The position numbers were made by a program, and so were the translations under genes. From Pseudomonadota bacterium (GTDB lineage Bacteria; Pseudomonadota; Gammaproteobacteria; Burkholderiales; Rhodocyclaceae): a stretch of 64,000 nt of DNA. Numbering within the stretch: position 1 is the first letter of the stretch; the number at the start of each line of letters is the position of its first letter. The notes below the pieces were generated by a model. It made no database searches. It was given only the letters and a program-made list of their open reading frames with translations, and was not told the origin of the DNA. Positions 1 to 64,000 of this stretch are shown piece by piece. The stretch is from positions 1-64,000 of the forward strand of contig QQUN01000072.1 of NCBI GenBank assembly GCA_008501585.1. The letters run 5' to 3'.

Positions 1-726
1 ATGGGCAAGCTGGATAAGTCCGTCGAGCAGACCATCATCACCGGCTACCGGTCGGCGGCCACGAACACCGGCAACCAGTCGGCGGCCACGAACACCGGCT
101 ACCGGTCGGCGGCCACGAACACCGGCGACTACTCGGCGGCCACGAACACCGGCAACCAGTCGGCGGCCACGAACACCGGCGACTACTCGGCGGCCACGAA
201 CACCGGCTACCGGTCGGCGGCCACGAACACCGGCTACCGGTCGGCGGCCACGAACACCGGCTACCGGTCGGCGGCCACGAACACCGGCGACTACTCGGCG
301 GCCACGAACACCGGCAACCAGTCGGCGGCCACGAACACCGGCAACCAGTCGGCGGCCACGAACACCGGCAACCAGTCGGCGGCCACGAACACCGGCTACC
401 GGTCGGCGGCCACGAACACCGGCTACCGGTCGGCGGCCACGAACACCGGCTACCGGTCGGCGGCCACGAACACCGGCGACTACTCGGCGGCCGAGGTGAA
501 AGGTGCCGAATCCGTCGCAGCCTCCCTGGGTATCCAGGGTCGTGCCCGCGCAGCAGCCGGCGGCGCCATCGTTCTCTGCTACCGCGACGAAGATGACGGC
601 CGCCTGATCCACATCCGCGCCAGCAAGGTCGGAGAGAACGGCATCGAGCCTGATGTCTGGTACGCCCTCGACGCCGCCGGCGAATTCATCAAGGTCGAAG
701 CCGAAGAGGAGGAGGTGGCCGAATGA
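1..726 (+). CDS. Prophage tandem-repeat protein (DUF7666-like C-terminus)
   Basis: Reading from the ATG at base 1 gives 241 residues, but the window begins exactly there, so the true start may lie upstream; the recalled DUF7666 family usually has a longer N-terminal domain before such repeats. Residues 15-167 are seventeen 9-residue units of the form G-x-x-S-A-A-T-N-T, the last degenerate. Residues about 168-241 form a compact non-repeated tail with the motif [10 protein letters not shown] followed by DVWYALD, which I recall from phage DUF7666 proteins. Function is unknown; the regular repeat would suit a beta-solenoid. The stop overlaps the next start (ATGA at 723-726), so it belongs to the same phage transcript. 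Confidence 0.6.
43..501 (+). repeat. 27-bp coding minisatellite, 17 units with three variants
   Basis: Seventeen in-frame 27-base units run head to tail. Twenty-one bases per unit are invariant, including synonymous positions; only a 6-base slot changes, and it takes just three values: TACCGG (Tyr-Arg), AACCAG (Asn-Gln) or GACTAC (Asp-Tyr). With Y, N and D for these, the order is Y N Y D N D Y Y Y D N N N Y Y Y D. The final unit (475-501) diverges after Ser-Ala-Ala. The identity at the DNA level points to recent duplication and shuffling. Confidence 0.95.
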
Positions 727-1958
727 GCACCCACGCACGTCTTTCCCCCTCCAGCGCGCACCGCTGGCTGCACTGCCCTGGCAGCGTCGCCCTTGAAGCG
801 AGCTGCCCGGACGAATCCAGCGACTTTGCCGACGAAGGCACCGCCGCGCACGAACTGGCCGCCGCGGCGCTCACCGATGGCCGAGACGCTGCGGCCTACG
901 TTGGTAACGTCATCCATGTGAATGGCAAGGGGTGGGATGTCACCGACGACATGGCCGCCCACGTGCAGAAGTACCTCGACTACGTGCGCGCCATCGGCGG
1001 CGAGTTGATGGTCGAGCAGCGCCTGAGCGTCGAAGCCATCACCGGCGAACCCGACGCCAAGGGCACGTCCGATGCGGTCATCCTGGCCGGCGAGGAACTG
1101 GTCATCGTCGATCTGAAATACGGCCGCGGCGTCAAGGTCGATGCTGACGACAACGAGCAGCTGTCGATCTACGCCCTGGCAGCGCTCGCTGAGTTTGAGT
1201 TCCTGGGCGACTTCCAGCGCGTGCGCCTGGTCATCGTGCAGCCCCGGCTCGACCACATCAGTGAGTGGGTGTGCTCGATCGAGGCCCTGCGCGAGTTCGC
1301 CGAGCACGTGAAGGAGCGCGCCTACCACGCGCTGCAAGTGCTGCATCACGAAAAGCCGGGCGCCTACGTGCATCACTGCCGACCGGCGGAAAAGGCCTGC
1401 CGTTTCTGCAAGGCCAAGGCGATTTGCCCGGCACTGACCGACCACGTGCTCGCCACCGTGGCCGACGACTTCGTCGATACCTCCGAGCCTGTTGCTCCGC
1501 AGATCGAGCACGCCACCGAGCGCAGCTTCGACAACACCACGCTGGGCAATCTGCTCGGTGCGGTCGATCTGGTGGAAGCCTGGTGCAAGGCGATCCGCGC
1601 CAAGGCCGAGAGCGAACTGCTCGCCGGTCGTGCGGTGCCAGGCTTCAAGTTGGTCGAAGGCCGGCGCGGTGCCCGCCGCTGGGCTGACGACGCCGAGGTC
1701 GAAACCACGATGAAGGCCATGCGCCTGAAGCTCGAGCAGATGTACGACCTCAAGCTGATCAGCCCGACCAGTGCCGAGAAACTGCACAAGGCCGGCGACA
1801 TCGGCCCGCGCCAGTGGCCGAAGTTGCAGGCGCTGATCACGCAGTCGGACGGCTCGCCCAGCGTGGCCCCGGAATCCGACAAGCGCCCGGCGCTCGTCAT
1901 GCAGGCCGCCGTCGATGAGTTCGCCGACGAGACCGACACCGTGGCGGATCTCGTATGA
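723..1958 (+). CDS. DUF2800 phage protein, Cas4/RecB-like nuclease fold
   Basis: The 411-residue protein matches DUF2800, found in the replication modules of tailed phages. The PD-(D/E)XK-type core is visible: GTSDAV with Asp117, then VDLKYG with Asp130 and Lys132, followed by a conserved Gln-Leu helix. One Cys near the N-terminus (residue 18, in LHCPGS) and three near residues 226-235 (C-x2-C-x5-C) look like the four cluster ligands of Cas4/AddB-type iron-sulfur nucleases. It probably processes DNA ends with the adjacent ssDNA-binding protein and polymerase. Start and stop overlap both neighbours by four bases. Nuclease activity is inferred from motifs only. Confidence 0.8.
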
Positions 1959-2146
1959 GGCCGCAACGCCCATCCATCGCCAACGTGCTCCCCGCCGACG
2001 CGCGGGACGCGCTGGTGAAGGCTTACCAGACCGCCCCGTCTGCTGCCGATCCGCTGCGCAGACAGAAGGCCATCGAGAAAACCACGCAGCGGATCAAGCA
2101 GCAGTACCCCGAACTCTTCCACCTTCCCAAGGAGATCGAATCGTGA
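1955..2146 (+). CDS. Small phage protein, 63 residues, unknown function
   Basis: A short ORF that begins inside the stop of the DUF2800 gene (ATGA at 1955-1958) and ends inside the start of the ssDNA-binding protein gene (GTGA at 2143-2146). The product is basic and helical-looking, with the C-terminal part rich in Lys, Gln and Glu; no membrane segment or known domain is recognised. Its support is the coupled overlaps on both sides in a gene-dense phage module. It also carries the Shine-Dalgarno AAGGAG (2129-2134) of the following gene. Confidence 0.6.
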
Positions 2147-2691
2147 AGATCAAACTCGCAAATGTGCGCCTCGCGTTCCCCGTGCTGTTCGAAGCCAAGA
2201 CCGTCAATGGCGAAGGCAAGCCGGCCTTTTCCGCTTCCTTCCTGCTCGACCCCGCCGACCCCCAGGTCAAGACCCTGAACCAAGGCATCGAGCAAGTCGC
2301 CAAGGACAAGTGGGGCGCCAAGGCCGACGCCATCCTCAAGCAGATGCGTGCCCAGGACAAGGTCTGCCTGCACGACGGAGACCTCAAGAGCAACTACGAC
2401 GGCTTCCCCGGCAACCTCTACCTCAGCTCCCGGGCGGTCACCCGCCCGCTGGTCATCGACAAGGACAAGAGCCCGCTCACCGAGCAGGACGGCAAGCCCT
2501 ACGCCGGCTGCTACGTGAATGTCAGCGTCGAGCTGTGGGCGCAGGACAACAACTACGGCAAGCGTGTGAATGCCTCGCTGCGCGGGGTGCAGTTCCTGCG
2601 CGACGGCGACGCCTTCGCGGGCGGCGGTGCGGCGTCCGAAGATGAATTCGACGACATCGCCGAAGGCACCGAAGCCGGCGACCTGGTGTAA
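2143..2691 (+). CDS. Phage ssDNA-binding protein (DUF2815/Enc34 type)
   Basis: The 182-residue product begins [19 protein letters not shown] and matches DUF2815, the family of the Enc34 phage single-stranded-DNA-binding protein with an OB fold. GTG at 2143 is chosen over upstream in-frame starts because AAGGAG lies eight bases before it and because the product then starts exactly at the domain. The C-terminus is strongly acidic (EDEFDDIAEGTEAGDLV), as in many phage SSBs, where such tails recruit replication proteins. It sits between the nuclease-like protein and the DNA polymerase. Confidence 0.85.
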   Translation: MKIKLANVRLAFPVLFEAKTVNGEGKPAFSASFLLDPADPQVKTLNQGIEQVAKDKWGAKADAILKQMRAQDKVCLHDGDLKSNYDGFPGNLYLSSRAVTRPLVIDKDKSPLTEQDGKPYAGCYVNVSVELWAQDNNYGKRVNASLRGVQFLRDGDAFAGGGAASEDEFDDIAEGTEAGDLV

Positions 2692-2721
2692 CCGCCAGCC
2701 TCGCGGCCACGTGCCGCGGGG

Positions 2722-2819
2722 CGCTTTGAAGACTGGCCGGGCGCGCAAGGTCGCGCGGGCTAGTCACCGAAGGGAAGCCGGCTGACTACCGGCCCCGGAC
2801 CCGGCCAGTCTTCAAAGCG
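2722..2819 (+). repeat. 20-bp perfect inverted repeat with internal hairpins
   Basis: CGCTTTGAAGACTGGCCGGG at 2722-2741 recurs as its exact reverse complement at 2800-2819, 58 bases apart. Inside lie two further possible hairpins: GCGCG/CGCGC around 2741-2756 and GCCGG/CCGGC at 2777-2781 and 2789-2793; alternatively TAGTCA (2761-2766) can pair with TGACTA (2783-2788). As RNA this would fold into a branched structure closing 15 bases upstream of the polymerase start codon. It fills the only sizeable intergenic gap in the phage module. Its role is unknown; a cis-acting RNA or replication element is inferred. Confidence 0.75.
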
Positions 2820-2834
2820 AACACGGAACACGAC

Positions 2835-4892
2835 ATGACCACCCTTTGGCTCGACCTCGAAACGTTCTGCGACGTGCCGATCACCCACGGCACGCACGCC
2901 TACGCCGAAAGCGCGGAGATCATGCTCTTCGCCTACGCGCTCGACGACGCGCCGGTGAGCGTGTGGGATCGGACGACGGGCAGCGAGATCCCGGCAGAAC
3001 TCTACGCCGCACTCACGAACCCTGACGTGCTGATCTGCGCCCACAACTCCCACTTCGATCGCACGGTGCTGAACCACTACTGGCAGACCGACCGCACCCG
3101 CTGGCGCGACACCATGGTCAAGGCACTGGCGCATTCGCTGCCGGGCGCCCTGGACAAGCTGTGCGACATCCTCAGCGTATCGACCGACAAGGCCAAGGAC
3201 AAGGACGGCCGGCAGCTGATCCACCTTTTCTGCAAGCCGCGCCCCGCTACCAGCAAGATCAGGAGGGCCACCCGTGAAACCCACCCCGCCGAATGGGAAC
3301 GCTTCGTCCGCTACGCCGGGCTCGACATCGAGGCCATGCGTGAGGTTGATCGCAAGCTCCCCCGCTGGAACTATCAAGGCGACGAACTCGATTTATGGCA
3401 TCTGGATCAGCGCATCAATGATCGCGGCGTGGCCGTGGATCTGGCTATGGCCATGGCTGCCATTCGCGCCACCGACAAGGCCAAGGCCACACTTGCGCAT
3501 CGTGCCCAAGAGCTGACTGACGCCGCCGTACGGGCCGCCACCCAGCGCGACGCCATGCTCCGCCACCTGCTGGACGCCTACGGCATCGAGTTGCCGGACA
3601 TGCAGAAGAGCACCCTGGAGCGGCGCATCGCCGACCCGGATCTACCCGCCGAACTGCGCGAGCTGCTGGCCGTCCGCCTGCAGGCGAGCACCACCAGCAC
3701 CAGCAAGTACAAGGCGCTCGCCAATGCCACCAGTGCCGACGGGCGCCTGCGCGGCACGCTGCAGTTCTGTGGTGCGATGCGCACCGGCCGCTGGGCCGGC
3801 CGCACCTTCCAGCCGCAGAACCTGCCGCGCCCCACGCTCAAGCAGGATCAGATCGACCTCGGCATCGAAGCGATGAAGGCCGACGCCGAGGATCTGCTCT
3901 TCGGCAACGTCATGGAACTCGCCAGTTCCGCGATCCGCGGCTGCATCGTGGCGCCGGCCGGCCGTAAGCTGGTGGTGGCCGACCTATCCAACATCGAAGG
4001 CCGCGGCATCGCCTGGCTCGCGGGCGAGACCTGGAAGCTCGCCGCCTTCCGCGCCTTCGACGCCGGTACCGGGCCGGACCTCTACAAGCTGGCCTACGCC
4101 AAGGCCTTCGCCATCCTGGTCGAAGCCGTCACCAAGGATCAGCGCCAGATCGGCAAAGTGATGGAGCTCATGCTCGGCTACGAGGGTGGCGTCGGCGCCT
4201 TCATCACCGGGGCGGCCACCTACGGCATCGACCTCGACGCCATGGCCGAAGCCGCATGGCCCAGCATCCCCGCCGACGTACTCGCCCAGGCGAACGAGTT
4301 CCTTGGCTGGACCAAGCGCCAGAAGCGCTCGACCTTCGGCCTTGCTGACAAGACCTTCATCGTCTGCGATGCGCTCAAGCGCCTGTGGCGCCTCGCGCAT
4401 GCCGAGACCGCCACCTGGTGGGGCGAACTCAAGGACGCAGCCGGCCGTGCCATCGCACTCCCCAGCGTCACCGTGCCTTGCCGCAAGGTCAAGCTGCGCC
4501 GCGACGGCAACTGGCTGCGCATCGGCCTGCCGTCCGGGCGCGTGCTCTGCTACCCCAGCCCGCAGGTCGATGAGAAGGGCCAGCTCAGCTACATGGGCGT
4601 CAATCAGTACAGCCGCAAGTGGTGCCGCCTCAAGACCTACGGCGGCAAGCTCGCCGAGAACATCACTCAGGCGGCCGCCCGCGACGTGCTCGCCGCCAAT
4701 ATGCCGGCCATTGAAGCGGCCGGCTACCCGATCGTTCTCTCGGTGCATGACGAGCTGATCACCGAAGCCCCGGACTCGCCCGAGTTCAACCACGAACACC
4801 TGGCCACGCTCATGGCCGCCAACCCCCCTTGGGCCGACGGCCTGCCGCTCGCTGCGGCCGGCTTCGAGGCCTATCGCTACCGCAAAGACTAG
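2835..4892 (+). CDS. Phage family A DNA polymerase with 3'-5' exonuclease
   Basis: The 685-residue protein has the usual phage PolA layout. An N-terminal DnaQ-like proofreading exonuclease shows WLDLETF (Asp7, Glu9), HNSHFDRTVL and a later YAGLDIEAMRE. The C-terminal polymerase shows motif A as DLSNIEGRGIAWLAG, a helix with RQIGKVMELMLGYEGG as motif B and SVHDELITEAP as motif C with the catalytic Asp. No 5'-3' exonuclease domain is present, as is usual for phage enzymes. It would copy phage DNA together with the SSB, VRR-NUC protein and helicase encoded around it. Confidence 0.92.
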   Translation: MTTLWLDLETFCDVPITHGTHAYAESAEIMLFAYALDDAPVSVWDRTTGSEIPAELYAALTNPDVLICAHNSHFDRTVLNHYWQTDRTRWRDTMVKALAHSLPGALDKLCDILSVSTDKAKDKDGRQLIHLFCKPRPATSKIRRATRETHPAEWERFVRYAGLDIEAMREVDRKLPRWNYQGDELDLWHLDQRINDRGVAVDLAMAMAAIRATDKAKATLAHRAQELTDAAVRAATQRDAMLRHLLDAYGIELPDMQKSTLERRIADPDLPAELRELLAVRLQASTTSTSKYKALANATSADGRLRGTLQFCGAMRTGRWAGRTFQPQNLPRPTLKQDQIDLGIEAMKADAEDLLFGNVMELASSAIRGCIVAPAGRKLVVADLSNIEGRGIAWLAGETWKLAAFRAFDAGTGPDLYKLAYAKAFAILVEAVTKDQRQIGKVMELMLGYEGGVGAFITGAATYGIDLDAMAEAAWPSIPADVLAQANEFLGWTKRQKRSTFGLADKTFIVCDALKRLWRLAHAETATWWGELKDAAGRAIALPSVTVPCRKVKLRRDGNWLRIGLPSGRVLCYPSPQVDEKGQLSYMGVNQYSRKWCRLKTYGGKLAENITQAAARDVLAANMPAIEAAGYPIVLSVHDELITEAPDSPEFNHEHLATLMAANPPWADGLPLAAAGFEAYRYRKD

Positions 4893-4903
4893 GAGCCCAC
4901 CAA

Positions 4904-5008
4904 ATGCTGCAACGTCTCGCCCTTGCCCGCCGGCTGTTCCGGCTCTACCGCCGCACCGGCCTCCCTTGGAAGAACGCATTGCTGCGCGCCTGGAGGATGG
5001 CGGAATGA
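4904..5008 (+). CDS. 34-residue basic phage peptide
   Basis: A short ORF that starts 12 bases after the polymerase stop. AGGAG at 4891-4895 lies eight bases before its ATG, and its TGA overlaps the ATG of the nuclease gene (ATGA at 5005-5008). The product begins MLQRLALARRLFRLYRR and is highly basic, rich in Arg and Leu and likely an amphipathic helix. Good translation signals and coupling on the 3' side argue that it is real. Function unknown; it may serve mainly to couple translation of the nuclease gene. Confidence 0.6.
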   Translation: MLQRLALARRLFRLYRRTGLPWKNALLRAWRMAE

Positions 5009-5295
5009 GAGAAAGCACCATCGAGCAATACCTCGTCGATCGCGTCAAGGCGCTCGGCGGCGAGGTGCGCAAGGTCAAATGGATCGGCCGCCACGGCGCA
5101 CCCGACCGCTTTGTGATGCTCCCGCAGACCGGCGAGACCATCGGCCGCCCGGCCCGTAGCCTGTGGGTGGAGCTCAAGGCCCCCGGCGAGAAACCCAAGC
5201 CGCACCAGGTGCGCGAGCACGAGCGCATGCGCCGCATGGGTCAGTGTGTCGAGATCGTGGATTCCTGCGAGCGTGTCGAGGAGGTGCTGGCATGA
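5005..5295 (+). CDS. VRR-NUC domain nuclease
   Basis: The 96-residue protein is a single VRR-NUC domain of the PD-(D/E)XK nuclease superfamily. Visible features are GRHGAPDRFVML, with the catalytic Asp, and LWVELKAPGEKPKPHQ, with the Glu-x-Lys pair and the family's Pro-x-x-x-Gln. Proteins of this kind accompany phage polymerases and SNF2 helicases and are thought to act as Holliday-junction or flap nucleases. Start ATG at 5005 is fixed by the overlap with the preceding 34-codon ORF and by domain length. It overlaps the next start by four bases. Confidence 0.88.
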   Translation: MRESTIEQYLVDRVKALGGEVRKVKWIGRHGAPDRFVMLPQTGETIGRPARSLWVELKAPGEKPKPHQVREHERMRRMGQCVEIVDSCERVEEVLA

Positions 5296-5447
5296 GGCAG
5301 TTCTTCATCACCGCGCTCTACGTGTCGATCCCGATCTCGCTCTTCGGCTTCGCCGCATGGCTGGTCTACAAGCAGGCACCGGGTTGGGGGTGGTTTCTGT
5401 TTGCCGTCGTCCTTGTTACCGGCAGCATCAAGTGGAGCGTGAAATGA
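5292..5447 (+). CDS. Small two-helix membrane protein of the prophage
   Basis: A 51-residue ORF coupled at both ends (ATGA overlaps at 5292-5295 and 5444-5447). It is almost wholly hydrophobic: a first segment around residues 4-24 and a second around 32-46 with a Gly-Trp-Gly turn between them, ending in Lys. Both segments are long enough to cross the membrane. No family is recognised. Small membrane proteins within phage early modules often affect superinfection or host physiology, but nothing here says which. Confidence 0.6.
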   Translation: MRQFFITALYVSIPISLFGFAAWLVYKQAPGWGWFLFAVVLVTGSIKWSVK

Positions 5448-5860
5448 CCAAATGGGATCTGCGCATGCTGGCACTGGTCCAACTCATCGCCACGTGGAGC
5501 AAAGACCCGAGCACGGGTGTGGGTGCTGTGATCGTCGATCCGAAGAACCGCGTCGTGTCGCTGGGCTTCAACGGCTTCCCGCGCGCGGTGGCCGACGTGG
5601 TCGTCGATCGCGACGAGAAGCTGCGCCGCACCATCCACGCCGAGGAAAACGCGCTGCTGTTCGCGCCGCGCACGGTGGAGGGTTGCACGATCTACCTCAC
5701 CCATCCGCCGTGCGCCCGCTGCGCCGCCAAGCTCATCCAGGCCGGTATCGCCCGGGTCGTGCATGCGCCGGCAGCCGAGGGCTTCGCCGAACGCTGGGCC
5801 GACGACATGCGCAGCGCCTCGGCCATGTTCAGCGAGGCGGGCATCGAGGTGGTGGCGTGA
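5444..5860 (+). CDS. dCMP/cytidine deaminase family protein
   Basis: The 138-residue product belongs to the zinc-dependent deoxycytidylate deaminase family. The zinc site is explicit: HAEENALLF supplies His and the proton-shuttling Glu, and PPCARCAAKLIQ supplies two Cys. Length fits phage dCMP deaminases, which convert dCMP to dUMP and so feed thymidylate synthesis. The substrate is inferred from family; a ComEB-like role cannot be excluded. ATG at 5444 overlaps the membrane-protein stop, and its own stop overlaps the GTG of the methyltransferase gene. Confidence 0.88.
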   Translation: MTKWDLRMLALVQLIATWSKDPSTGVGAVIVDPKNRVVSLGFNGFPRAVADVVVDRDEKLRRTIHAEENALLFAPRTVEGCTIYLTHPPCARCAAKLIQAGIARVVHAPAAEGFAERWADDMRSASAMFSEAGIEVVA

Positions 5861-6879
5861 CCGCCTACTACAACGAATTCGACCCCTACGCAGCCCAGTG
5901 GCTGCGCAACCTGATCGCAGCCGGCCACATCGCGCCGGGCGACGTGGATACGAGGAGCATTCTGGATGTCGCACCCGACGATCTCGCCGGATACGTGCAG
6001 TGCCATTTCTTCGCCGGCATCGGCGGATGGAGCGCGGCCCTTCGTTTGGCCCAATGGCCCGACGCCCGCCCAGTGTGGACGGGGTCTTGCCCTTGCCAGC
6101 CTTTCTCCGTGGCTGGCGCGGGTGCTGGGATGCTCGACGAGCGGCACCTATGGCCTCACTGGCACTGGCTCATCGAGCAGTGCCGCCCTGGCGTCGTCTT
6201 TGGCGAGCAGGTTGAAGCAGCGATTCGCCACGACTGGCTCGACCTTGTACAAGCTGACATGGAAGGAATCGGCTACGCCTGCGCGCCGGTCGGTGTTCCT
6301 GCTGCGGGCGTCGGTGCGCCGCACATCCGACAGCGCCTGTGGTTCGTGGCCGACAGCCAGCGCGTCGGACGGCAGCGGCGGGCGGACGCCAGCGGACCCG
6401 TTGGCGAAAACGCGCCCGTCCGGGGCGAAGGTTTGTCAGACGCTCAACGCGGTGGCATCGATGGCCGGCTGGACCACCACCACCACCAGGGACTGGAAGG
6501 ACTCGGGCGCGGACATCAAGCCGAGAGCGGACGGCAAGGCGCGACTGGATCAGTTGCCACGGCAAGCGAATCTGGCGGGCTGGGCGACGACGACGGCGCA
6601 GGATCACAGCCGGGGCGTCAAACCGCCGAGGCCACAGGACACGGGCGTGCCGCTGTCGCAGATGGTGGCGCTTGTCGGCCCGGCCCGCTTAACGGCTTCT
6701 GGGCAGATGCTGACTGGCTCTTCTGCCGGGATGGAAAGTGGCGGCCAGTTGAACCCGGCACATTCCCGCTGGCTCATGGGGTATCCGGCCGCGTGGGACG
6801 ACTGCGCGCCTACGGCAATGCCATCGTCCCGCAAGTCGCGGCGGAAGTGATCCGCGCCTATCTGGAGTGCCGCCCATGA
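5857..6879 (+). CDS. Prophage DNA (cytosine-5) methyltransferase
   Basis: The 340-residue enzyme starts at GTG 5857 (GTGA overlap with the deaminase gene). C5-methyltransferase motifs are in order: HFFAGIGGW (I), GSCPCQPFS with catalytic Cys80 (IV), VFGEQV (VI), RQRLWFVAD (VIII) and AYGNAIVPQVAAEV (X). The target-recognition stretch, about residues 165-300, is peculiar in this frame: rich in Gly, Arg, Gln, Ala and a run of His, and poor in hydrophobic residues. A second frame is open across the same DNA (5966-6850). It may protect phage DNA from host restriction. Confidence 0.85.
   Translation: MTAYYNEFDPYAAQWLRNLIAAGHIAPGDVDTRSILDVAPDDLAGYVQCHFFAGIGGWSAALRLAQWPDARPVWTGSCPCQPFSVAGAGAGMLDERHLWPHWHWLIEQCRPGVVFGEQVEAAIRHDWLDLVQADMEGIGYACAPVGVPAAGVGAPHIRQRLWFVADSQRVGRQRRADASGPVGENAPVRGEGLSDAQRGGIDGRLDHHHHQGLEGLGRGHQAESGRQGATGSVATASESGGLGDDDGAGSQPGRQTAEATGHGRAAVADGGACRPGPLNGFWADADWLFCRDGKWRPVEPGTFPLAHGVSGRVGRLRAYGNAIVPQVAAEVIRAYLECRP
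5966..6850 (+). CDS. Long alternative-frame ORF inside the methyltransferase gene
   Basis: A 294-codon ORF in the +1 frame relative to the methyltransferase gene covers most of it. The product is unusually protein-like for a shadow frame: it contains LYKLTWKESATPARRS, three spaced Trp-Thr/Pro-Thr repeats (WPTASASD, WTTTTTRD, WATTTAQD) and ends near LNPAHSRWLMGYPAAWDDCA. I recall closely similar sequences annotated as separate phage proteins next to or over Dcm genes. No good ribosome-binding site is seen before its ATG, so how it would be translated is unclear. It may be an overprinted gene; expression is unproven. Confidence 0.4.
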   Translation: MSHPTISPDTCSAISSPASADGARPFVWPNGPTPAQCGRGLALASLSPWLARVLGCSTSGTYGLTGTGSSSSAALASSLASRLKQRFATTGSTLYKLTWKESATPARRSVFLLRASVRRTSDSACGSWPTASASDGSGGRTPADPLAKTRPSGAKVCQTLNAVASMAGWTTTTTRDWKDSGADIKPRADGKARLDQLPRQANLAGWATTTAQDHSRGVKPPRPQDTGVPLSQMVALVGPARLTASGQMLTGSSAGMESGGQLNPAHSRWLMGYPAAWDDCAPTAMPSSRKSRRK

Positions 6880-8282
6880 CCCGCCAAGCCTTCACCCCTC
6901 GCGAGTACCAGCAGCCGGTCATCGACCACGTCATCGACGTGTCGCGCAATGCCGTATGGGCCGGCATGGGCATGGGCAAGACGGTATCCGCGCTGACCGC
7001 GCTCGATATCCTTGAGATCACCGAGCCCGGCCCGGCCCTAGTGCTGGCCCCGTTGCGCGTGGCCGCGAGCACCTGGCCGGACGAGGCGACGAAGTGGGCG
7101 CACTTGCGCAACGTCGAGGTGTCGGCCGTCGTCGGCACGCCCGAGGAGCGACGCGCCGCGCTCAAGCGGCCGGCGACGATCTACGCCACCAACTACGACA
7201 ACCTGCCATGGCTGGTCGAGCACTTCGGCGACAAGTGGCCGTTTCGCAAGATCGTCGCCGATGAGAGCACCAAGCTCAAATCCTTCCGTCTGCGACAGGG
7301 CGGGGTGCGCGCGCGGTCGCTCGCCCGCGTCGCCCATTGCAAGGTCGATCGCTTCATCGAATTGACCGGCACGCCCAGCCCCAACGGCTTGCAGGATTTG
7401 TGGGGGCAGGCGTGGTTCCTGGACAAGGGCGTGCGCCTGGGGCGCAGCTTCGAAGCGTTCAAGGCCCGCTGGTTCCAGTCCATTCAGGTGGGCAGCGACC
7501 GCCACGCGACGCGCCTTGAGCCCTTGCCGTTCGCCCAGGAGCAGATCGAAGACCGCATGCGCGACCTGTGCCTGTCGCTCGACGCGCGCGACTACTTCGA
7601 CATCGCCGAGCCCATCGTCAATGTGATCCGCGTCGAGCTGCCGGCCAAGGCCCGGCGCCTGTACCGCGACATGGAACGCGAGATGTTCCTCGCGCTCGAC
7701 TGCGGCACGGAGGTGGAAGCCTTCAACGCCGCCAGCAAAACGATCAAGTGCTTGCAGCTCGCCAACGGCGCCATCTACACCGACGACACATGCAGCACCT
7801 GGGCCGACATCCACGACACCAAGCTGCAAGCGCTGGAGGACGTGATCGAGGAGGCCGCCGGCATGCCGGTACTGGTGGCCTACCACTTCAAGAGCGACCT
7901 CGCCCGCCTGCAGCGAGCCTTCCCCAAAGGCCGCACCCTGGACAAAGACCCGCAAACCATACGCGACTGGAACGCCGGGAAGATCCCGGTCTTGTTCGCC
8001 CACCCGGCCAGCGCCGGCCACGGTCTGAACTTGCAGGACGGCGGCAACATCCTGGCCTTCTTCAGCCACTGGTGGGATCTGGAGCAGTTCCAGCAAATCA
8101 TCGAGCGCATCGGCCCTACGCGCCAGGCGCAGGCCGGGCATGACCGCCCGGTATTCATCTACCACATCGTCGCCGCCGACACCGTGGATGAGCTCGTGAT
8201 GGCTCGCCGCGAATCGAAGCGCGAGGTGCAAGACCTATTGCTTGAAGCCATGAAGAGGAAAGCGAAATGCCAAACTGCTTGA
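6876..8282 (+). CDS. SNF2-type DEAD/DEAH helicase of the prophage
   Basis: The 468-residue superfamily 2 protein has Walker A GMGMGKT at residues 30-36, a DEST-type Walker B in IVADESTKLKS, the motif ELTGTPSPNGL (III) and a C-terminal helicase lobe with AHPASAGHGLNLQ and the QIIERIGPTRQ motif VI. It matches the SNF2-like helicases that end many phage replication modules after polymerase and VRR-NUC genes. ATG 6876 is chosen over 6867 because it makes an ATGA overlap with the methyltransferase stop. Likely role: DNA unwinding or remodelling in phage replication. Confidence 0.88.
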   Translation: MTRQAFTPREYQQPVIDHVIDVSRNAVWAGMGMGKTVSALTALDILEITEPGPALVLAPLRVAASTWPDEATKWAHLRNVEVSAVVGTPEERRAALKRPATIYATNYDNLPWLVEHFGDKWPFRKIVADESTKLKSFRLRQGGVRARSLARVAHCKVDRFIELTGTPSPNGLQDLWGQAWFLDKGVRLGRSFEAFKARWFQSIQVGSDRHATRLEPLPFAQEQIEDRMRDLCLSLDARDYFDIAEPIVNVIRVELPAKARRLYRDMEREMFLALDCGTEVEAFNAASKTIKCLQLANGAIYTDDTCSTWADIHDTKLQALEDVIEEAAGMPVLVAYHFKSDLARLQRAFPKGRTLDKDPQTIRDWNAGKIPVLFAHPASAGHGLNLQDGGNILAFFSHWWDLEQFQQIIERIGPTRQAQAGHDRPVFIYHIVAADTVDELVMARRESKREVQDLLLEAMKRKAKCQTA

Positions 8283-8572
8283 AAGACGGTTGGGGCGGTC
8301 GTTGCCCTGATTGCAGCGGCGAATGCGTGAACAACCAATCTGCACAAGAGAAAGCCAGCGCACTGGCTACCCAGGTAGGAGGTACGCATTACAAAGACAT
8401 GGCGATCCAGCCGGTCGAGTACATCCACCGCAACAGTATCGGGTTCGTTGAAGGCGCAGTGATCAAGTACGTGAGCCGTTGGCGCGCCAAGAACGGCGTC
8501 GAGGACCTGAAGAAGGCCCGCCACATGCTCGACTTGCTCATCGAGATGGAAGGCGGGGTGGGCCATGCCTGA
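8267..8572 (+). CDS. DUF3310 phage protein
   Basis: The 101-residue protein contains the DUF3310 core in its second half: VGGTHYKDMAIQPVEYI, a Glu-rich helix with GAVIKYVSRWRAKNG, then EDLKKARHMLDLLI. An N-terminal extension carries four Cys (CLKDG, CPDC, GEC) that may form a zinc knuckle. DUF3310 proteins are common in phage replication modules; related folds suggest nucleotide binding, but no function is established. It overlaps the helicase gene by 16 bases and the next gene by 8. Confidence 0.82.
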   Translation: MPNCLKDGWGGRCPDCSGECVNNQSAQEKASALATQVGGTHYKDMAIQPVEYIHRNSIGFVEGAVIKYVSRWRAKNGVEDLKKARHMLDLLIEMEGGVGHA

Positions 8573-8777
8573 TCTGATTGCCACCAGGGAAACCCTCATC
8601 GAACTGACCGGCTTGAGACGGCCGTCGGCAGTTCGCCGCTGGCTGGACCGGGAATGCATCCCCTACATGGTAGGCGCCGACGGATGGCCGCGGGTTTTGC
8701 AAACGATTATCATGGCTCGGCTAGGCGGACCTAGCAAGGCACCGGTGAAAGAACCACAGTTGAGGCCATGGAGATGA
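8565..8777 (+). CDS. DUF4224 protein next to the integrase
   Basis: The 70-residue product matches DUF4224: LIELTGLRRPSAVRRWLDR, then IPYMVGADGWPRV and a short Arg-Leu-Gly end. The fold is a small winged or MerR-like helix, and these proteins usually sit immediately upstream of tyrosine integrase genes, as here (10-base overlap). That position makes it a candidate excisionase or recombination directionality factor, which is inference. It overlaps the DUF3310 gene by eight bases. Confidence 0.78.
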   Translation: MPDLIATRETLIELTGLRRPSAVRRWLDRECIPYMVGADGWPRVLQTIIMARLGGPSKAPVKEPQLRPWR

Positions 8778-9727
8778 GCAGATCGCTGCCCCGCTGGATG
8801 CACCAGAAGCACGGTGCATACTACCTCGTCCGCCAGAACAAATGGACGCGCCTCGCGGGAAACCTGCACGATGCACTGGTCGAGTACGCGCGGCTCACTG
8901 CAGCGCAGGGCAGCGGCGCGATCGACGAGCTGGTGAGCCGCACACTCGCCGACATGAAGAAGACCGTCGCAGCGAGCACCTACAAGAACTACACCACATG
9001 TTCGCGCTATGTGCTCAAGGCGTTCGCCGACTTCACCCCGCAACAGATCAAACCGCACCATATCGCGAGATTCCTGGATGGCAACAAGGACAAGCCAAGC
9101 ATGGCCAATCTGCTGCGCTCGTTTCTGAAAGGCATGTTTCAGCGCGCGGTGCGATGGGGGATCGTTGAGGCCAACCCGGTGCGCGACATCGAGCAGTTCA
9201 AGACCAAGAAGCGCGACCGCTACATCACCGCCGACGAGTTCGCCCGCATCCGCGTCGAGGCATCACCAACCTTGCAATGCCTCATGGACCTGGCCTATAT
9301 CACCGGCCAGCGGATCGGGGACGTGATGAACATCCGCTACGCCGACATCACCGAGGCAGGCGTGTTCATCAAGCAGCAGAAGACCGGCAACCGTGTGCTG
9401 ATCGCGATGAGCCCCGACCTCGAGGCTGCTATCGCCCAGGCACGTACCCTGCACAAGTCAGTGAAAGGCCTCACGCTGTTCCACAAACGCGACGGCTCGC
9501 TGCTCGCCTACACCACGATCTACGGCCACTGGAAGAGAGCCTGCACTGCAGCCAAGGTCGAGGATGCGCACTTCCACGACATCCGCGCCGCGGCCGCTAC
9601 CGACGCCAAGGCCCAGGGCCTGGACAGCCGCACGCTGCTCGGCCACACCACCGAGAGCAGCCACAATCGATACCTGCGCAGCAAGGAGACCCCGGTTGCT
9701 ACGCCGGTGCCTGTGAGAAAATCTTAG
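8768..9727 (+). CDS. Phage tyrosine recombinase (integrase)
   Basis: The 319-residue integrase has an N-terminal arm-type domain, a SAM-like core-binding domain (about 50-140) and a C-terminal catalytic domain. Catalytic residues are all present: Arg182 in TGQRIGD, Lys205 in KQQKTGNR, His270 and Arg273 in FHDIRA, His293 in LGHTTE and Tyr302 in SHNRYLR. It catalyses site-specific insertion and excision of the prophage. A second ATG two codons downstream (8774) is equally possible. Its position at the end of the phage gene block places an attachment site just downstream. Confidence 0.93.
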   Translation: MEMSRSLPRWMHQKHGAYYLVRQNKWTRLAGNLHDALVEYARLTAAQGSGAIDELVSRTLADMKKTVAASTYKNYTTCSRYVLKAFADFTPQQIKPHHIARFLDGNKDKPSMANLLRSFLKGMFQRAVRWGIVEANPVRDIEQFKTKKRDRYITADEFARIRVEASPTLQCLMDLAYITGQRIGDVMNIRYADITEAGVFIKQQKTGNRVLIAMSPDLEAAIAQARTLHKSVKGLTLFHKRDGSLLAYTTIYGHWKRACTAAKVEDAHFHDIRAAAATDAKAQGLDSRTLLGHTTESSHNRYLRSKETPVATPVPVRKS

Positions 9728-9739
9728 ACACGTCTAAGA
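9722..9739. repeat. Dyad at the integrase stop codon, possible att-site element
   Basis: TCTTAGAC (9722-9729) and its exact complement GTCTAAGA (9732-9739) are separated by two bases and span the integrase stop. The sequence after it to about 9800 is AT-rich compared with everything around. It could be a core-type recombinase site or a weak terminator (7-bp stem, CACG loop). No tRNA gene or second copy of the site is in the window, so the att assignment is untested. Confidence 0.4.
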
Positions 9740-9883
9740 AATTTGCGGAAAAACGCAATAAAATCAATGGTCGAAATTATCGCTACATGAACTTCGACCA
9801 GATCGAAGAGTTCAAGAGCGTGGCCGACACCGTCGAGGTGTAAGACCGCCCGGGCCCGGCCAGGCCGGGCTCGCGCAAAAAGC

Positions 9884-9915
9884 AAAGCCGCCGGCAGGAG
9901 ACTGCCGGCGGCTTT
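9884..9915. terminator. Bidirectional terminator between prophage and aspA
   Basis: A 14-bp perfect stem, AAAGCCGCCGGCAG with CTGCCGGCGGCTTT, closes a GAGA loop. On the minus strand it is followed by TTTGCTTTTTG, so it fits as the aspA terminator; on the + strand it ends in CTTTG. A second GC hairpin (GCCCGG/CCGGGC, 9854-9870) lies just upstream. It marks where host sequence has certainly resumed. Confidence 0.85.
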
Positions 9916-9994
9916 GTCATTGGTGGGGCAAGAGAAATGGTCCCGCCTGCCCGCGCATGCGCGCTCCCCAGGCTGGCGGGCCCAAAACGGTGGC

Positions 9995-11398
9995 TCAGGC
10001 GGCGCGCGGCGCGGTCAGCACATCGGGGCGCAGCGCGTCATCCAGTTGCTGTTGCGTCATCAAGCCTTTTTCGAGCACCAGCTCGGCGACACTGCGCCCG
10101 GTGCGCAGCGCTTCGCGCGCGGCCCAGGTGGCATGCTCGTAGCCGATATGCGGGTTCAGCGCGGTGGCCAGACCGGCGGAGCAGCGGACGCGTTCGGCCA
10201 GCAGGTCGACGTTGGCGGTGATGCCGACCACGCAATTGTCAGTGAGCGTGCGGCAGCCGGCGGCCAGGTGCTCGATGCTCTTGAACAGCGAGTGGGCAAT
10301 GATCGGCTCGAAGGCGTTGAGCTGCAGCTGGCCGGCTTCGGAGGCCATGGTGATGGTCATGTCGTTGCCGATGACCTCGAAGGCGATCTGGTTGACCACT
10401 TCGGGGATGATCGGATTGACCTTGCCCGGCATGATCGACGAGCCCGCCGCGCGTTCGGGCAGGTTGATCTCGTTGAAGCCGGCCTGCGGCCCGGAGGAGA
10501 GCAGGCGCAGGTCGTTGCAGACCTTGGACAGCTTGCAGGCCACGCGCTTGAGCACGCCCGACAGCTGCACGAAGGAGCCGGTGTCCTGGGTGGCCTCGAT
10601 GAGGTTGTGGGCGGGCACCAGACGCACACCGGAGAACTCGGACAGCAGCTCGGTGGCGAGCTTGGCATAGCGGATGTCGGTGTTGATGCCGGTGCCGATG
10701 GCGGTGGCGCCGAGGTTGACCTCCTGGATGAGGGCAATGGCCTCTTCCAGGCGCGCCATGTCCTCATTGACCATGATGGCGTAGGTCATGAACTCCTGGC
10801 CGAGGGTCATCGGCACCGCGTCCTGCAACTGGGTGCGGCCCATCTTCAACACCTTGGCGAACTCGGTCGCCTTGGCCGAGAAGGCGTCGTGCAGGGCCGC
10901 CATCGCGGTGAGCAGTTCCTGAATGGCAAAAACGATCGCCAGCTTCAGCGTGGTCGGATACACATCGTTGGTGCTCTGCGCCATGTTCACATGGTTGAGC
11001 GGGTGCAGGGCCTTGTAGTCGCCCTTGCCGCGGCCGAGCTTCTCGAGCGCCAGATTGGCAATGACTTCGTTGGCGTTCATGTTGGTGGAGGTGCCGGCGC
11101 CGCCCTGGATGACGTCCACCACGAACTGGTCGTGCAGATGGCCGCCCTCGATGTCGCGGCAGGCCGCGGCGATGGCGTCGGCGCGGGTGTCGTCCAGATG
11201 GCCGAGCTGGCGGTTGGCCTCGGCGGCGGCGCGCTTGACCAGCGCCAGTGCCTTGATGAGTTCGGGGTAGGTGCCGATGTGACGGCCGGTGATCTGGTAG
11301 TTCTCGATGGCGCGCAGGGTGTGGATGCCCCAGTAGGCATCGGCCGGGACGTCGCGGTCGCCGAGCAGATCGTGTTCAGTGCGGGTGGTGTTGGACAT
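9995..11398 (-). CDS. aspA: Aspartate ammonia-lyase
   Basis: The 467-residue protein aligns along its length with E. coli AspA as I recall it, beginning MSNTTRTEHDLLGDRDVPA. The fumarase/aspartase signature GSSIMPGKVNP is intact, as are GGAGTSTNMNANEV and MGRTQLQDAVPMTLG. It splits L-aspartate into fumarate and ammonia in the cytoplasm. The start chosen gives the family N-terminus; an in-frame ATG ten codons earlier is possible. It lies 74 bases downstream of a LysR gene on the same strand, near a symporter and a racemase that would supply L-aspartate. Confidence 0.93.
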   Translation of the reverse strand: MSNTTRTEHDLLGDRDVPADAYWGIHTLRAIENYQITGRHIGTYPELIKALALVKRAAAEANRQLGHLDDTRADAIAAACRDIEGGHLHDQFVVDVIQGGAGTSTNMNANEVIANLALEKLGRGKGDYKALHPLNHVNMAQSTNDVYPTTLKLAIVFAIQELLTAMAALHDAFSAKATEFAKVLKMGRTQLQDAVPMTLGQEFMTYAIMVNEDMARLEEAIALIQEVNLGATAIGTGINTDIRYAKLATELLSEFSGVRLVPAHNLIEATQDTGSFVQLSGVLKRVACKLSKVCNDLRLLSSGPQAGFNEINLPERAAGSSIMPGKVNPIIPEVVNQIAFEVIGNDMTITMASEAGQLQLNAFEPIIAHSLFKSIEHLAAGCRTLTDNCVVGITANVDLLAERVRCSAGLATALNPHIGYEHATWAAREALRTGRSVAELVLEKGLMTQQQLDDALRPDVLTAPRAA

Positions 11399-11472
11399 GG
11401 TCGTGTGCCGAGTGGTGGAGCGGCACATTCTGCGCACTTCGCAACGGGGAGTTGATGCCGATTGCGAATTCG

Positions 11473-12393
11473 CTATGCCGCGCCGGCATGGGGGTCGGGC
11501 TCGCACGCCGCCCAGATACGTTCGACTTCGTTGCGCGTGGGTTCCGGCTGGCGGAACAGCGTGATGGCCAGCGGTGCGGTATGGCGCTCGTCGCCAGACT
11601 GGACGAGCAGCCCGGCGGCCAGCTCGTCGCGTACCGCGAGTTCGGGAATCCACGCAATGCCCGCGCCGGCCAGTGCGCCGCGCTTGAGCACGTCGGACAT
11701 CGAGCATTCGTAGCTGAACTCCAGCTGGCTGGCGAGGCCTTCGCGCTCGACCACCGCGGCCGTCACCCGGCCGAGGTAGCTGTTGCTCGAATAGCACAGA
11801 TAGGGGATGGTCGTGCGCCGTGTCAGGTCGTGCTTGGGGCGGCCGTCCTGGTCGGGGGCGCTGACCGGGATCAGTCGTTCCCAGGCCAGGGTGGCGGACG
11901 GGTAGCGGCCGATCTCGGCGAGCGTGGGCAAGGCCGGGCTGCTGTACGAGAGCATCAGTTCGCAGGAGCCGGAGATCAGCGCCTCGACGCAGCCGGCCAC
12001 ATGGTCGGCGATGACCCGCGCCCGCACCGGGCCGATCTGCGCCTGAAGCCGGGCGTGCCAATCGCCGAAGAAGCTGACCGCAATGGTGTGCGAGGCGGCG
12101 ATGGAAACGACCTCGCCGGCGCGCGGCACCAGGCCCTGCGCCTCTTCGCGCCCCAGGCGCAGGGTGTCGAGCGCTTCCTGCGCGGTCTTGCGGAAGGCTT
12201 CGCCGGCCTGGGTCAGCCCGACCGGGAACAGGCTGCGGTCGATGAGCACCGCGCCGACCCAGTACTCGAGGTTGCGGATGCGCCGGCTGAAGGCCGGCTG
12301 GGTGACGTTGCGCAACTCGGCCGCCCGCGAAAAGTTGCGGGTGACCGACAGGGTGAGGAAATCCTCGAGCCAGTTCATTTCCATCGGGAGCAT
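11473..12393 (-). CDS. LysR-type regulator, probable control of aspartate genes
   Basis: A 306-residue LysR protein: the N-terminal winged helix-turn-helix shows FLTLSVTRNFSRAAELRNVTQPAFSRRI, written here in part as NFSRAAELRNVTQPAFSRR, and an effector domain follows. It is divergent from the symporter gene across 253 bases and co-directional with aspA downstream, so both are likely targets. Three in-frame ATGs (12393, 12384, 12378) are possible starts; none has a clear ribosome-binding site. The effector is unknown; aspartate or fumarate is a guess from context. Confidence 0.85.
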   Translation of the reverse strand: MLPMEMNWLEDFLTLSVTRNFSRAAELRNVTQPAFSRRIRNLEYWVGAVLIDRSLFPVGLTQAGEAFRKTAQEALDTLRLGREEAQGLVPRAGEVVSIAASHTIAVSFFGDWHARLQAQIGPVRARVIADHVAGCVEALISGSCELMLSYSSPALPTLAEIGRYPSATLAWERLIPVSAPDQDGRPKHDLTRRTTIPYLCYSSNSYLGRVTAAVVEREGLASQLEFSYECSMSDVLKRGALAGAGIAWIPELAVRDELAAGLLVQSGDERHTAPLAITLFRQPEPTRNEVERIWAACEPDPHAGAA

Positions 12394-12646
12394 TCCATTG
12401 GCGCCAGGGTGCGCGTGTCAGTGCGCAGATTACACCCCGCGCCAGCGCGCCGGGTTGGCGTCATGCAAATTCTGCATGACGCATCGAAAAGAAGAATTGG
12501 GCAAAGCCGGGGCGTCGCCGTATAACCCTTCGTGTCGGCCGTCCCGAGCGTGGGGCAGGCCGCTGACACGACCGTGGCGCAAGGCATCGGCGCGCCACCC
12601 CAACAGACACTGCCCTCATCTCGAATGGGCAGACCAGGAGACAAGA

Positions 12647-14002
12647 ATGACCGGACATCACTCGGCCCCATCGCGCGGCGTATTCGCGTTCTGGAAGGGC
12701 ATGCAGCTGTGGAAGCAGATCTTCATCGCGCTCGTCGCCGGACTGGTAATCGGCGTGCTGCTGAACCAGACGGGCAACGCAGACATCGCCAAGAGCATCA
12801 AACCGCTGGGCGATCTATTCATTCGCGGCATCAAGATGCTGATCGTGCCGCTGATCTTCGTGTCGTTGGTCACCGGGGTGGCGTCGCTGCAGAACCTGGC
12901 GACCATGGGGCGGCTCAGCTTGAAGACGGTGGCGCTCTACCTCGCGACGACCGCGGTGGCGATCTCCATCGGCCTCGGGCTGGCGGTGGTGTTCGAGCCG
13001 GGGGTGGGCGTTGACCTGGGGTCGGCCAAGGCCGTGACCGCCAAGGAGGCGCCGAGCCTGATCGACATCCTGCTTGGCGTGGTGCCGACCAATCCGGTCG
13101 AGGCGCTGGCCACCGGTAACGTGCTGCAGATCATTGTCTTCGCGATCCTGTTCGGCCTGTCCATCACGCTGGCCGGCGACGCCGCCAAGCCGGTGCGCGC
13201 CTTCTTCGAATCCGCCGCCGAAGTGGTGTACAAGCTCACCTCGGTGGTGATTTCGTTTGCCCCCTACGGCGTGTTCGCGCTGATGGTGTGGGTGGCGGGT
13301 ACCTACGGTATGGACGTGCTGGCGCCGCTGGCGAAAGTCATCGCCATGGTCTATCTGGGGTGCTTCGTGCACGCCATGGTGGTGTATGGCGGCATGATCC
13401 GCCTGCTGGCCAGGCTCAATCCGGTGCGTTACTTCCAGGGCAGTATCGAGCCGGTGATGGTGGCCTTCACCAGCACGTCCAGCTCGGGCACCTTGCCGGT
13501 GACCATGATGGCGGCCGAGCGCAACCTGGGCGTGCCGCGCAGCGTGTCGAGCTTCGTGCTGCCGCTGGGTGCGACCATCAACATGGACGGCACGGCGCTG
13601 TACCAGGGCGTGTGTGCGGTATTCATCGCGCAGGCCTACGGGGTGGATCTGAGTTCCGGCCAGTTCATGACCATCGTGCTGACGGCCACGCTGGCCTCGA
13701 TCGGCACGGCAGGTGTGCCGGGCGCCGGCCTGATCATGCTGTCGCTGGTGCTGGCCTCGGTCGGTCTGCCGCTCGAAGGCATTGCCATCATCGCCGGTAT
13801 CGACCGCGTGCTCGACATGGCGCGTACGGCCCTGAACGTGGCCGGCGATTGCGCGGTCAGCGTCACCGTGGCGCGCAGCGAAGGCCAGCTCGACCAGGAC
13901 GTGTATGACACCGCCCATGTGTTGCGGGCCGACGACCTGGGCACGTCGGCGACGGGTGAGCATGCTGGCCCGGTCACCGAAACGGCACGGGCCGTGTCGT
14001 AA
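12647..14002 (+). CDS. Dicarboxylate/amino acid:cation symporter (DctA/GltP family)
   Basis: The 451-residue membrane protein belongs to the DAACS (GltPh/DctA) family. Hallmarks are the serine-rich hairpin FTSTSSSGTLPVTM, the transport motif INMDGTALYQ and a C-terminal VAGDCAVSVTVAR with the substrate-binding Asp. About eight membrane segments and two re-entrant loops are expected. ATG 12647 follows AGGAG at 12636-12640. Given neighbouring aspA and the racemase, the likely substrates are aspartate, glutamate or C4-dicarboxylates taken up with protons or sodium. It is divergent from its probable LysR regulator. Confidence 0.88.
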   Translation: MTGHHSAPSRGVFAFWKGMQLWKQIFIALVAGLVIGVLLNQTGNADIAKSIKPLGDLFIRGIKMLIVPLIFVSLVTGVASLQNLATMGRLSLKTVALYLATTAVAISIGLGLAVVFEPGVGVDLGSAKAVTAKEAPSLIDILLGVVPTNPVEALATGNVLQIIVFAILFGLSITLAGDAAKPVRAFFESAAEVVYKLTSVVISFAPYGVFALMVWVAGTYGMDVLAPLAKVIAMVYLGCFVHAMVVYGGMIRLLARLNPVRYFQGSIEPVMVAFTSTSSSGTLPVTMMAAERNLGVPRSVSSFVLPLGATINMDGTALYQGVCAVFIAQAYGVDLSSGQFMTIVLTATLASIGTAGVPGAGLIMLSLVLASVGLPLEGIAIIAGIDRVLDMARTALNVAGDCAVSVTVARSEGQLDQDVYDTAHVLRADDLGTSATGEHAGPVTETARAVS

Positions 14003-14091
14003 GCGCCGCGCGGTCAATCGCTCGTCCCAAGGGGGCTGGCTGTGGTTTGATTGGCGCTTCGCCAAGCATCTGCTGCCGGCCCTCTGTCATC

Positions 14092-15603
14092 ATGAACGGA
14101 ATCAAGCTTGTGGCGCATCACGAATTCATGGATCAGAAAAAACGACGTTTCGGTATCGTCGGTGGGCTGGGCGCCCTGGGGGGCGCCGATGTCTTGCTGA
14201 AGATGATCCGGACCGCGCAGCGCAGTGCCAGCCTGAACGGCACCGACATCGCTTTCGAGCAGCGGCATTTCGGCGAGGGCGCCATCGTGGCCGACGGCAA
14301 CTACGACCCGACGCGCCGCAAGTTCTATGTCTACAACGCGCTCAAGGACATGGAGGCGCGCGGGATCGACACCGCACTGGTGCCGTGCTTTCTGTCGCAT
14401 ACCTTTCTGCGCGAGATCACGCCGGAGGTCGCGCTGCAGGTGGTCAGCGTTTTTGATGCCCTGCGCCGGCAGTTCGCCACCGAGCTGGCCGGGGTGCGCA
14501 AGATTGGCGTACTCACCTCGACCTACCTCAAGCGCACGGGCATCTTCGAGCGCGAACTCGGCCAGTTTGCGCAGATTGTCTATCCGGACGACGACACGCA
14601 GGCCAACACCGTCATGCAGGCCATCTACGGAGCCAACGGCGTGCGGGCCGGGCACCACGGTGGCGAGTGCCTGCAACGCTTGCTCGACGCCTGCCTGCAC
14701 CTGATCGATGCCGGGGCCGAGGTCATCGTGCCCGGGATGACCGAAATCCCGGTGCTCATCGACTCGTTGCGTCCGCTCGTGCCGGTGCCGCTGCTCGATT
14801 CGAATCTGCTGTATGCCGAATACGCGCTGGGGATCGATGCCGCCGCACCGCAGCGGGAGTTCAAGCTTGGCGTGGTCGGCGGTGTTGGCCCCGCGGCGAC
14901 GGTCGACTTCATGCGCAAGGTGGTCAAGCTGACCACCGCCGCCCGCGACCAGGACCACATCAAGATGGTGGTGGAGCAAAATCCGCAGATCCCCGACCGC
15001 ACCGCCAACCTGATCGGCAGCGGCGATGATCCGACCATTCCCTTGCTGGCCACCTGCATGCGCCTCAAGTCGGACGGCGCCAACGCCATCGCCATCCCCT
15101 GCAACACCGCGCATGCTTATGTCGACCGGATCCAGCCCTATCTGGACATCCCGATCGTCAACATGCTGTCTGAAGTGGTTCGCCATATTCGCGAGACCCT
15201 GCCCGGCGTCAGCCGGGTCGGCCTGCTGGCTACGTCGGGGACGGTCGCCAGTGGCGTGTACAAGAGCGTCGTCGAGGCCTCCGGGCTGACACTGGTGGTG
15301 CCGGACGCGGTATTTCAGGAGCGCGTGATGGCGTCGATCTACGGCGCCAAGGGTGTCAAGGCCGGTTTTACCTCGGGCGAATGCGCCGCGCACCTGGCCG
15401 CGTCGATCGCACACCTGCAAGCGCAAGGCGCCGAGGTCGCGGTGCTCGGCTGCACCGAGCTGCCACTCATCGAGCTGGCCGCTGCCGACGAAGCCCGCTT
15501 GCCCCTGATCGATCCCACCGCGATTCTGGCCGGCTGCTGCGTGGCGCTGGCCACCGCATCGCGTGAAGGCGATCCCGCAACGACGCCGGCCGGGGTCGCC
15601 TGA
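14092..15603 (+). CDS. Double-domain aspartate/glutamate racemase family protein
   Basis: At about 503 residues this is twice the usual racemase length and consists of two tandem Asp/Glu racemase domains (about 18-245 and 257-490). The second has both catalytic Cys, in AIPCNTAHAY (337) and LGCTELPLI (454). The first keeps one in VPCFLSH (99) but has Met216 where the second Cys belongs (PGMTEIPVL), so it is probably inactive or altered. Racemisation of D- and L-aspartate would feed aspA. The start is uncertain: ATG 14092 or 14128; neither has a good ribosome-binding site. Confidence 0.8.
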   Translation: MNGIKLVAHHEFMDQKKRRFGIVGGLGALGGADVLLKMIRTAQRSASLNGTDIAFEQRHFGEGAIVADGNYDPTRRKFYVYNALKDMEARGIDTALVPCFLSHTFLREITPEVALQVVSVFDALRRQFATELAGVRKIGVLTSTYLKRTGIFERELGQFAQIVYPDDDTQANTVMQAIYGANGVRAGHHGGECLQRLLDACLHLIDAGAEVIVPGMTEIPVLIDSLRPLVPVPLLDSNLLYAEYALGIDAAAPQREFKLGVVGGVGPAATVDFMRKVVKLTTAARDQDHIKMVVEQNPQIPDRTANLIGSGDDPTIPLLATCMRLKSDGANAIAIPCNTAHAYVDRIQPYLDIPIVNMLSEVVRHIRETLPGVSRVGLLATSGTVASGVYKSVVEASGLTLVVPDAVFQERVMASIYGAKGVKAGFTSGECAAHLAASIAHLQAQGAEVAVLGCTELPLIELAAADEARLPLIDPTAILAGCCVALATASREGDPATTPAGVA

Positions 15604-15639
15604 CGCCGGACCCCGTGATCGGTTGGGCGGTTCGGCGGC

Positions 15640-17073
15640 TTACTGCCAGTCGCTGACCGCCTTCACCTCCAGGAACTCCTCCAGCCCCCACTCCCCGCCT
15701 TCGCGGCCGTTGCCGGATTGCTTGTAGCCGCCAAAGGGCGCGCCGGCGCCGAGCGGCTGGCCGTTGACCTCGATCATGCCGGCGCGCAAGGCGCTGGCGA
15801 CGCGCTTGGCGCGGGCCGGGTCCTGCGTCTGCACATAGTGGGTGAGGCCGTAGGGGCTGTCGTTGGCGATGGCGATGGCTTCGTCTTCGGTATCGAAGGG
15901 GATGATGCTGAGCACCGGGCCAAAGATTTCCTCGCGGGCGATGGTCATGCTGTTGCGCACGTCGGCGAACACCGTGGGGCGCACGAAGTAGCCGGTGTCG
16001 TGGCCTTCGGGCTTGCCCGGGCCGCCGGCGACGAGGCGGGCGCCTTCGTCGATGCCGGCCTGGATCAGGCGCTGGATCTTGTCGAACTGGGCGGCCGAGA
16101 CCACCGGGCCGATGTGCGGGCCTTCCTGGCCGGGTTGGCCGACGGCCGTGCCGCGTGCCACTTCGGCGGCGGTGGCGACGGCCTGCTCATAAATGCTGCG
16201 CTCGACCAGCATGCGCGTCGGTGCGTTGCACGACTGGCCGGAGTTGTTGAAGCAGCGGCGCACGCCACGCACCACGGCTTTCTCATCCGCATCGGCAAAG
16301 ATCAGGTTGGCGCCCTTGCCGCCCAGCTCCAGGCTGACGCGCTTGACGGTGTCGGCGGCGTTCCTGGAGATGGCGATACCGGCGCGGGTCGAGCCGGTGA
16401 AGGAGATCATGTCCACGTCCAGATGGCCCGACAGCTGCGTGCCCACGCCGGCGCCGTCGCCATTGACGAGGTTGAACACCCCGGCCGGGAAGCCGGCGGC
16501 GGCGATCATCTCGGCGAACAGCATCGAGGACAGCGGGGCGATTTCCGAGGGCTTGAGCACCACCGTGCAGCCAGCGGCCAGCGCGGGCACGACCTTGAGC
16601 GTGACCTGGTTCATCGGCCAGTTCCACGGCGTGATCAGGCCGCACACGCCGATCGGCTCGTAGCGGATGCGGGTGTTCGGCGCGTGTTCGCCCAACGTGC
16701 GCTCGAAGGCGAAGCTGCGCGCCGTGCGCAGGAAACTCTTGATGTGGCCGGCGCCGGCAGCGGCCTGGGCAGCCTTGGCGAGGCTGATCGGTGCGCCCAT
16801 CTCCTGCGAGATGGCCGCGGCCATCTCGTCGGCGCGTTCGGTGTAGATGCGCAGCAGGGTGTCAATGTGGCTCAGGCGTGCGTCTAGCGGCGTGTCGCGC
16901 CAGGCCGGGAAGGCGGCGCGGGCGGCGGCGACGGCGGCATCGGTGTCGGCGGCGCTGCCGAGCGAGATGACGGCGCAGGCGGCCTCGGTGGCGGGGTCGA
17001 TGACTTCAAGATCGTGCGCGACGGCGGGGGCGACCCAGCGGCCGTTGATGAAGAACTGGCGTTTGTCGAGCAT
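15640..17073 (-). CDS. NAD(P)-dependent aldehyde dehydrogenase
   Basis: A complete 477-residue ALDH-superfamily enzyme. The catalytic Cys is in NNSGQSCNAPTR and the general-base Glu in LELGGKGANL; the Rossmann part shows ITPWNWP and SFTGSTRAG; the C-terminus has FGGYKQSGNGREGG. It oxidises an aldehyde to the acid; the substrate cannot be read from sequence. It is the last gene of a four-gene minus-strand operon led by the acetylene-hydratase-like enzyme, whose expected product, if it hydrates a terminal alkyne in the same sense, would be an aldehyde. Confidence 0.88.
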   Translation of the reverse strand: MLDKRQFFINGRWVAPAVAHDLEVIDPATEAACAVISLGSAADTDAAVAAARAAFPAWRDTPLDARLSHIDTLLRIYTERADEMAAAISQEMGAPISLAKAAQAAAGAGHIKSFLRTARSFAFERTLGEHAPNTRIRYEPIGVCGLITPWNWPMNQVTLKVVPALAAGCTVVLKPSEIAPLSSMLFAEMIAAAGFPAGVFNLVNGDGAGVGTQLSGHLDVDMISFTGSTRAGIAISRNAADTVKRVSLELGGKGANLIFADADEKAVVRGVRRCFNNSGQSCNAPTRMLVERSIYEQAVATAAEVARGTAVGQPGQEGPHIGPVVSAAQFDKIQRLIQAGIDEGARLVAGGPGKPEGHDTGYFVRPTVFADVRNSMTIAREEIFGPVLSIIPFDTEDEAIAIANDSPYGLTHYVQTQDPARAKRVASALRAGMIEVNGQPLGAGAPFGGYKQSGNGREGGEWGLEEFLEVKAVSDWQ

Positions 17074-17174
17074 GGGCGGATTCTCTCGTTCGGGGCGTTG
17101 TTGTGCCGAAGGCGCGCGTGGCCGTGTTGGCCGGGCGTGCCCGGGGCGGTGACAGAGCGGACAGCTTACAGCGC

Positions 17175-17924
17175 CTAGGCGTTTCGAGGCTTCAGGAAGG
17201 CCGAGATGGCCGTCTGCGCCGGTGCTTTTCCGAGCAGCGCGAGAAACGCCTTCTCCTCGCGATCGATCGTCTCCAGCACGCTCGCGCACCGCGGTGCCTT
17301 CATGAGTTTCTTGCTTTCCTGAACGGATTCGGGCGGCAGGGCGGCCAGGCGCGCGGCATGGTCCATGGCCTCGACGATGGCCTGACCATCGCCGACGACG
17401 GCGGTGAGCAAACCCGCGTCAGCGGCTTGCTGGGCGCTGAACGGCTCGCCCAGCAAAAGGATTTGCGCCGCCCGCTTGTCGCCGGCGACCTGGGGCAGCC
17501 ACAGGCTGGACGCGCCCTCGGCACACACGCCGAGCTTGACGAATGGCGCGGCGAAGCGCGTGGAGGCGCCAGCGAACGCAAAATCGCAATGTCCGAGAAT
17601 GGTCGTGCCGATGCCGATCGCGCAGCCTTCAACCGCCGCGACGATGGGCTTGAAACAGCGTGCGGCCGCACGAAACAGCCGCATGGCCAGCAGTTCTGCG
17701 GGCTGCGGCACGAAGTCGGTAAGGTCGTTGCCGGCGGTGAAGTAGCCGCCGCTGCCGTGCAGGACGATGACCCGGATGTCGGGGTTCGATGCGGCCGAGT
17801 CGATGGCATCGGCCAGCTGGAGGTACATCTCGCCGTTAAGCGCATTGCGGTGGGAGGGGCGGTTGAGGGTCAACTGCAGGATGCCGTCGGCCTCGGAGCG
17901 AAGGATCAATGGGGTGTCTGTCAT
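17175..17924 (-). CDS. Enoyl-CoA hydratase/isomerase family protein
   Basis: A 249-residue crotonase-fold protein. The oxyanion-hole regions are visible as GSGGYFTAGNDLTDF and AVEGCAIGIGTTIL, and CAEGASSLWLPQVAG carries one conserved acidic residue. The GNDLTDF motif is more typical of delta3-delta2-enoyl-CoA isomerases than of true hydratases, so isomerase activity is possible. It lies between the MaoC and aldehyde dehydrogenase genes of the same operon, with gaps of 57 and 101 bases, implying CoA-thioester chemistry in the pathway. Confidence 0.82.
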   Translation of the reverse strand: MTDTPLILRSEADGILQLTLNRPSHRNALNGEMYLQLADAIDSAASNPDIRVIVLHGSGGYFTAGNDLTDFVPQPAELLAMRLFRAAARCFKPIVAAVEGCAIGIGTTILGHCDFAFAGASTRFAAPFVKLGVCAEGASSLWLPQVAGDKRAAQILLLGEPFSAQQAADAGLLTAVVGDGQAIVEAMDHAARLAALPPESVQESKKLMKAPRCASVLETIDREEKAFLALLGKAPAQTAISAFLKPRNA

Positions 17925-17981
17925 GGTGAATGCCTGAAGCGATGAAAAAAGAGTCGGATCAAGAGGGGGACCGTCTGGCCA

Positions 17982-18440
17982 CTATGGCACAAAGCGCTTG
18001 ACGACCAGGTTGGCGATGAAGGTCTGGACCACTTTTCCGTCCTGGTTGGTGGTGGTGATACGCAGCTTGAGCATGCCTTGCTCCGGTCGCGATCTGGACG
18101 GTCGTACCTCGAGGACTTCGGACTCGGCCTCCAGAACATCGCCGGGGCGCACGGGCGCGGGCCACTGCAGCGACTCCACGCCGGCGCCGATCACGCCGCC
18201 GGCCGGGCGGAAGGCGCTGTCGACCAGCAGCCGCATCGTGAGTGCGGCGGTGTGCCAGCCGCTGGCGGCCAGGCCCTGGAACAGGGTGTCCCCGGCCTGT
18301 GTGTCGTCGAGGTGGAAGGGCTGCGGATCGAAGTCGGCGGCAAAGCGCTTGATGGCGTTTGCGTCGATCTCGAGTCGGCCGGAGCCGAATGTCTGTCCGA
18401 CGGTGAAGTCTTCAAGGTACTGGCTTAATGGCAAGGGCAT
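17982..18440 (-). CDS. MaoC-like hydratase (hot-dog fold)
   Basis: A 152-residue single hot-dog domain protein of the MaoC family. It starts MPLPLSQYLEDFTVGQTF, has FAADFDPQPFHLD with the hydratase Asp and His, and ends with NQDGKVVQTFIANLVVKR. Such proteins add water to enoyl-CoA or act as thioesterase-like partners. ATG 18440 is preceded by AAGGAG only two bases away, so translation may be weak or coupled to the upstream gene 40 bases before it. It is the second gene of the operon. Confidence 0.82.
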   Translation of the reverse strand: MPLPLSQYLEDFTVGQTFGSGRLEIDANAIKRFAADFDPQPFHLDDTQAGDTLFQGLAASGWHTAALTMRLLVDSAFRPAGGVIGAGVESLQWPAPVRPGDVLEAESEVLEVRPSRSRPEQGMLKLRITTTNQDGKVVQTFIANLVVKRFVP

Positions 18441-18480
18441 GGCTCCTTTTTGATCGTGTCGGTTGGACGCTGCCGGATCC

Positions 18481-20691
18481 TCAGGTTTCCTGATCGGCAC
18501 AGCGCCGCACGCGGCAGGCGACGCCGCGCAAATGGGGGATGCCCTGTTCCTGGTCGAGATGCGCCGGGTCGTCGGGCGAGATCTGTGCATCGGCATGATC
18601 CCGGGCACCGCTCAGGCTGCCGTCGCCCTCTGCCCGCTCGGGCAGCCACCAGCCGTGCGGTACGCGGACCACGCTGCGCGGCATGTCGGTGCGGATGTCG
18701 GTTCGCAGCCGGACCCGGCCCTGGGGCGTTTCCACGTAGGCCCAGTCGCCAGCGGCGAGATTCAGGGCCGCGGCATCGTCGGGTGCAATGAACATCTGCG
18801 GCTCGGGGTTGCGTGCCCTGAGCGAGGCGATGTGCCGGTGCCCGGTCTGGAAGTATTCGTCCTCGCGAACGCCCATGAACATGGTGAGCGGATAGTCGGC
18901 ATGCGGTGCCGGATCGTCCCGCCAGTAGGGCAGGCTGTCGAAGCCCATGTCGCCGAGCACGCTGGCGCTGAGCTCGACCTTGCCGCTCGGTGTGGCAAAG
19001 CCGGTGGTTTCGTACTTGCGGTACTGCGGCGTGTGCATGTGGTAGGGGTGCTTCTCGGCAAAGGTGGCGAAATCCATGCCGAGCTTGTGCACACGGTAGT
19101 CGAGCAGCGCCTCGTTGCTCTCCCACGGGAAGTGCGTGCCGAGACCCATCCGGTGGGCGAGATCGCGCCAGAAGTCATAGGCCCCGCGGCATTCGCCCGG
19201 CGGCGCGACGGCCTGTTGCGAGGGCCGGTAGATCGCCGTCCAGCCGAAGCTGTCCGACAGGGCGTTGCGCTCCAGCCAGGCGTCGCCCGGCAGCACATAG
19301 TCGGCAAGCTGGGCGGTGGGGGTGCGAAAGTGTTCGAAGGCGACAACCAGATCCTGGTTGAGGATCGCCCGTTCCATCAGCTGCATGTTGGCGAAGCTCA
19401 TCAGGGTGTTGTTGCCGAGGCTGAAGAAGGCCTTGACCGGATAGGGGGCGCCTTCGGCCATGGCGCGGAACACCGCGCTGGGCGTGGCCATCATGCCGCC
19501 GCTGACGATGTTCGGCCAGTCGTGCCCCCACACTCGCCGGCTGGCCGCCTTGAGCGCGCTGGCGGCGCGGTAAGTGAAGGCCGGATGCGCGTCGGCGCCC
19601 AGTTGCTTCGCCTGCTGGGCGGCCGGCAAGGCGTCGTGCATCTCGAGTTCGGATTCGCTGACGATATCGGGGTGAAAACCGTGCAGCAGTTCGCCGCCGG
19701 GGACGTCCAGGTTGCCGCAGATGGCGCGCAGGGTGCACATCAGGCGGATCGCCGAGGTCGAATTGCGCTGCTGGTCGGTCACCGGGGTCCAGGGAATGAC
19801 GGCCGGGGAGCTGCCGGCATACAGGCGCGCGGCCTGTGCGATCAGCTCGGGATCGACCCCGGTGAGCTTTGCCACGCGCGACAGGGGAAAGGCGTCGACA
19901 CGCTGGCGAAGGGCGTCGAAGCCGGTCGTCCAGCGGGCGACGAAATCCGCGTCGTAGCGTCCCTCGTCGAGAATGACCTTGAGCCAGCCAAAGCACATGG
20001 CCGCGTCGCTGCCGGGCTTCAGTGGCAACCACAGGTCGGCCCGCTCCGCGCTCTCGCTCTTGCGCGGATCCATCACGATCAGCTTGGCGCCCCGGTCCTG
20101 CGCACGGCGGATGGCGTTGTAGATCGGGGTCCAGGAGTGCTGTTTGGGGTTGTGCCCGAACAGCGCGATGCAGTGGGTCTGGGTGTAGTCGGGGAAGGGG
20201 TACCAGCCGTAGACCAGGCGGTTGACCGCGGCCGTGTTGCCGGCACACAGCGCCACGCCGCTGATCCAGTTCGGCGAGCCGAGCAGGTTCATGAAGCGGC
20301 GACAGGCGCCATTGTCGGTCTGGGTGTTCCAGGGCGAGGTCGACACCGCCAGCGCCTCCGGCCCATGGGTGTCGACGATCGTCTGAAGCCGGTCCGCGAT
20401 GTCGCTCATCGCGGTCTCCCAGCTGACGGTTTCCCACTGGCCGGCGCCGCGCGGGCCGACCCGGCGAAGCGGTTGCATGATGCGCTTGGGGTGGCTGAGC
20501 CCCTCCGGCGCATGCACGCCCTTCATGCAGATGTTGGCCTTGAGCGGGCGCGGGTCGATGGCCTTGACCCGGACGTCGCCAACCCGGCCCGATGCGGGAA
20601 TCTCGACGTTGACCTGACAGTAGATGTCACACCCCGAGCACAGCGCGCGCACCGTGCCGACCGTGGGATTCTGACCGCTGACTCGATTCAT
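18481..20691 (-). CDS. Acetylene hydratase-like molybdo/tungsto-enzyme (DMSO reductase family)
   Basis: The 736-residue protein has no Tat signal and is probably cytoplasmic. Cluster ligands Cys18, Cys21, Cys25 and Cys55 have the same spacing (x2, x3, x29) that I recall for Pelobacter acetylene hydratase (Cys9, 12, 16, 46), and Asp22 directly follows the second Cys, as the catalytic Asp13 does there. Cys149 in ALCAGNTAAVN matches the metal ligand Cys141 within one position, and FMNLLGSPNW, LADYVLPGDAWLER and DQEQGIPHLRG also resemble that enzyme. A non-redox hydration of an alkyne or related bond is inferred. Divergent LysR upstream; three catabolic genes downstream. Confidence 0.75.
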   Translation of the reverse strand: MNRVSGQNPTVGTVRALCSGCDIYCQVNVEIPASGRVGDVRVKAIDPRPLKANICMKGVHAPEGLSHPKRIMQPLRRVGPRGAGQWETVSWETAMSDIADRLQTIVDTHGPEALAVSTSPWNTQTDNGACRRFMNLLGSPNWISGVALCAGNTAAVNRLVYGWYPFPDYTQTHCIALFGHNPKQHSWTPIYNAIRRAQDRGAKLIVMDPRKSESAERADLWLPLKPGSDAAMCFGWLKVILDEGRYDADFVARWTTGFDALRQRVDAFPLSRVAKLTGVDPELIAQAARLYAGSSPAVIPWTPVTDQQRNSTSAIRLMCTLRAICGNLDVPGGELLHGFHPDIVSESELEMHDALPAAQQAKQLGADAHPAFTYRAASALKAASRRVWGHDWPNIVSGGMMATPSAVFRAMAEGAPYPVKAFFSLGNNTLMSFANMQLMERAILNQDLVVAFEHFRTPTAQLADYVLPGDAWLERNALSDSFGWTAIYRPSQQAVAPPGECRGAYDFWRDLAHRMGLGTHFPWESNEALLDYRVHKLGMDFATFAEKHPYHMHTPQYRKYETTGFATPSGKVELSASVLGDMGFDSLPYWRDDPAPHADYPLTMFMGVREDEYFQTGHRHIASLRARNPEPQMFIAPDDAAALNLAAGDWAYVETPQGRVRLRTDIRTDMPRSVVRVPHGWWLPERAEGDGSLSGARDHADAQISPDDPAHLDQEQGIPHLRGVACRVRRCADQET

Positions 20692-20842
20692 GGTGTTCTC
20701 TCCAGTCGCTGTGCGCCACCGGTCGGCCCGTCAGTTCCGTGGCGGCGGGGGCGGGCTGTCCGATCCGGCGCGCGTGCCGTGGGACGCGTGGAAGGTGTGC
20801 GGCGATTGTGGCGGTGGGCCGATGCACCGGCAAATCATTTAA

Positions 20843-20858
20843 TATGGCGTACGCTATA
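20843..20858. promoter_or_regulatory. LysR-type palindromic operator in divergent promoter region
   Basis: TATGGCGTACGCTATA is a near-perfect palindrome around GCGTACGC and fits the LysR T-N11-A pattern. It lies 14 bases before the LysR start and about 150 bases before the divergent hydratase gene, in an AT-rich patch unlike the flanks. It is the most likely autoregulatory and activator site of this pair. Confidence 0.55.
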
Positions 20859-20871
20859 GTTTTTCTATGCC

Positions 20872-21780
20872 ATGAACCGATATCCCCCTCTCAAAGCACT
20901 GGTTGTGTTTGATGCTGTTATGCAGAGCGGCAGTTTTTCTCTTGCGTCGGAGGCGCTGTGCGTGACCCCCGGCGCGGTCGGGCAGCAGATTCAGAAGCTG
21001 GAAGAATGGCTGGGTGTCGCCTTGTTCATCCGTCGGGTTCGGCAAGTGCAGCCTACCGAGGAGGCGAAAAAGTACTGGCAACGGATCCAGCCGGCCTTGG
21101 TGCTGATTGCCGACACCAGCCAGAAAGTCAGGGCCAGTCGACGGATGGCGGTGTCGTTATCCATGCCGCCGACCTTTGCCGCCAAGTGGTTCACCGGCCG
21201 AATGGCGCGATTGCTGACCCAGCATCCGGAACTCGAGTTGCATCTGAACGCGTCGATGGTGGCGGTAGACTTCGAGCGCGAATCCATCGATCTGGCGGTT
21301 CGCTACTTCGCGGAGCCCAATCCCGACCTCGATGCCACCCTGTTGTTCAAGGATTCGGCTCATGTCTATTGCGCGCCCGATTACGCGAAGACGTTTGCAC
21401 TGGGAGCCGCGGATGATCTGGTGCGCGCCACGCTGCTGGTGACGTCCATGCATCCCCACTGGCACGAATGGCTCGGCGCATTCAGCGGCATCGGTGAGGC
21501 GCGGATGGCCGCCATCCCGCGCATCCACTTTGACCAGTCGTTGATGGCGATCGAAGCAGCGAAGCAGGGGCAAGGGGTGATCATGACCAGTCCGCTGCTG
21601 GTCGAAGCCGAGGTCAACGGCGGGGCACTGATTGCGCCATTCCCATCCTTTTTGCCGCTTGCCAGTGGTTACTACGTGGTTCATCACCGCCAGCTCGACC
21701 TCCGACCGGCTGCCGCAGTGGTCAAGCAGTGGTTGATCGATGAGGCAGAGGACGGGGCATTGCTGCCGGTTGGCGCCTGA
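20872..21780 (+). CDS. LysR-type regulator (GcvA-like) of the hydratase operon
   Basis: A 302-residue LysR protein of the GcvA-like group: it begins MNRYPPLKALVVFDAVMQSG and its helix-turn-helix contains SLASEALCVTPGAVGQQIQ. The effector domain has the LAVRYFAEPNPDLDA segment typical of the group. It is transcribed away from the acetylene-hydratase-like operon, separated by 180 bases that hold a palindromic LysR-type site, so it is the likely regulator of that operon. The inducer is unknown. Confidence 0.87.
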   Translation: MNRYPPLKALVVFDAVMQSGSFSLASEALCVTPGAVGQQIQKLEEWLGVALFIRRVRQVQPTEEAKKYWQRIQPALVLIADTSQKVRASRRMAVSLSMPPTFAAKWFTGRMARLLTQHPELELHLNASMVAVDFERESIDLAVRYFAEPNPDLDATLLFKDSAHVYCAPDYAKTFALGAADDLVRATLLVTSMHPHWHEWLGAFSGIGEARMAAIPRIHFDQSLMAIEAAKQGQGVIMTSPLLVEAEVNGGALIAPFPSFLPLASGYYVVHHRQLDLRPAAAVVKQWLIDEAEDGALLPVGA

Positions 21781-21847
21781 GGGGCGAGCACCGGCGGCCT
21801 GCCGGCGTGCGGGCCACCGGCGCAAGGCCGCCCGTGACGCAGCCGGC

Positions 21848-22249
21848 CTACAGCGACTGGCTGTCGATGAAGCGCGCTTCCTGCGTGCGGCCGCCAAAGC
21901 CCCAGGCGTCGGCGCGCACATCGTCGATGACGATGTAGCTGGCCGGATCGAGCCCGGGCAGCAGCGCGGCCAGATCGTCGAACACGCGCCGCAGGTAGAC
22001 CGCTTTTTGCGCCTTGGTGTTGGTGCCGTCGGTGATCTTCACGTCCAGGTGAAAGGCGCTGCGGCCGGTGTCGGCGAGGCGGACGCCACCGATGCGCCAG
22101 CGGCGCGGATCGACGAATTCGACGGTGACCGAGGTGACTTCCGGCTTCTTGCCGAGCAGGGCGGTGGTGTGCTCGAGCAGCACGGCGCTGGTGCGCTCGG
22201 CGAGCGTGTCCGAGGCTTCGGCCGCGAGGCGCAGGTGCAGATAAGGCAT
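21848..22249 (-). CDS. Tautomerase-superfamily protein (4-OT/CHMI-like)
   Basis: A 133-residue protein starting Met-Pro, which exposes the catalytic N-terminal Pro after Met removal. Two beta-alpha-beta halves are visible, the first (PYLHLRLAAEASDTLAERT) and the second starting near FHLDVKITDGTNTKAQKAV, as in CHMI-like or fused 4-oxalocrotonate tautomerases. It would catalyse keto-enol tautomerisation; the substrate is unknown. It is the last gene of the doxX-GST-tautomerase operon, 47 bases after the GST gene. Confidence 0.75.
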   Translation of the reverse strand: MPYLHLRLAAEASDTLAERTSAVLLEHTTALLGKKPEVTSVTVEFVDPRRWRIGGVRLADTGRSAFHLDVKITDGTNTKAQKAVYLRRVFDDLAALLPGLDPASYIVIDDVRADAWGFGGRTQEARFIDSQSL

Positions 22250-22296
22250 GGCGGGTCTCCAGTGTGCCCGCCCCGGGCGGGGCGGGCGGGATGGGC

Positions 22297-22905
22297 TCAG
22301 CGGTTGAGGCCCTCGGCTTCGCGCGCGGCCTTGACCGACGCGCGGGCGCCGACGCGTTCCAGGAAGGCGGTGATGGCCGGCCAGCGGCTCACATCCACCC
22401 CCACGAACTGACCCCAGCCGAGCACCGTGTAGAGGTAGCCGTCGGCCACCGTGAACTGGCTGCCGGTGAGGTAGTCCTGGCCTTCGAGCCGCTGGGCGAT
22501 GGTGCCGATGCGGTTGGCCAGATGCGTCTTGGCCGTGGCCTTGGTGGCCTCGGGCGTGTCCGGCTTGAACAGCGGCGAGAAGCCTTTGTGGATCTCCGAG
22601 TTGATGAAGCCGAGCAGCGACTGCAGCTGATAGCGCGGCAGCGTGCCGTTGGCCGGGGCGAGGCCGCTCTGCGGCGCCTGGTCGGCGATGTACTGCACGA
22701 TGGCCGGGCCTTCGGTGAGGATGGTGCCGTCATCGAGTTCCAGCGCGGGCACATAGCCGTTGGGGTTGATGGCCAGATAGTCGCGGCCGTCGGCGGTCTG
22801 CTTGGTCTTGAGGTCGACCCGCACCAGTTCGAAGGGCAGGCCCGCCTCGCGCAAGGCGATGTGGGGGGAGTGCGAGCAGGTGCCGGGGGCGAAATACAGT
22901 TTCAT
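22297..22905 (-). CDS. Glutathione S-transferase (beta class-like)
   Basis: A 202-residue GST with thioredoxin-like N-terminal domain MKLYFAPGTCSHSPHIALRE, where Cys10 is the beta-class catalytic residue, NPNGYVPALELDDG with the cis-Pro, and TEGPAIVQYIAD for the glutathione-binding Glu. The helical C-terminal domain carries the FTVADGYLYTVL folding motif. It conjugates glutathione to electrophiles in the cytoplasm. It stands between doxX and a tautomerase gene, a common detoxification arrangement under a divergent LysR. Confidence 0.9.
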   Translation of the reverse strand: MKLYFAPGTCSHSPHIALREAGLPFELVRVDLKTKQTADGRDYLAINPNGYVPALELDDGTILTEGPAIVQYIADQAPQSGLAPANGTLPRYQLQSLLGFINSEIHKGFSPLFKPDTPEATKATAKTHLANRIGTIAQRLEGQDYLTGSQFTVADGYLYTVLGWGQFVGVDVSRWPAITAFLERVGARASVKAAREAEGLNR

Positions 22906-22938
22906 GGTGGTCTCCGTTGGGTTGTGCTGCGTTGGGGG

Positions 22939-23370
22939 TCAGGCAGTCTGGCCGATCAGCGCATGCTGACGCAGCCGCAGGTTGTCGAGGGCAAAGGCGC
23001 CGCTGCCGAGCAGGGCCTGGGCGAGTGCGGCGATGGCGAGGTAGACCGGATATTCCCACCCGCCGTTCGCGGCACTGAACACCCAGCCGTTGCCGGCATG
23101 AACGCTGGCGGCGCCAAGCAATACCGGCAGCAGGGCCAGGCTCACCCAGCGGGTCTGCAGGCCGGCCACCAGCGCCAGGCCGCCGAGCAGTTCCATCGGC
23201 GTGACGAGGTAGGCCAGCGCGCCGGGCAGGCCGACGGATTCGAAGAAGCCGGCGGTGCCGGGCAGGGTGAAGACCACGATCTTGAGCAGGGCATGGGCAA
23301 TGAACATGACGCCCAGCGTGACGCGGAGCAGGGCAATGCCAAGGGCGGTGGTGTCGATACGGGTTTGCAT
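22939..23370 (-). CDS. DoxX family membrane protein
   Basis: A 143-residue integral membrane protein with about four hydrophobic segments. The family pattern LLRVTLGVMFIAHALLKI near the N-terminus and MELLGGLALVAGLQTRW in the middle is clear. DoxX-like proteins are small quinone-linked or redox-stress membrane proteins of poorly known function. It leads a minus-strand operon with GST and tautomerase genes and is divergent from a LysR gene 124 bases away. Confidence 0.83.
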   Translation of the reverse strand: MQTRIDTTALGIALLRVTLGVMFIAHALLKIVVFTLPGTAGFFESVGLPGALAYLVTPMELLGGLALVAGLQTRWVSLALLPVLLGAASVHAGNGWVFSAANGGWEYPVYLAIAALAQALLGSGAFALDNLRLRQHALIGQTA

Positions 23371-23494
23371 GATGAACGCCTCTCTGTCGGGAGCGCGACA
23401 CGATGTCGCGCGTTGAAGTGAACTCTAGTCATCCCTTGTTCGTGGATAAACTGGCGTACCATCAATTCACTGTTGCAATTGGCGGGATAGTTGA

Positions 23495-24385
23495 ATGGAC
23501 CGGATCGAGGCCATGCGGGCCTTCTGCGAGGTGGTGGAGGCGGGCGGTTTTGCCGCGGCGGCGGCGCGGATGGGGCTGTCGACCTCGGCCATCTCCCGTC
23601 AGGTGGCACAGCTGGAGGCGCATCTGAACGTGCGCCTGCTCAACCGCACCACGCGCAAGGTGAGCCCGACCGACGCCGGCCAGGCCTATTTCGAGCGCTG
23701 CGTGCAGTGGTTGGCCGAGCTGGACGAGACCGAGGCGGTGATGGCCGGCGAGGCGCGGCGCCCGTCGGGCCGGCTGCGCCTGTCAGCACCGATTGCCTTC
23801 TCGGTGCATCGGCTGGCGCCGGCGTTTGCCGCTTTCTTGCAGCGCTACCCCGAGGTGACGCTGGATGTGGCGCTGTCGGACAACGTGGCGGATTTCATCG
23901 ACGAGGGGCTGGACCTGGCGATCCGCGTCGGTCGCCTCGGCAGCGAGAACCTGGTGGCGCGGCGCATCGACTCGGCGCGGCTGATGCTCGCCGCCTCGCC
24001 GGCCTATCTCGCGGCGCGGGGCACGCCGGCCCACCCGGAGGCGCTGGCCGAGCACGACTGCTTTGTCTACAGCTACGCGGCCTCCGGCAGTCTGTGGCAG
24101 TTTCAGGGGCCGGATGGCGAGAGCATTGCGGTGCGGGTCAATGGTGCGGTGCGTGCCAACAACGGCATCTTGCTGGCGGAGATGGCCAGTTGCGGTCGAG
24201 GCATCGTGCAGGTGCCGGATTTCCTCGTCCAGCCCCTGCTCGACAGCGGCCGCCTGGTGGCGGTGCTGACCGACTGGGAACCGCCGCCGCTGGCGATCCA
24301 TGCGGTGTACCCGACGCGCCGGCACCTGTCGGCCAAGGTGCAGGCGTTGGTCGGCTTCCTGACCGAGTGGTTCGCCGCCCGGTAA
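23495..24385 (+). CDS. LysR-type regulator of the doxX-GST operon
   Basis: A 296-residue LysR protein of the DsdC/CrgA-like group, starting MDRIEAMRAFCEVVEAGGF with helix-turn-helix residues FAAAAARMGLSTSAISRQV. The effector domain shows LSAPIAFSVHRLAPAF and ELDLAIRVGRL-type motifs (here GLDLAIRVGRLGSENLVAR). It is divergent from the doxX-GST-tautomerase operon, making that the likely target, with an electrophile or quinone as possible inducer. Only seven bases separate its stop from the convergent dehydrogenase gene. Confidence 0.87.
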   Translation: MDRIEAMRAFCEVVEAGGFAAAAARMGLSTSAISRQVAQLEAHLNVRLLNRTTRKVSPTDAGQAYFERCVQWLAELDETEAVMAGEARRPSGRLRLSAPIAFSVHRLAPAFAAFLQRYPEVTLDVALSDNVADFIDEGLDLAIRVGRLGSENLVARRIDSARLMLAASPAYLAARGTPAHPEALAEHDCFVYSYAASGSLWQFQGPDGESIAVRVNGAVRANNGILLAEMASCGRGIVQVPDFLVQPLLDSGRLVAVLTDWEPPPLAIHAVYPTRRHLSAKVQALVGFLTEWFAAR

Positions 24386-24391
24386 GCGCTC

Positions 24392-25885
<1,494 letters not shown>

Positions 25886-25905
25886 GGTCGATTCCTGTGT
25901 GAAGG

Positions 25906-27240
25906 TCAGGCGGTGGTGGCGAGCGCCTGGCGCACCGTGGTGAAGATCTGCGCCAGCTCGTCGGGCGTGGCGTTGAGGAAGGGCGAGAACTGCAGCACGT
26001 CGCCGCCGTTGCGGATCACCACGCCCGCCTCGAAGCATTTGAGGAACACCTCATACCCACGTGCGCCCGGCGCGCCGTCGCGCGGTGCCAGTTCGACCCC
26101 GCCCATCAGGCCGACGTTGCGGATGTCGACCACATGCGGCGCGTCGCGCAGCGCGTGCAGGGCTTCTTCAAAGGCCGGCTCGAGCGCGCGGGCAGTGGCA
26201 AAGGTGTTTTCCTCCGCATAGACATCGAGCGTGGCCAGTGCGGCCGCGGCGGCCAGCGGATGGCCGGAGTAGGTGTAGCCGTGGAACAGTTCGACGGTGT
26301 GGGCCGGGCCCTGCATCAGCGCCTGATAGATGGCGTCGCGCACCAGCACGGCGCCCATCGGCACCACGCCATTGGTGATGCCCTTGGCGGTGGTGATGAT
26401 GTCGGGCGTGACGCTGAAGCGCTCGGCGGCGAAGGGCGCGCCGACGCGGCCGAAGGCGGTGATCACCTCGTCGAAGATCAGCAGGATGCCGTAGCGGTCG
26501 CACAGCTCGCGCAGGCGCTGCAGGTAGCCGATGGGCGGCACCAGGATGCCGGTGGAGCCGGCCACCGGCTCGACGATGAGTGCGGCGATGTTGCTGGCGT
26601 CGTGTAGCGCGCAGAGGTGCTCCAGATCGTCCGCCAGATGCGCGCCCCAGGCCGGCTGGCCGCGCGAAAAGGCCATGTCGGCCAGCGAGTGGGTGTGGCG
26701 GATGTGATCCACGCCCGGCAGCAACGCAGCGCTGAAGACTTTGCGATTGGCCGGGATGCCGCCCACCGACATGCCGCCGAAGTTCACCCCGTGGTAGCCG
26801 CGTTCGCGCCCGATCAGCCGGGTGCGCTGGCCCTCGCCGCGGGCGCGGTGGTAGGCCAGCGCGATCTTGAGCGCGGTGTCGGCCGACTCGGAGCCGGAGT
26901 TGGTAAAGAAGCACTGCGTGAAGCCGGCCGGCGCCATCTCGGTGAGGCGGCTGGCCAGTTCGAACACCTTCGGATGGCCCATCTGGAAACCCATGGCGTA
27001 GTCCAGCTCGGCCACCTGCGCCTGCACCGCGGCGACGATCTTCGGGTGGCAGTGGCCGAGCCCCGAGGTCCACAGGCCCGAGAAGCCGTCGAGCAGCTCG
27101 CGGCCGTCGTCGGTGGTGTAGTAGTGGCCGCGGGCGCGGGTGATCATGCGCGGCGCCTGTTTGAAGGCGCGGTTCATGGTGAAGGGCATCCAGTAGGCGT
27201 CGAGCGGGTTCATGCCGGTCTCCAGAGAGGGTTGGGTCAT
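25906..27240 (-). CDS. Class III omega-amino acid:pyruvate aminotransferase
   Basis: A 444-residue PLP enzyme of the beta-alanine:pyruvate transaminase group. It starts [20 protein letters not shown], has [20 protein letters not shown] for phosphate binding, [15 protein letters not shown] with the PLP-ring Asp and [17 protein letters not shown] with the Schiff-base Lys. It would convert beta-alanine plus pyruvate to malonate semialdehyde plus alanine, feeding the MmsA enzyme encoded directly downstream. The gene is divergent from a LysR gene 66 bases away. Confidence 0.9.
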
Positions 27241-27306
27241 GCTAGTCGCGCTGAACGGTGCATAAAACTACAATCATCGTCAGTTAAGTTTCGGATCTAT
27301 GAAACC

Positions 27307-28224
27307 ATGAAGCCCCGCGCCCTGCTGAACCACCTGGCCGAAGCCGACCTGCGCCTGCTGCGCGTGTTCATCGCCATTGCCGAATCCGGCGGGCTGGCCG
27401 CCGCCGAGTTGCGGCTCAACATCAGCCGTTCGGTGATCAGCCGGCATCTCAAGGCGCTGGAGGAACGGCTCGGGGTGCGCCTGTGCGAGCGGGGCCGGGC
27501 CGGCTTCGCGCTGACCGAGGAGGGCGTGACGGTGCTGGCCTCGGCACGGCGGCTGATCGTGCAGATCGATGCCTTCCGCACCGAGATCGGCGAGTTGCAT
27601 GCGCAGCTGCGTGGCGAGCTGAGCCTGGCGGTGTTCGACAAGTTCGTCACCAATCCGGACTGCCATCTGGCCGAGGCCATCGGGCGCTTCGGCGCGGAGG
27701 CCCCGGCGGTGCGCATCAACCTGCATGTGGCGCACAGCAGCGAACTGGAATCCGGCCTGCTCGACGGGCGCTTCCAGCTGGGCGTCCAACCCTTCCATCG
27801 GGCCAGTGACAGCTTCGATTCGGTCAGCCTGTTCGGCGAGCCGATGCTGCTCTACGCGGCGACGACACATCCGCTGCTGGCCGGTGGCGGCACCCCCGAC
27901 GATGCCGCCATCCGGGCGGCGGCGCTGGTCGGGCTGGGGTATCACTCGCCCAACATGGAAACCTTCTGGCGCCTCGGCCTGCAGCCGACGGCGCGGGCCT
28001 TCGACCAGGAGGCCACGCTGGCGCTGATCCTGTCGGGGCGCTACCTGGGCTTTCTACCGGCCCACTATGCGCAGCGTTTCGTGGATGAAGGCGCGATGCG
28101 CTGCGTGGGCGCGCACAGCTTCCACTACCACTGCGACTGGCACGCCTTCGTGCTGCGCCACCCCGGCCCACCGCGACTGGTACAGCGTTTTCTCGAGGTG
28201 CTGCGCACCTGTCACGCCGCCTGA
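27307..28224 (+). CDS. LysR-type regulator of beta-alanine catabolism genes
   Basis: A 305-residue LysR protein. ATG 27307 gives a normal N-terminus (MKPRALLNHLAEADLRLLRV) and a helix-turn-helix with GGLAAAELRLNISRSVISRHL. The effector domain is ordinary in length. It is separated by 66 bases from the divergent transaminase gene, so one short shared promoter region must serve both. The inducer is likely beta-alanine or its semialdehyde by context. Its 3' end overlaps the convergent MFS gene by 13 bases. Confidence 0.86.
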   Translation: MKPRALLNHLAEADLRLLRVFIAIAESGGLAAAELRLNISRSVISRHLKALEERLGVRLCERGRAGFALTEEGVTVLASARRLIVQIDAFRTEIGELHAQLRGELSLAVFDKFVTNPDCHLAEAIGRFGAEAPAVRINLHVAHSSELESGLLDGRFQLGVQPFHRASDSFDSVSLFGEPMLLYAATTHPLLAGGGTPDDAAIRAAALVGLGYHSPNMETFWRLGLQPTARAFDQEATLALILSGRYLGFLPAHYAQRFVDEGAMRCVGAHSFHYHCDWHAFVLRHPGPPRLVQRFLEVLRTCHAA

Positions 28225-29447
28225 GCGGCGATGCGCGGGATCCGCGCCAGGTGGCGGGCCACCAGCAGCACCAGGGCTACCAGCGTGACCAGCAGGCCGA
28301 CCACCGCCGGCCAGCGGCCAGCCTCCCAGGCCAGGCCGACCGTGGTGCCCAGCACGCTGCTGCCCAGGTAGTAGCTCGACAGGTACACCGCGGCGGCCAG
28401 TGCGCGGCTGGCGCCGGCGCGCCGGCTGACCCAGCCGCTGGTAGTGGTGTGTGCGCCGAAGAAGCCGAAGGTGAACACGGCGATGCCGAGCACCACCCAG
28501 CCCAGCTGCGCCGGCAGGGTCAGCAACAGGCCGGCGAGCATCAGCCCGGCCATGATCCACAGCACCTGCCGGCGGCCGATGCGGTCGACCAGCTGACCGA
28601 CCCACGCCGACGACCAGGTGCCGACCAGATAGAGCAGGAAGATGGCGCCGATGGCGGTTTGCCCGAGGCCGAAGGGCGGGGCGACGAGGCGGAAGGTGAC
28701 GAAGTTGTAGAGGCCGACAAAGCTGCCCATCAGCAAAAAAGCGCACAGGAACAGCCACGGCAGGCCGGCGTCGCGCAGCAGGGCGCGGGTGTCGGCCAGC
28801 ACCTGGGCCGGCGAGATCGAGCGGCGGCGGAAATGGCGCGAGGCGGGCAGACCGAACCAGAAAGCCAGCGCGGCGACGGCGCCGAGGATACCGAGCACCA
28901 GCAAGGCGATCTGCCAGTTGGCGATGTCGGTGACCCAGGCGGTGAGGAAGCGGCCGGTCATGCCGCCGAAGGCGTTGCCGGCGATATACAGGCCCATCGC
29001 CCGTCCCTGCGCGTTGGGCGCGACCTCCTCGCCGAGGTAGGCCATGGCGGCGGCCGGCAGGCCGGCCAGCGCCACGCCGAGCAGGGCGCGCAGCACCAGC
29101 AGCTCGTTGAAGGAACTCACCCACGGGCACAGCAACGACAACACGGCGGCCAGGGCGAGCGACAGCGTCATCATCGGCCCGCGCCCGAAGCGGTCCGACA
29201 ACAGGCTGGCCGGGATCAGCGCCAGCGCAAGCGCGCCGGTGCTGACCGACACCGACAGGCTGACCTCGGTGGCCGAAGCTCCGAACACCTGTGCCAGCAG
29301 CGGCAGCAGCGGCTGTGTGCCGTAGAGCATGGCGAAGCAGGCGAAGCCACCGAGAAAGACGGCGAGGTTGGCCAGCCGGTAGTCGGTGGTGCCCGCCTGC
29401 AGGAAGGGGCGGGTGTCATTCGGCGAGGCGGTGGAGGTCGTGCTCAT
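28212..29447 (-). CDS. MFS transporter (YnfM-like)
   Basis: A 411-residue major facilitator with twelve predicted membrane segments. It has the DHA1-type loop SLLSDRFGRGPMMTLSLAL between helices 2 and 3 and its counterpart VGQLVDRIGRRQVLWIMAGL in the second half. It resembles E. coli YnfM, which is also divergent from a LysR gene (ynfL). An efflux role for small organic molecules is likely; the substrate is unknown. The LysR gene at 29548 is its probable regulator. Confidence 0.85.
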   Translation of the reverse strand: MSTTSTASPNDTRPFLQAGTTDYRLANLAVFLGGFACFAMLYGTQPLLPLLAQVFGASATEVSLSVSVSTGALALALIPASLLSDRFGRGPMMTLSLALAAVLSLLCPWVSSFNELLVLRALLGVALAGLPAAAMAYLGEEVAPNAQGRAMGLYIAGNAFGGMTGRFLTAWVTDIANWQIALLVLGILGAVAALAFWFGLPASRHFRRRSISPAQVLADTRALLRDAGLPWLFLCAFLLMGSFVGLYNFVTFRLVAPPFGLGQTAIGAIFLLYLVGTWSSAWVGQLVDRIGRRQVLWIMAGLMLAGLLLTLPAQLGWVVLGIAVFTFGFFGAHTTTSGWVSRRAGASRALAAAVYLSSYYLGSSVLGTTVGLAWEAGRWPAVVGLLVTLVALVLLVARHLARIPRIAAQAA

Positions 29448-29547
29448 GCGGGGCGCAGTCGATGTGGTGAGTGTGGGGGATGCTAAATCGACAGAAAAAC
29501 GCGGTCCAATATATATTTAGCGACAAAACGATATCGTGGAGATATGA

Positions 29548-30447
29548 ATGGACTTGCGCCGCCTGCGCTACTTCGTGACCGTGGCCGAGGAGCTGAACTT
29601 CACCCGTGCCGCCGAGCGCCTGCACATGGCGCAGCCACCCTTGTCGATCCAGATCCGCGCGCTGGAGGATGAGCTGGGCACGGCGCTGTTCGTGCGCAGC
29701 AAGCGCAAGGTGGCACTCACGCCGGCCGGTGAGCACCTGCTCGCGCGGGCGCGTCGTGTGCTGGCGGACACGGCGGCGGCGGCCGACGAGGTGCGCCGCA
29801 TCGCCCGCGGCGAAGCGGGGCGCCTGCGGGTCGGCTTTACCTCGTCAATGCCCTATAGCGCGGTGCTGGGTGACGTGCTGCGCCGCTACCGGGCGCGCTA
29901 TCCGGCGGTGGATCTGCAACTGCGCGAGATGTTTACCCGCGACCAGTTCAGCGCCCTCGGCGAGGGGCGGCTGGATGTCGGCTTTGTTCGCCACACCGCG
30001 ACCATGGCGACCGAGGGCGTGGTGTTGCGCGAGATCGGCCGTGACCCCCTGCGCCTGGTGATGGCCGCCAGCCATCCCGCGGCGACGGGTAGTGCGGTGC
30101 GCATGGCTGACTTGCGCGACGAAGGCTTCATCACCTTTCCGCCCGACGTGGGCACCGGCCTGCCGGGTCTGTTGCAGCAGCTGTGCCGCAATGCCGGCTT
30201 CGAGCCGCGCATCGTCCAGACCGCGCGCGAGGCCACCACCCAGATCGGGCTGGCGGCGGCCGGTCTGGGCATCGCGCTGCTGCCGGCACAGCTGGAGTGC
30301 GTGCACATTCCGCGCGCCCGCTACCTGCCGATTGCCGATCCGGCGGCGGTGTTTTCGCTCTCGGTGGCGGTGGCTGACGGCGAGGTCAGCCCGCTGCTGG
30401 CGGGCTTTCTCGAGGTGCTTGATGCGGTCAGGACGCTGGCGCCGTGA
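29548..30447 (+). CDS. LysR-type regulator divergent from the MFS transporter
   Basis: A 299-residue LysR protein of the BenM/CatR-like group: MDLRRLRYFVTVAEELNFTR, helix-turn-helix AAERLHMAQPPLSIQIRALE, and an effector domain with LDVGFVRHTATMATEG and AAGLGIALLPAQ. It is divergent from the MFS gene across 100 AT-rich bases that include a 10-bp palindrome, ACGATATCGT (29528-29537), and a run of AT repeats. Its 3' end overlaps the convergent glycerate kinase gene by 20 bases. Confidence 0.87.
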   Translation: MDLRRLRYFVTVAEELNFTRAAERLHMAQPPLSIQIRALEDELGTALFVRSKRKVALTPAGEHLLARARRVLADTAAAADEVRRIARGEAGRLRVGFTSSMPYSAVLGDVLRRYRARYPAVDLQLREMFTRDQFSALGEGRLDVGFVRHTATMATEGVVLREIGRDPLRLVMAASHPAATGSAVRMADLRDEGFITFPPDVGTGLPGLLQQLCRNAGFEPRIVQTAREATTQIGLAAAGLGIALLPAQLECVHIPRARYLPIADPAAVFSLSVAVADGEVSPLLAGFLEVLDAVRTLAP

Positions 30448-31717
30448 TGAGGATGGCGCGGAAGTCGTTGACATTGGTGAGCGTGGGGCCGGTGTCGAGG
30501 CTGTCACCGAGCGCTTGGAACAGGCCGTGGCCGTCGTTGTCGTCGAGCACGGCCAGGATCGGGCGGCCGAGCGCGCGAGCACGCTCGCTGGTGTGCGGGT
30601 CGATGATCGCGCCGGCCAGTTCGGCGCCGCCGTCGACGCCATCGGTATCGGCGGCGAGGGCATGAATCTGCGGATGGCCGCGCAAGGCGTGGGCCAGGGC
30701 CGCGAGAAATTCCACATTGCGCCCGCCGCAGCCGGTGCCACGCACGGTGACCGTGGTTTCGCCGCCTGAGAGCAGCACGCAGGGCGGACTGAAAGGCTGG
30801 CCGCGATCAGCCACCTGGCGGGCGATGGCGGCGTGGGTGAAGGCGACATCACGCGATTCGCCCTCGATGGCGTCGGACAGGATGTGGGCGCGCAGGCCCA
30901 TCGATTCGGCGCATGCGGCGGCCGCTTCGAGCGCCATCTGTGGCGTGGCCAGGCAGCGGACCTCGGCGTTGTCGAGCCGGCCATCGCCCGGCTTGGGCGT
31001 TTCGCCGGCGCCGCGCTCGAGGTGGTGACGCACGGCGTCGGAGATCTCGATGCGGTGGCGGGCGAGGATGGCCAGCGCGTCGGCGCAGGTGCCGGGATCG
31101 GCCAGCGTGGGGCCGGAGGCGATCAGCGAGGGGTCGTCGCCGGGGACATCGGAGATCAGCCAGGTCACCAGCTTCGCCGGCCGGCAGGCGAGCCCCAGCC
31201 GGCCGCCCTTGATGGCCGACAGGTGCTTGCGCACGGTGTTGATCTCGCCGATGGTGGCGCCGCTCTTGAGGAGTGCCCGGCTGATCGACTGCTTGTCTTC
31301 GAGCGTGATGCCCGGCGCCGGCAATGCGAGCAGGGCAGAGCCACCGCCAGAGATGAGGGCGAGCACGAGGTCGTTTTCGGTCAGGCCGCGCACGGTGTCA
31401 TCCAGCATGCGTTGGGCCGCATCGCGACCGCGTGCGTCGGGCACGGGGTGGGCGGCTTCGACGATCTCGATGTGGCGGCAGGGCACGGCGTGGCCGTCGC
31501 GGGTGACCACCAGGCCGCTGATCCGGTCGGCATGGTCGGCCCAGTGCTGCTCGACGATCTGCGCCATGGCGGCTGAGGCCTTGCCGGCGCCGATGACGAC
31601 GATGCGGCCGGCAGGGGGTGTGAGTGCGTCGAGCGCGGGCGGGATGATCCGGGCCGGATCGGCCGCGGCCAGGGCGGCCTCGAAGAGGGCGGTGAGTTGT
31701 GCGCGCGGTGTCGTCAT
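30428..31717 (-). CDS. Glycerate 2-kinase (GckA/TtuD, MOFRL type)
   Basis: A 429-residue protein with the two-domain layout of the DUF4147/MOFRL glycerate kinases. Visible motifs are VVIGAGKASAAMAQIVEQHW, LALISGGGSALLALPAPGI, the ISDVPGDDPSLIASGPT nucleotide-binding region and the C-terminal MOFRL signature CVLLSGGETTVTVRGTGCGG. It phosphorylates D-glycerate to 2-phosphoglycerate in hydroxypyruvate or tartrate breakdown. ATG 31717 gives the family N-terminus. No co-directional partner gene is adjacent. Confidence 0.88.
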   Translation of the reverse strand: MTTPRAQLTALFEAALAAADPARIIPPALDALTPPAGRIVVIGAGKASAAMAQIVEQHWADHADRISGLVVTRDGHAVPCRHIEIVEAAHPVPDARGRDAAQRMLDDTVRGLTENDLVLALISGGGSALLALPAPGITLEDKQSISRALLKSGATIGEINTVRKHLSAIKGGRLGLACRPAKLVTWLISDVPGDDPSLIASGPTLADPGTCADALAILARHRIEISDAVRHHLERGAGETPKPGDGRLDNAEVRCLATPQMALEAAAACAESMGLRAHILSDAIEGESRDVAFTHAAIARQVADRGQPFSPPCVLLSGGETTVTVRGTGCGGRNVEFLAALAHALRGHPQIHALAADTDGVDGGAELAGAIIDPHTSERARALGRPILAVLDDNDGHGLFQALGDSLDTGPTLTNVNDFRAILITAPAS

Positions 31718-31803
31718 GGGCGGTGGCGTGGGATGTAAAGCGCAAATGATTGCCGCAGGGCCGGCGCTCGGCAAGCGGGGTTTCCCCGGGGCCGGAAACG
31801 CAA

Positions 31804-31823
31804 ACGCCACCCGGAGGTGGCGT
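31804..31823 (-). terminator. Intrinsic terminator downstream of rho
   Basis: ACGCCACC and GGTGGCGT form an 8-bp perfect stem with a four-base loop. On the minus strand it is followed by TTGCGTTTCC, a moderate U-rich tail. It lies 25 bases beyond the rho stop codon. Confidence 0.7.
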
Positions 31824-31847
31824 CGTGCGGTGTGGCGCGGGCGCGGT

Positions 31848-33104
31848 TCAGCGACGCATGGCGTCGAAGAACTCGCCGTTGCTCTTGGTCTGGCGGACCT
31901 TGTCGAGCAGGAATTCCATCGCGTCGATGTCGTCCATGCCGTAGAGCAGCTTGCGCAGCACCCAGATCTTCTGCAGCACGTCGGCCTTCATCAGCATCTC
32001 TTCGCGGCGGGTGCCGGAGCGGTTGACGTTGATGGCCGGATACACGCGCTTCTCGGCCATGCGGCGGTCGAGGTGCAGTTCCATGTTGCCGGTGCCCTTG
32101 AATTCTTCGTAGATCACGTCGTCCATGCGGCTGCCGGTGTCGATCAGCGCGGTGGCGATGATGGTCAGCGAGCCGCCTTCCTCGATGTTGCGGGCGGCGC
32201 CGAAGAAGCGCTTGGGTTTCTGCAGGGCGTTGGCGTCGACACCGCCGGTAAGCACCTTGCCGGAGGCCGGCACCACGGTGTTGTAGGCGCGGGCCAGGCG
32301 GGTGAGCGAGTCGAGCAGGATGACCACATCCTTCTTGTGCTCGACCAGGCGCTTGGCCTTCTCGATGACCATCTCGGCGACCTGCACGTGGCGCGAGGCC
32401 GGTTCGTCAAAGGTGGATGCGACCACTTCGCCTTTTACCGAGCGCTGCATCTCGGTGACTTCTTCGGGGCGCTCGTCGATCAGCAGCACGATGAGCGCAA
32501 CGTCGGGGTGATTGGCGGTGATGGCGTGGGCGATGTTCTGCAGCATCACCGTCTTGCCGGTTTTCGGCGGGGCCACCAGCAGGCCGCGCTGGCCCTTGCC
32601 GATGGGGGCGATCATGTCGATGACGCGCGAGGTGATGTTCTCGCCGCCCTTCATGTCGCGTTCGAGGTTCAGGCACTGGGTGGGGTGCAGCGGCGTGAGG
32701 TTCTCGAACAGGATCTTGTGCTTGCACGCCTCGGGCGGCTCGCCGTTGATCTTGTCCACCTTGACCATGGCGAAGTAACGCTCGCCGTCCTTCGGCGTGC
32801 GGATCTCGCCCTCGATGGTGTCACCGGTGTGCAGGTTGAAACGACGCACCTGCGAGGGCGACACATAGATGTCGTCGGTCCCGGCGAGGTAGGAGGCTTC
32901 TGGCGAGCGCAGGAAACCGAAGCCGTCGGGCAGTACCTCCAGCACGCCGTCGCCGAAGATCGGCTCACCTTTTTTGGCGCGGTTTTTCAGCAGGGCAAAA
33001 ACGAGTTCCTGCTTGCGCAGGCGGTTGGCGCCGTCGATGCCATTTTCTTGAGCCATCTCAAGCAATTGGCTGACGTGGAGATTCTTGAGCTCCGAAAGTT
33101 GCAT
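31848..33104 (-). CDS. rho: Transcription termination factor Rho
   Basis: The 418-residue length and sequence are those of a canonical proteobacterial Rho: N-terminal [20 protein letters not shown], the cold-shock-like RNA-binding domain with DGFGFLRSP and [12 protein letters not shown], Walker [13 protein letters not shown], Walker [18 protein letters not shown] and the R-loop region. It is a hexameric ATP-driven RNA translocase that ends transcription. It follows trxA on the same strand, an arrangement common in proteobacteria. A 10-bp hairpin in its leader may take part in autoregulation. Confidence 0.97.
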
Positions 33105-33184
33105 GGTGATCTACTGGAGGGGAAAGAGAAAAACGACGGGCCGGAAGCCGTGATAGACGGAGGACCGCAGAAGGGAATGTGCGA

Positions 33185-33232
33185 CCGCGACGCCGGGGGA
33201 GGGGGCGGGGCGCCCGGATCAGGGCGTCGCGG
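33185..33232 (-). promoter_or_regulatory. Hairpin in the trxA-rho intergenic leader
   Basis: CCGCGACGCC (33185-33194) and GGCGTCGCGG (33223-33232) are exact complements, 28 bases apart, in the 151-base gap between trxA and rho. The loop is itself G-rich on the + strand, hence C-rich and G-poor in the rho leader RNA, which is the kind of sequence Rho binds. No U-tract follows, so it is not a simple terminator. A role in rho autoregulation is inference. Confidence 0.45.
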
Positions 33233-33255
33233 GAAGTGAGCGGAATCTAGCCCGA

Positions 33256-33582
33256 TCAGAGATTGCTGTCAATGAAGGCCGTCAATTGCGACTTGGACAG
33301 TGCGCCGACCTTGGTGGCTTCAACGTTGCCGCCCTTGAAGAGCATCAGCGTCGGGATGCCCCGGATGCCGAACTTGGCGGGGGTGTCCTGGTTTTCGTCG
33401 ATGTTCAGCTTGGCAACTTTCAGCTTGCCCTCGTATTCCTTGGCCACCTCGTCAAGAATCGGCGCAATCATCTTGCACGGGCCGCACCACTCTGCCCAGT
33501 AGTCCAGCAGGACTGGGGTCGCGGATTGCAGGACCTCGGCATCGAAGGTGCCGTCGGTGACGTAATGGATATGCTCGCTCAT
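33256..33582 (-). CDS. trxA: Thioredoxin 1
   Basis: The 108-residue protein has the classical thioredoxin fold and active site [15 protein letters not shown], with [15 protein letters not shown] holding the cis-Pro. Start ATG 33582 has GAGG just upstream and gives a normal N-terminus. It reduces protein disulfides in the cytoplasm. The gene lies directly upstream of rho on the same strand, as in many proteobacteria. Confidence 0.96.
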
Positions 33583-33852
33583 GGTTCCTCGCATCAGGGA
33601 GTGATGACTGGGTTTGATTAGACTGGGCCGCAAGGGGCCAATTCAGACGATACGAAACGCGCAGGAGGCGATTCGAGTGTGGTTGTCGGGGGAAAGTTAT
33701 GCCAAGCCACGGCGAACGTCAAGCCAAGTGCCTGTATTGTGACGGGCAATCCGTGACGTTCCTGTCGTTCGCCGCGCTATAGTTCGCGGTGTGGCACGGC
33801 AGCGTCGGTTTGGCGGCTGTTGTGCGATTGCAACAATGGAGAGACTGGAATC

Positions 33853-34176
33853 ATGACCTATGTAGTGACCGAAGCCTGTGTGAAATGCAAATACACCGAC
33901 TGCGTCGATGTGTGCCCGGTCGATTGCTTTCGCGAGGGGCCGAACTTCCTGGTGATCGACCCGGACGAGTGCATCGATTGCACCCTGTGCGTGGCCGAAT
34001 GCCCGGTCGAGGCAATCTATGCCGAGGATGATGTGCCTGACGATCAGCAGGCCTTCATCGAGATCAACGCCGAGCTGGCCAAGCAGTGGAAGCCGATCAT
34101 CGAACGCCACGAGGCCTTGTCCGATGCCGAGGAGTGGGCCAAGGTGAAGGAAAAGCGCCATCTGCTCGAACGTTGA
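33853..34176 (+). CDS. fdxA: 7Fe ferredoxin FdxA
   Basis: The 107-residue protein matches Azotobacter-type ferredoxin I. Cysteines at 9, 17, 21, 25, 40, 43, 46 and 50 have the spacing of one [3Fe-4S] and one [4Fe-4S] cluster (CPVDCF and [13 protein letters not shown]), with an additional Cys12. The C-terminal extension [20 protein letters not shown] is typical. It is a soluble low-potential electron carrier. ATG 33853 is chosen over an upstream in-frame ATG (33820) because it yields the family start [10 protein letters not shown]. Confidence 0.93.
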
Positions 34177-34228
34177 GCACCGATGGCCGCCGCCGGAGGG
34201 CCGGCGTGGCTGGATGGTCGCCAGGATC

Positions 34229-34248
34229 GGGGGGGAGCCGCTTCCCCC
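34229..34248 (+). terminator. Candidate fdxA terminator hairpin
   Basis: A G-run at 34229-34235 can pair with CTTCCCCC (34241-34248) to form a stem of about seven pairs around a GCCGC-type loop. It is followed by GTTTCG, a poor U-tract. It is the only clear hairpin between fdxA and the CBS gene. Confidence 0.4.
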
Positions 34249-34326
34249 GTTTCGCGCAATCGACTACCATCCGGAACAAACAAAGCGCACCCGAAGAGTG
34301 CATCACGTCAGGCAAAGGGGTAAATC

Positions 34327-34776
34327 ATGCAGGTGAGTGAAATCCTTGCGATCAAGGGCAAGGTGCTCTACACGATCGCACCCAACCGCAGTCTTTCAGA
34401 GGCCGTCGCCATCATGACCGAGCAGGACGTCGGTTCGCTGGTGGTATTCGAGCACGGCAAGATGGCGGGGATGCTCACTTTCCGTGAAGTCCTCAAGCAT
34501 GTGCACAGCGCCGGGGCGGCCTGGCAGGATGTGGCCATTGCCGACGTGATGGTGCGTGATCCGCTGACGGCGGGTGGCAACATGGAGATGGATGAGCTGC
34601 GCCGCCACATGGTCGACCATCACCAGCGCTACCTGCCGGTCATGGATGGCGACACCCTGATGGGGGTGATCTCCTTCCATGATGTGGCCAAGGCCGTGCT
34701 GGAGGAGCAAAGCTTCGAGAATCGCATGCTGAAAAACTACATTCGCAACTGGCCCGAAGACGGTAACGAGGTCTGA
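34327..34776 (+). CDS. CBS-domain pair protein
   Basis: A 149-residue protein made of two CBS domains, the first ending at FEHGKMAGMLTFREVLKHV and the second at PVMDGDTLMGVISFHDVAKAV. Stand-alone CBS pairs bind adenine nucleotides or S-adenosylmethionine and act as energy sensors; the ligand here is unknown. A short helical tail follows. The ATG is preceded by AAAGGGG-type sequence. No operon partner is evident: fadD starts 154 bases downstream. Confidence 0.85.
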   Translation: MQVSEILAIKGKVLYTIAPNRSLSEAVAIMTEQDVGSLVVFEHGKMAGMLTFREVLKHVHSAGAAWQDVAIADVMVRDPLTAGGNMEMDELRRHMVDHHQRYLPVMDGDTLMGVISFHDVAKAVLEEQSFENRMLKNYIRNWPEDGNEV

Positions 34777-34930
34777 GTCGAGTGTGACGGGCCGGGTGCC
34801 TCAGGGGGGGCGGCCGGCCGGCCGGTAAAGTCGTTGGATAGGGTGATCGTCTGTAGACGAAGCACTTGCCTTGGGAGGGCGGGGTCCGGCCGTGGCCGGA
34901 TCGCATTCCGACGCACCAAAAGGAGACACC

Positions 34931-36607
34931 ATGGATAAAATCTGGCTCAAGAGCTACCCCCCTGGCATTCCCGCTGAAATCGACGTATCCGAGTTTGCGT
35001 CGATCGGCGACATGTTCCTGCAAAGCTGCCGCCAGTTCGGCGAGCGAACGGCCTATGTGAACATGGGCAAGAGCATCCGGTTCGACGAGCTGGAACGGCT
35101 CAGCGGGCAGTTCGCTGCCTATCTCCAGGGCGAGCTGAAGCTGCCCAAGGGCACGCGCATCGCGCTGATGATGCCCAATGTCATGCAGTACCCGGTCGCC
35201 ATGTATGGCGCCCTGCGTGCCGGCTACACGGTGGTCAACTGCAACCCGCTGTACACCGCGCGCGAACTGGAGCATCAGCTCAAGGATTCCGGCGCCGAGG
35301 CCATCGTCATCCTCGACAACTTCGCCCATACCTTGCAGCAGGTGCTCCCGCACACGCCGATCAAGCATGTGGTGGTGACACGCCTGGGCGACATGCTCGG
35401 GGGGCTCAAGGGTGGCTTGGTCAACTTCGTGGTCAAGCACATCAAGAAAATGGTGCCCGCCTGGGACTTGCCCGGCCACAAGCGCTTCAATGACATCCTG
35501 GCCACTGGCGCGCGCCATACGCTCAAGCCGGTGACGGTGGGGCATGACGATATCGCCTACCTGCAATACACCGGCGGCACGACCGGGGTAGCCAAGGGGG
35601 CCATGCTGACCCACCGCAACATCATCGGCAACCTGCAGCAGGCCCATGCCTGGATCAAGCCCTTCCTCGGTGACAAACCCGAGGTGATCATCACCGCGCT
35701 GCCGCTCTATCACATCTTCTCGCTCACCGCGAACTGCCTGACCTTCTTCAAGATCGGCGCGACCAACGTCCTGATCACCAACCCGCGCGACATTCCCGGC
35801 TTCATCAAGGAGCTGGGTCAGGTGCGCTTTACGGCCATCACCGGTGTGAACACGCTGTTCAATGCCTTGCTCAACAACCCGGCCTTCGAAAAGGTCGATT
35901 TCTCGGCGCTGCGCATCACCCTGGGGGGCGGCATGGCCGTGCAGCAGGCGGTGGCCGAGCGCTGGAAGAAGGTCACCGGCCGGCCATTGATCGAAGCCTA
36001 CGGCCTCACCGAAACCTCGCCGGCGGTGTGCATCAACCCGCTCGACCTGGCGGAGTTCAACCACGCCATTGGCCTGCCGGTCAGCTCCACCGAGGTCAGC
36101 ATCCGTGACGACGAAGGCGTCGAACTCGCGGTTGGCCAGCCGGGCGAACTGTGCGTCAAGGGACCGCAGGTGATGGCGGGCTACTGGAACCGGCCGGACG
36201 AGACCGCGCGGGTCATGACAGCCGACGGCTTCCTGCGCACCGGCGATGTGGCAACGATCGACCCCGACGGCTTCGTCCGTATCGTCGATCGCAAGAAGGA
36301 CATGATCCTGGTGTCCGGCTTCAACGTGTATCCGAACGAGGTCGAGGACATCGTGGCCGGTCACCCCGGGGTGCTCGAGGTGGCCGCGGTGGGGGTGCCC
36401 GACCCGCGCTCCGGCGAGGCGGTCAAGGTGTTCGTGGTGCGCAAGGACCCCGCGCTCACCAAGGAGGCGCTGATTGCCTACTGCCGCGACAATCTCACGG
36501 GTTACAAGGTGCCGCACCATGTCGAGTTCCGTGATGAATTGCCCAAGACCAACGTCGGCAAGATCCTCCGGCGCGCACTGCGCGACGAGGACGGGAAGGC
36601 CGGTTGA
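34931..36607 (+). CDS. fadD: Long-chain fatty acid:CoA ligase
   Basis: The 558-residue ANL-superfamily ligase has [18 protein letters not shown] for ATP binding, [16 protein letters not shown], and [20 protein letters not shown] followed by [36 protein letters not shown] holds the catalytic Lys. The length and the [10 protein letters not shown] signature are those of FadD rather than acetyl-CoA synthetase. ATG 34931 follows AGGAG at 34921-34925. It activates fatty acids at the inner membrane for beta-oxidation. No beta-oxidation genes are adjacent. Confidence 0.9.
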
Positions 36608-36626
36608 ATCCGGTGCTTGCCTTTTT

Positions 36627-36651
36627 GGCCCGATCGTGGTTTGATCGGGCC
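36627..36651 (+). terminator. Hairpin after fadD, upstream of the ivbL leader
   Basis: GGCCCGATC (36627-36635) and GATCGGGCC (36643-36651) form a perfect 9-bp stem with a seven-base loop, 20 bases after the fadD stop. There is no U-tract after it, so it is either a weak or factor-assisted fadD terminator or an operator overlapping the ilv promoter region. Confidence 0.5.
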
Positions 36652-36679
36652 TGATTCGAACCCAAGTGCTGTTGACCCC

Positions 36680-36754
36680 ATGAGCCGTTTCGCCCTAGCC
36701 CTCGACGTAGTTGTCGTAGTACGCGTAGTCAGCGTAGGCATGGTCGCGTCGTAA
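36680..36754 (+). CDS. ivbL: Valine-rich leader peptide of the ilvBN operon
   Basis: A 24-codon ORF reading MSRFALALDV, then VVVVRVVSVG, then MVAS, so nine of 24 residues are Val, with five consecutive Val codons. The central Val-Val-Val-Val-Arg-Val-Val pattern is the same as in the E. coli IvbL peptide as I recall it. Several Val codons are GTA, rare in this GC-rich genome, which would sharpen sensitivity to charged tRNA-Val. Thirty bases later comes a strong intrinsic terminator, and ilvB follows, the expected layout for ribosome-mediated attenuation. Confidence 0.85.
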   Translation: MSRFALALDVVVVVRVVSVGMVAS

Positions 36755-36783
36755 CGGGTCACACAGACACATAGATTCTGAAA

Positions 36784-36821
36784 CCCCCGCCGGCGCGAAG
36801 CTGGCGGGGGTTTTGTTTTTT
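36784..36821 (+). terminator. ilvBN attenuator (intrinsic terminator)
   Basis: CCCCCGCCGGC pairs with GCTGGCGGGGG over 11 positions (one G-U) around a GCGAA loop, followed by TTTTGTTTTTT. It lies between the leader peptide stop (36754) and ilvB (36866). I could not pick out a convincing competing antiterminator by eye. Confidence 0.85.
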
Positions 36822-36865
36822 CTCCTGCCGGATTTCAACCCGGAATTGAAACCAGGAGAAGAAAA

Positions 36866-38530
36866 ATGAAGCAGATGACCGGCGCCGAACTGATCGTGCG
36901 TCTCCTCGAGCGACAAGGCATCGAGACCGTGTGCGGCATCCCCGGCGGCGCGATCCTGCCGTTCTACGATGCCATTGGCCAGTGTGACACCATTCGCCAC
37001 GTGCTGGCCCGCCACGAGCAGGGCGGCGGTTTCATGGCGCAGGGTATGGCCCGTGTGTCCGGCAAGCCCGAAGTGTGCCTGGCCTCGTCCGGCCCCGGCG
37101 CCACCAACCTGGTCACTGCCATTGCCGACGCCAAGCTCGATTCGATCCCGATGGTCGCCATCACCGGCCAGGTGCCGCTGGGCATGATCGGCACCGATGC
37201 CTTCCAGGAAGTCGATACCTACGGCATGACCATCCCGCTCACCAAGCACAATTTCCTGGTGCGCGATGCCGCCGAACTGCTCGAGGTGATCCCCGAGGCC
37301 TTTCGCATCGCCATGTCCGGCCGTCCCGGCCCGGTGCTGGTCGATGTGCCCAAGGACGTGCAGTGCCAGCTGGTGAGCTTCGACGACTACCCGCCGGTGG
37401 CCGCGCCCGATGCACTGCCGGCGCTGGACCTGGCTGCCATCGAGAAGGCGGCAGAGATGATCAACGCCGCCGAGCAGCCGGTGCTGTACCTGGGCGGCGG
37501 GGTGATCCACTCGGGCGCCTCGCACCTGGCGGTCACGCTGGCCGAGCAGGGCGGCCTGCCGACCACCATGACGCTGATGGCGCTGGGCGCCATGCCGATC
37601 GACCATCCGCTGTCCATCGGCATGCTCGGCATGCACGGTGCGCGCTACACCAACTATGTGCTTGAAGAGTCCGACCTGCTGATCTGCGTCGGCGCCCGCT
37701 TCGACGACCGGGCCATTGGCAAGGCCGCGGAGTTCTGCCCCAAGGCAAAGATCATTCATGTGGACATCGATCCGGCCGAACTGCACAAGATCAAGACGGC
37801 GCATGTCGGCATCACGGGCGACGTCACGCAGGTCATCGAGGCCCTGTTGCCGCTGGTGCAGGTGAAATTGCGCAAGCGCTGGCTGTCGCATGTGGCCAGC
37901 CTGAAGGACCGCTTCCCGCTGGCCATGCCGGATGCCGACAATCCGCGTTCGCACTATGGCCTGGTGCACGCCGTGGCCGACGCGCTCGACGACGAGGCCG
38001 TCATTGCCACCGACGTGGGCCAGCATCAGATGTGGGTGGCGCAGGCCTACCCCTTCCGCCGGCCCCGCCAGTGGCTCACCTCGGGTGGCCTCGGCACCAT
38101 GGGCTTCGGCCTGCCGACGGCCATCGGTGCGGCGCTGGCTGCGCCGGAGCGGACCGTGGTGTGCTTTACCGGCGACGGCAGCCTGAAGATGAACATCCAG
38201 GAGATGGCGACGCTGGCCGAGGAAGACCTCAACGTCAAGATTGTGCTCATGAACAACAACTCGCTGGGCCTGGTGTACCAGCAGCAGACCTTGTTCTACG
38301 GCAAGCGGCCCGTGGCCTCGAAGTACAAGCGCGCGGTGGACTTCCTGAAGATTGCCGAAGGCTTTGGCCTCGAAGCGGTGAATCTGGACACGGCGGACAA
38401 CCCCGCCGCCACGCTCGCCGAGGCGCTGCAGCGTCCCGGCCCGTGCCTGATCCACTGCTCGATCGACCGGGAAGAGTTCGTTTATCCGATGGTGCCGCCG
38501 GGTGCCGCCAACACTGAAATGATCGGCTGA
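36866..38530 (+). CDS. ilvB: Acetolactate synthase I large subunit
   Basis: The 554-residue ThDP enzyme begins MKQMTGAELIVRLLERQGIE, with the activating Glu in ARHEQGGGFMAQGMARVSG, FAD-region FDDRAIGKAAEF and ThDP-Mg motif TGDGSLKMNIQEMATLAEE ending in MNNNSLGLV. It condenses pyruvate with pyruvate or 2-ketobutyrate in branched-chain amino acid synthesis. Resemblance in both size and leader organisation is to E. coli IlvB rather than IlvI. GGAG precedes the ATG, and ilvN follows after 12 bases. Confidence 0.92.
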   Translation: MKQMTGAELIVRLLERQGIETVCGIPGGAILPFYDAIGQCDTIRHVLARHEQGGGFMAQGMARVSGKPEVCLASSGPGATNLVTAIADAKLDSIPMVAITGQVPLGMIGTDAFQEVDTYGMTIPLTKHNFLVRDAAELLEVIPEAFRIAMSGRPGPVLVDVPKDVQCQLVSFDDYPPVAAPDALPALDLAAIEKAAEMINAAEQPVLYLGGGVIHSGASHLAVTLAEQGGLPTTMTLMALGAMPIDHPLSIGMLGMHGARYTNYVLEESDLLICVGARFDDRAIGKAAEFCPKAKIIHVDIDPAELHKIKTAHVGITGDVTQVIEALLPLVQVKLRKRWLSHVASLKDRFPLAMPDADNPRSHYGLVHAVADALDDEAVIATDVGQHQMWVAQAYPFRRPRQWLTSGGLGTMGFGLPTAIGAALAAPERTVVCFTGDGSLKMNIQEMATLAEEDLNVKIVLMNNNSLGLVYQQQTLFYGKRPVASKYKRAVDFLKIAEGFGLEAVNLDTADNPAATLAEALQRPGPCLIHCSIDREEFVYPMVPPGAANTEMIG

Positions 38531-38542
38531 GGAGTCAATCGC

Positions 38543-38851
38543 ATGTCTATGGTTATCGATCGCGAAGCGGCCGGTCTGGTGAAGGTCGTGCTGGAACTGG
38601 AAGTGGCCAACCACGCGGGTGTGATGTCGCACATCTGTGGCCTGTTTGCGCGCCGCGCGTTCAACGTGGAGGGCATCCTGTGCATGCCGCTGCCCGATGC
38701 CACACGCAGCCGCATCTGGCTGCTGGTGTTTGAAGACCAGCGGCTAGAGCAGATGATCAAGCAGGTGGAGAAGCTCGAGGACGTGATCAGCGTGGTGCGC
38801 CATGGCGCGGACCACGCCGTGTTCGAGCGGCTGGAAACCTTCTTCCGCTGA
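38543..38851 (+). CDS. ilvN: Acetolactate synthase I small regulatory subunit
   Basis: A 102-residue ACT-domain protein: [20 protein letters not shown], then [16 protein letters not shown], the valine-binding region of AHAS small subunits. At 102 residues it matches the short IlvN type, not the longer IlvH with a second domain. It confers valine feedback inhibition and stimulates IlvB. It is translated 12 bases after ilvB from the same attenuated transcript. Confidence 0.9.
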
Positions 38852-38868
38852 TCCCGACAGCAATGAAA

Positions 38869-38899
38869 CGGCCGGCATGACGCCGGCCGCTTTTCGTTT
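38869..38899. terminator. Terminator between ilvN and the efflux operon
   Basis: CGGCCGGC and GCCGGCCG form an 8-bp perfect stem with loop ATGAC, followed on the + strand by CTTTTCGTTT. It ends the ilvBN transcript and overlaps the stop codon of the convergent outer-membrane factor gene. Confidence 0.8.
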
Positions 38900-40322
38900 A
38901 CCGGGTCGTGACCGGCTCGATGCCGGTTTGCCAGCCGCCGCCAAGTGCGCGGAACAGATCGGCGATGGCGGTCTTTTGTGCCGCTGCCGCGTTGGTCAGC
39001 GCCAATTGCGCGTCGAGCAGGCTGCGCTCGGTGTCTAGGACTTCCAGCCGGCTGACCAGCCCGGCGTCGAAGCGCATCTGTGCCTGGTCCAGCGCGGCCT
39101 GCAAGGCCTCGACGCGACTCGCCTGGGCCGTCCGGCTGTCCATGGCGCCGCGCTGCGCCGCCAGCGCCCGGCGGACATCGGCGAAGGCGTCGGCCACCGC
39201 TTGGGTGTAGCGAATCCGTGCTTGCGCGGCACGGGCTTCGGCGACCTCGACATTGCGCTTCAGGCGGCCGGCATCCCAGATCGGCTGCGTGATGCCGGCG
39301 ACCAGCGAGAACACGCCGGCGTTGGCATCGAGCAGATTCGAGAAGTCGGTCGATTCGCGTCCCAGCGAGGCCGTCAGGCTGATTGCCGGGAGGCGCTGGG
39401 CTTCGGCCTCGCCAATGCGGGCGGTGGCGGCGACCAGCGCCTGCTCGGCCTCGATCAGGTCCGGCCGGCGGCTGAGCAGTTCGGCGGGCAGTCCGGCGGG
39501 GACGAGAACCGGTGTGTCGCGGGCCGGGCCACGGGGCAGTGCCTCGTCGAACATGGCGCGCGGCGAGCGGCCGAGCAGCACCGCCAGGGTGGCCTCGGTG
39601 CGGCGCTGCTCACTCAGCGCGCTGGCCAGGTCGGCCGCCACCTGGGAGACGGCCGCTTCGGCTTGCAGTACGTCGAACTGGGCCACGCTGCCGGCCTCCA
39701 GGCGCCGGCGCAGCAGCGCGGCGGAGTCGGTGCGGCTGGCGCGGGTCTGGGTCAGCACGCGGACGCGCTCGTCGATGGCCAGCAGCGCAAAGTAGCGGCT
39801 GGCCACCTCGGCGCTCAGCGACAGCGCCACGGTGCGCCGGGCGGCAACCGCCGCCAGCACGTCGGCGCGTGCCGCTTCGCTGGCCTGGCGATAGCGGCCC
39901 CACAGGTCGAGCTCGTAGCGTGCCCCCAGGCCGAGGCTGTGCAGGTTGGTGGTCCGCGGGGCGGTGGCGATGCCTTGCTCGCTGCTGCGGGTGCGGCGGC
40001 TGCCTGCGCTCGCCTCCACGGTCGGGTAGCGGTCGGCGTCGACGATGCCGGCACGGGCCCGTGTTTCTTCGAGGCGTGCCGCGGCCAAGTGAACATCGGC
40101 GTTGTGGGCCAGCGCCTCGGCCATGAGCTGGTCGAGCACCGGGTCCTGGTAATGCAGCCACCAGGCGTCACCCAGTTGGGTGGCGAGTGTGGCGCTCGTC
40201 GGCGCGGCCTCGAACTGGCCGGGCAGGGCGATGGCCGGGGCCTCGTAGGCCGGGCCCACGGCGCAGGCGCTGAGTACCAGGGCGGCGAGGACCGGGGCCA
40301 GCCGGTGTGGCAGCTTAGTCAT
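38898..40322 (-). CDS. Outer membrane efflux channel lipoprotein (OprM/NodT family)
   Basis: The 474-residue TolC-like channel has a lipoprotein signal with lipobox LSACAVGP (Cys20), then the OprM-type opening GDAWWLHYQDPVLDQLMAEAL and two OEP repeats with coiled-coil hairpins; SRRPDLIEAEQALVAATA and ITQPIWDAGRL are family landmarks. It forms the outer-membrane exit duct of the RND pump encoded upstream. ATG 40322 overlaps the pump gene stop by eight bases (ATGACTAA), so the two are translationally coupled. Confidence 0.9.
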   Translation of the reverse strand: MTKLPHRLAPVLAALVLSACAVGPAYEAPAIALPGQFEAAPTSATLATQLGDAWWLHYQDPVLDQLMAEALAHNADVHLAAARLEETRARAGIVDADRYPTVEASAGSRRTRSSEQGIATAPRTTNLHSLGLGARYELDLWGRYRQASEAARADVLAAVAARRTVALSLSAEVASRYFALLAIDERVRVLTQTRASRTDSAALLRRRLEAGSVAQFDVLQAEAAVSQVAADLASALSEQRRTEATLAVLLGRSPRAMFDEALPRGPARDTPVLVPAGLPAELLSRRPDLIEAEQALVAATARIGEAEAQRLPAISLTASLGRESTDFSNLLDANAGVFSLVAGITQPIWDAGRLKRNVEVAEARAAQARIRYTQAVADAFADVRRALAAQRGAMDSRTAQASRVEALQAALDQAQMRFDAGLVSRLEVLDTERSLLDAQLALTNAAAAQKTAIADLFRALGGGWQTGIEPVTTR

Positions 40323-43300
40323 GGCCGTGCTCCTTGCCGTGGGCGGCCGTCTCGGCGACCAGCTTTTCATGGGCAATGTCATGGCGAACGCGGATCTCCT
40401 CGAACAGTTCGTCGCGTGAGCGGCGCTCCGAGAGCTTGTGTTCGGTGATGAAGCGATAGAACAGCGGCACGAAGAACACCGCCAGGAAGGTGGCCGCGAG
40501 CATGCCGCCGACCACGCCGGTGCCAACCGCGTGGCGAGCGCCGGCACCGGCGCCGGTCGACAGCACCAGCGGCGTGACGCCGAGGATGAAGGCCAGCGAG
40601 GTCATCAGGATCGGGCGGAAGCGCAGGCGGGCAGCCTCAATGGCGGCGGCGGCAGCACTCATGCCGTCGCGGTGCTTGTAGATGGCGTACTCGACGATCA
40701 GGATGGCGTTTTTCGCCGCCAGACCGAGCAGGGTGACCAGGCCGATCTGGAAGTACACATCGTTGGTCATGCCGGTCAGCCACACCGCCGCCAGGGCGCC
40801 GAAGGTGCCGAAGGGCAGGGCCAGCAGCACGGCCAGTGGCAGCGACCAGCGCTCGTACTGGGCGGCGAGGATCAGGAAGACCATTACCGCACCGAGCACC
40901 AGGGTGAGGCTGGACGAGCCGCTGGAGCGCCGCTCCTGGTAGGCCGCACCGCTCCAGTCGAGGCTGAAGCCGGGGGGCAGCGTCTTGGCGGCGATGTCTT
41001 CCAGCCGCGCGATGGCCTGGCCGGTGGAATAGCCCGGCGCGGCGCTGCCGATGATCTTCACCGCCGGCAGGTTGTTGAAGCGCTCGAGCGTGTCCGGACC
41101 GGCCTCATTGCGGATGGTGGCCAGCGACGAGATCGGCACCAGCGCACCGCTGTCGGCGCGCACATAGGCGGCGGCGATGTCCTGTGGCGCATTGCGGTAG
41201 GCCGGATCGGCCGACATCAACACCTGCCAGGTACGGCCGTACTTGTTGAAGTCGTTCACATAGTAGCTGCCCAGATTGGCGCCCAGCGTGGCGAACAGGC
41301 CATCGAGCGGTACGCCGAGGCTCTTGGCCTTTTCGCGGTCGACGTCGACGAACAGCTGCGGTGTGCTGGCGCGCCACAGGGTTTGCGCCATGGCGAACAT
41401 CGGGTCCTGATTGACCGCGCCGAGGAACATGTCCTTGGTGTCGGCCAGCTTCTTCGCGTCATTGTCGCCGCGGTTCTGCAGGTAGAACTCGAAGCCGCCC
41501 GCGTTGCCCAGGCCGAAGATGGCCGGCGGGTTGAAGGACAGGATCAGCGCCTCCTGGATGTGGCCGGTGGTGGCGTAGGTCTTGCCCACCAGTTCGGCAG
41601 CCGTGGTGGTGCGCTCGTCCCAGTGCTTGAGGGTGACGAAGAAGGTGGCTGCGCTGTTCTTGAAGCTGCCGCCGAGGAAGTCGAAGCCGGTGAAGGCCAC
41701 GGTGTAGGCGACGTTCGGATCGCTGCGGATGATCTTCTCGACTTCGGCCACGACCTTGTCGGTGCGCTCCAGCGAGGCGCCATCGGGCAGGAAGACGGCG
41801 GTGATGAAGTAGCCCTGGTCTTCGTCCGGCACCAGGCTGCCCGGTGTGGTCAGGGCCAGCTGCGCGGTGATCGCGACCATGCCGGCGAACAGCAGCAGGC
41901 CGATGGCGCCGCGACGGATCAGCCAGGCCACACCATGGGTGTACTGACGGGTGACGGCCTCGAAGCCGCGGTTGAAGGCGCGGAAGAAGCGGCTGGTGGC
42001 TTTGTGCTCGTGGCGCAGGATGAGTACGCACAGCGCGGGCGTGAGGGTCAGCGCGACCACGCCGGAGATGCTGACCGCGATGGCGATGGTCACGGCGAAC
42101 TGGCGGTACAGCTCGCCGGTGAGCCCGCCGAGGAAGGCGATCGGCACGAATACCGCGCACAGCACCAGCACGATGGCGATCACCGGGCCGGTGACTTCGC
42201 GCATCGCCTGGATGGCCGCCTGGCGTACCGACAGGCCCTCTTCATGCATGATCCGCTCGACGTTCTCGAGCACCACGATGGCATCGTCCACCACGATGCC
42301 GATGGCCAGCACCATGCCGAACAGTGTGAGCGTGTTGATCGAATAGTCGAGCATCAGCAGGCCGGCGAAGGTACCGATCAGCGACACCGGCACGGCGAGG
42401 GTCGGGATCAGCGTGGCCCGCCAGTTCTGCAGAAACAGATAGACCACGAGGAAGACCAGCACCATGGCTTCGGCCAGGGTCTTGATCACTTCGCGGATGG
42501 AGACGTTGACGAAGTCGGTGGTGTCGTAGGGAACGGAGTAGGTCAGCCCGTCGGGAAAGCGCGTGCGCAGCTCGCCGAGGGTGTTCTTGACGTCTTCGGC
42601 CACATCCAGGGCATTGGCGCCGGGCTTGAGGAAGATGCCGACCAGCGTGGCGGGCTGGCCGTTGAGGCGGCCGATGAAGTCGTAGTCGCGCGCGCCGAGT
42701 TCGACCCGGGCGACATCCTTGAGCCGCAACTGGGCACCGTCCGGACTGGCGCGCAGGATGATGTTTTCAAACTCGCTGGGCTCGGCGAGCCGGCCGCGGG
42801 TGTTGACCGTCAGCGACAGGGCTTGCCCGCTGGTGACCGGCGGCTGGCCGATGCGCCCGACGGCGTACTGCGCGTTCTGCTCCTCGATGGCGCGGATCAC
42901 GTCGGTGGTGGCCAGGTCGTGATGGCGCAGGCGGTCCGGATTGAGCCAGATCCGCATCGCGTAATCCTTGGCGCCGAAGATCTGCACGTTGGTGGTGCCG
43001 GGCACGCGCTTGAGGACATCGAGGACGTTGAGCGTCACGTAGTTGCTGGTGTAGACGTCGTCGAAGCGGCCGTCCGGCGAGGTGAAGGCGACCACCTGCA
43101 GGAAGGCGGACGAGCCCTTTTCCACACTGATGCCCTGGCGGCGCACTTCCAGCGGCAGGCGGGGCTCGGCCTGCTTGACGCGGTTGTTGACGTTGATCAC
43201 CGCCTGGTCGACATCGGTGCCGATGTCGAAGGTCACCTGGATCTCGACACGGCCGTTGGAAGCGGAGGTCGAGCTCATGTAGAGCATGTTCTCGACGCCG

Positions 43301-43512
43301 ATGATCTGGGTCTCGAGCGGGGCGGCGACGGTCTTTTCGATGACGTCGGCCGAGGCGCCGGGGTAGGTCGCGGCCACGGTGACCACCGGCGGGGCGATCT
43401 CCGGATACTGTGCGATCGGCAGGCCGCGCATGGCGGCCAGGCCGGCGATGATGATGAACACCGAGAGGACCGTCGCGAAGATCGGACGGTCAATGAAAAA
43501 GCGCGAGAACAT
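40315..43512 (-). CDS. RND multidrug efflux pump (HAE1, AcrB/MexB type)
   Basis: The 1065-residue inner-membrane protein begins MFSRFFIDRPIFATVLSVFI and has the full HAE1 structure: twelve membrane segments and two large periplasmic loops. The proton-relay Asp pair is in GIVVDDAIVVLENVER and the partner Lys in GLAAKNAILIVEYA. It exports drugs, solvents or metabolites using the proton gradient. It is preceded by the adaptor gene (two-base gap) and followed by the outer-membrane factor gene, a complete tripartite operon. Substrates cannot be told from sequence. Confidence 0.95.
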   Translation of the reverse strand: MFSRFFIDRPIFATVLSVFIIIAGLAAMRGLPIAQYPEIAPPVVTVAATYPGASADVIEKTVAAPLETQIIGVENMLYMSSTSASNGRVEIQVTFDIGTDVDQAVINVNNRVKQAEPRLPLEVRRQGISVEKGSSAFLQVVAFTSPDGRFDDVYTSNYVTLNVLDVLKRVPGTTNVQIFGAKDYAMRIWLNPDRLRHHDLATTDVIRAIEEQNAQYAVGRIGQPPVTSGQALSLTVNTRGRLAEPSEFENIILRASPDGAQLRLKDVARVELGARDYDFIGRLNGQPATLVGIFLKPGANALDVAEDVKNTLGELRTRFPDGLTYSVPYDTTDFVNVSIREVIKTLAEAMVLVFLVVYLFLQNWRATLIPTLAVPVSLIGTFAGLLMLDYSINTLTLFGMVLAIGIVVDDAIVVLENVERIMHEEGLSVRQAAIQAMREVTGPVIAIVLVLCAVFVPIAFLGGLTGELYRQFAVTIAIAVSISGVVALTLTPALCVLILRHEHKATSRFFRAFNRGFEAVTRQYTHGVAWLIRRGAIGLLLFAGMVAITAQLALTTPGSLVPDEDQGYFITAVFLPDGASLERTDKVVAEVEKIIRSDPNVAYTVAFTGFDFLGGSFKNSAATFFVTLKHWDERTTTAAELVGKTYATTGHIQEALILSFNPPAIFGLGNAGGFEFYLQNRGDNDAKKLADTKDMFLGAVNQDPMFAMAQTLWRASTPQLFVDVDREKAKSLGVPLDGLFATLGANLGSYYVNDFNKYGRTWQVLMSADPAYRNAPQDIAAAYVRADSGALVPISSLATIRNEAGPDTLERFNNLPAVKIIGSAAPGYSTGQAIARLEDIAAKTLPPGFSLDWSGAAYQERRSSGSSSLTLVLGAVMVFLILAAQYERWSLPLAVLLALPFGTFGALAAVWLTGMTNDVYFQIGLVTLLGLAAKNAILIVEYAIYKHRDGMSAAAAAIEAARLRFRPILMTSLAFILGVTPLVLSTGAGAGARHAVGTGVVGGMLAATFLAVFFVPLFYRFITEHKLSERRSRDELFEEIRVRHDIAHEKLVAETAAHGKEHGHD

Positions 43513-43514
43513 GG

Positions 43515-44687
43515 TCAGGCTCCCGGCTTGGTGGCGCTGTCAGCCGGTGCGGTGACGGCGACGGGCGCACCCGGGCCGATCTTCAGTACGCCGTCGGTAA
43601 TGACCTGATCGCCCGCGGCCAGACCGTCGACCACCACGCGGTCGTCCACCCAGTCCAGCGGGGTCACCGGGCGAACCGCGGCCTTGCCTTCGGCGATCAC
43701 ATAGACGAATCGTCCGCCCGGTCCTTCAAGCACCGCCCGTTGAGGCACGGCAATGGCATTCGGGCGCACGGCGCCTTCGAGACGGACCCGCACGAACTCG
43801 CCCGGACGCAGGTGGCGCTCGGGGTTGGGCAGGTCAGCCTGGGCCTCGCTGCTGCCGGTGCGCGGGTCGATGCGGACATCGGTGAAGTCGAGCTGGCCGA
43901 CGGCGTGGTGGGCGGCGTGGGCCTCGCCCAGCACGCGGACCCGGAACTGTCCGTCGGCCGGGAGCTTGAGCCGGCCCGATGCGATGCCGCCGTCGATGCG
44001 GGCGCGATCGGTGTCCGGCAGGCCGAAGCGCACCTGGATCGGGTCGGTCTGGGTGACGACGGCGAGCAGGGTCTCGGGCCCGGCCAGCAGGGTGCCCTCC
44101 GACTGCAATGCGCGCGAGCTGATGCCATCGATGGGCGACTCGACGCGGGTGTACTTGAGCGACAGGCGCGCTTCCTTCAGGCGTGCGCGTGCGGCCTGCT
44201 CATCGGCGGCGGCGACCGCCAGGTTGGAGGCGGCGTCGTCGAAGTCGCGCTGGGCTGCGGCCTTGGCTGCCACCAGCGGCTTGAGACGTTCGACTTCGCG
44301 GCGGGTCTGTTCATGGCGCGCGCGTGCCGAGGCCAGCTCCGCTTCGGCACGTGCCACGGCGGTCTCGCTCGGGACGGGGTCGATCTGGAAGAGCGATTGC
44401 CCCGCCTTGACCCGCGCACCTTCCTGGTAGTTGCGCTTGAGCAGGATGCCGCTGACCCGCGGGCGGATTTCGACCTCGCGCGCGCCGTGCAGGCGGGCTG
44501 GGTACTCAAAGCTGACTTCGATGTCAGCCGGGGTGGCGGTGATGATGCTGACCGGCGACGGCGGGGGCGCGCTGCTCTGCGTGGCCGGGGCATCCCGGCC
44601 GCAGCCGCTGAGGGTCAGAACGGCGGTGACGACAAGCGCTGCGATCGGCAGCAATGCCGTTCGCTTGGGGGCGTTGGGGGCAGGCAT
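43515..44687 (-). CDS. RND periplasmic adaptor lipoprotein (AcrA/MexA family)
   Basis: A 390-residue membrane fusion protein with signal peptide and lipobox LSGCGRD, a barrel-sandwich motif (SGILLKRNYQEGARVKAGQS), an alpha-hairpin coiled coil (about 110-190) and a C-terminal membrane-proximal domain. It joins the RND pump to the outer-membrane channel. ATG 44687 is preferred over 44735, which would put an odd hydrophilic stretch before the signal peptide and place the start inside the likely repressor operator. First gene of the efflux operon. Confidence 0.9.
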   Translation of the reverse strand: MPAPNAPKRTALLPIAALVVTAVLTLSGCGRDAPATQSSAPPPSPVSIITATPADIEVSFEYPARLHGAREVEIRPRVSGILLKRNYQEGARVKAGQSLFQIDPVPSETAVARAEAELASARARHEQTRREVERLKPLVAAKAAAQRDFDDAASNLAVAAADEQAARARLKEARLSLKYTRVESPIDGISSRALQSEGTLLAGPETLLAVVTQTDPIQVRFGLPDTDRARIDGGIASGRLKLPADGQFRVRVLGEAHAAHHAVGQLDFTDVRIDPRTGSSEAQADLPNPERHLRPGEFVRVRLEGAVRPNAIAVPQRAVLEGPGGRFVYVIAEGKAAVRPVTPLDWVDDRVVVDGLAAGDQVITDGVLKIGPGAPVAVTAPADSATKPGA

Positions 44688-44731
44688 TGGGGAGGTGTCC
44701 GGGTCGTTATTATCAGTGCGCAATTGTAGAA

Positions 44732-44752
44732 ACATTCATGGATGTATGTAAA
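44732..44752. promoter_or_regulatory. AcrR-like operator between adaptor and TetR genes
   Basis: Read on the minus strand the sequence is TTTACATACATCCATGAATG plus a final T, an imperfect palindrome close to the known AcrR operator pattern with ACATACAT and ATGAATGT halves. It sits between the divergent adaptor and repressor genes, 45 bases before the adaptor ATG and about 67 before the regulator ATG, in an AT-rich stretch. Binding by the adjacent TetR-family protein is inferred. Confidence 0.65.
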
Positions 44753-44818
44753 GTGACAAGGCGCATTTTGTGTGCTTCAATCGGTGGCAACAATTGTCAG
44801 GAATGGCCAGGTGAGTTG

Positions 44819-45439
44819 ATGGTAAGAAAGACCAAGGAAGATGCGCTGGAGACACGCAACACCATCCTTGATGCGGCCGAGGCCGTGTTCTACCGCAAGG
44901 GGGTCGCGCGTACGACGCTGACGGATATTGCCGAGGCGGCAGGGGTGACGCGCGGGGCCATCTACTGGCACTTTGCCAACAAGGGCGAAGTGTTCGATGC
45001 CATGATGCGGCGGGCCATCGACCCGCTCGAAGCGATTTCCGAGGCCGATTACAGCACCAGCACGCAGCCGCTGGAGGAGCTGCGCACGCGCATCCTGACC
45101 ACCATCGAGCGTATCGACAGTGATCCGCGCTACATCCGGGTGTTTGCGATTGCCATGCATAAGTCAGAGTATGTGGACGAGATGGTGCCGCTGGTCGATC
45201 AATGCCTCGAGTGCTGCGATCGCCACCTGCTGCGGCAGGAGCAGGCGATCGCCGTTGCGCGCAAGCTGGGGCATGTGCCGGCCAAGGTCGATCCGCACCG
45301 GGCGGCGTTGTCGCTGTCGGCGATGATCGATGGCCTCATCGCCAGTTGGTGTTTGCAGCCCGAGGTGTATTCGCTGGACCTGGCGGGCAACATGATCGAC
45401 TGTTTCTTTTACGGGATGAAGAATGGGGCCTGTGCCTGA
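44819..45439 (+). CDS. TetR-family repressor of the efflux operon (AcrR/TtgR-like)
   Basis: The 206-residue protein has an AcrR-like N-terminus: MVRKTKEDALETRNTILDAA, then FYRKGVARTTLTDIAEAAGV and TRGAIYWHFANKGEVFDAM for the helix-turn-helix. The C-terminal ligand domain is typical of the TetR_C_2 (AcrR) group. It is divergent from the RND operon and probably represses it and itself through the operator at 44732-44752, being released by pump substrates. ATG 44819 follows CAGGTGAG. Confidence 0.9.
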   Translation: MVRKTKEDALETRNTILDAAEAVFYRKGVARTTLTDIAEAAGVTRGAIYWHFANKGEVFDAMMRRAIDPLEAISEADYSTSTQPLEELRTRILTTIERIDSDPRYIRVFAIAMHKSEYVDEMVPLVDQCLECCDRHLLRQEQAIAVARKLGHVPAKVDPHRAALSLSAMIDGLIASWCLQPEVYSLDLAGNMIDCFFYGMKNGACA

Positions 45440-45516
45440 CAGGTGTGCCGCGGCGCTTGGGTGGCATGGTCACCGTTTGATAAACTCGCAGGCTTTCTTC
45501 GCTCGCGGTTGATCCC

Positions 45517-46671
45517 ATGTCCGGCAATTCTCTAGGCAAGCTGTTTTGCGTATCGTCCTTTGGCGAGTCGCATGGTCCGGCCATCGGTTGCGTGGTCGAC
45601 GGGTGCCCGCCCGGGCTGGCGATCAGCGCGGCGGACATCCAGGCCGAGCTGGATCGGCGCAAACCGGGCACCTCGCGCCATGTCACGCAGCGGCGCGAGC
45701 CCGATACCGTGGAAATCCTCTCCGGGGTGTACGAGGGCGTGACCACCGGCACCCCGATTGCGCTGCTGATCCGCAACCAGGACCAGCGCAGCAAGGACTA
45801 CTCCAACATTGCCGAAACCTTCCGCCCGGGCCATGCCGACTACGGCTACTGGCAAAAGTACGGCATCCGCGATCCGCGCGGCGGCGGCCGCTCGTCGGCA
45901 CGCGAAACCGCAGTGCGCGTGGCCGCCGGGGCGATTGCGCGCAAGTGGTTGCTCGAGCGCTACGGCATCGTCATTCGCGGCTACATGGCGCAGCTCGGGC
46001 CGATCGAAATCCCCTTCAATACTTGGGACGACCTCGATGCCGAAGGCAATGCCTTCTTCGCCCCCAATGTCGCCATGCTGCCGGAGCTCGATGCCTACAT
46101 GGACGAGCTGCGCAAGTCCGGCGACTCGATCGGCGCACGTATCAATGTGGTGGCCTCGGGCGTGCCGGTTGGCTGGGGCGAACCGGTGTACGACCGCCTC
46201 GATGCCGACATTGCCTACGCGATGATGAGCATCAACGCCGTCAAGGGCGTCGAGATCGGCGCCGGTTTCCATAGCGTGGTGCAGCGTGGTACCGAGCATT
46301 CTGACGAGATGACGCCGGACGGCTATCTGTCGAACCACGCCGGCGGGGTGCTGGGTGGTATCTCCAGTGGCCAGGACGTCATGGTGAGTATGGCCATCAA
46401 GCCGACCTCCAGCATCCGGCTGGATCGCCGCTCGATCAACAAGGCGGGCGAGCCGGTGATCGTCAATACCCATGGGCGGCACGACCCGTGCGTCGGCATC
46501 CGCGCCACGCCGATTGCCGAGGCCATGCTGGCGCTGGTGCTGACGGATCATGCGCTGCGCCATCGCGCGCAGAATGCCGACGTGCAATGTCCGACGCCCC
46601 GGATTGCCGGCCTGGCGCCGGGCGGCACGCAGGCAGTGCCTTCGCCGGTGCGTCGCGCAGACGGCGATTGA
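45517..46671 (+). CDS. aroC: Chorismate synthase
   Basis: The 384-residue enzyme carries all family signatures: [20 protein letters not shown] near the N-terminus, [20 protein letters not shown] and [20 protein letters not shown], and a C-terminal [19 protein letters not shown]. It converts EPSP to chorismate using reduced FMN, the last step of the shikimate pathway. It stands alone between the TetR gene and a DUF465 gene, with its own 77-base upstream region. Confidence 0.97.
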
Positions 46672-46745
46672 CCTGAATCAACCGCAGGCGCAGGGCGGGG
46701 GCGTAGGCTGAAGTCATCGAGACGGCAACCATGAAAGGATGACAG

Positions 46746-46994
46746 ATGAGCCTGCAAGCCCATGATTTGCATACCGAGTTTCCCGAGTATCGCGAAGCGA
46801 TCCACGCACTGAAGGTGTCGGACAGCCACTTCTCTCGCCTGTTCGACCGCTACCACGAGGTCAATCGCCACGTGGTGCGCATCGAGGTCGAAGCGCAGGT
46901 GGCGACCGACCCGGAACTCGAGGACCTGAAGAAGGAACGCCTCAAGCTCAAGGATGAACTGTTCGGCCTGCTGCAGCGCTACAGCCCCGCCTGA
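46746..46994 (+). CDS. DUF465/YdcH family small protein
   Basis: An 82-residue predicted coiled-coil protein: LHTEFPEYREAIHALKVSDS, then HFSRLFDRYHEVNRHVVRIE and KKERLKLKDELFGLLQRY. This matches DUF465 (E. coli YdcH). Function is unknown; these short helical proteins are widespread in proteobacteria. The ATG follows AAAGGATGACAG. A clean intrinsic terminator lies 21 bases after its stop, so it forms a short unit, perhaps with aroC. Confidence 0.85.
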   Translation: MSLQAHDLHTEFPEYREAIHALKVSDSHFSRLFDRYHEVNRHVVRIEVEAQVATDPELEDLKKERLKLKDELFGLLQRYSPA

Positions 46995-47014
46995 GCCAAC
47001 CTCACTCACCACAC

Positions 47015-47035
47015 AGCGCCTGCGGGCGCTTTTTT
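47015..47035 (+). terminator. Intrinsic terminator after the DUF465 gene
   Basis: AGCGCC (47015-47020) and GGCGCT (47025-47030) pair around TGCG, followed by five further T residues. A compact, textbook terminator on the + strand. Confidence 0.85.
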
Positions 47036-47094
47036 CATGCCCGCGCGCGGCGTGCGGCCGTTGGTGCGCCGCTGTCGTCGGTACAATGCCGGCC

Positions 47095-48252
47095 ATGCTT
47101 CCCTACTGGCGCCTGTCGGGTTACTACTTCTTCTATTTCGCCTTCATTGGCGCCTTTTCGCCGTATTTCACGCTCTACCTGCAGTCGCTGAGTTTTTCGG
47201 CCACGGACATCGCCATCCTGATGTCGCTGATGCAGGTCATGCGCATCCTCGCTCCGAATCTGTGGGGCTGGCTGGCCGACCGCCTCGGTGCGCGGATGCC
47301 GATCGTGCGCCTGTCGGCGCTGGCCTCGCTGGCGGGGTTCGGCGTTTTCTTCCTGACCACGCGCTTCGAGGGCATATTCATCGGTATGGCGATCATGGCA
47401 TTTTTCTGGAGCGCCGCCTTGCCGCTGGTCGAAAGCCTTACCTTTGGCCATCTGGCGGGCCAGTCGGCACGTTACGGGAACATCCGCCTGTGGGGCTCGA
47501 TCGGTTTCATCGTCGCGGTGCTCGGCATTGGCCATGCGCTGAGCTGGCTGCCGGTGGACAGCCAGTTGTGGATGACCGCCTCGGTGCTGGCCGGTATTGC
47601 CGTGCTGGCGTTTTGCGTGCCGGAGGCGCCGAGCGTGCCGCACCATCACGACAGCCCCGGCCTGGCGGCGGTGCTGCGCCGGCGCGATGTGCGCACCTTG
47701 TTGGCCGGCGCCTTCCTGATGTCGGCCGCGCACGGGGTGTGGTATGTGTTCTATTCCATCCTGCTGGTGGGCGCCGGGTATTCCAAGGCGCTGGTGGGCT
47801 GGATGTGGGCGATCGGGGTGGTGGCCGAGATCGCGGTGTTCATGATCATGCCGCGGGTGATGGCGCGCTTCAGCCTGCGGCAGATTCTGCTGTTCGCCTT
47901 CGCCGCGGCGACGCTGCGTTTTGCAATGATCGGCTGGGGTGTCGAGTCGTTGCTGGTGCTGGTGCTGGCGCAACTGCTGCATGGCGCCACCTTTGGCGCC
48001 AACCACGCCGCGTCGATTGCGGCGGTCAATCGCTGGTTTCCGGGGCGGCTGCAGGCGCGTGGCCAGGCGATCTATGGCAGTCTCAGCTTTGGTGCCGGCG
48101 GGATGCTGGGCGGATTGCTGAGCGGTTACACTTGGGACTGGATCGGCCCCGCATGGTCGTTCACGATCGGCTCGCTCTTCGGGCTGATCGGCTGGTGGGT
48201 GGTCTGGCGGGGGTGGCGTGATGAATCGGAACAGGAGAAACAGCATGCTTGA
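47095..48252 (+). CDS. MFS permease, HcaT/LacY-like group
   Basis: A 385-residue transporter with twelve membrane segments, starting MLPYWRLSGYYFFYFAFIG. It matches the MFS_1-like group of putative phenylpropionate/HcaT-type transporters: GWLADRLGARMPIVRLSAL between helices 2 and 3 and ARYGNIRLWGSIGFIVAVLG in helix 5. The substrate is unknown. ATG 47086, three codons upstream, is an alternative start. Its last eight bases overlap the M48 peptidase gene, so the two are cotranscribed. Confidence 0.8.
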   Translation: MLPYWRLSGYYFFYFAFIGAFSPYFTLYLQSLSFSATDIAILMSLMQVMRILAPNLWGWLADRLGARMPIVRLSALASLAGFGVFFLTTRFEGIFIGMAIMAFFWSAALPLVESLTFGHLAGQSARYGNIRLWGSIGFIVAVLGIGHALSWLPVDSQLWMTASVLAGIAVLAFCVPEAPSVPHHHDSPGLAAVLRRRDVRTLLAGAFLMSAAHGVWYVFYSILLVGAGYSKALVGWMWAIGVVAEIAVFMIMPRVMARFSLRQILLFAFAAATLRFAMIGWGVESLLVLVLAQLLHGATFGANHAASIAAVNRWFPGRLQARGQAIYGSLSFGAGGMLGGLLSGYTWDWIGPAWSFTIGSLFGLIGWWVVWRGWRDESEQEKQHA

Positions 48253-49063
48253 ACAGTGGCGTCGGTTGTTCGGCGTGGCGGCAGCGGCGTTGGCGCTGGC
48301 AGGTTGCCAGACCATCCAGACGACGCAGGGCGGGGCGATCGGCGTCGATCGCGGGCAGTCGATGCTGGTGTCGGCCGCCGAGGTGGAGAAGGCGTCGGCG
48401 CAACAGTACGCGCAGGTGATCGAGGCAGCACGCAAGAAAGGCATGCTCAACGGCGACCGCCGCATGCTGACCCGGGTGCGTGGCATCGCCAACCGGCTGA
48501 TTCCGCAGACGGCGGCATTCCGCGCGGATGCGCCGGGCTGGCAGTGGGAGGTGAACGTGATCAACTCCGACGAGTTGAACGCCTGGTGCATGGCCGGCGG
48601 CAAGATCGCGTTCTACCGCGGGCTGATCGACCGCCTCAAGCTCACCGATGACGAGATCGCCGCGGTGATGGGGCATGAGATCGCCCATGCGCTGCGCGAG
48701 CACGCCCGCGAGCGGGTCTCGCAGGCCATGGTGACCAATATCGGTGTTTCCGTGCTCAGCGCCGCCGTCGGCCTCGGGCAGCCGGGGGCAGAGTTGATGG
48801 GCACGGTGGCCAAGGTCAGTTTCGAGTTGCCCAATTCGCGCCTGCACGAGACCGAGGCCGACAGCATGGGCGTCGAGCTGGCGGCCCGCGCCGGCTATGA
48901 TCCGCGGGCGGCGGTAGGGCTGTGGGACAAGATGGCGGGGCAGAGCAATGGTGCGCCGCCGGAATGGCTGTCGACCCATCCGTCGCATGCGACACGCAAG
49001 GCCGAGCTGGCACGCGATGCCGCGCGGGTGATGCCGATCTACGAGGCGACCCGACGGCGCTGA
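48245..49063 (+). CDS. M48-family zinc metalloprotease lipoprotein
   Basis: A 272-residue protein with a lipoprotein signal (LALAGCQT), then an M48 peptidase domain with the zinc motif VMGHEIAHALREHA and the third ligand in RLHETEADSMGVELA. The end motif WLSTHPSHATRKAEL is also typical. It resembles E. coli LoiP/YcaL and probably degrades misfolded outer-membrane proteins from the periplasmic face. ATG 48245 follows CAGGAG and overlaps the MFS gene by eight bases. Confidence 0.88.
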   Translation: MLEQWRRLFGVAAAALALAGCQTIQTTQGGAIGVDRGQSMLVSAAEVEKASAQQYAQVIEAARKKGMLNGDRRMLTRVRGIANRLIPQTAAFRADAPGWQWEVNVINSDELNAWCMAGGKIAFYRGLIDRLKLTDDEIAAVMGHEIAHALREHARERVSQAMVTNIGVSVLSAAVGLGQPGAELMGTVAKVSFELPNSRLHETEADSMGVELAARAGYDPRAAVGLWDKMAGQSNGAPPEWLSTHPSHATRKAELARDAARVMPIYEATRRR

Positions 49064-49092
49064 AAGCCGGCTTTCTGCACTGCAGCATATCG

Positions 49093-49112
49093 GCTATTCA
49101 GCAAGAAATAGC
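49093..49112. promoter_or_regulatory. Short inverted repeat upstream of leuC
   Basis: GCTATT (49093-49098) and AATAGC (49107-49112) form a 6-bp dyad with an eight-base spacer, about 40 bases upstream of the leuC start in an AT-rich patch. It resembles a LysR-type T-N11-A site and could be a regulator box for the leu genes. No Leu-rich leader peptide is visible here. Confidence 0.35.
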
Positions 49113-49152
49113 TGTGGTTTAATCAAACGTTCACGGTGTGTTGGAAGACAAG

Positions 49153-50565
49153 ATGCAACAGGCGCAAACACTTTACGAAAAGTTGTGGTCCAGCCATGTG
49201 GTCCGCGAAGAGGCGGACGGCACGGCACTGATCTATATCGACCGTCATCTGGTGCACGAAGTGACCAGCCCGCAAGCCTTTGAGGGGCTCAAGCTGGCCG
49301 GGCGCAAGCCGTGGCGGGTGAGCTCGATCGTGGCTACGGCCGATCACAACACGCCGACCGACCACTGGGACGAGGGGATCAAGGATCCAATCTCGCGCCA
49401 GCAGGTCGAGACGCTCGACGCCAACATCCGTGAGGTCGGTTCGCTGGCCTACTTCCCGTTCAAGGACGCGCGCCAGGGCATCGTGCACGTCATCGGCCCC
49501 GAAAACGGCGCCACGCTGCCGGGCATGACCGTGGTGTGCGGTGACTCCCACACGTCCACGCATGGCGCGTTCGCCTGCCTGGCGCATGGTATCGGCACCT
49601 CGGAGGTCGAGCATGTGCTGGCCACGCAGTGTCTGGTGCAGAAGAAATCGAAAACGCTGTTGATCAAGGTCGAAGGGCAGTTGGCCCCCGGCGTGACGGC
49701 CAAGGACGTGGTGCTGGCCATCATCGGCCGTATCGGCACGGCCGGTGGCACGGGCTACGCGATGGAGTTCGGCGGTAGCGCGATCCGCGGCCTGTCGATG
49801 GAAGGGCGGATGACCGTCTGCAACATGGCGATCGAAGCCGGCGCCCGCGCGGGGCTGATCGCCGTTGACGACAACACCATTGACTACCTCAAGGGCCGCC
49901 CCTATGCGCCGTCCGGCGACGAATGGGATCGTGCCGTGGCCTACTGGCGCACGCTCAAGTCCGACGACGGTGCGGCGTACGACAAGGTGGTGGAGATGGA
50001 CGCGGCGGCGATCCGTCCGCAGGTGACCTGGGGCACCTCGCCCGAGATGGTGTCCGACATCAACGGCGCGGTGCCCGACCCGGCGCTCGAGAAGGATCCG
50101 GTCAAGCGCGAGGGTATGACCCGTGCGCTGGCCTACATGGGGCTGGAGGCCGGGACGCCGATCAAGCGCATTCCGGTCGACCGGGTGTTCATCGGCTCCT
50201 GTACCAACTCGCGTATCGAAGACCTGCGTGCCGCGGCCGACGTGGCCAAGGGGCGCCAGAAGGCGGCATCGGTGAAGCAGGTGCTGGTGGTGCCGGGCTC
50301 GGGGCTGGTCAAGCGACAGGCCGAGGCCGAAGGCCTGGACAAGGTGTTCGTCGCTGCCGGCTTCGAATGGCGCGAACCGGGCTGCTCGATGTGCCTGGCC
50401 ATGAACGCCGACCGGCTGGAGTCGGGCGAGCGCTGCGCGTCCACCTCGAACCGCAACTTCGAAGGGCGCCAGGGGGCCGGTGGCCGGACCCATCTGGTGA
50501 GCCCGGCATTGGCCGCGGCGGCGGCCATTGCGGGTCACTTTGCCGATGTGGCCGAGTTGAACTGA
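49153..50565 (+). CDS. leuC: Isopropylmalate isomerase large subunit
   Basis: The 470-residue aconitase-family protein begins [20 protein letters not shown]. Cluster ligands are visible in [14 protein letters not shown] and [12 protein letters not shown], with the family signature [20 protein letters not shown]. It isomerises 2- to 3-isopropylmalate with LeuD in leucine synthesis. ATG 49153 is chosen, with GGAAG just before it, over an in-frame GTG at 49138. It heads the leuC-entericidin-leuD-leuB-asd block. Confidence 0.96.
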
Positions 50566-50575
50566 GGAGCGTGAG

Positions 50576-50707
50576 ATGAAACGACTGATTGCCTTGATCG
50601 TGGCCGTGATGGCCGTGGGAAGCCTGTCAGCCTGCAATACCGTGCGTGGCGTGGGCCAGGATATCGAAAAGGGTGGCGAGGCCATCCAGAGGGCGGCGAA
50701 AAAGTAA
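50576..50707 (+). CDS. Entericidin-like small lipoprotein
   Basis: A 43-codon ORF between leuC and leuD. The product starts [20 protein letters not shown], a signal with lipobox LSAC, and the mature part ends in [18 protein letters not shown], the hallmark of the EcnA/EcnB entericidin family. The ATG follows GAGGAGCG, and its TAA overlaps the leuD ATG by one base (TAATG), so it is translated within the leu operon. Mature product is only about 24 residues. Entericidins are described as toxin/antidote lipoproteins in enteric bacteria; the role here is unknown. Confidence 0.88.
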
Positions 50708-51345
50708 TGCGTGCATTTACAACACTCGATGGGTTGGTCGCTCCGCTCGACCGCGCGAACGTAGACACCGACGCGATCATTCCCAAGCAGTTCCTGAAGT
50801 CGATCCAGCGCAGTGGCTTCGGCCCCAACCTGTTCGACGAATGGCGGTATCTCGATCGTGGCGAGCCGGGCATGGACAACAGCACGCGTCAGGTCAATCC
50901 TGACTTCGTGCTCAACCAGCCGCGCTATGCCGGTGCGCAGATCCTGCTCACCCGCGACAACTTCGGCTGCGGCAGTTCGCGCGAACATGCCCCGTGGGCG
51001 CTCGATGACTACGGTTTCCGCGCGCTGATCGGCACCAGCTTTGCCGATATCTTCTTCAACAACTGCTTCAAGAACGGCGTGCTGCCGATCCGCCTGTCCG
51101 CCGAGGTGGTCGACCGCCTGTTTGCAGCCTGCACGGCGACCGAAGGCTATCGCTTGCGTGTCGATCTGGCCGCCCAGCAGGTGATCGAGTCCGATGGCAC
51201 GGCCCACGCATTTGACGTTGATGCGTTCCGCAAGGAGTGCCTGCTCAACGGCTGGGATGAAATCGGCCTGACGCTGCGCCATGAGGACGATATCCGCGCC
51301 TTCGAAGCCCGCCGCAAGGCCGAGCACCCCTATTATTTCCGCTGA
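50707..51345 (+). CDS. leuD: Isopropylmalate isomerase small subunit
   Basis: The 212-residue swivel-domain subunit starts [20 protein letters not shown] and has [20 protein letters not shown] and [13 protein letters not shown], as in LeuD. It completes the isomerase with LeuC. It begins one base inside the entericidin stop, indicating translational coupling. leuB follows after 51 bases. Confidence 0.96.
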
Positions 51346-51396
51346 TTGCAAACCCATTGGACGCCGGTGTGCCAAGCGCGCCGGCCGGAGAGTTGA

Positions 51397-52458
51397 ATGA
51401 AAATCTGTGTGCTGCCCGGTGATGGCATCGGTCCCGAGATCATGGCCCAGGCGCTGCGCGTGCTCGACGCGCTGCGTTCGGACGGTCTGCCTTTTGAAAC
51501 GGAAACCGCGCATCTGGGTGGCTGCGCCGTCGATGCCACCGGCGTGCCGCTGCCCGAGGCCACGCTGGCGCTGGCCAAGGCGGCCGATGCCGTGCTGCTG
51601 GGCGCCGTCGGCGGCCCGCAGTGGGACGCGCTGCCGCGCGAGCAGCGCCCCGAGCGCGGCCTGCTCGGCATCCGCAAGGAACTGAACCTGTTCGCCAACC
51701 TGCGCCCGGCCATCCTGTATCCGGAGCTGGCCAACGCCTCGTCGCTCAAACCCGAACTGGTTGCCGGGCTGGACATCATGATCGTGCGCGAGCTCACCGG
51801 CGACATCTACTTCGGCCAGCCGCGCGGCATCGAAGAGCGCAACGGCGAGCGCGTCGGCTACAACACCATGATCTACAGCGAGTCGGAGATTCGCCGCATC
51901 GGCAAGGTGGCCTTCGAGATCGCCCAGAAGCGCGGCGGCAAGCTGTGCTCGGTCGACAAGATGAACGTGCTCGAATGCACCCAGCTGTGGCGCGACGTGA
52001 TGATCGACATGGCGGCCGACTACCCGGACGTGACGCTCAGCCACATGCTGGTCGACAACGCCGCCATGCAACTGGTGAAGAACCCCAAGCAGTTCGACGT
52101 GGTGGTGACCGGCAACATGTTCGGCGACATCCTGTCCGACGAAGCGGCCATGCTCACCGGTTCGATCGGCATGCTGCCCTCGGCCTCGCTCGACGCCAAC
52201 AACAAGGGCATGTACGAGCCCTGCCACGGCTCGGCGCCGGACATCGCCGGCAAGGGCCTGGCCAACCCGCTGGCGACCATCCTGTCGGTGGCCATGATGC
52301 TGCGCTACACCTTCAATCAGGAAGCGGCCGCGCAGCGTGTGGAGTCGGCCGTCAAATCGGTGCTGGCACAGGGCTATCGCACCGGCGACATCTATGAGCC
52401 GGGAACGCGCAAGGTCGGTACGGTGGAAATGGGTGACGCGGTGATCGCGGCGCTCTGA
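51397..52458 (+). CDS. leuB: 3-isopropylmalate dehydrogenase
   Basis: The 353-residue decarboxylating dehydrogenase begins [20 protein letters not shown], with substrate-binding [17 protein letters not shown] and the signature [20 protein letters not shown]. It oxidises 3-isopropylmalate with NAD to ketoisocaproate after CO2 loss. ATG follows GGAGAG. asd starts 29 bases after its stop, on the same transcript. Confidence 0.97.
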
Positions 52459-52487
52459 CGCAAGTCTTTGATTATCAGGAAAACATC

Positions 52488-53606
52488 ATGGCAATGAAGC
52501 GAGTAGGTCTGGTCGGTTGGCGGGGGATGGTGGGCTCCGTCCTCATGCAGCGGATGCGCGAAGAGAACGACTTCGCGCTGATCGAGCCGGTGTTCTTCAG
52601 CACCTCCAATGCCGGCGGTGCCGCGCCCAACGTCGGCAAGGACGCGCCGCCGCTGCAGGACGCGAACAGCATCGATGCGCTCAAGGCCATGGATGTGATC
52701 GTCACCTGCCAGGGCGGCGACTACACCAACGAGGTGTTCCCCAAGCTGCGCGCGGCCGGCTGGACGGGCTACTGGATCGACGCCGCCTCCGCGCTGCGCA
52801 TGAAGGACGACGCGATCATCGTGCTCGATCCGGTCAACATGGATGTCATCCGCAACGGCCTCGCTCGTGGCGTGAAGGACTACATCGGCGGTAACTGCAC
52901 GGTCAGCCTGATGCTGATGGCGCTCGGCGGACTGTTCCAGAACGACCTGGTCGAGTGGGCAACCTCCATGACCTACCAGGCCGCCTCCGGTGCCGGCGCG
53001 CAGAACATGCGCGAGCTGCTCAACCAGATGGGCGCGCTGCATGGCGTGGTCAACAGCGAGCTGGCCGATCCGGCCTCCGCCATTCTCGATATCGACCGCA
53101 AGGTCGCCGCGGCCCTGCGCGACGGCACCGTGCCGACCGACCACTTCGGCGTGCCGCTGGCCGGTTCGCTGATTCCCTGGATCGACAAGGATCTGGGCAA
53201 TGGCCAGAGCAAGGAAGAATGGAAAGGCCAGGCCGAAACCAACAAGATTCTCGGCCGCAGCGGCAGCCCGATCGTCATCGATGGGTTGTGCATCCGCATG
53301 GGCGCGATGCGCTGCCATTCGCAAGCGTTGACAATCAAGCTAAAGAAAGACGTCCCGCTTGACGAAGTAAATGACATGCTGGCCAAAGCAAACGGTTCGG
53401 TCAAAGTGGTGCCCAACGAGCGCGAGGTCTCCATGCGGGAGCTCACGCCGGCGGCCGTCACGGGCACGCTGAGCGTGCCGGTGGGGCGCCTGCGCAAGAT
53501 GGGCATGGGCGGCGAGTATCTGTCTGCCTTTACCGTGGGTGACCAACTGCTGTGGGGGGCGGCCGAACCCCTGCGCCGGATGTTGCGCATCCTGCTCGAA
53601 CAGTAA
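52488..53606 (+). CDS. asd: Aspartate-semialdehyde dehydrogenase
   Basis: The 372-residue protein starts [20 protein letters not shown]; the catalytic Cys is in [19 protein letters not shown]. Length and sequence are those of the E. coli-type (gammaproteobacterial/betaproteobacterial) enzyme. It reduces aspartyl phosphate to aspartate semialdehyde for lysine, threonine and methionine synthesis and the cell wall. It follows leuB closely and is followed by a GC hairpin. Confidence 0.96.
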
Positions 53607-53615
53607 TCGTGCCGG

Positions 53616-53637
53616 GCCCGGCACTGCGGTGCCGGGC
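53616..53637 (+). terminator. GC-rich hairpin after asd
   Basis: GCCCGGCAC and GTGCCGGGC form a 9-bp perfect stem with a TGCG loop ten bases after the asd stop. No U-tract follows, so termination may be partial or Rho-assisted. Confidence 0.5.
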
Positions 53638-53766
53638 GGCGTCATGGCCGCCGATGGCGGAATATGACGCCTGTAAGACCGCGCTTGTCATTGGCTGGCA
53701 GACCGGAGAAGGAAATTTTCCTTCCGTTTTAAGGTATTGCGGATAATACTTAAAGTGGATACTGGC

Positions 53767-53795
53767 TTGATACGCCCTATCCATAATGATATGTT
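53767..53795 (+). promoter_or_regulatory. Candidate sigma-70 promoter of fimV
   Basis: TTGATA (53767-53772) and TATGTT (53790-53795) are spaced by 17 bases in an AT-rich stretch before fimV. This would start transcription near 53802, about 30 bases ahead of the TTG start codon. Confidence 0.45.
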
Positions 53796-53831
53796 CGCAA
53801 TCCTGTATTGCTCCAGTGCGAGGATGCGGTT

Positions 53832-56800
53832 TTGAATACCTTCCAGAAGACCTCTCTCAGGGCCACCGTCATTGCGGCCACGATCGCGGCGATGCCGCTC
53901 AGTGCGCAGGCTGCCGGCCTGGGTCGCATTTCCGTACTCAGTGCGCTCGGACAACCACTCAGGGCAGAGATCGAGCTCAACGCCACGGCCGACGAAGTCA
54001 AGTCGATGACCGCTGCGGTGGCCGCGCCGGAAGCGTTCAAGGCCGCCAAGTTGAGTTATGCGCCCGCACTGACGTCGATCCGGATGGCCGTCGAGCAGCG
54101 GGGTGGCAAGCCCTATGTTCGGCTCAGTAGCGCCAAGCCGGTCAATGATCCCTTTGTCAGCCTGCTGGTCGAATTGAACTGGCAGTCGGGTCGCCTGCTC
54201 CGCGAGTACACCTTCCTGCTCGATCCGCCCGCCATGCCGGCGCCGGCCGCATCGGCCGATGTTGCCGCGCCGCCCGTTGCCCAGCCGCGTGCCACCGCGG
54301 CCCGTCCCATTGGCGGCCAGGCTGCCGACCGTTATACGGTTCGCCGCGGCGATACACTGGGAAAGATCGCCGGCCAGCACCTGCCGCAGGGCGTGGCGAT
54401 GGACCAGATGCTGGTCGCGCTCTACCGGAAAAACCCGGACGCCTTCGTTGACAACAACGTCAACCGCTTGCGTTCCGGTGTGATTCTCAATGTGCCGGAC
54501 GCGGCCGAGGCCAACGCGATCCCGCAAGGCGAAGCGCGCCGGGAAATCGTCGCCCACGCCGCCGATTTTGCCGAGTACCGCCGCCGGATCGCTGCCCGCG
54601 TCGCCGACGCGACCCCTGAAGAGGCCCCGGCCAGCCAGAGCAGCAGCGGCAAGATTACCGCCAAGGTCGAAGAGCCGGCCTTGCCCAGCGCAGCCGCCAA
54701 GGATCAGGTCAAGGTATCGAAGACGGTTGATGAGGCCAAGCCTGCCGCCGAGGCCGGTGGCGGGGCCTTGGATGGTGCCGCTGAACGACTGAAATCGCTT
54801 GAAGAAGACCTGGTCGCGCGTGACAAGGCCTTGCGCGAGGCCACCGACCGCCTGGCCGCACTTGAAGCGAACATTGCCGAGCTTCAAAAGCTCATTGCGC
54901 TGAAGAACGAAAACCTGGCCGCGCTCCAGAAGCAGGCCAGTGCAACGCCCGCACCGGCGCCTGCTGTCGAGCCACCGCCGGCCCCGCCGGTGGCACAAGC
55001 GCCCGCGCCGGCCGTTGAAGCAAAACCCGAGTCGCCCGCCAGCGCTGCGCAGCAGGATGCACTCGACAAGGAACTCAAGGCGCTTGTCGCCGCCGAGCCG
55101 ACAGCCCCGGCCGCCGATGCGCCTGCCGCGGCCGAAGCACCGGCGCCGGTGGCTGCGGCCCCCGAACCCGCTCCGGCGCCCGCTCCGGTACCGGCGCCAG
55201 CACCCGCAGCGCCGCCTCCGCCGGCCGAGCCGAGCTTCCTCGAATCGCTGCTGGCCAATCCGACGACCCTCTACGGAGGTGGCGGCATTCTGGCCCTGTT
55301 GCTGGGCTATGGCCTGCTGCGCAGCCGCAAGAACCGTGCTGCGGGCGCGCCGGAAGCGACCGCGATGGCCTCGGTGTTCCCGCCGGACCAGAACTCGGTG
55401 TTCGGCGAAACTGGTGGTCAAAGTGTCGATACGGGCAGCAGCAGCCTGATCCAGACCGATTTCAGTCAGTCCGGCTTGTCCGCGATCGATGCCGATGAAG
55501 GGGTCGACCCGGTGGCCGAGGCCGATGTCTACATGGCCTACGGGCGGGATGCCCAGGCAGAAGAGATTCTCCTCGATGCGCTCAAGGGCGACCCGAATCG
55601 CACCGCGGTGCATCTGAAGCTGATGGAGATCTACGGCCAGCGCAAGAACATGAAGCAGTTCGAAACCACCGCGACCGAGCTGTACTCGGTCACCGGTGGC
55701 AATGGGCCGGACTGGGCCAAGGCAGCTGAGATGGGGCGCAAGCTTGACCCCGACAATCCGCTGTTCCTGCGCGGTCCGCAAAGCGAGATCGACTTGCCGC
55801 TGGATGAAGCACTGCCCGCTGATGAGGATTTCAAGGCCGAGGCATCGCCGGACGACAGCATGGCATTCTCGGCGCCGGCAGCGGAGGTGCCTGTGGCGCC
55901 CAAGGCTGACGTGCCGGCGGATCTCGACGCGCCCTCCGATATCGATGCAGCGATCGATGGCGATGATGATGCCGAAATGTCGCTCGATCTGTCGGCCTCC
56001 GTGCCGAATCCGGACGCGCCGTCGCCCTCCCAGCTCAAGGATACCTGGGCGATTCCGGGCGATCTGAACCAGTTCTCCGACTCCGATCTCGAGGCGGCCG
56101 CCAGTGCGCAACTCGATGAGGCCCCCGAACTGGCCGATGCCGCCTCCGAAACGCTGCCCGAAGGTCTGGATGCCGGTGAGCTGGACTTCGACCTCGAACT
56201 CGACGAGCCCGCCGAACCGCCCGCTGCCGATGCGGCTTCGATGGAAGCGACCGAGGTGGCGGGGCGTACCTTGAACGACAGCTTCACGACCACCGACACC
56301 GGCCTCGAGTTCAACCTGGATCTGGCCGAACCCGATGCGGCGGCCGATGCCTCGCTCGACAGCACGCGGGTCGACGGTGTGGGCGATGCCGACGCGGACC
56401 TCGGAACCGTGAGCGACCTCGAGTTTGATGCTGATACGGCTGCCGGTGGTGCAGGCGAGGCGAAGGCGGCGACGGAAGAAGCGACGGCCAAAGAGCCAGC
56501 CGAAGACATGCCCGATGCCGGCAGCGAGTCGGTGGTTGATCTGGAGAAGACGAACTTCGACGGCAGTCTGCTTGATTTCGACTTTGATCTCGATGAGGCA
56601 AAGACGCCGGAAGGCGAAGACAACCCGATGATGGCGACTTCGCTCGACTTGTCCGACATCAGCCTGGATCTGGAAGGGGCTGACGACACGCCGGCCACGC
56701 CATCGGCCGACGAAGCGCTGTCGGTCGATACGGACGCTGTGCCGACGCTTGACGAGCGCGACGCGGCCACAAGCGATGAGCTTGAGGACACGCCGCCGGT

Positions 56801-57104
56801 ATTCGACGAGCCGGCACCCGCCGACACCCGCAAGGCCGAGGCGGATGCGGCCTCGCAGGAAGATGACATGATGGCCTCCTTGTCCAAGAGTGTCGTCACC
56901 TCGCTGACCGACAGCCGCAGCATGCCGGACCTGCCGGATGACGACGAGTTGAACCAGGAGGTCGACACCAAGCTCGAACTGGCCCGTGCATATGAAGAGA
57001 TGGGCGATGCCGAAGGCGCGCGCGAACTGCTCGAGGAGGTGATCCGCGATGGCAACGACGCGCAACAGGAACAGGCGCGTGCGGTGTTTGCCCGGCTGGG
57101 GTGA
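53832..57104 (+). CDS. fimV: FimV family polar hub protein
   Basis: The roughly 1090-residue protein has a signal-like N-terminus (KTSLRATVIAATIAAMPLSA), the FimV periplasmic domain GLGRISVLSALGQPLRAEIE, a LysM domain (about 170-220, RYTVRRGDTLGKIAG), a coiled coil (about 310-370), an Ala/Pro-rich segment, one membrane helix (near TLYGGGGILALLLGYGLL), a long acidic cytoplasmic region and the C-terminal FimV_C TPR motif (LELARAYEEMGDAEGARELL). No ATG fits; TTG 53832 has GAGGA seven bases upstream. It organises type IV pili and polar signalling. Position between asd and truA is conserved. Confidence 0.9.
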   Translation: MNTFQKTSLRATVIAATIAAMPLSAQAAGLGRISVLSALGQPLRAEIELNATADEVKSMTAAVAAPEAFKAAKLSYAPALTSIRMAVEQRGGKPYVRLSSAKPVNDPFVSLLVELNWQSGRLLREYTFLLDPPAMPAPAASADVAAPPVAQPRATAARPIGGQAADRYTVRRGDTLGKIAGQHLPQGVAMDQMLVALYRKNPDAFVDNNVNRLRSGVILNVPDAAEANAIPQGEARREIVAHAADFAEYRRRIAARVADATPEEAPASQSSSGKITAKVEEPALPSAAAKDQVKVSKTVDEAKPAAEAGGGALDGAAERLKSLEEDLVARDKALREATDRLAALEANIAELQKLIALKNENLAALQKQASATPAPAPAVEPPPAPPVAQAPAPAVEAKPESPASAAQQDALDKELKALVAAEPTAPAADAPAAAEAPAPVAAAPEPAPAPAPVPAPAPAAPPPPAEPSFLESLLANPTTLYGGGGILALLLGYGLLRSRKNRAAGAPEATAMASVFPPDQNSVFGETGGQSVDTGSSSLIQTDFSQSGLSAIDADEGVDPVAEADVYMAYGRDAQAEEILLDALKGDPNRTAVHLKLMEIYGQRKNMKQFETTATELYSVTGGNGPDWAKAAEMGRKLDPDNPLFLRGPQSEIDLPLDEALPADEDFKAEASPDDSMAFSAPAAEVPVAPKADVPADLDAPSDIDAAIDGDDDAEMSLDLSASVPNPDAPSPSQLKDTWAIPGDLNQFSDSDLEAAASAQLDEAPELADAASETLPEGLDAGELDFDLELDEPAEPPAADAASMEATEVAGRTLNDSFTTTDTGLEFNLDLAEPDAAADASLDSTRVDGVGDADADLGTVSDLEFDADTAAGGAGEAKAATEEATAKEPAEDMPDAGSESVVDLEKTNFDGSLLDFDFDLDEAKTPEGEDNPMMATSLDLSDISLDLEGADDTPATPSADEALSVDTDAVPTLDERDAATSDELEDTPPVFDEPAPADTRKAEADAASQEDDMMASLSKSVVTSLTDSRSMPDLPDDDELNQEVDTKLELARAYEEMGDAEGARELLEEVIRDGNDAQQEQARAVFARLG

Positions 57105-57132
57105 GATGCCATGATCCGAGCTGCTTGACGTA

Positions 57133-57738
57133 ATGGCGCTTCATCCGGCGGCGATGCTCACCCTCTGGGCGGGCGTCGCCGTTTTCATTCAGGCGCTTTC
57201 GCCGCCTGTCGTGTGGTTCGCGGCAGTGGGTCTGGCCGCCCTGGCGGGCTGGATCGATCTGGCGCGGACGCTGAAGCTGATACGCCGCATTCGCGTGTTG
57301 CTGATCGTGATCATCCTGATGTTCGGCTTCGCCACACCCGGAACGGCCGTGCTACCGACGTGGACGGTGGCGAACCCGACCTGGGACGGCCTCAGTCTCG
57401 GCGCCACCCAGGCCGCGCGATTGCTCGCCATGGTCTCGCTGGTGGCGGTTCTGCTGGCGAGGATGCCCATTGCGCGACTCGTACTGGCATTGCATGTGCT
57501 GGCGCAGGGCTTGCGCCCGTTGGGCGTATCGCCTGACCGGGTGGCGGTGCGGCTCAGTCTTGTGCTGGCGGAACTCGATGGCCCGAAACTGCAGTGGCGC
57601 CGCTGGCTCGACACCGTGGAGGCGCCGGGCGGCGGCAACCTGCTGGCGCTGGAGCGGATCGCGCTGCGCTGGCCCGATTACAGCGCGATGCTGGGGGTGG
57701 TGATGGCCGGGGTGGGAGTGTTGTGGTGGCGGATGTGA
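57133..57738 (+). CDS. Membrane protein, possibly EcfT/CbiQ-like
   Basis: A 201-residue protein with about five hydrophobic segments, between fimV and truA. The helix pair near RTLKLIRRIRVLLIVIILMF and the later stretch VLALHVLAQGLRPLGVSPDR loosely recall the transmembrane (T) component of energy-coupling-factor transporters, but no ATPase or substrate-binding partner is nearby, so the assignment is weak. Its stop overlaps GTG 57735 within the truA start region, so it is translated together with truA. Confidence 0.6.
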   Translation: MALHPAAMLTLWAGVAVFIQALSPPVVWFAAVGLAALAGWIDLARTLKLIRRIRVLLIVIILMFGFATPGTAVLPTWTVANPTWDGLSLGATQAARLLAMVSLVAVLLARMPIARLVLALHVLAQGLRPLGVSPDRVAVRLSLVLAELDGPKLQWRRWLDTVEAPGGGNLLALERIALRWPDYSAMLGVVMAGVGVLWWRM

Positions 57739-58568
57739 CGCGTGTTGTGTTGAGTGTCGAGTATGCCGGCGAGTCGTTCGAGGGCTGGCAGACGCAGCCC
57801 CACGGCCGGACAGTGCAGGATGCGCTGGAGCGGGCGCTGGCATGTGTCGCCGACACAACCGTGCCGACGGTGTGCGCCGGGCGTACCGATACCGGCGTGC
57901 ACGCCACGACCCAGATCGTGCATTTCGACGCGCCGGTGCCGCGTCCGGTCAGTGCGTGGGTGAGGGGCGTCAACAGTCATTTGCCTGCGGGTGTCGCCGT
58001 TCGCTGGGCGCAACCGGTCGGGGCGGACTTCCATGCCCGGTTCAGTGCCACGGCGCGTCACTACCGCTATATCTTGTTCAACGGCCCGGTGCGGCCGGCC
58101 TTGCTCAATGCCCGTGTGGGCTGGTTTCATCGCCCGCTCGATGTCGTGCGCATGGCCGAGGCAGCGCATGCGCTGCTCGGCGAACACGATTTTTCGGCCT
58201 TTCGCGCAGCAGGCTGTCAGGCGCATTCGCCCGTGCGCAGAATGCGTCACGCGCGTGTTCAACGCAGCGGCGAATTCGTGGTGTTCGATTTCTGCGCCGA
58301 TGCCTTCCTGCACCACATGATCCGCAACCTGGTCGGGGCGTTGGTGTACATTGGCAAGGGCGCCCAGCCGGTCGGCTGGATGGGCGCGCTGCTGCGCGGG
58401 CGGGACCGTACCCGTGCGGCACCCACCTTTGCTGCGGCAGGCTTGTATCTGTGCGGGGTCGAATATCCGGATCAATGGTCCTTGCCGGGGCAGGGGCGTA
58501 TCATTTGCACTCCTCAATTTGCGTTGCCCGTGCCGTGCCCCGAACCCGAATCAAGATCTGCGGACTGA
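57726..58568 (+). CDS. truA: tRNA pseudouridine(38-40) synthase
   Basis: The roughly 280-residue product has TruA motifs: LSVEYAGESFEGWQTQPHGR at the N-terminus, CAGRTDTGVHATTQIVHFD with the catalytic Asp, and AFLHHMIRNLVGALVYIG near the C-terminus. There is no ATG; GTG 57726 has GGGAG seven bases upstream, and GTG 57723 and 57735 are alternatives. It modifies uridines in the anticodon stem-loop. It overlaps both neighbours, the upstream membrane-protein gene by 13 bases and trpF by 34. Confidence 0.9.
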   Translation: MADVTRVVLSVEYAGESFEGWQTQPHGRTVQDALERALACVADTTVPTVCAGRTDTGVHATTQIVHFDAPVPRPVSAWVRGVNSHLPAGVAVRWAQPVGADFHARFSATARHYRYILFNGPVRPALLNARVGWFHRPLDVVRMAEAAHALLGEHDFSAFRAAGCQAHSPVRRMRHARVQRSGEFVVFDFCADAFLHHMIRNLVGALVYIGKGAQPVGWMGALLRGRDRTRAAPTFAAAGLYLCGVEYPDQWSLPGQGRIICTPQFALPVPCPEPESRSAD

Positions 58569-59158
58569 CCCGCGCGCAGGATGTCGATGCCGCCGTGGCG
58601 GCCGGCGCCGACGCGCTGGGCTTTGTGTTCTATCCAGCCAGCCCGCGCCATGTGACCATCGACCAGGCGGCGCCCCTGATGGCGCGTGTGCCGCCGTTCG
58701 TGACCATTGTCGCCCTGTTCGTCAATGCCGATCCGGCGTTTGTCCGTGAGGCGCTGACCCGCCTGCCGATTGGCCTGCTGCAGTTTCACGGAGACGAAAC
58801 CGAGGCCGACTGCCTGCAGTATGGCCGTCCCTACATTCGCGCCGCGCGGATGCGTGCCGGGGTCGATCTGATAGAATACGCAGCTTGCTTTCCGTCAGCC
58901 CGCGGCGTGCTGCTCGATGCCTTTGTCGAAGGCTATGGTGGCGGCGGAAAAGTGTTTGATTGGTCCCTGATTCCCCCGGAGTTCGACCGCCCCCTGATCC
59001 TGTCGGGCGGCTTGTCGGCGGACAACGTTACCGAGGCCGTGCGGCGGATTCGCCCCTGGGCCGTGGATGTGTCCAGTGGCGTCGAGGCGGGCAAGGGAAT
59101 CAAGGATGCCGGGGCAATCGCCCGGTTCATTTCCGGAGTGAGAGATGCAGATGGCTGA
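58535..59158 (+). CDS. trpF: Phosphoribosylanthranilate isomerase
   Basis: The 207-residue TIM-barrel enzyme begins [20 protein letters not shown] (read from GTG 58535), with the catalytic Cys in [19 protein letters not shown], and a C-terminal [18 protein letters not shown] with the catalytic Asp and phosphate site. It performs the third step from anthranilate to tryptophan. The GTG start lies 34 bases inside truA, with no clear ribosome-binding site, so expression may depend on coupling. trpB starts 14 bases before its end. Confidence 0.93.
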
Positions 59159-60356
59159 CACGCCGTATCAGATGCCGGACGCGCAGGGCCATTTTGGCCC
59201 CTATGGTGGCGTGTTCGTTGCAGAAACCCTGATCCCCGCCCTGGACAGCCTGCGTGAGGCCTACGCAGCGTGCCAGCAGGATCCGGCCTTCATGGAAGAG
59301 TACCGCTACGAGCTGCGCCATTTCGTTGGCCGGCCGAGCCCGATCTACCATGCCCGCCGCTGGTCCGAACTGCTCGGCGGCGCGCAGATCTATCTCAAGC
59401 GTGAAGACCTCAATCACACCGGTGCGCACAAGGTCAACAACTGCATCGGCCAGGCGTTGCTTGCCCGCCATATGGGCAAGCCGCGGGTGATCGCCGAAAC
59501 CGGCGCCGGCCAGCACGGCGTGGCGACGGCCACCGTGGCGGCGCGTTACGGCCTGGAGTGCGTGGTCTACATGGGCGAGGAAGACGTCCGCCGGCAGGCG
59601 GCCAACGTCTATCGCATGAAGCTGCTCGGCGCGACGGTGGTGCCGGTCAGCTCCGGCTCGCGCACGCTCAAGGACGCGCTCAACGAGGCGATGCGCGACT
59701 GGGTGACCAACATCCACGATACCTTCTACATCATCGGCACCGTCGCCGGCCCGCACCCCTATCCGCAGATGGTGCGCGATTTCCAGAAAGTCATCGGCGA
59801 GGAGTGTCTGACCCAGATGCCCGAGATGGCTGGTCGCCAGCCCGATGCGGTGATTGCCTGCGTCGGCGGGGGGTCGAACGCAATGGGCATCTTCTATCCG
59901 TACATCCCGTACACCGACGTCAAGCTGATTGGCGTCGAAGCGGCCGGCGACGGCCTTGATTCGGGCCGCCATGCGGCGTCGCTGTCGGCCGGCAAGCCCG
60001 GTGTGCTGCACGGTAATCGCACCTACCTGCTGCAGAACGAAGACGGCCAGATCATCGAGACCCACTCGATTTCGGCCGGTCTCGACTACCCCGGCGTCGG
60101 ACCCGAGCACGCCTGGCTCAAGGACTGCCATCGCGCCGAGTATGTCGGCGTGACCGATGCCCAGGCGCTGCAGGCATTTCACGATTTGTGCCGCTACGAA
60201 GGTATTATCCCGGCCCTTGAGTCGTCGCATGCCCTGGCCTATGCCGCGCAGCTGGCCCCGACGCTGCCGAAGGACAAGGTGTTGCTGGTGAACCTGTCCG
60301 GTCGTGGCGACAAGGACATGCACACGGTGGCGGAAAAGTCCGGCATCACGTTCTGA
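59145..60356 (+). CDS. trpB: Tryptophan synthase beta chain
   Basis: The roughly 403-residue PLP enzyme has the Schiff-base Lys in [40 protein letters not shown] and the phosphate-binding [15 protein letters not shown]. It joins indole and serine to make tryptophan. ATG 59145 overlaps trpF; ATG 59151 is a second option. The trpFBA-accD arrangement is typical of betaproteobacteria. Confidence 0.97.
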
Positions 60357-60362
60357 TTTCCG

Positions 60363-60383
60363 GCCGGCGGCAGCGCCGCCGGC
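60363..60383 (+). repeat. GC hairpin between trpB and trpA
   Basis: GCCGGCGGC and GCCGCCGGC form a perfect 9-bp stem with a three-base AGC loop in the 39-base gap after trpB, ending 12 bases before the trpA ATG. There is no U-tract. It could modulate transcript stability or trpA translation. Confidence 0.6.
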
Positions 60384-60395
60384 ATGTAGGTGTTT

Positions 60396-61211
60396 ATGTC
60401 ACGAATTCAATCGCGTTTCGAGCAGTTGCGTGCCGCCGGCCGGCGCGGGCTGATTCCGTTCATCACCGCGGGTGATCCGTCGCCCGAGCTGACACTGCCG
60501 CTGATGCAGGCGCTGGTCGACGGTGGCGCCGACATCATCGAGTTGGGCGTGCCGTTTTCCGACCCGATGGCCGATGGCCCGACCATCCAGCGGGCCTCCG
60601 AGCGGGCGCTTGCTGCCGGCATGTCGCTGCGCAAGGTGCTGGCCATCGTCGAGCGTTTCCGCCAGGTGGACACGGCAACGCCGGTCGTCCTGATGGGCTA
60701 TGCCAACCCGATCGAGGCGATGGGCGCCGAGGTGTTCGTCGAAGCGGCCGCCAAGGCCGGCGTCGATGGCGTACTGGTGGTGGACTACCCGCCTCAGGAA
60801 TGCGTCGCCTTCGCCCGGCTGGCAAAAGATGCCGGCATCGACCCGATCTTCCTGCTCGCGCCGACCTCGATCGACGCGCGGATCGGCGACGTCGCCAAGG
60901 CCGGCAGCGGTTACATCTACTACGTGTCGCTCAAGGGCGTGACCGGGTCGGCCAAGCTGGATCTGGACGAAGTGGCCAGGCGCATCCCGATGATCCGCGA
61001 GCGCGTCGGCATGCCGGTGGGCGTGGGCTTTGGCATTCGCGATGCGGAAACGGCCAAGGCCGTGGGGGCGTTGGCCGATGCCGTGGTGATCGGCAGCCGC
61101 ATCATCGAAGAAATCGAACAGGCCGGGCCGGCCGACGCCCCCGCACGCGTTACCGCCTTCATGCGCGCCATTCGCGAGGCGCTCGACAGTCTTGGAGAGA
61201 ACCAGTCATGA
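60396..61211 (+). CDS. trpA: Tryptophan synthase alpha chain
   Basis: The 271-residue TIM-barrel subunit starts [20 protein letters not shown], with the catalytic Glu in [20 protein letters not shown] and the Asp in [10 protein letters not shown]. It cleaves indoleglycerol phosphate to indole, passed on to TrpB. An in-frame GTG two codons upstream (60390) is possible. A strong hairpin precedes the start, and its stop overlaps accD by four bases (ATGA). Confidence 0.96.
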
Positions 61212-62077
61212 GTTGGCTTCAGAAGCTGCTGCCCCCGAAAATCAAGCGCGACGACAGCGCAGCCCGAAAGTCCATACCCGAAGGCCTGTGGAGCAAATGC
61301 CCCGCCTGCGAGGCTGTCTTGTATCGCTCTGACCTCGAGAGCAACCACAGCGTCTGCCCCAAATGCGGCCATCATCAGCGCATCCGTGCGCGTGAGCGGC
61401 TGAACCTGATGCTCGATCCGGAAGGCCGTTTCGAGATCGGCGCTGAAGTGACGCCGATGGATCTGCTCAAGTTCAAGGACTCCAAGCGCTACCCCGACCG
61501 CCTCAAGGCGGCCACCCGCGAGACGGGCGAGCAGGATGCCCTGGTGGTCATGCAGGGCGCCATCATCAGTGTGCCGGTGGTGGTCGCCTGCTTCGAGTTT
61601 GATTTTCTCGGCGGATCGATGGGGTCGGTGGTTGGCGAGCGTTTTGCCCGTGGCGTGCAAGCGGCCATCGAACAGCGCGTCCCCTTCATCTGCGTGACGG
61701 CCACCGGTGGTGCCCGCATGCAGGAGGGCCTGTTCTCGCTGATGCAGATGGCCAAGACCACCGCTGCCATCAACCAGTTGGCCGCGCGCAAGCTGCCGTT
61801 CATCTCGATCCTGACCGACCCGACCATGGGCGGGGTCTCGGCCAGCTTTGCCTTCATGGGCGATGTGGTCGTTGCCGAACCCAATGCGCTGATCGGCTTC
61901 GCCGGCCCGCGCGTGATCGAACAGACGGTGCGCGAGAAACTGCCCGAGGGCTTCCAGCGCGCCGAGTTTCTGCTCGAAAAAGGGGCGATCGACATGATTG
62001 TCGACCGTCGCGAACTGCGCCAGCGCCTTGCCGATTTGCTCACCCTCCTGACCCGTCAGCCCGCCACGCATGCCTGA
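61208..62077 (+). CDS. accD: Acetyl-CoA carboxylase carboxyltransferase beta subunit
   Basis: The 289-residue subunit begins [20 protein letters not shown], has the zinc ribbon [20 protein letters not shown] followed by PKC, and the carboxyltransferase core [19 protein letters not shown]. It forms malonyl-CoA with AccA for fatty acid synthesis. ATG 61208 overlaps the trpA stop, and its end overlaps folC by eight bases. Confidence 0.96.
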
Positions 62078-63350
62078 TTCCGTTTTGCCCGGCGACCTCG
62101 CCGGATGGTTGGCGCTGATCGAAGCCCGTCACGGCCAGCGTATCGAACTCGGCCTGACGCGGGTCGCCGCCGTACGCGATGCCATGGGGCTGGCGTCCGA
62201 CGCAGTGGTGATCACCGTCGCCGGCACCAATGGCAAGGGCTCGACCTGCGCACTGCTCGAGGCCATCTGCCTTGCGGCGGGTTATCGCGTGGGCCTGTAC
62301 ACCTCGCCTCACCTCATGCGCTACAACGAGCGGGTGCGCATCAACGGCTTCGAGGTCGATGACGCGACGCTCGCCGCCGCTTTCGCGCAGGTCGAAGCCG
62401 CGCGCGGCCAGACCCATCTCACCTATTTCGAGCACGGCACGTTGGCCGCCTGGGCCTGCTTTGCCGACGCTGCCCTCGACGTCATCATCCTTGAAGTTGG
62501 CTTGGGCGGACGGCTCGATGCGACCAATATCTTCGACGCCGACTGCGCCATCGTCACCAGCATTGCCATGGACCACATGGAGTACCTCGGCGACACGCGG
62601 GAGGCAATCGGCCGGGAGAAGGCCGGGATCTTTCGCGCTGGCCGACCCGCCATCTGTGCCGACCCGCAACCGCCCGAAACCGTCGCGGCGGTGGCCGCGG
62701 AGGTGGGGGCGCCGCTGCAGATCAGCGGCCGCGATTTCGGTTTTTCCGGTGATCGTACCCAGTGGGCGTTCTGGGGTCCCGGTGTCAAACGCGGCGGCCT
62801 GGCTTACCCGGCGCTGCGCGGCGCCAACCAGTTGCTCAATGCCAGCGCGGTGATGGCCGCCCTGGAAGCCATCCGCGACCGCCTGCCGGTGCCGATGCAG
62901 GCGGTGCGCGAGGGCATGATGCTGGTCGAGCTGCCCGGCCGTTTCCAGACCCTGCCGGGCCAGCCGGCCGTGGTGCTGGATGTGGCCCACAACCCGCAGG
63001 CGGTGGGCGTGCTCGCCGAAAACCTCGCCAACATGGGCTACTACCCGGAGACCTGGGCGGTCGTCGGCATGATGGCAGACAAGGCCGTCGAAGCCTCGCT
63101 GGCGCGCATCCAGAACCGTGTCGACCACTGGCTGCCGGCCAGCCTGCCCGGCCCGCGGGGCTTGTCCGCCGACGACCTGGCTGACCGCATGACGGCGGCC
63201 GGCATCGCGGTGGGCGAGGCGCGCTACGCGTCGCCTGCCGACGCCTATCGGGCTGCCCGGGCGGCCGCGCAGGACGGTGATAGAATCATCGTCTTTGGTT
63301 CCTTCCTGACGGTGGCCGACGCACTGGTCGCCATCCGCGCTGAACGCTGA
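62070..63350 (+). CDS. folC: Folylpolyglutamate/dihydrofolate synthase
   Basis: The 426-residue Mur-ligase-family enzyme has P-loop [38 protein letters not shown] and [20 protein letters not shown]. The C-terminal domain carries [20 protein letters not shown]. It adds glutamate to dihydropteroate and to folates. It is followed at once by dedD, and accD precedes it, the conserved accD-folC-dedD order. Confidence 0.95.
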
Positions 63351-63358
63351 GTGCCTCC

Positions 63359-64000
63359 ATGGCGACCGACGACGCCCAGACCGATCTCAAAAAGCGAGCC
63401 CGCCGCCGGCTGGTGGGCGCTGCAGCGCTCGCCCTGCTTGCCGTGATTGTCCTCCCGATGGTGATGGACCCGGCGCCCAAGCCTGTCGGCGAGGATATCC
63501 AGGTCCGCATTCCCAGCCAGGAAGGCGAGAATTTCGCCCAGCGACGCATCGATGCCCCGCCACCGCAGCCGCCCGTGGCGGAATCCAGCCTGCCGCCGGC
63601 GATCGTTGAAAACGCGGCGCCGCCACCGGTGCCGGCGGAGGTCAAGACGCCCGTGGTCGAGAAGCCTGAACCCAGGGTCGAGAAGCCGGAGCCCAAGCCG
63701 GCCGCGCCGCGTGCCGAGCCGGCGAACGACAAGCCCGTGGCGGCGCCGGCAACGGACGAGCGTGCGCGTGTCGAGGCCATCCTGGCCGGCAAGCAGCTCA
63801 AGCCGGAGGCGCCTGCCGCGCCCGGCGAGGCCTTCGTGGTTCAACTCGGGGCGTACGGCAACGAAGACAGCGCAAGCACCTTGGCCGGACAGGTGCGGAG
63901 CAAGGGGTTCAAGGTGTTCACCCAGAAAGTGGGCGCGACGACGCGGGTGCGTGTCGGCCCGTATCCCTCCCGCGACGCTGCCGAGAAGGCCGCCAGCCAG
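63359..64000 (+). CDS. dedD: SPOR-domain cell division protein DedD, cut by window end
   Basis: An open frame from ATG 63359 to the end of the window (214 codons, no stop). It starts MATDDAQTDLKKRARRRLVG, has one membrane helix (about 18-38), a long Pro/Ala/Glu/Lys-rich periplasmic linker with EKPEPRVEKPEPKP, and a C-terminal SPOR domain that begins at EAFVVQLGAYGNEDSASTLA and continues past the edge. SPOR domains bind denuded glycan at the septum. Its position right after folC is the conserved dedD position. Confidence 0.9.
   Translation, partial: MATDDAQTDLKKRARRRLVGAAALALLAVIVLPMVMDPAPKPVGEDIQVRIPSQEGENFAQRRIDAPPPQPPVAESSLPPAIVENAAPPPVPAEVKTPVVEKPEPRVEKPEPKPAAPRAEPANDKPVAAPATDERARVEAILAGKQLKPEAPAAPGEAFVVQLGAYGNEDSASTLAGQVRSKGFKVFTQKVGATTRVRVGPYPSRDAAEKAASQ

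Follow-up and report, generated by a model that had tools for sequence, protein, structure and literature searches.

An acetylene hydratase relative with an altered substrate pocket in a putative fatty-acid-like operon of a Rhodocyclaceae bacterium

A 64,000-nucleotide stretch of contig QQUN01000072.1 (hereafter the window) from a bacterium of the family Rhodocyclaceae encodes an acetylene-hydratase-like bis-MGD metalloenzyme (AHL) which, on the evidence of sequence comparison, is a true relative of acetylene hydratase and not an ordinary oxidoreductase. The acetylene hydratase family is already known, and AHL, with its altered pocket, is a new variant within it. The rebuilt pocket and the fatty-acid-like genes of the operon suggest that AHL probably hydrates a compound larger than acetylene, and we favor, with evenly balanced confidence, a role in hydrating a larger alkyne or alkene and so feeding acyl-CoA metabolism.

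Organization of the locus

The operon runs in the order AHL, MaoC, crotonase, and aldehyde dehydrogenase (ALDH), with a divergent LysR gene:

18481..20691, minus strand: AHL, acetylene-hydratase-like bis-MGD metalloenzyme, 736 aa
17982..18440, minus strand: MaoC-like hotdog hydratase, 152 aa, 40 bp after AHL
17175..17924, minus strand: crotonase with a delta3-delta2-enoyl-CoA isomerase-like active site, 249 aa
15640..17073, minus strand: ALDH, 477 aa, the final operon gene
20872..21780, plus strand: LysR-type regulator, divergent, 302 aa
20692..20871, no strand: divergent control region, 180 bp

The gene positions of the original prediction were retained except for two starts, which codon use places at 17073 rather than 17289 for ALDH and at 18440 rather than 18608 for MaoC. 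A LysR start at 20920 given by the gene caller was rejected, and 20872 was kept because this start and its leader match the relatives in loci L070 and L071. The control region contains a near-palindrome, TATGGCGTACGCTATA (20843–20858), which is absent from L070 and L071, and the LysR leader beside it is conserved with both.

LysR (63–67% identity) and MaoC (68–70%) occur together without AHL in L068, L070, and L071, three of the 13 MaoC regions fetched, where a thioesterase or MFS gene lies between them. Such pairs are consistent with a chance assembly, in which AHL, crotonase, and ALDH were added to an older LysR–MaoC pair without a common pathway, as is the finding that neither AHL (>37% identity) nor the crotonase (>48%) has a relative in the 296 other genomes of the family searched. 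However, the operon genes are tightly spaced on a single strand, with gaps of 40, 57, and 101 bp, and genome G901 likewise pairs an AHL with a crotonase of this type. We consider a chance assembly quite improbable.

Placement of AHL in the acetylene hydratase family

Among solved relatives of AHL, the acetylene hydratase of Syntrophotalea (Pelobacter) acetylenica (EC 4.2.1.112; PDB 2E7Z) was the best match, with 676 bits versus 199 for the runner-up. The two proteins share 43.8% identity across 717 residues, and the phmmer E-value of 7.2e-202 excludes a chance match. Foldseek also returned 2E7Z as the best fold match by a wide margin (TM 0.89). AHL and 2E7Z formed a single clade in two trees (support 100/97 and 99/96), joined next by a protein of Rhodococcus opacus (100/99 in both), and the nearest AHLs in both trees were from Comamonadaceae. 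AHL copies also occur in Variovorax WS11 and Hydrogenophaga palleronii. The second piece of L012 was left out of both trees. The second tree was built without L019, L026, L028, L012, and L040, which are truncated, split, or partial, and also without L046 and L047, which are complete and were dropped to prevent duplication; L079 and L080, which are the same genes, were likewise not in it. The original assignment of AHL to the acetylene hydratase subfamily agrees with the bit scores and with both trees, neither of which places AHL away from acetylene hydratase.

Segment 327–393, which we take to be the connector between domains II and III, is 38.8% identical to that of 2E7Z in the window AHL. 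Across the acetylene hydratase clade (25 rows, with L043 and without truncated rows), the mean identity is 40.6% and the lowest 25.4%, against 9–16% in 12 paralogues (mean 13.7%, highest 16.4%). At the sequence level, the rearranged domain II/III connector appears to be present in AHL.

The [4Fe-4S] cysteines of AHL, C18, C21, C25, and C55 (spacing x2, x3, x29), correspond to residues 9, 12, 16, and 46 of 2E7Z, Asp22 directly follows C21 and corresponds to Asp13, and Cys149 aligns with the metal ligand Cys141; all three features had been predicted from the window sequence and are seen in the alignment. Lys48, Trp179, and Trp293 of 2E7Z are also kept, and AHL has Lys57. In the clade of the window AHL (30 rows, counted at readable positions only), Asp13 is found in 28/28 rows, Cys141 and Trp179 each in 29/29, and Trp293 in 30/30. 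Asp13, described as specific to the acetylene hydratase subfamily (PMC12096430), is absent from all 13 paralogues (30–36% identity). Cys141 is not discriminating, since 13/13 paralogues also have Cys. The predicted AHL model is without cofactor and has pLDDT <50 at residues 146–149.

None of the nine other genomes of the same genus carries an AHL relative at E 1e-100, and AHL relatives with an E-value of 1e-60 or lower occur in four plasmid records, each with less than 60% identity. A search of titles and abstract openings in the open-access literature returned no study of the window clade. A paper on a benzene-activation cluster that mentions acetylene hydratase offered nothing on this clade (PMC13101534).

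An altered substrate pocket

The hydrophobic ring of acetylene hydratase, which we take to consist of Ile14, Ile113, Ile142, Trp179, Trp293, and Trp472, is kept at three of its six positions in AHL, with Ile113, Ile142, and Trp472 changed. Alignment with 2E7Z confirmed the two exchanges first noted, Trp121 at Ile113 and Ala150 at Ile142, and revealed Ala147 for Tyr139, Leu148 for Met140, and Phe482 for Trp472, with Trp484 two residues from Phe482. Ile142 and Tyr139 are absent from 29/29 readable window-clade rows, and Ile113 is lost in 28/28, of which 25 have Trp; L019, whose start fails to align, is omitted from the count at position 113. The acetylene-type pocket is represented in this comparison by two sequences only, 2E7Z and the R. 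opacus protein. A review reports that an Ile-to-Ala exchange in the pocket causes a marked loss of acetylene hydratase activity, and that ethylene, nitriles, and acetylene derivatives are not substrates of the enzyme (PMC6013536). The reported loss, together with the disappearance of Ile142 and Ile113 from the window clade, makes acetylene an unlikely substrate of AHL, and the initial doubt about acetylene now extends to the whole clade.

These pocket changes speak against AHL being a genuine acetylene hydratase, with ALDH making acetate from acetaldehyde and with MaoC and crotonase as unrelated passengers. The shared clade with 2E7Z and the kept catalytic residues would suit such an enzyme, as would the ALDH in the operon, another ALDH preceding an AHL in G901, and the existence of aerobic acetylenotrophs (PMC7858054). 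Yet MaoC and crotonase sit inside the operon, ALDH scores far below the cut-off of the ExaC acetaldehyde dehydrogenase model (325 bits against 900), and the relative in R. opacus, for which growth on acetylene is reported, has a pocket closer to that of acetylene hydratase. AHL as a genuine acetylene hydratase is thus improbable.

The R. opacus relative (L043) is encoded on plasmid pRop44186_a of strain DSM 44186, shares 42.7% identity and the same catalytic residues with AHL, and branches outside 2E7Z and the window clade. Unlike AHL, it has Ile113, Tyr139, Leu142, and Trp472, and its gene is followed by ferritin-like and ferredoxin genes; crotonase and CoA-transferase genes lie within 8 kb, as a point of similarity. 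Strain DSM 44186 is presumably one of the Tuebingen acetylene isolates; its record gives Tuebingen as the source, and a search of the open-access literature found no paper on its origin as an acetylene isolate. Aerobic acetylenotrophy and a molybdenum-dependent enzyme have been reported for R. opacus (PMC7858054). An oxygen-tolerant betaproteobacterial hydratase pathway of this type was originally put forward as novel; that an aerobe has a relative of acetylene hydratase is not new in itself.

MaoC, crotonase, and ALDH

MaoC contains the sequence DPQPFH, which fits D-x4-H, in our understanding the motif of MaoC-type hydratases. The crotonase was first described as an enoyl-CoA hydratase, a reading that its active site does not bear out. 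It has Thr and Phe at the positions of the two catalytic glutamates of that enzyme (taken as Glu144 and Glu164 in the rat hydratase), both of which are present in the L023 crotonase, as a contrast. Instead, its motif APFVKLGVCAEGASS has a Glu (in AEGASS) at the delta3-delta2-enoyl-CoA isomerase position, which we take to lie in a PF..LG...EG.SS motif, and the crotonase looks like such an isomerase. Its best NCBIfam model is PRK06023, below the cut-off of that model, and its PDB matches include 6lvo, named enoyl-CoA hydratase, as the best (211 bits) and human ECI2, 2f6q (116 bits). For ALDH, none of the 25 models listed, out of 41, scored above its own cut-off. Two ligases of the G901 type (49–50% identity) are encoded on other contigs of the window's genome, and thus CoA activation is possible, though not linked to the operon.

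AHL neighborhoods in other genomes

None of the other loci examined contained the exact four-gene set, proposed as something to look for in other genomes. No ALDH or MaoC above 80 bits was present in 22 AHL loci, and grouping of neighbor genes yielded no ALDH or MaoC family; neither is a conserved AHL neighbor. No AHL-clade gene occurred in 19 MaoC loci with flanks of about 1.5 kb, drawn from the 117 of 297 genomes with MaoC matches. Two of the 19 have a protein of about 935 aa with a 25% match to AHL.

CoA genes lie near AHL in several genomes (crotonase and ligase genes as raw counts), in support of the early suggestion that the product enters CoA chemistry. The first AHL copy of G901 (L103, same order) shares 73% identity with the window AHL and the same W/A/A at positions 113/139/142, and is followed by a crotonase of the window type (40% identity); its flanks showed no MaoC. 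In G901, the distance from one AHL to the crotonase behind it, which shares its best model and isomerase-like motif with the window crotonase, is 55 bp, and an ALDH precedes another AHL at 185 bp. Near copy 1 is a large block with a ligase, an SDR, a DsbA-like gene, and a second AHL with G/A/A. A block common to G901 and Paraburkholderia L012 near AHL (54–85% identity) comprises ligase, periplasmic binding protein, SDR, DsbA-like, flavodoxin-like, and MarR genes. In L014, a phosphatase and glycosyltransferases are found beside AHL with no CoA gene, and some neighbor genes of this type also occur in L026 and L027.

With 2E7Z, AHL has in common the fold, the cluster motif, the connector, and Asp13, Lys48, Cys141, Trp179, and Trp293, but its operon includes MaoC, an isomerase-type crotonase, and ALDH, and it has no adjoining Fe-S-protein gene, unlike the reference genes (PMC7858054). 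Fe-S-protein genes are described as nearly adjacent to reference or putative acetylene hydratases, with one exception (PMC7858054), whereas a search to 4 kb from AHL found no gene with a ferredoxin motif in 25/25 window-clade loci, several of them with short flanks. The window clade thus departs from the context of reference acetylene hydratases. The absence would fit an enzyme that acts without a partner, but is no proof of one.

The same absence argues against AHL being a redox or other group-transfer enzyme (hydroxylase, dehydratase, or dehydroxylase) that has kept the scaffold and not the reaction, as does the subfamily-specific Asp13, retained throughout the readable window clade and missing from the paralogues. 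On the other hand, a review singles out acetylene hydratase as the one Mo- or W-dependent enzyme known not to catalyze redox chemistry (PMC12096430), and redox chemistry is therefore the rule of the superfamily. A flavodoxin-like gene near AHL in L012 and G901 would also suit such an enzyme. The metallopterin-dependent ergothioneine synthase of Caldithrix abyssi, a distant relative whose N-terminal module shares 27% identity with acetylene hydratase, forms C-S bonds and, unlike AHL, is fused to a cysteine desulfurase (PMC9516567). A redox or group-transfer role for AHL is rather unlikely.

A candidate for the nearest analogue, the molybdenum 'Michael hydratase' MhyADH of Alicycliphilus, was rejected: molybdopterin sits in its large subunit, and FAD and [2Fe-2S] each have a subunit of their own (PMC4052635), which is the architecture of the molybdenum hydroxylase family.

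Proposed pathway and implications

As a hydratase for a larger substrate, AHL, with bis-MGD, Mo or W, and a [4Fe-4S] cluster, would add water to a carbon-carbon multiple bond with no net redox change. The reduced metal and Asp22 may serve to activate both water and substrate, in the manner suggested for acetylene hydratase. Trp121 and Ala150 would shift the free space of the pocket in a way that fits a substrate with a longer or branched chain. ALDH would oxidize either the hydration product or an aldehyde formed later to the acid, which a ligase encoded elsewhere would convert to its CoA ester. The isomerase-type crotonase could then shift the double bond of a 3-ene to position 2 and MaoC could hydrate the 2-ene; by this shift and hydration, we propose, the carbon would enter beta-oxidation. 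LysR may sense the substrate or an intermediate and then induce the operon.

The window clade might represent, as a speculative and rather unlikely extension, a second class of bis-MGD hydratases, acting on the triple or double bond of larger unsaturated acids or alcohols such as the acetylenic lipids of plants, fungi, or sponges. If so, compounds that would otherwise block beta-oxidation would be turned into ordinary keto or hydroxy acids, and the two pocket types in one cluster of G901 would belong to hydratases that differ in target position or in substrate. The mechanism of acetylene hydratase is disputed (PMC12096430), and natural variants for separating mechanism from substrate choice are offered by a sister clade in which the catalytic residues are kept and the pocket differs. 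An N-terminal fusion has yielded active acetylene hydratase (PMC6013536). Adding water across such carbon-carbon bonds has practical interest too (PMC6013536), and the window clade may reveal an oxygenase-free bacterial route for alkynes or unactivated alkenes.

Family membership and active site

The acetylene-hydratase-like protein of the window (AHL) is, as originally predicted, a relative of acetylene hydratase. Its top solved-structure match by phmmer is acetylene hydratase itself (PDB 2E7Z, 675.8 bits over residues 16-728), followed by thiosulfate reductase at 199.3 bits, and BLAST gave 43.8% identity to 2E7Z over 717 residues. The AlphaFold2 model of AHL (mean pLDDT 74.3, pTM 0.82) matched 2E7Z with a TM score of 0.89 (E 2e-66), ahead of formate dehydrogenase (TM 0.72); the best 25 of 27 NCBIfam matches were distant oxidoreductase names only, all under cut-off. 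The phylogenetic check grouped AHL with 2E7Z in both trees. In the first (40 rows), a 25-row window clade of AHL and its close relatives was sister to 2E7Z (fork support 100/97), a plasmid protein of Rhodococcus opacus DSM 44186 (L043) joined next (100/99), and 13 paralogues (30-36% identity) fell outside. The second tree (38 rows) agreed, with supports of 99/96 and 100/99. The branching order of 2E7Z and L043 is less sure because both have long branches.

The cluster cysteines, Asp13, Lys48, Cys141, Trp179 and Trp293 of 2E7Z are all retained in the AHL alignment. Across two alignments holding 30 rows of the window clade, Asp13 is present in 28/28 readable rows (L019 and L028 are without that part) and in 0/13 paralogues, where its place is taken by His, Gly, Tyr, Phe or Gln. 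The pocket change proposed at Trp121 and Ala150 of AHL (2E7Z positions 113 and 142) proved real and is spread across the clade, with Trp at position 113 in 25 of 28 rows (Ala 2, Gly 1) and Ala at position 142 in 24 of 29 (Ser 2, Met 3); of 29 rows readable at position 139, 24 carry Ala, four Ser and one Asn. Since the pocket departs from 2E7Z across the whole clade, both residues are a clade mark and no quirk of the window. A second pocket type (Gly14, Tyr140) occurs inside the clade in L022, L023, L029, L114, L115 and copy 2 of G901, a genome with two AHL genes. The L043 pocket is closer to that of acetylene hydratase than the window's, and L043 is a candidate aerobic molybdenum acetylene hydratase. 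In an Ile-to-Ala variant of acetylene hydratase, the exchanged residue is reportedly Ile142. One review describes markedly reduced activity for an Ile-to-Ala pocket variant, and acetylene derivatives, ethylene and nitriles as unconverted (PMC6013536). Acetylene is an unlikely substrate of AHL, and its metal may be either Mo or W.

Operon and accessory genes

Four genes form an operon divergent from a LysR gene.

Gene calls of the operon and its regulator
15640-17073, minus strand, aldehyde dehydrogenase (ALDH)
17175-17924, minus strand, crotonase
17982-18440, minus strand, MaoC
18481-20691, minus strand, AHL
20872-21780, plus strand (divergent from the four), LysR

The gaps between AHL, MaoC, crotonase and ALDH are 40, 57 and 101 bp, and a search of 15400-21900 turned up no sigma-70 promoter consensus. 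The LysR start and leader are kept in L070 and L071, loci with relatives of the regulator; unlike the leader, a near-palindrome at 20843-20858 is absent from both. Three of 13 MaoC regions fetched (L068, L070, L071) carry LysR (63-67% identity) and MaoC (68-70%) relatives, with a thioesterase or MFS gene between them; this pair therefore seems to predate the operon. Close relatives of AHL (>37%) and crotonase (>48%) were absent from the other 296 family genomes searched, and both were therefore probably brought in.

Enoyl-CoA hydratase uses two catalytic glutamates, and delta3-delta2-enoyl-CoA isomerases have a Glu at the AEGASS site. The window crotonase, originally called an enoyl-CoA hydratase, has isomerase-like letters instead: Thr and Phe at both hydratase-Glu places, and Glu in AEGASS. 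Its PDB matches include human ECI2 (116 bits), the best being 6lvo, named enoyl-CoA hydratase. The G901 crotonase is 40% identical with the same isomerase-like letters, and shares the best NCBIfam model, PRK06023, both under its cut-off; the crotonase behind AHL in Variovorax (L011) is 30% identical, with Asp replacing the AEGASS-site Glu. The closest solved relatives of MaoC and ALDH are 3exz (155 bits) and 3i44 (662 bits). Among the matches listed, ALDH satisfied no specific substrate model, and one plasmid relative (68% identity) is preceded by genes for an acetolactate-synthase-like protein and a CoA transferase.

Directly behind the LysR gene, 21848-22249 (minus strand) encodes a small tautomerase-superfamily protein (weak PF01361 match); some members of this superfamily hydrate alkynes. 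On the other side, a racemase ORF and neighbour genes (14092-15603, plus; 12647-14002, plus; 9995-11398, minus) perhaps serve D-aspartate use. The single racemase ORF holds two aspartate/glutamate racemase stretches (PF01177) and scores above the cysteate racemase CuyB cut-off; sequence reading placed near it a LysR gene and putative genes for a dicarboxylate transporter and a fumarase/aspartase.

Distribution and neighbourhoods

A pattern scan of 84,980 species, one genome each, gave at least 22 AHL relatives (53-76% identity), a lower bound as exact peptides are needed. Their hosts are Comamonadaceae, Paraburkholderia, Albimonas, gammaproteobacteria including HTCC2143, and MAGs of Alphaproteobacteria, Myxococcota and Gemmatimonadota. 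Counting the window's own genome each time, AHL matched 10/297 family genomes (E 1e-100; all but the window's own at ≤37% identity), 4/335 of the order (E 1e-150) and 3/369 of the class (E 1e-130), and 2E7Z matched 3/398 of the phylum (E 1e-110); AHL was found in 0/9 other genomes of the genus. In Variovorax WS11 a megaplasmid contig carries the gene; this location and the rare, patchy occurrence point to transfer. Several MAG names among L014-L030 resemble, at a guess, sponge-symbiont projects; sponges make polyacetylenes.

None of the other loci examined showed the same four-gene set, which the original prediction suggested seeking elsewhere. Around 26 loci (22 scan relatives, L079, L080, L043 and the window; flanks ≤10 kb, often shorter), neighbours, counted without a background rate, include crotonase (8), acyl-CoA ligase (7, one being the window's at 14 kb), family III CoA-transferase (5), a DsbA-like gene (4), one SDR group (3) and thiolase (3); Pfam naming covers loci other than L015, L114 and L115. 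The most telling neighbourhood is that of G901, in the order ALDH, 185 bp, AHL copy 2, DsbA-like, SDR, ligase, periplasmic binding protein, flavodoxin-like, TetR, MarR, AHL copy 1, 55 bp, crotonase. Its DsbA-like, SDR, ligase, binding-protein, flavodoxin and MarR genes share 54-85% identity with genes around AHL in Paraburkholderia sp. C35 (L012), and its ligase (63%) and binding protein (72%) resemble those preceding AHL in L011; the ligase scores high enough to pass the PRK08162 model (acyl-CoA synthetase subfamily). The two G901 AHL genes (L102 and L103, contig C141) are of different pocket type within one cluster. L014 deviates, with glycosyltransferases and a phosphatase partly common to L026 and L027, as does L023, with an amidohydrolase and DAHP synthase. 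The L012 AHL (9989-12157) is split into two ORFs by a frameshift or sequencing error, and the L043 gene has ferritin-like, ferredoxin and MoeZ genes behind it and transposase genes nearby.

Redox partner and proposed function

Fe-S-protein genes nearly adjoin the reference acetylene hydratase genes, as PMC7858054 reports, whereas no ferredoxin-motif gene lies within 4 kb in the 25 window-clade loci, of which L017, L020, L022, L026 and others are short-flanked. Outside the clade, 5/14 loci have one (R. opacus, Rhizobium and Caballeronia paralogues, two family paralogues); the scan covered loci other than L102-L104, L114 and L115. The missing neighbour is consistent with an enzyme that has no electron partner of its own, but the argument can be turned either way. 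Given this difference from the reference genes, the preferred reading, that AHL hydrates a larger alkyne or alkene feeding acyl-CoA metabolism, is eased to an even chance, and chance assembly of the operon, still improbable, is nudged up.

Acetylene hydratase relatives from aerobes, and an AH family of broad extent, are already published (PMC7858054, PMC10100899). Proteins similar to acetylene hydratase are called biochemically uncharacterised in a review (PMC12096430). An open-access literature search found no paper on the window clade. Under the preferred reading, LysR would induce the operon, AHL would add water to a substrate larger than acetylene, ALDH would oxidise an aldehyde, and the isomerase-type crotonase and MaoC would act upon unsaturated acyl-CoA.
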